Positions 1 through 9,869 of a stretch of DNA of 9,869 nucleotides are shown piece by piece. Both the position numbers and the translations under genes were made by a program. The stretch is taken from positions 1 through 9,869 of the forward strand of contig JAPKDN010000073.1 in assembly GCA_028822575.1 (NCBI GenBank). The letters are read 5' to 3'. The notes beneath the pieces were generated by a model that worked only from the letters and a program-made list of their open reading frames with translations, did no database searches and had not been told where the DNA came from. Positions within the stretch are counted from its first letter, which is position 1. Each line of letters opens with the position of its first letter. Origin of the DNA: Alphaproteobacteria bacterium. GTDB taxonomy: Bacteria > Pseudomonadota > Alphaproteobacteria > Thalassobaculales > Thalassobaculaceae.

Positions 1-886
1 CTCCCTTGTTTGTATAGCATCCAGCGACCTCGATTAGGGCGTCGTGCAGGGCGTCAGAGAGGGTGGAGCGATCGCCGTTCGCGCGCTCAACCAAGGCGAC
101 GCGGCGGCGTACCGGCGGGTCGCCGAAGGGAACGCATTTCAATAGGGCGCGTTGATTGGACGAGATTGATCGCTCCGGCGCAATCGCTACGCCAAGCCCG
201 CAGGATACCATCATCAGAATAGATTCGATCGAATCCAACTCCATCCGTTCCTGAACCTTGATGCCTCGTTCCCGCAAGGCCGAATCGATTACCCGACCGA
301 CGCCAGCCCGGCGGTTGAAGCGCACGAAAGGTAACAAGGTCAGCAGATCTATGTCCCGCCCACCCGGGCTGTCACCCGGCGCCACCACGAGCAATCGCTC
401 CTCCAGAATGGCGCGGGACTTCAGGCCGGCATTCATCCGCGGCGGCTCGGTCAGGATCGCGGCGTCAAGCATGCCGCGTTCGACGCGTCGGATCAGTTCG
501 GTGGACAACTCGTTTTCTATTCGGACCTGCAATCGGGGTGTGCGTTCCCTTAGGATCGCCAGCGCATCCGGCAAAATTCCAGTACTCGCGGTCGGGATAA
601 CCCCTATTCTAAGAATCCCCGCGACGGTTCCAACGGCGCGTGCGCTGTGCCGAAAATCCTCGTATTGGCGGAGTATCTGGCGGGCTTGGGTGACCAATGG
701 GTCGGCGGTCTCGCGCAAACCCGGCGGCCGACGGGATCGGTCGAACAGAGAGGTCTGCAAACCGTCCTCTAATGCCTTCATCTGCATGCTGACGGCGGAC
801 TGGGTGACCCCAAGGCGATCAGCGGCGGCATGAAAACTGCCGGCATCAGCGATCGCGACCAAGGTTTCGAGTTGGCGAAGGGACAT
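1..886 (-). CDS. LysR-family transcriptional regulator, C-terminus cut by window edge
   Basis: The minus strand from the ATG at 886 reads open for 295 codons to the left edge without a stop. LysR proteins are usually about 300 residues, so only the last few are likely missing. The N-terminus (MSLRQLETLVAIADAGSFHA) and the following AADRLGVTQSAVSMQMKALE form the typical winged helix-turn-helix, residues about 1-60. An effector-binding domain follows from about residue 90 (ILRIGVIPTASTGILPDAL, then LLVVAPGD, and GLGVAIAPE near 240). An AGGAGG-like site lies just before the ATG (about 890-895). It diverges from the acyl-CoA dehydrogenase gene at 1007 across 120 bases, the standard arrangement for a LysR regulator controlling the adjacent operon. 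The family is clear; the inducer and the target are inferred from position only. Confidence 0.93.
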   Translation of the reverse strand, partial: MSLRQLETLVAIADAGSFHAAADRLGVTQSAVSMQMKALEDGLQTSLFDRSRRPPGLRETADPLVTQARQILRQYEDFRHSARAVGTVAGILRIGVIPTASTGILPDALAILRERTPRLQVRIENELSTELIRRVERGMLDAAILTEPPRMNAGLKSRAILEERLLVVAPGDSPGGRDIDLLTLLPFVRFNRRAGVGRVIDSALRERGIKVQERMELDSIESILMMVSCGLGVAIAPERSISSNQRALLKCVPFGDPPVRRRVALVERANGDRSTLSDALHDALIEVAGCYTNKG

Positions 887-900
887 GGCCTCCTATAACG

Positions 901-931
901 TAAAATTTAATGAAGTTAATAATCAATTTTA
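901..931. repeat. Inverted repeat TAAAATT-N17-AATTTTA, candidate LysR box
   Basis: TAAAATT at 901-907 and AATTTTA at 925-931 are perfect reverse complements with a 17-base AT-rich spacer. LysR regulators usually bind AT-rich interrupted dyads (T-N11-A type) in such divergent gaps. The repeat is seen directly. Its role as an operator is inferred, and in such AT-rich DNA a 7-base match could be chance. Confidence 0.4.
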
Positions 932-951
932 TTCGGTTGTCTTATATAGGG

Positions 952-972
952 TGCCATTTCAAAATGGTGGCA
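952..972. repeat. Imperfect dyad TGCCA...TGGCA with inner CCATTT/AAATGG arms
   Basis: TGCCA (952-956) pairs with TGGCA (968-972), and the overlapping CCATTT (954-959) pairs with AAATGG (962-967). The element lies between the possible TATATA -10 box and the ATG at 1007, so it would fall in the early transcript or at the start site. It could be an operator half or a 5' leader hairpin. Function is inferred only. Confidence 0.35.
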
Positions 973-1006
973 ATTCGATGATGCATCCACAGATCAGGAT
1001 TTTGCC

Positions 1007-2248
1007 ATGTCTTTTGACTTAACCGCCGATCAGATAAACCTGCGCGCCCGCGCCCGTGAGCTTGCGTCGACAGTGGTCGCCGCGAACGCCGCCGAGACTG
1101 ATCGGAGTGAGCAATATCCCTGGGCCAACGTCAAGGCGATGACCGGGGCGGGTTTCATGGGTATGACCGTGCCGAAGGAGTTAGGCGGTCCCGGCCATAG
1201 TTTCCTGGAGGCTAATCTGGTGGTCGAGGAAATGGCCGCTTTTTGCGGCCCAACCGGGCGGATCGTGGTCGAGGGGAACATGGGCGCGATCTCGGCGATT
1301 CTGCATTACGGAACCGAGTCGCAGCGCCGCATGGCCGCCGAGATGGTGCTCGCCGGAGACAAACCAGCGATCTGCATCACCGAGCCCGACGCCGGAAGCG
1401 CCGCAAGTCAAATGACCACCCGCGCCGACAAGCGCGGCGACAAATACATCGTCAATGGCAAGAAACACTGGATCACCGGTGGCGGCGTCTCTCGACTGCA
1501 TCTGATCTTCGCCCGGGTCTTCGACGAGGACGGGAACGAGCAGGGCATAGGTGGGTTTTTGGCGATCCGGGACGAGGCCAATGGCTTACGGATCGGCGCC
1601 CGCGAACCAACAATGGGCCTCCGCGGCATCCCAGAAACCGAGTTATTCTTTGAGGATTTGGAGATTTCCGCCGATATGGTTCTTATGCCACCATCTGGCT
1701 TCAAGCGGGGTTTTGCGGATCTGATGAACGCCTATAATTCTCAGCGGGTTGGTGCCGGAACCGTGGCGCTGGGTCTAGCGGTCGGAGGCTATCGCAACGC
1801 GCTTGCCTTCGCCCAAGAGCGCGAACAGTTCGGCCGACCGATCGCCGAGTTCCAGGGCCTGCAATGGATGCTGGCAGACATGTCGGTCCAGATTGAAGCA
1901 TCACGGTCGTTGCTGCACAGAGCTGCGCTTAGCGCCGGTCACAATGGCAGCCCCTTCCCCGACGCCACCCTGGCCGCCCAAGGCAAGATCTTCACCTCGG
2001 AAATGGCGCTAAAGGTCACCACCGACGCTCTGCAGATCTATGGTGCCCGCGGCTACTCCCGCAATTATCCGATGGAGCGGTTGTCCCGCGATGCGCGGAT
2101 GTTCACGATTGGCGGCGGTACGGCCCAAATCTTGCGCACGGTTGTTGCCTCGCGCATCCTGGATCGTAAGCTACCACAAACCCGCGACGGTTTCACCAAT
2201 CTGGCTGAACAGGCAGAGCAGGCCGCGCGTCTTCAAGCCGCCGAATAG
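1007..2248 (+). CDS. Acyl-CoA dehydrogenase-fold flavoprotein lacking the canonical catalytic Glu (desulfinase-like?)
   Basis: A 413-residue protein of normal acyl-CoA dehydrogenase length. The N-terminal helical domain spans roughly 1-120. The flavin-contact motif ICITEPDAGS is at 122-131, GKKHWITGG at 151-159, the beta domain runs to about 220, and the C-terminal helical domain holds REQFGRPIAEFQ (272-283) and QIYGARGYSRNYPMERL (343-359). The usual catalytic glutamate of the medium/short-chain type (YEGT motif) is Gly370 here (IGGGTAQI), and the alternative isovaleryl-CoA dehydrogenase position is Gln246 (NSQRV). Arg85 sits in CGPTGRIVVEG. Gln near 246 plus Arg near 84 is what I recall for 3-sulfinopropanoyl-CoA desulfinase of Advenella; that numbering is from memory. 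It is first in an operon with the ThDP gene nine bases downstream. The ATG at 1007 has an AGGA site. The fold is certain; the desulfinase role is a hypothesis. Confidence 0.9.
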   Translation: MSFDLTADQINLRARARELASTVVAANAAETDRSEQYPWANVKAMTGAGFMGMTVPKELGGPGHSFLEANLVVEEMAAFCGPTGRIVVEGNMGAISAILHYGTESQRRMAAEMVLAGDKPAICITEPDAGSAASQMTTRADKRGDKYIVNGKKHWITGGGVSRLHLIFARVFDEDGNEQGIGGFLAIRDEANGLRIGAREPTMGLRGIPETELFFEDLEISADMVLMPPSGFKRGFADLMNAYNSQRVGAGTVALGLAVGGYRNALAFAQEREQFGRPIAEFQGLQWMLADMSVQIEASRSLLHRAALSAGHNGSPFPDATLAAQGKIFTSEMALKVTTDALQIYGARGYSRNYPMERLSRDARMFTIGGGTAQILRTVVASRILDRKLPQTRDGFTNLAEQAEQAARLQAAE

Positions 2249-2257
2249 GACAAAAAT

Positions 2258-3901
2258 ATGACCGATTCTGGGGCCAGAACCCGAGGCGGTGGCCTCAGAA
2301 CCGCCGATATCGTTGCCCGTCGGCTCCATCAGGCTGGCGTGCGCGCAGCGTTCGGCGTTCCCGGTGGCGAGGTCCTGACCCTGATCGACGGGTTGGAAAA
2401 GGCTGGCATTAGTTTTCTGCTCTCCAAACATGAGAACGCCGCCGGCTTCATGGCTGAGGGTGCGCACCATATGACTGGCGCGCCAGGCGTGCTCGTTGCA
2501 ACAGTCGGCCCAGGCGCTGCGAACGCCGTGAATGTCACCGCCAATGCCCTGCAGGACCGAGTGCCGCTGATCGTAATGACCGGTTGCGTCGACCCAGCTG
2601 ACGCGGTCACCTACAACCATCAGGTCTTCGACCATCGCGCAGTGTTCAGCCCAATCTGCAAGGCCAGCTTCACTGTTCCCGACGGCAATGTCGGGGCGAT
2701 GATCGACAAGGCCATCGCTATCGCCACCGAGGGGCGGCCCGGCCCGGTGCATCTGGACATACCGATCGCCATCGCCAAACAGATCCATAACACTCCGCTT
2801 CCCGCGTCAAGGGTACCGCGCGCGCCAGTGGCGCCAGCTGATGGTCCCGGTCTTGAGACCGCTAGGCGCTGGCTGGCCAAGGCGGAGCGCCCGCTGGTGA
2901 TCGCCGGTGTCGACGCGGTAGTCCAGAACGCCGGAGATGCGATTTCTAACTTCGCACGCGCACATGGCGCCCCAGTAATCGCCAGTTACAAGGCCAAGGG
3001 CTTGATCCCCGATGACGACCCGATGAGCATGGGTGGGGCAGGACTATCGCCGCTGGCGGACATGTCACTTATGCCCTTGATCAAGGATGCCGACTTCATC
3101 CTGCTGGCCGGCTATGACCCGATCGAGATGCGGCCCGGATGGCGCGACCCCTGGGATGTCACCGAAAAACGGGTCGTGGAGTTGTTGATCGAGCCCGAAT
3201 ATTCCTACATGCATCAGGCACCGATCAGCTTTGTCTGCGATATCGTAGAGGGCATACGCTCAATTTCCAACGGCGTGCCAACCCGGCAGACCTGGGCCGA
3301 TAGAGCGCCGGCCAAGGTACGCCGGACCCTCGCCGGCGCCTATGGCCAGAACGAGGCCTGGGGTCCAGCCGCGATCACCACCACGATCCGCAAGGTGGCG
3401 CCACGCGATACTGTGGTTTCGGTGGATTCCGGCGCCCATAGGATTCTGTTCAGCCAGGTTTGGGAGGCCTATGTCCCGCACGCGGTGCTGCAATCGACCG
3501 GGCTCTGCACCATGGGCTGCGCGCTACCCCTGGCGATCGGCGCCAAACTTGCGGCGCCAGACCGGCCGGTGATCGCCTTTACCGGTGATGGCGGACTTGA
3601 GATGGTGCTCGGCGAACTCGTAACTTTGCGCGACCTAAAGTTACCTGTGGTGGTTGTGGTCTTCGTCGACGCATCCTTGGCGTTAATCGAAAAAAAACAG
3701 CGCGAAATGAATTACACCAACACTGGCGTCGATATGATCGAAACCGATTTCGAATCCCTGGCCAAAGTGCTTGGCGGGAACGGCGTCACCGTCGAGGATC
3801 GTGGGGCCCTGGAAGTCGCCATGCGTGATGCGCTCCGGGCCGACACCTATACGGTGATCGCGGCGAAGCTCCCGCGCGGGAGCTATGATGGGCGGATTTG
3901 A
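2258..3901 (+). CDS. ThDP-dependent enzyme, acetolactate synthase-like
   Basis: 547 residues with the three-domain layout of this superfamily: an N-terminal pyrimidine-binding domain (about 12-175, catalytic glutamate Glu59 in LLSKHENAAGFMAEG), a central domain (about 195-335), and a C-terminal pyrophosphate-binding domain (about 365-540). The diphosphate/metal motif starts at GDGG 443-446. Its second metal ligand, usually the second Asn of an NN pair, is Asp471, preceded by Val470 (VFVDASLALIEKKQ). The acetolactate synthase large subunit, sulfoacetaldehyde acetyltransferase, oxalyl-CoA decarboxylase and benzoylformate decarboxylase families share this frame; I cannot choose among them. No regulatory-subunit gene follows, so biosynthetic acetolactate synthase is unlikely. 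It is co-transcribed with the upstream acyl-CoA dehydrogenase homologue (nine bases between them, GGA before the ATG). The protein ends with a family-typical SYDGRI and overlaps the convergent methyltransferase gene by 19 bases. Confidence 0.88.
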   Translation: MTDSGARTRGGGLRTADIVARRLHQAGVRAAFGVPGGEVLTLIDGLEKAGISFLLSKHENAAGFMAEGAHHMTGAPGVLVATVGPGAANAVNVTANALQDRVPLIVMTGCVDPADAVTYNHQVFDHRAVFSPICKASFTVPDGNVGAMIDKAIAIATEGRPGPVHLDIPIAIAKQIHNTPLPASRVPRAPVAPADGPGLETARRWLAKAERPLVIAGVDAVVQNAGDAISNFARAHGAPVIASYKAKGLIPDDDPMSMGGAGLSPLADMSLMPLIKDADFILLAGYDPIEMRPGWRDPWDVTEKRVVELLIEPEYSYMHQAPISFVCDIVEGIRSISNGVPTRQTWADRAPAKVRRTLAGAYGQNEAWGPAAITTTIRKVAPRDTVVSVDSGAHRILFSQVWEAYVPHAVLQSTGLCTMGCALPLAIGAKLAAPDRPVIAFTGDGGLEMVLGELVTLRDLKLPVVVVVFVDASLALIEKKQREMNYTNTGVDMIETDFESLAKVLGGNGVTVEDRGALEVAMRDALRADTYTVIAAKLPRGSYDGRI

Positions 3902-4695
3902 GGGCGATTGTCAGCAGTGACGCCTGCATTAAAAATTTTGATGCCCGCCATCGATCCCCCGTTCAAAACTGCCTGGGCAACGTCGGTGAATGTTCCGTCC
4001 GATTTATGCAATACGGTGCCGGCTTGCAATTGGGTTGCCGAGGAAACGCCCTTGCGGGCAAGAATAATCACGCGCTTAGCCGAGGTTCCAGCTTTTGCCC
4101 AGAGTGGATGGATCGTGATGCCGCCAAAGGAAACCCGCAGCACCGCCAAAATGTGATCCAGACGGTCCGCCCTATGAATAAGCGCAAGGGTTCCCTTATG
4201 ACTAAGAGCCAGCGTCGCCGTCTTTATCCAAACCGCGAGATCGGCACCATCCTCCACGTTAGCGGCTTGTTTTGCATTGTTCGGAGAAGCGGTGGCTCGA
4301 CCCGGTTCAAGATAAGGGGGGTTGGCCGCCACGACTTCGAACCCTCCCGCCGTAATAACGGATGGCGGCGCGGCTACCGATCCCAGATGGATGTCAAACC
4401 GCCCAGCATTGTCATTCTCGATGACACTGCGGCGCGCCAACACGACCAGTTCAGGATTCAATTCAAGGCCGGTAACGCGAATGCCGGGAAAACGTGCCAG
4501 CAGGCAAAGTCCAATTGCCCCAACACCACAGCCGAGGTCTAGAACCCGCGAGCCGGCCCCAGGTTCGATGGCCGCCGCCAGAAAAATGGGATCAATCGCC
4601 ACGCGATAACCCCTTGCCTGCTGCCACAAGATAACTCTGCCACCCAGCACCCTGTCCCGGGTGAAGCCGGGATCAGCGGATGTGGAGCTGCTCAC
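3883..4695 (-). CDS. tRNA1(Val) (adenine37-N6)-methyltransferase-like protein (COG4123)
   Basis: A 270-residue SAM-dependent methyltransferase. From the chosen start, GGRVILWQQARGYRVAIDP (18-36) is the N-terminal substrate-side signature of the family. VLDLGCGVGAIGL (51-63) is the SAM-binding motif I, and NPPY (125-128) is the motif of N6-adenine and glutamine methyltransferases. Family members modify A37 of tRNA1(Val); that target is inferred. I chose GTG 4695 because GAGGA lies five bases upstream. The ATG at 4728 has no such site and would overlap the DUF2007 gene more deeply. The remaining 23-base overlap suggests translational coupling with DUF2007. The C-terminus carries about 21 residues (3886-3948, AGIKIFNAGVTADNRPQIRP and one more) beyond what I expect for the family, and ends inside the convergent ThDP gene. 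Confidence 0.87.
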   Translation of the reverse strand: MSSSTSADPGFTRDRVLGGRVILWQQARGYRVAIDPIFLAAAIEPGAGSRVLDLGCGVGAIGLCLLARFPGIRVTGLELNPELVVLARRSVIENDNAGRFDIHLGSVAAPPSVITAGGFEVVAANPPYLEPGRATASPNNAKQAANVEDGADLAVWIKTATLALSHKGTLALIHRADRLDHILAVLRVSFGGITIHPLWAKAGTSAKRVIILARKGVSSATQLQAGTVLHKSDGTFTDVAQAVLNGGSMAGIKIFNAGVTADNRPQIRPS

Positions 4696-4891
4696 CGGAA
4701 TCCTCGAGGATCCGAACCGCCTCGTCATGATCGTCCACGGTGACCGCCAAGCGCCGAGGAATAGCGTTGCCGCTACCTTCCAGAACGCTCATGTGATTAT
4801 CCAATATCGCGGCCTCAATTCCACCATCCCGTAATAGCGCCGTCAGGAATGACAGATGGACAATATCCGTTGAACGAAGCAATTCCTTCAT
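4673..4891 (-). CDS. DUF2007-family small protein
   Basis: 72 residues. MKELLRSTDIVHLSFLTALL, the segment GIEAAILDNHMSVLEGSGNA and LAVTVDDHDEAVRILED match the pattern of DUF2007 (putative signal-transducing) proteins: a compact ferredoxin-like fold with the sequence order 'hold/switch, hydrophobic helix, AxxxxNxxM'. It has no transmembrane segment or signal peptide. The function of the family is not established. It stands just upstream of and overlaps the methyltransferase gene, and diverges from the polyprenyl synthase gene. This trio is, as I recall, a common arrangement in alphaproteobacteria. The Shine-Dalgarno is weak (GGGA only two bases before the ATG at 4891). Confidence 0.82.
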   Translation of the reverse strand: MKELLRSTDIVHLSFLTALLRDGGIEAAILDNHMSVLEGSGNAIPRRLAVTVDDHDEAVRILEDSGEQLHIR

Positions 4892-4953
4892 GGTCCCATC
4901 CGATAAAATAGTTATACTCGTTCACGGTGCGGGGTCGTACTCGGTTGTCCAGG

Positions 4954-4970
4954 GTTGACCGGTAGTCAAC
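4954..4970. repeat. Inverted repeat GTTGAC-cggta-GTCAAC upstream of the polyprenyl synthase gene
   Basis: Perfect 6-base arms with a 5-base spacer lie 51 bases before the chosen start of the polyprenyl synthase gene, in the divergent gap with the DUF2007 gene (4892-5020). TTGAC within the left arm could also be part of a -35 box, but no good -10 follows at the right distance. It may be an operator or a 5' leader hairpin; the role is inferred. Confidence 0.4.
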
Positions 4971-5020
4971 TAGTCCTAGTCTGTCATGCGGGGAATCGTC
5001 AAGGTGAACGGAGTAGGGTC

Positions 5021-6040
5021 GTGGCCCCGATTATAGATTTCAAGAAGAACGGCACGAATTCCAAGGCTTCGCTGGAACCGTTATTGCGGTTGGTCCATGC
5101 GGATCTCGACCGTGTGAACGCGACCATTCTTACGCATATGCAAAGCCCGGTACACCTCATACCGCAGCTCGCGGGTCACCTTATTGCCGCTGGCGGCAAG
5201 CGGCTCAGGCCTATGCTAACGCTCGGCGCAGCGGCACTTTGCGGCTATGGCGGTGACCGACATATTCGGCTAGCGGCCTGTGTTGAATTTATCCACACCG
5301 CGACATTGCTGCATGACGACGTGGTCGACGAAAGCAATCTGCGCCGAGGCCAGGAATCCGCCAACGCGGTTTGGGGCAATCAGGCTAGCGTGCTAGTTGG
5401 CGACTTTCTGTTCAGCCGCTCCTTCGAACTGATGGTCAGCGATGGTTCGCTTCAGGTCCTGAAGATCCTATCCAGCGCGTCAGCGGTTATCGCCGAGGGT
5501 GAAGTGCAACAGTTGATCACCACCAATGACACGGCAACGGAAGAAACCGCCTATTTAGAAGTAATTCAGTCAAAAACGGCGGCCCTATTCGCAGCAGCGG
5601 CCCGAATTGGCGCGGTTGTCGCAGGGCGGTCAGCGACCGAGGAAGAGGCGTTGAACGCCTACGGAACAAATCTTGGCATCGCTTTCCAGCTGATTGATGA
5701 TGCCTTGGATTATTCGGCAAAGCAGGCGGAGCTTGGCAAGACCGTCGGCGACGATTTCCGAGAGGGGAAAATCACCCTACCGGTTATCCTCGCGTTTCGT
5801 CGCGGCACCGAGGAGGACCGCACCTTCTGGCGTCGTACCCTTGAGGATTTAGATCAATGCGAGGGCGACCTAGAACGCGCCCAACAATTGATCCAGCAAC
5901 ACGGCGCCCTTGGCGACACGTTGGCGCGTGCCCGCCACTATGGGGCCATCGCCCGCGATGCCTTGGGCTTGTTCCCGGACGGGGAGCCAAAGCGGGCACT
6001 CACGGAGGTGGTCGATTTTTGTGTCGAGCGGGCTTATTGA
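5021..6040 (+). CDS. ispB: Long-chain polyprenyl diphosphate synthase (octaprenyl/decaprenyl), ubiquinone side chain
   Basis: 339 residues from GTG 5021. It condenses isopentenyl diphosphate onto an allylic primer to make the side chain of ubiquinone. Visible motifs: GGKRLRP (58-64, diphosphate binding), first aspartate-rich motif DDVVD (99-103), GDFLFSRSF (127-135), and second aspartate-rich motif DDALD (226-230, in FQLIDDALDY), followed by GKTVGDDFREGKITLP. Ala94, the fifth residue before the first Asp motif, is small, which fits long-chain products. C10 product (Q10) would be expected for an alphaproteobacterium, but chain length cannot be read here. GTG 5021 has GGAG seven bases upstream. 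An upstream in-frame TTG at 4955 would start inside an inverted repeat and add 22 residues unlike the family. Confidence 0.95.
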   Translation: MAPIIDFKKNGTNSKASLEPLLRLVHADLDRVNATILTHMQSPVHLIPQLAGHLIAAGGKRLRPMLTLGAAALCGYGGDRHIRLAACVEFIHTATLLHDDVVDESNLRRGQESANAVWGNQASVLVGDFLFSRSFELMVSDGSLQVLKILSSASAVIAEGEVQQLITTNDTATEETAYLEVIQSKTAALFAAAARIGAVVAGRSATEEEALNAYGTNLGIAFQLIDDALDYSAKQAELGKTVGDDFREGKITLPVILAFRRGTEEDRTFWRRTLEDLDQCEGDLERAQQLIQQHGALGDTLARARHYGAIARDALGLFPDGEPKRALTEVVDFCVERAY

Positions 6041-6163
6041 TTCATGCTAGCCACACGGGGGTGAAGCATTTGGCGCGACGGATAGCGTGATTGATCTGAT
6101 TTCTCGTCCGAGCCTTTTCAAGAACTGACGAATAGGCTAATTCACAAATTTGGAGGCTCAGGG
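6041..6163 (+). other. Gap after the polyprenyl synthase gene, containing residual coding sequence
   Basis: No terminator hairpin was found after the synthase stop. In the frame of the next gene, codons from 6095 to 6163 are open after a TGA at 6092-6094. They read SDFSSEPFQELTNRLIHKFG and then GSG, running straight into the gene at 6164. This looks like more of the same glycosyltransferase-type domain. Upstream of 6092 all frames are interrupted and nothing recognisable is seen. Confidence 0.45.
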
Positions 6164-6763
6164 GTGCGCGTTGGTCATCCCAGCATAGCCCCGTTCCTGG
6201 GACAGGACGGTTTTGTCGACCTCTCGGGTGTCGATGAAAATGCGTTCGATCTGCATACGTTCGCGATTAGTCGGGCTCGCTTCATGGTCGCCGTTAGCTC
6301 TGGCCCGCTGCAAATCGCCTCCTCATTGGGAACGCCCGCGGCGAGGGCGAATTCAATCACTCCAGCCGAGGTTCCCGGCGCCTGGAACGACCACGACTTG
6401 GTTTTACATCGAAATCTTTTCCTTGCCGACGGAACCCACGTTCCGGTCGAAGACGCATTGACGGCCGGCTTTTTCAATCGACAAAAGCTTTTGAATTTGA
6501 ATACTGCGGAACGGTTAATGATGGTAGAAAATTTTGCCAAAGAGCTCATGGAAGTCACGCAGAACCTTCATGAGCAAACCCTGAGCATCGACGGTTGGCG
6601 GGAACTGGTTCTAGAGCCCAATCCCAAACATGCTGTTCCGAACCGGTTTTCATTTCCGATAAAGAACACGCGGAAGGTTGCGGTCGTGGAATATCCTGAT
6701 CTTGCCCGCGCTGGTCTGCTCGCTAGGATCGCGGCGCGGCAGCGCTCGGTCAGCGAAGAATAA
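6164..6763 (+). CDS. Probable C-terminal remnant of a TIGR04372-type glycosyltransferase
   Basis: 199 residues from GTG 6164, which has GGAGG at 6152-6156, seven bases upstream. VRVGHPSIAPF near the start, DLSGVDENAFDLHTFAISRA, and RFMVAVSSGPLQIASSLGTP (39-58) resemble the C-terminal donor-binding part of TIGR04372 family proteins (R-x-G-x-PS, then a 'status as SSG near the membrane of sugar donor' loop). Those proteins are normally about twice this length. The N-terminal half is absent, and similarity seems to continue upstream to the stop at 6092. It is visibly AT-richer than its neighbours, a sign of transfer (surface-polysaccharide genes are often like this). It may be a pseudogene or a truncated product translated from the GTG. 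It converges with the zinc dehydrogenase gene 25 bases downstream. The family assignment is from memory and moderate. Confidence 0.5.
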   Translation: MRVGHPSIAPFLGQDGFVDLSGVDENAFDLHTFAISRARFMVAVSSGPLQIASSLGTPAARANSITPAEVPGAWNDHDLVLHRNLFLADGTHVPVEDALTAGFFNRQKLLNLNTAERLMMVENFAKELMEVTQNLHEQTLSIDGWRELVLEPNPKHAVPNRFSFPIKNTRKVAVVEYPDLARAGLLARIAARQRSVSEE

Positions 6764-6788
6764 TCCACGTTCGACGATTGACCGGGCC

Positions 6789-7826
6789 CTAGAAAACCAA
6801 ATGCACCTTCATGGAGCTGCCGCGGTCACTCGCGGTCAGGAAGGCCTCGTTCGCGTCTTCCATCGAAAAGCTATGCGAAAGCAAAGGCGCGATGTCGATC
6901 CGCCGCTCCGAAAGGTAACGCACCGCCCAGGCGAACTCCTTGTCGAACCGGAACGACGTCTTCAGCACCAATTCCTTGACCATGATCTGGTCGGTTGGGA
7001 TCGGCACCATCGGGTCGGCGAACGTTCCTATTTGAACAAAGGTGCCGCCTGGTCGCAGATGCTTGATCGCGGAAAGAACGGCGCTCGAGTGGCCCGACGC
7101 GTCGAAAGCGACATCGAAAGAACCACGCGGATGGCGCGGGTCGGCCAAAACCTCGTCTCCAGCGCCGACGTTCAGCGCGCGGTCGGCGCCTATGTCCATG
7201 GCGACTTTTAGAGGGGCGTCCAAGATATCCGTCATGGTGACCGACGCGGCGCCGGCAAGCTTCGCCGTCAGCGATACCAGCGAGCCAATGGGACCCGAAC
7301 CAGAAATCAAGACATTGGCGCCCAGCAATGGCCCAGCCTGCCCAGTGGCATGCAAGGCGACAGACAGCGGCTCGGCGAAGGCGGCAGCGTTGATCGAAAG
7401 ATCATCCGGCACGACGAAACATTGCACCTCATCGGTCCCATAGGTTTCGGCGAACATCCCCTGGACATGTGGAGACCGCCGCGAGCTGCCAAGGAAGACC
7501 ATGTCGGAACACAGCAGAGCGCGGCCCACCAGACAGAACTCGCACGACCCGCAGGGATGGCTCGGGTTTACGGTCACCTTGTCGCCGACCTTGACCCGAG
7601 TGACCTCGGGACCGATTTCGGCAACGTCGCCGGCCGCCTCGTGACCCAACACGAAGGGTTCGCGCACCGGGAAATCCCCCATCCTGTAATGATGGAAATA
7701 GTGCAGGTCGGAGCCACAGATGCCACCGGCGCGGATGCGCACGCGCACACCGGTAGGGCCAAGGCCCGGCTCGTCCTGGTTGACGGTCTCGATGGATTGC
7801 TTGGCGGTGAGAACGGCGGCGCGCAT
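6789..7826 (-). CDS. Zinc-dependent alcohol dehydrogenase, L-idonate 5-dehydrogenase/sorbitol dehydrogenase type
   Basis: 345 residues from ATG 7826, an NAD(P)-dependent medium-chain dehydrogenase. Catalytic zinc residues appear at Cys37 (GICGSDLH), His62-Glu63 (LGHEAAG) and Glu152 (AEPLSVALH). The structural zinc cysteines are Cys92, Cys95, Cys98 and Cys106. The Rossmann motif is SGSGPIGS (175-182). The length and the GICGSDLHYF and AEPLSVALHA stretches fit L-idonate 5-dehydrogenase-like proteins, but the substrate is not defined by sequence. The ATG at 7826 has GGAGA six bases upstream and follows the thioesterase stop by 13 bases; an upstream extension to 7931 would read through that gene and is not family-like. 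It is the last gene of the minus-strand operon and oxidises or reduces a hydroxy intermediate in an unknown pathway. Confidence 0.92.
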   Translation of the reverse strand: MRAAVLTAKQSIETVNQDEPGLGPTGVRVRIRAGGICGSDLHYFHHYRMGDFPVREPFVLGHEAAGDVAEIGPEVTRVKVGDKVTVNPSHPCGSCEFCLVGRALLCSDMVFLGSSRRSPHVQGMFAETYGTDEVQCFVVPDDLSINAAAFAEPLSVALHATGQAGPLLGANVLISGSGPIGSLVSLTAKLAGAASVTMTDILDAPLKVAMDIGADRALNVGAGDEVLADPRHPRGSFDVAFDASGHSSAVLSAIKHLRPGGTFVQIGTFADPMVPIPTDQIMVKELVLKTSFRFDKEFAWAVRYLSERRIDIAPLLSHSFSMEDANEAFLTASDRGSSMKVHLVF

Positions 7827-7839
7827 GGGATGTCTCCGA

Positions 7840-8649
7840 TCAGCTCTTGTCGAGCAGAGCCTGAGCCCTCTCGCGAATTTCGTTGCTAATCCGGGCCGGG
7901 CGCCGGGCGTCGAGGTCGAGCTGGACACCAAACTGGCTCAAACCCGCGATATCGGCGCCGGTCTCGGCGTTGCGCATTCGATGGTAGAGCCGCAGCGATG
8001 AGCTGCCGAGTTGGGCGATGCAACTATCCACGTCGATCATGTCGCCAGGTTTGGCCTCGCCATGGAAGGTTAGCTGAAATTCGAAGGTCGAGAGTCCAAA
8101 CCGGTTCTCAGTCATGTATTCCGGCGTCATCCCAAATGCCGCCATGATGAAGCCGTTGGCGGTCGAGAAACGGTGGATATAGCCAGGGAGTGACAGCTTG
8201 CCAGCCCAGTCAGCCTCAGTTGGCCGCACCATGTCTTTCAACGCCGGAACCCAGACCGCGTCATCGCCGGGGACTGGGCGGTCCTCCAGGGCATCACCGT
8301 CCCAATCAACCACCGGCCCCGGCAGTGAGACGCCGGTGAGGCTCTGTTGCATGGCGGTGCATAGCACGCCCGTCTGATCGTTGAAAACCCGGTGCGCGAT
8401 CACCGGTGCGTCGCCGGCCTTGATGAGCGCTGTTTCGATCCGATAATTGGCGCGGTTACGCAACTCCGCCTTGTAGTGGGTCACTGCGTCGGTTGTGCGT
8501 GCGGCGAAGGGATCAACACCGGCCAGGCGCAGGAAACGACAGGTCGCCGCCTCGAATTTCTCATAGTAATAGGCGACCGTAAAATGCTCGGTCGAATCGA
8601 CTTCCCAGGTATGGACGTCGCCTCGGAAAGTCTCTGTATAGCCGGTCAT
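7840..8649 (-). CDS. Double-hotdog acyl-CoA thioesterase-like protein
   Basis: 269 residues containing two hotdog-fold halves. The first (about 8-105) has EVDSTEHFTVAYYYEKFEAA (16-35), where Asp18 aligns with the catalytic Asp of 4-hydroxybenzoyl-CoA thioesterase and HFTVAYYYEKF matches its helix. The second half (about 150-250) has RFGLSTFEFQLTFHGEAKPGD (strand-helix-strand) but no matching Asp, so only one half may be catalytic. The product would release a free acid from a CoA ester in the cytoplasm. It is co-transcribed with the lyase gene upstream (7 bases between them) and the zinc dehydrogenase downstream (13 bases). I recall similar two-domain thioesterases in carnitine catabolism (betainyl-CoA thioesterase), but none of the other carnitine genes is here. 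The start at 8649 has GGAG ten bases upstream. Confidence 0.8.
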   Translation of the reverse strand: MTGYTETFRGDVHTWEVDSTEHFTVAYYYEKFEAATCRFLRLAGVDPFAARTTDAVTHYKAELRNRANYRIETALIKAGDAPVIAHRVFNDQTGVLCTAMQQSLTGVSLPGPVVDWDGDALEDRPVPGDDAVWVPALKDMVRPTEADWAGKLSLPGYIHRFSTANGFIMAAFGMTPEYMTENRFGLSTFEFQLTFHGEAKPGDMIDVDSCIAQLGSSSLRLYHRMRNAETGADIAGLSQFGVQLDLDARRPARISNEIRERAQALLDKS

Positions 8650-8656
8650 TATATGC

Positions 8657-9523
8657 TTACTCCGCCGCTTTTCGCTCGTTGGACGCGTCGAAATCCCAAA
8701 CTTCCTGGAAGCCCATGTCCTTAGAAAAGGTCATGAAGTCGCGCAGCGATACGTCCAAGTCCAGGCTGGCTCCAGTCTTCTTGAGCGTGCCGTAGATCGA
8801 ATGCAGCGCGTGGGCGGTGGCCATGAAGCCGGTGCCGGGATAGATCGCGATTTGATAGCCAAGATCGATATAGGCTTGCTTGGAAAGCACCGGCGTGCTG
8901 CCACCATCGACGACGTTGATCAGCAACGGCAGATCGAAGCTGGCACAGATCTTGGTCATTTCCTCCTCCGATTCCGGGGATTCTATGAACAACACATCGG
9001 CGCCGGCCTCGGCGAAGGCCTCACCGCGCCTTAGCGCCTCATCAAGACCAAGGCCGGTGCGCGCATCTGTGCGAGTGACGATCAGGAAATCCGAGGAATC
9101 CCGCGTTTCCACCGCGACCCGAATCTTTTGTACCATATCCTCGAGCGGGATCACCTTACGGCCCGGCGTATGGCCGCATTTTTTCGGAAATTCCTGGTCC
9201 TCGATCTGGATACCGGCCGCGCCAGCTCGTTCGTAGCCACGGACTGTGTGCTGGACATTGAGCAGTCCGCCATAGCCGGTATCACCGTCCGCGATGAACG
9301 GCGTAGTGACCACGTCGGCCATCACTTTTACCCGGCCAACCATGTCGGTATAGCTGGCGATACCCGCGTCTGGCATCCCAAGATGTGAAGCGACGGTGCC
9401 ATATCCGGTCATATACAGCATCTCGAAGCCGAACGGGTCGGCCATGCGGGCCGAGATGCCATCGAAAATTCCAGGAGCGGTAATTAGCTCTCCAGGGCGA
9501 AATAGGTCCTTCACACTAGCCAT
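8657..9523 (-). CDS. Isocitrate lyase/PEP mutase superfamily lyase (methylisocitrate or dimethylmalate lyase-like)
   Basis: 288 residues from ATG 9523, a TIM-barrel enzyme of the isocitrate lyase/phosphoenolpyruvate mutase superfamily. DADTGYGG-type metal motif appears as DGDTGYGG (79-86), with IEDQ (107-110), KKCGH (114-118) and RTDAR (151-155). The cysteine of KKCGH is the catalytic acid of the lyases (isocitrate, 2-methylisocitrate, 2,3-dimethylmalate lyases); PEP mutases and phosphonopyruvate hydrolases lack it, so C-C cleavage of a substituted malate or citrate is likely. The ATG has AAGGAG eight bases upstream (9532-9537). The frame is also open upstream into the amidohydrolase remnant, giving a possible fusion. 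The following thioesterase and dehydrogenase genes suggest one pathway. The substrate is unknown. Confidence 0.9.
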   Translation of the reverse strand: MASVKDLFRPGELITAPGIFDGISARMADPFGFEMLYMTGYGTVASHLGMPDAGIASYTDMVGRVKVMADVVTTPFIADGDTGYGGLLNVQHTVRGYERAGAAGIQIEDQEFPKKCGHTPGRKVIPLEDMVQKIRVAVETRDSSDFLIVTRTDARTGLGLDEALRRGEAFAEAGADVLFIESPESEEEMTKICASFDLPLLINVVDGGSTPVLSKQAYIDLGYQIAIYPGTGFMATAHALHSIYGTLKKTGASLDLDVSLRDFMTFSKDMGFQEVWDFDASNERKAAE

Positions 9524-9531
9524 TGGGCTAT

Positions 9532-9537
9532 CTCCTT
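9532..9537 (-). promoter_or_regulatory. Strong Shine-Dalgarno AAGGAG that sets the lyase start at 9523
   Basis: AAGGAG reads on the minus strand eight bases before the ATG at 9523. It lies in a frame that is open from the amidohydrolase fragment, and shows that the lyase is meant to be translated on its own even though no stop codon separates it from the upstream reading. Confidence 0.75.
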
Positions 9538-9836
9538 GATAATAAATTCCGTCGCGGATCTCGAAGATCATCAGCGACAATTCCTCGGCCGAGCGTCCGG
9601 CCCAATCCAAATCTGGAATGCTATTCATCGACCGAGCCTGTGCCTCTTGCAAGGCCCCCAGCGCGCTTTCCATATCCATGGTCATCACCTTGCCATCGGT
9701 GACTACATGCTCGCCATCGACAAAGACGTCACGGATTGCCCGGTCGCCGGCGACAAAGAACAGCGAGCGCAGGAGCTCGCGTACCGGCATCATCAAGGGC
9801 GCCTTCAAATCAACCAGCACGAGCTCCACCTTAGCG

Positions 9837-9869
9837 CCCCACCGCCAGGCGGCCAATGTTGTCGCGTTC
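9837..9869 (-). other. Upstream half of the frameshift: short in-frame piece before the indel
   Basis: This piece reads ERDNIGRLAVG in the frame opposite to the downstream one. It is the family-typical sequence that precedes the GAK motif, so it most likely belongs to the same amidohydrolase. The frame ends at a TAA one codon further (9831-9833). Confidence 0.6.

Follow-up and report, generated by a model that had tools for sequence, protein, structure and literature searches.

The window analysed here, a stretch of 9,869 nucleotides from a bacterium of the Thalassobaculaceae (Alphaproteobacteria), contains a gene (1007..2248, plus strand) whose product is very probably, judging from profile, structure and tree comparisons, a member of the AcdDPN7 family of 3-sulfinopropanoyl-CoA (3SP-CoA) desulfinases. 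The desulfinase family itself is already known, and the window protein adds one more member to it. The less known part is the ThDP-dependent enzyme encoded directly downstream (2258..3901, plus strand) rather than the desulfinase, and the link between the two genes is statistically strong.

The open reading frame at 1007-2248 is translated without interruption into 413 amino acids and matches three of the three Pfam fold domains of acyl-CoA dehydrogenases, which bears out the statement of the preliminary description that the fold is otherwise intact. NF042439, the NCBIfam equivalog model of 3-sulfinopropanoyl-CoA desulfinase, was matched with 659.8 bits over the entire profile (positions 1-379 of 379), above its cut-off of 600. 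The cut-offs of the other 22 among the 23 NCBIfam models listed were not reached, and the second model, acryloyl-CoA reductase, gave 288.5 bits against a cut-off of 640. The best solved relative was 5af7 (520.7 bits; runner-up, 244.4 bits), the sequence of which is identical to that of 5ahs; these structures and NF042439 represent AcdDPN7 of Advenella mimigardefordensis. The window protein shares 61.9% identity with 5af7 (245/396 aligned positions), as against 37.5% and 36.9% with the dehydrogenases 3pfd and 5ol2. The fold of the protein is therefore clear, since the profile matches are full-length and the crystal structure is 62% identical.

To compare the active sites, the window protein was aligned with 5af7, the two dehydrogenases and the best 80 genome relatives kept, which are near by choice. 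Arg84 and Gln246 of AcdDPN7 are taken here as family-defining, and both presumably have roles in its active site. At column 370, the window protein (codon GGC, 2114..2116, plus strand), 5af7 (Gly366) and 80/80 relatives share a Gly, where 3pfd and 5ol2 have the Glu of ordinary dehydrogenases. Column 246, which we take to be the base position of isovaleryl-CoA dehydrogenase, is Gln in the window protein (codon CAG, 1742..1744, plus strand), in 5af7 (Gln246) and in all 80 relatives, and Thr or Gly in 3pfd and 5ol2, respectively. An Arg occupies column 85 in the window protein (codon CGG, 1259..1261, plus strand), in 5af7 (Arg84) and again in all 80 relatives; the dehydrogenases have Leu (3pfd) or Val (5ol2) there. 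The proposals that Gln246 and Gly370 replace the catalytic glutamate and that Arg85 is a special residue thus hold for the whole family sample, and the Advenella residues named in the preliminary description fall exactly in these columns. Catalytic acyl-CoA dehydrogenases have a Glu at the C-terminal or the helix-G position, where the window protein has Gly370 and Gln246; of the residues that mark a desulfinase, Arg85 and Gln246 are present and the YEG glutamate is absent. The alignment revealed no Glu at the other base position, and within window columns 80-89, 242-249 and 365-375, the sole Glu is Glu89 (Glu in 80/80 relatives, Asp in 5af7). The pattern is not a product of chance, because 46 positions conserved in 81 or more of the 82 family rows differ from both dehydrogenases. 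According to passages of PMC8360864, in which 5AHS is entered as sulfinopropionyl-CoA desulfinase, the YEG motif of dehydrogenases is changed to AGG in the desulfinase branch; the window protein has GGG.

The phylogenetic tree was built from 59 rows: besides the window protein, 5af7 and the pair of dehydrogenases, it comprised 41 of the 80 loci, six copies from plasmids (L138-L143) and eight from the genome draws described below. The 57 family rows, including the window protein and 5af7, were split from the two dehydrogenases with support of 100/100, these two long-branched sequences being the entire outgroup, and 17 of the 56 inner branches were weak. 5af7 clustered with sequences of Cupriavidus, Diaphorobacter and Paraburkholderia (100/100), and the window protein fell among alphaproteobacterial sequences of the Rhodospirillaceae, Thalassobaculaceae and SAR116 type (supports of the nested sets, 99/93, 99/97 and 100/99), in a subclade different from that of 5af7. 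The tree check suggested earlier thus put the window protein with the desulfinases and away from both dehydrogenases included, and the desulfinase function that had been raised as a possibility is supported jointly by the NF042439 match, the best match to 5af7 and this grouping.

AcdDPN7 reportedly converts 3SP-CoA to propionyl-CoA and sulfite. We infer that the window protein catalyses the same reaction, with FAD bound, and the ThDP enzyme might have a part in supplying its substrate; the residue roles that follow are likewise inferred. The enzyme keeps the acyl-CoA dehydrogenase fold but, with Gly370 and Gln246, would have no base for the alpha proton; by analogy with AcdDPN7, Arg85 and Gln246 would bind the sulfinate and polarise it, and cleavage of the C-S bond would give propionyl-CoA and sulfite with no net oxidation. 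Clustering with genes for a CoA-transferase III and a thiol dioxygenase is usual for a desulfinase but not defining. As in the AcdDPN7 system, a LysR gene lies near the desulfinase gene of the window; in contrast to that system, NCBIfam and Pfam matches of the nine annotated proteins in the window revealed neither a CoA-transferase III (CaiB) nor a thiol dioxygenase (Mdo), and a ThDP gene adjoins the desulfinase gene. The activation genes may sit elsewhere, as SucCD does in Advenella. The Advenella cluster consists of LysR, transferase, desulfinase and Mdo genes (PMC5373536, in part), and the Diaphorobacter cluster of genes for a CaiB transferase, a desulfinase and a cysteine-dioxygenase-type protein. 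No gene of the Mdo type was detected at up to 8 kb from the desulfinase in the 80 loci (flanks shorter in some) or in the 48 loci of a second set. The source of the sulfinate is therefore not evident from the 80 loci.

The stop of the desulfinase gene (ending at 2248) and the start of the ThDP gene (2258) are separated by nine bases, and an AGGA spans the stop codon; the operon partner named in the preliminary description is therefore present. Between 800 and 4800, five terminator-like sites were detected, every one on the minus strand. The two genes thus form an apparent operon, as far as gene layout can tell. Divergent from it is a LysR-type regulator gene (2..886, minus strand; Pfam HTH_1 and LysR_substrate), truncated by the window edge, and a divergent LysR gene has the same position in L001, L008-L015, L036, L066, L067 and L079. 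The intergenic region contains a candidate LysR operator, ATTCGGTTGTCTT (931..943, plus strand), identified by motif match. Within the 220 bases preceding the desulfinase, the motif ATNCRNTTGYYTK occurs in 12/80 loci, namely in 12 of the 13 that have the divergent LysR gene, and has one match in the window and 22 in 1.34 Mb of relatives (both strands); it was derived from those very sequences, so the count describes and does not test. One of the twelve loci, L079, is without a ThDP gene. An inverted-repeat scan also detected the palindrome CCATTTCAAAATGG (954..967) upstream of the desulfinase start, in place of which several relatives have TCAC-N6-GTGA at a similar distance. The latter element precedes the desulfinase start by 26-76 bases in 10/20 ThDP-adjacent loci (L001, L008-L011, L013-L015, L036 and L067) versus 0/60 others, with 16 occurrences in 1.34 Mb. 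In ten more places probed, it was present solely before the ThDP gene of Bosea (L146), and it was absent from the window, also with one mismatch allowed. At the other end of the window, an open frame (8657-9868, minus strand) fuses an amidohydrolase-like tail to a PEP-mutase/methylisocitrate-lyase-like protein; the corresponding region of L002 and L007 contains separate ORFs (288 and 285 aa).

The preliminary description regarded the pairing with a ThDP enzyme as non-standard for beta-oxidation, and this pairing was found to recur. The ThDP gene is directly downstream on the same strand in 20/80 desulfinase loci, with a distance of 1.2 to 1.3 kb between the two gene starts (in L001 the match is split in two pieces); in L002, a very close relative, it was not found by the same neighbour search of the 80 loci. 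On the tree, the pairing label required at least 11 changes versus 12 to 22 in 200 shuffles (mean 17.8), with 23 rows scored as having the pair, divergent L124 among them, 33 as lacking it, and C. necator omitted. Pairing is thus scattered over lineages but not random. Co-occurrence was studied in 385 alphaproteobacterial genomes drawn evenly and searched with the queries P0002 (ThDP) and P0001 (desulfinase), each at E <=1e-130, the best few candidates per genome being scored. The desulfinase was present in 51 genomes and is thus a common family; a ThDP homologue was present in 22, and 15 had both (15/22 vs 51/385). After removal of the centre genome, which had been picked for having both, the table was 14, 7, 36 and 327 (Fisher P = 4e-9, genome kinship ignored). 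In 9 of the 15 genomes the two genes are at most 3 kb apart, and in the remainder (G076, G159, G298, G337, G376 and G389) they are distant or on different contigs. The association persisted among the larger genomes, guessed at 150 to 200 by a size cut estimated from few listed sizes (P from 4e-4 to 9e-6). Among 369 gammaproteobacterial genomes, the desulfinase was detected in 4 (one partial, and one the centre, selected for having it), and the ThDP gene (query from L138, E <=1e-110) in 2, both of them desulfinase holders with the genes on different contigs (2/2 vs 4/369; P = 4e-5 without the centre). In 396 Actinomycetota genomes, a search run without a positive control detected no ThDP gene of the C. 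necator type, although homologues from named Streptomyces and Saccharopolyspora do exist. On a plasmid of Parasedimentitalea marina (L144, ~6900-7980), an unannotated desulfinase appears as three tblastn pieces upstream of an intact ThDP gene, reflecting a decayed copy or sequencing faults.

The ThDP partner, a protein of 547 aa with the Pfam TPP_enzyme N, M and C domains, is proposed to be a 2-oxo acid decarboxylase on account of adjacency and co-occurrence. It reached no cut-off, those of acetolactate synthases included, among the 25 of 54 NCBIfam models listed, the best being NF006187 (344.5 bits, cut-off 509), and NF006378 giving 274.1 bits (cut-off 510). The catabolic acetolactate synthases 1ozf and 4rjj are among its nearest solved relatives (202-205 bits). 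It differs from them in having Lys where AlsS has Gln487 and Glu where Lys follows PGA. Within the ThDP family, Glu38, Arg292, His394, Arg395 and Lys480 are present in 38/38 rows; the corresponding residues of the two acetolactate synthases are Lys, Glu/Asp, Phe/His, His/Ala and Gln. Four paralogues with 30-35% identity also have His394 and Lys480, without Arg292 or Arg395. At the columns of AlsS Gln424 and Gln487, which are said to position the second pyruvate (PMC9469723, in part), the window protein has Cys417 and Lys480. As stated in the same passages, Ser at either position did not lower pyruvate condensation (PMC9469723), so acetolactate synthesis may well proceed without these two Gln residues. 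The residues of the ThDP enzyme are thus compatible with an acidic substrate and with acetolactate synthesis alike.

A further gene setting was observed in Cupriavidus necator N-1, which reportedly (Schuermann and colleagues, 2014) grows on 3SP and has an Acd assayed as a desulfinase. On its plasmid pBB1 (L138; an unannotated record for which genes were called in this analysis), the order is LysR, CaiB transferase, desulfinase and TctC, with a transporter and two LysR genes on the opposite strand, followed by a class I aminotransferase 4 kb beyond the desulfinase, the ThDP gene, an aldehyde dehydrogenase and an M20-type hydrolase. The L138 desulfinase scored 672.2 bits with NF042439 (cut-off 600); the CaiB transferase is nearest the succinate-glutarate type (496.9 bits, below the cut-off of 750), and the aldehyde dehydrogenase is nearest the succinate-semialdehyde type (606.4 bits, below the cut-off of 646.35). 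Its ThDP enzyme is 52.5% identical to that of the window but lies 5.3 kb from the desulfinase and is flanked by the aminotransferase and aldehyde dehydrogenase genes.

This arrangement suggests an extension of the desulfinase assignment, and not an alternative to it, namely that the desulfinase and its ThDP partner belong to one pathway, which we offer tentatively. Homocysteine sulfinate would be converted to 2-oxo-4-sulfinobutanoate by an aminotransferase or a 2-hydroxyacid dehydrogenase; the ThDP enzyme would yield 3-sulfinopropanal, an aldehyde dehydrogenase 3-sulfinopropanoate, and a CaiB transferase 3SP-CoA, from which the desulfinase would release propionyl-CoA and sulfite in the last step. 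Such a pathway would be the sulfinate copy of the sequence from glutamate over 2-oxoglutarate, succinate semialdehyde and succinate to succinyl-CoA. A role of the ThDP enzyme as the decarboxylase of 2-oxo-4-sulfinobutanoate, leading towards 3SP, is conceivable but doubtful. It is with similar reserve that we consider that marine Alphaproteobacteria, among others, may break down sulfur amino acids by a route not described before, which would start from homocysteine sulfinate or the corresponding 2-oxo or 2-hydroxy acid and be under one LysR regulator. The pathway is favoured by the L138 gene set, by the co-occurrence in both proteobacterial draws, and by Glu38, Arg292, Arg395 and Lys480 of the ThDP family. 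Sulfinopyruvate, which loses sulfite spontaneously, was set aside as a ThDP substrate for that reason. A D-2-hydroxyacid dehydrogenase gene, another possible source of the 2-oxo acid, adjoins the pair in 7/80 loci (SAR116-type, Nisaea), which also argues for a common pathway. Sulfinate analogues are handled by enzymes of this kind: homocysteine sulfinate is accepted by E. coli glutamate decarboxylase, and the decarboxylation product is converted to 3-sulfinopropionate by GABase, which pairs a transaminase with succinic semialdehyde dehydrogenase (PMC11396700, in part). Among the matches listed from open-licence papers, no mention of 2-oxo-4-sulfinobutyrate, 4-sulfino-2-oxobutanoate or 3-sulfinopropanal was found. 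In L003, L004, L006, L007, L014, L015 and L136, the desulfinase-ThDP pair is accompanied by two mutually divergent genes, one for a gamma-glutamyltranspeptidase and one for a D-2-hydroxyacid dehydrogenase.

Several observations weigh against one common pathway. Of the 48 ThDP or desulfinase loci scanned, L138 was the one locus in which aminotransferase and aldehyde dehydrogenase genes of its type (at least 60 bits) were found, and the 16/80 desulfinase loci with an aldehyde dehydrogenase gene nearby are all without a ThDP gene. Lys480 and His394 are common to the four paralogues, and no Actinomycetota genome (0/396, in the search without a positive control) yielded the L138-type ThDP gene. In the text portions available from PMC6370202, the only literature on a ThDP link to a desulfinase found among the matches listed from open-licence papers, the cluster of Variovorax paradoxus TBEA6 is described as containing acdA, act and mdo together with the acetolactate-synthase-like ilvX and a semialdehyde dehydrogenase gene. 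IlvX, which is likened here to the window ThDP protein by description and not by sequence, is encoded about eleven locus tags from the desulfinase, as compared with nine bases in the window. Both TBEA6 proteins were more abundant on 3SP and thiodipropionate than on gluconate, the IlvX spots, some of them mixed with other proteins, being 3.9-fold up on thiodipropionate and 6.8-fold on 3SP; the authors considered that IlvX abundance may reflect vicinity (PMC6370202, in part). Deletion of ilvX left growth on thiodipropionate unaltered (same passages), which speaks against a shared pathway, though thiodipropionate would enter below the ThDP step.

The same deletion result is in line with a second possibility, which we likewise regard as somewhat unlikely, that these bacteria simply degrade 3-mercaptopropionate or 3SP in the manner of Advenella, with the ThDP enzyme serving side products or the carbon beyond propionyl-CoA. 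In agreement with it, Diaphorobacter, Paraburkholderia and Advenella have desulfinase genes without an adjoining ThDP gene. It fits less well with the same-strand adjacency in 20/80 loci, scattered over the tree with 11 changes as against 12-22 after shuffling, and with the detection of an Mdo-type gene near none of the 80 desulfinases.

The ThDP family has another setting too. Of the 22 alphaproteobacterial ThDP places, 20 were read with wider flanks (L118-L137), and their neighbours included OpgC in 8, a tetratricopeptide protein that we name TTC38-like in 6, and a CaiB CoA-transferase (at least 400 bits) in 10. OpgC functions in periplasmic glucan modification. Its presence beside the same ThDP family in 8/20 wider loci counts against the one-pathway proposal and a purely sulfur-specific reading of the ThDP enzyme, which may use a 2-oxo dicarboxylate there. 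A desulfinase occurs elsewhere in 2 of the 8 OpgC-type genomes (G159 and G337) and in 13 of the remaining 14 ThDP genomes, centre included; the exception, G099, was seen as a 4 kb locus without an OpgC search. The ThDP gene accompanies OpgC, mostly with CaiB transferase and TTC38-like genes, in L118, L120, L122, L130-L133, L135, L145 and L146, and genes of the OpgG and OpgH types come next in L118 and its relatives. These loci perhaps serve to place an unusual acyl group on periplasmic glucans.

A third reading, which appears improbable, is that a beta-substituted acyl-CoA other than 3SP-CoA is cleaved in these lineages. In its favour, the window subclade is apart from that of 5af7, and the neighbours across the 80 loci are varied (TTC38-like 32, P450 30, glutamine-synthetase-like 16); given such neighbours and the common occurrence of the family, not every member need act on 3SP-CoA. 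On the other hand, the three active-site columns match 5af7 in the window protein and in 80/80 relatives, and the window protein passes the cut-off of a curated equivalog. An acyl-CoA dehydrogenase using an unrecognised base, for which the matched fold domains could speak, is extremely improbable, as neither base column has a Glu and the clade is separate from the two dehydrogenases.

Some of these neighbourhoods deserve a record of their own. The TTC38-like protein, in which Pfam detects TPR repeats only, is encoded no more than 8 kb from the desulfinase in those 32 loci, which span several phyla (for example, L024:8607-9986, L079:13146-14480 and L181:10351-11739), and in 0/20 ThDP-paired loci. 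In Acidimicrobiia (for example, L021, L037, L043, L074 and L080) and Mesorhizobium (L141), the desulfinase occurs with P450, glutamine-synthetase-like, aldehyde dehydrogenase and FAA-hydrolase genes, and L141 also carries a gamma-glutamyl-GABA-hydrolase-type gene; a gamma-glutamyl amine route ending in a sulfinate is possible for these loci.

The characterised members of the desulfinase family come from a few bacteria with the ability to break down technical thioethers and disulfides. Its common occurrence in Alphaproteobacteria and its presence in other phyla, with the catalytic columns intact, imply that a natural source of sulfinate, or another substrate, must exist. The link to the ThDP enzyme offers a concrete way to ask where that sulfinate originates, and the organic sulfur cycle may thereby gain a step.
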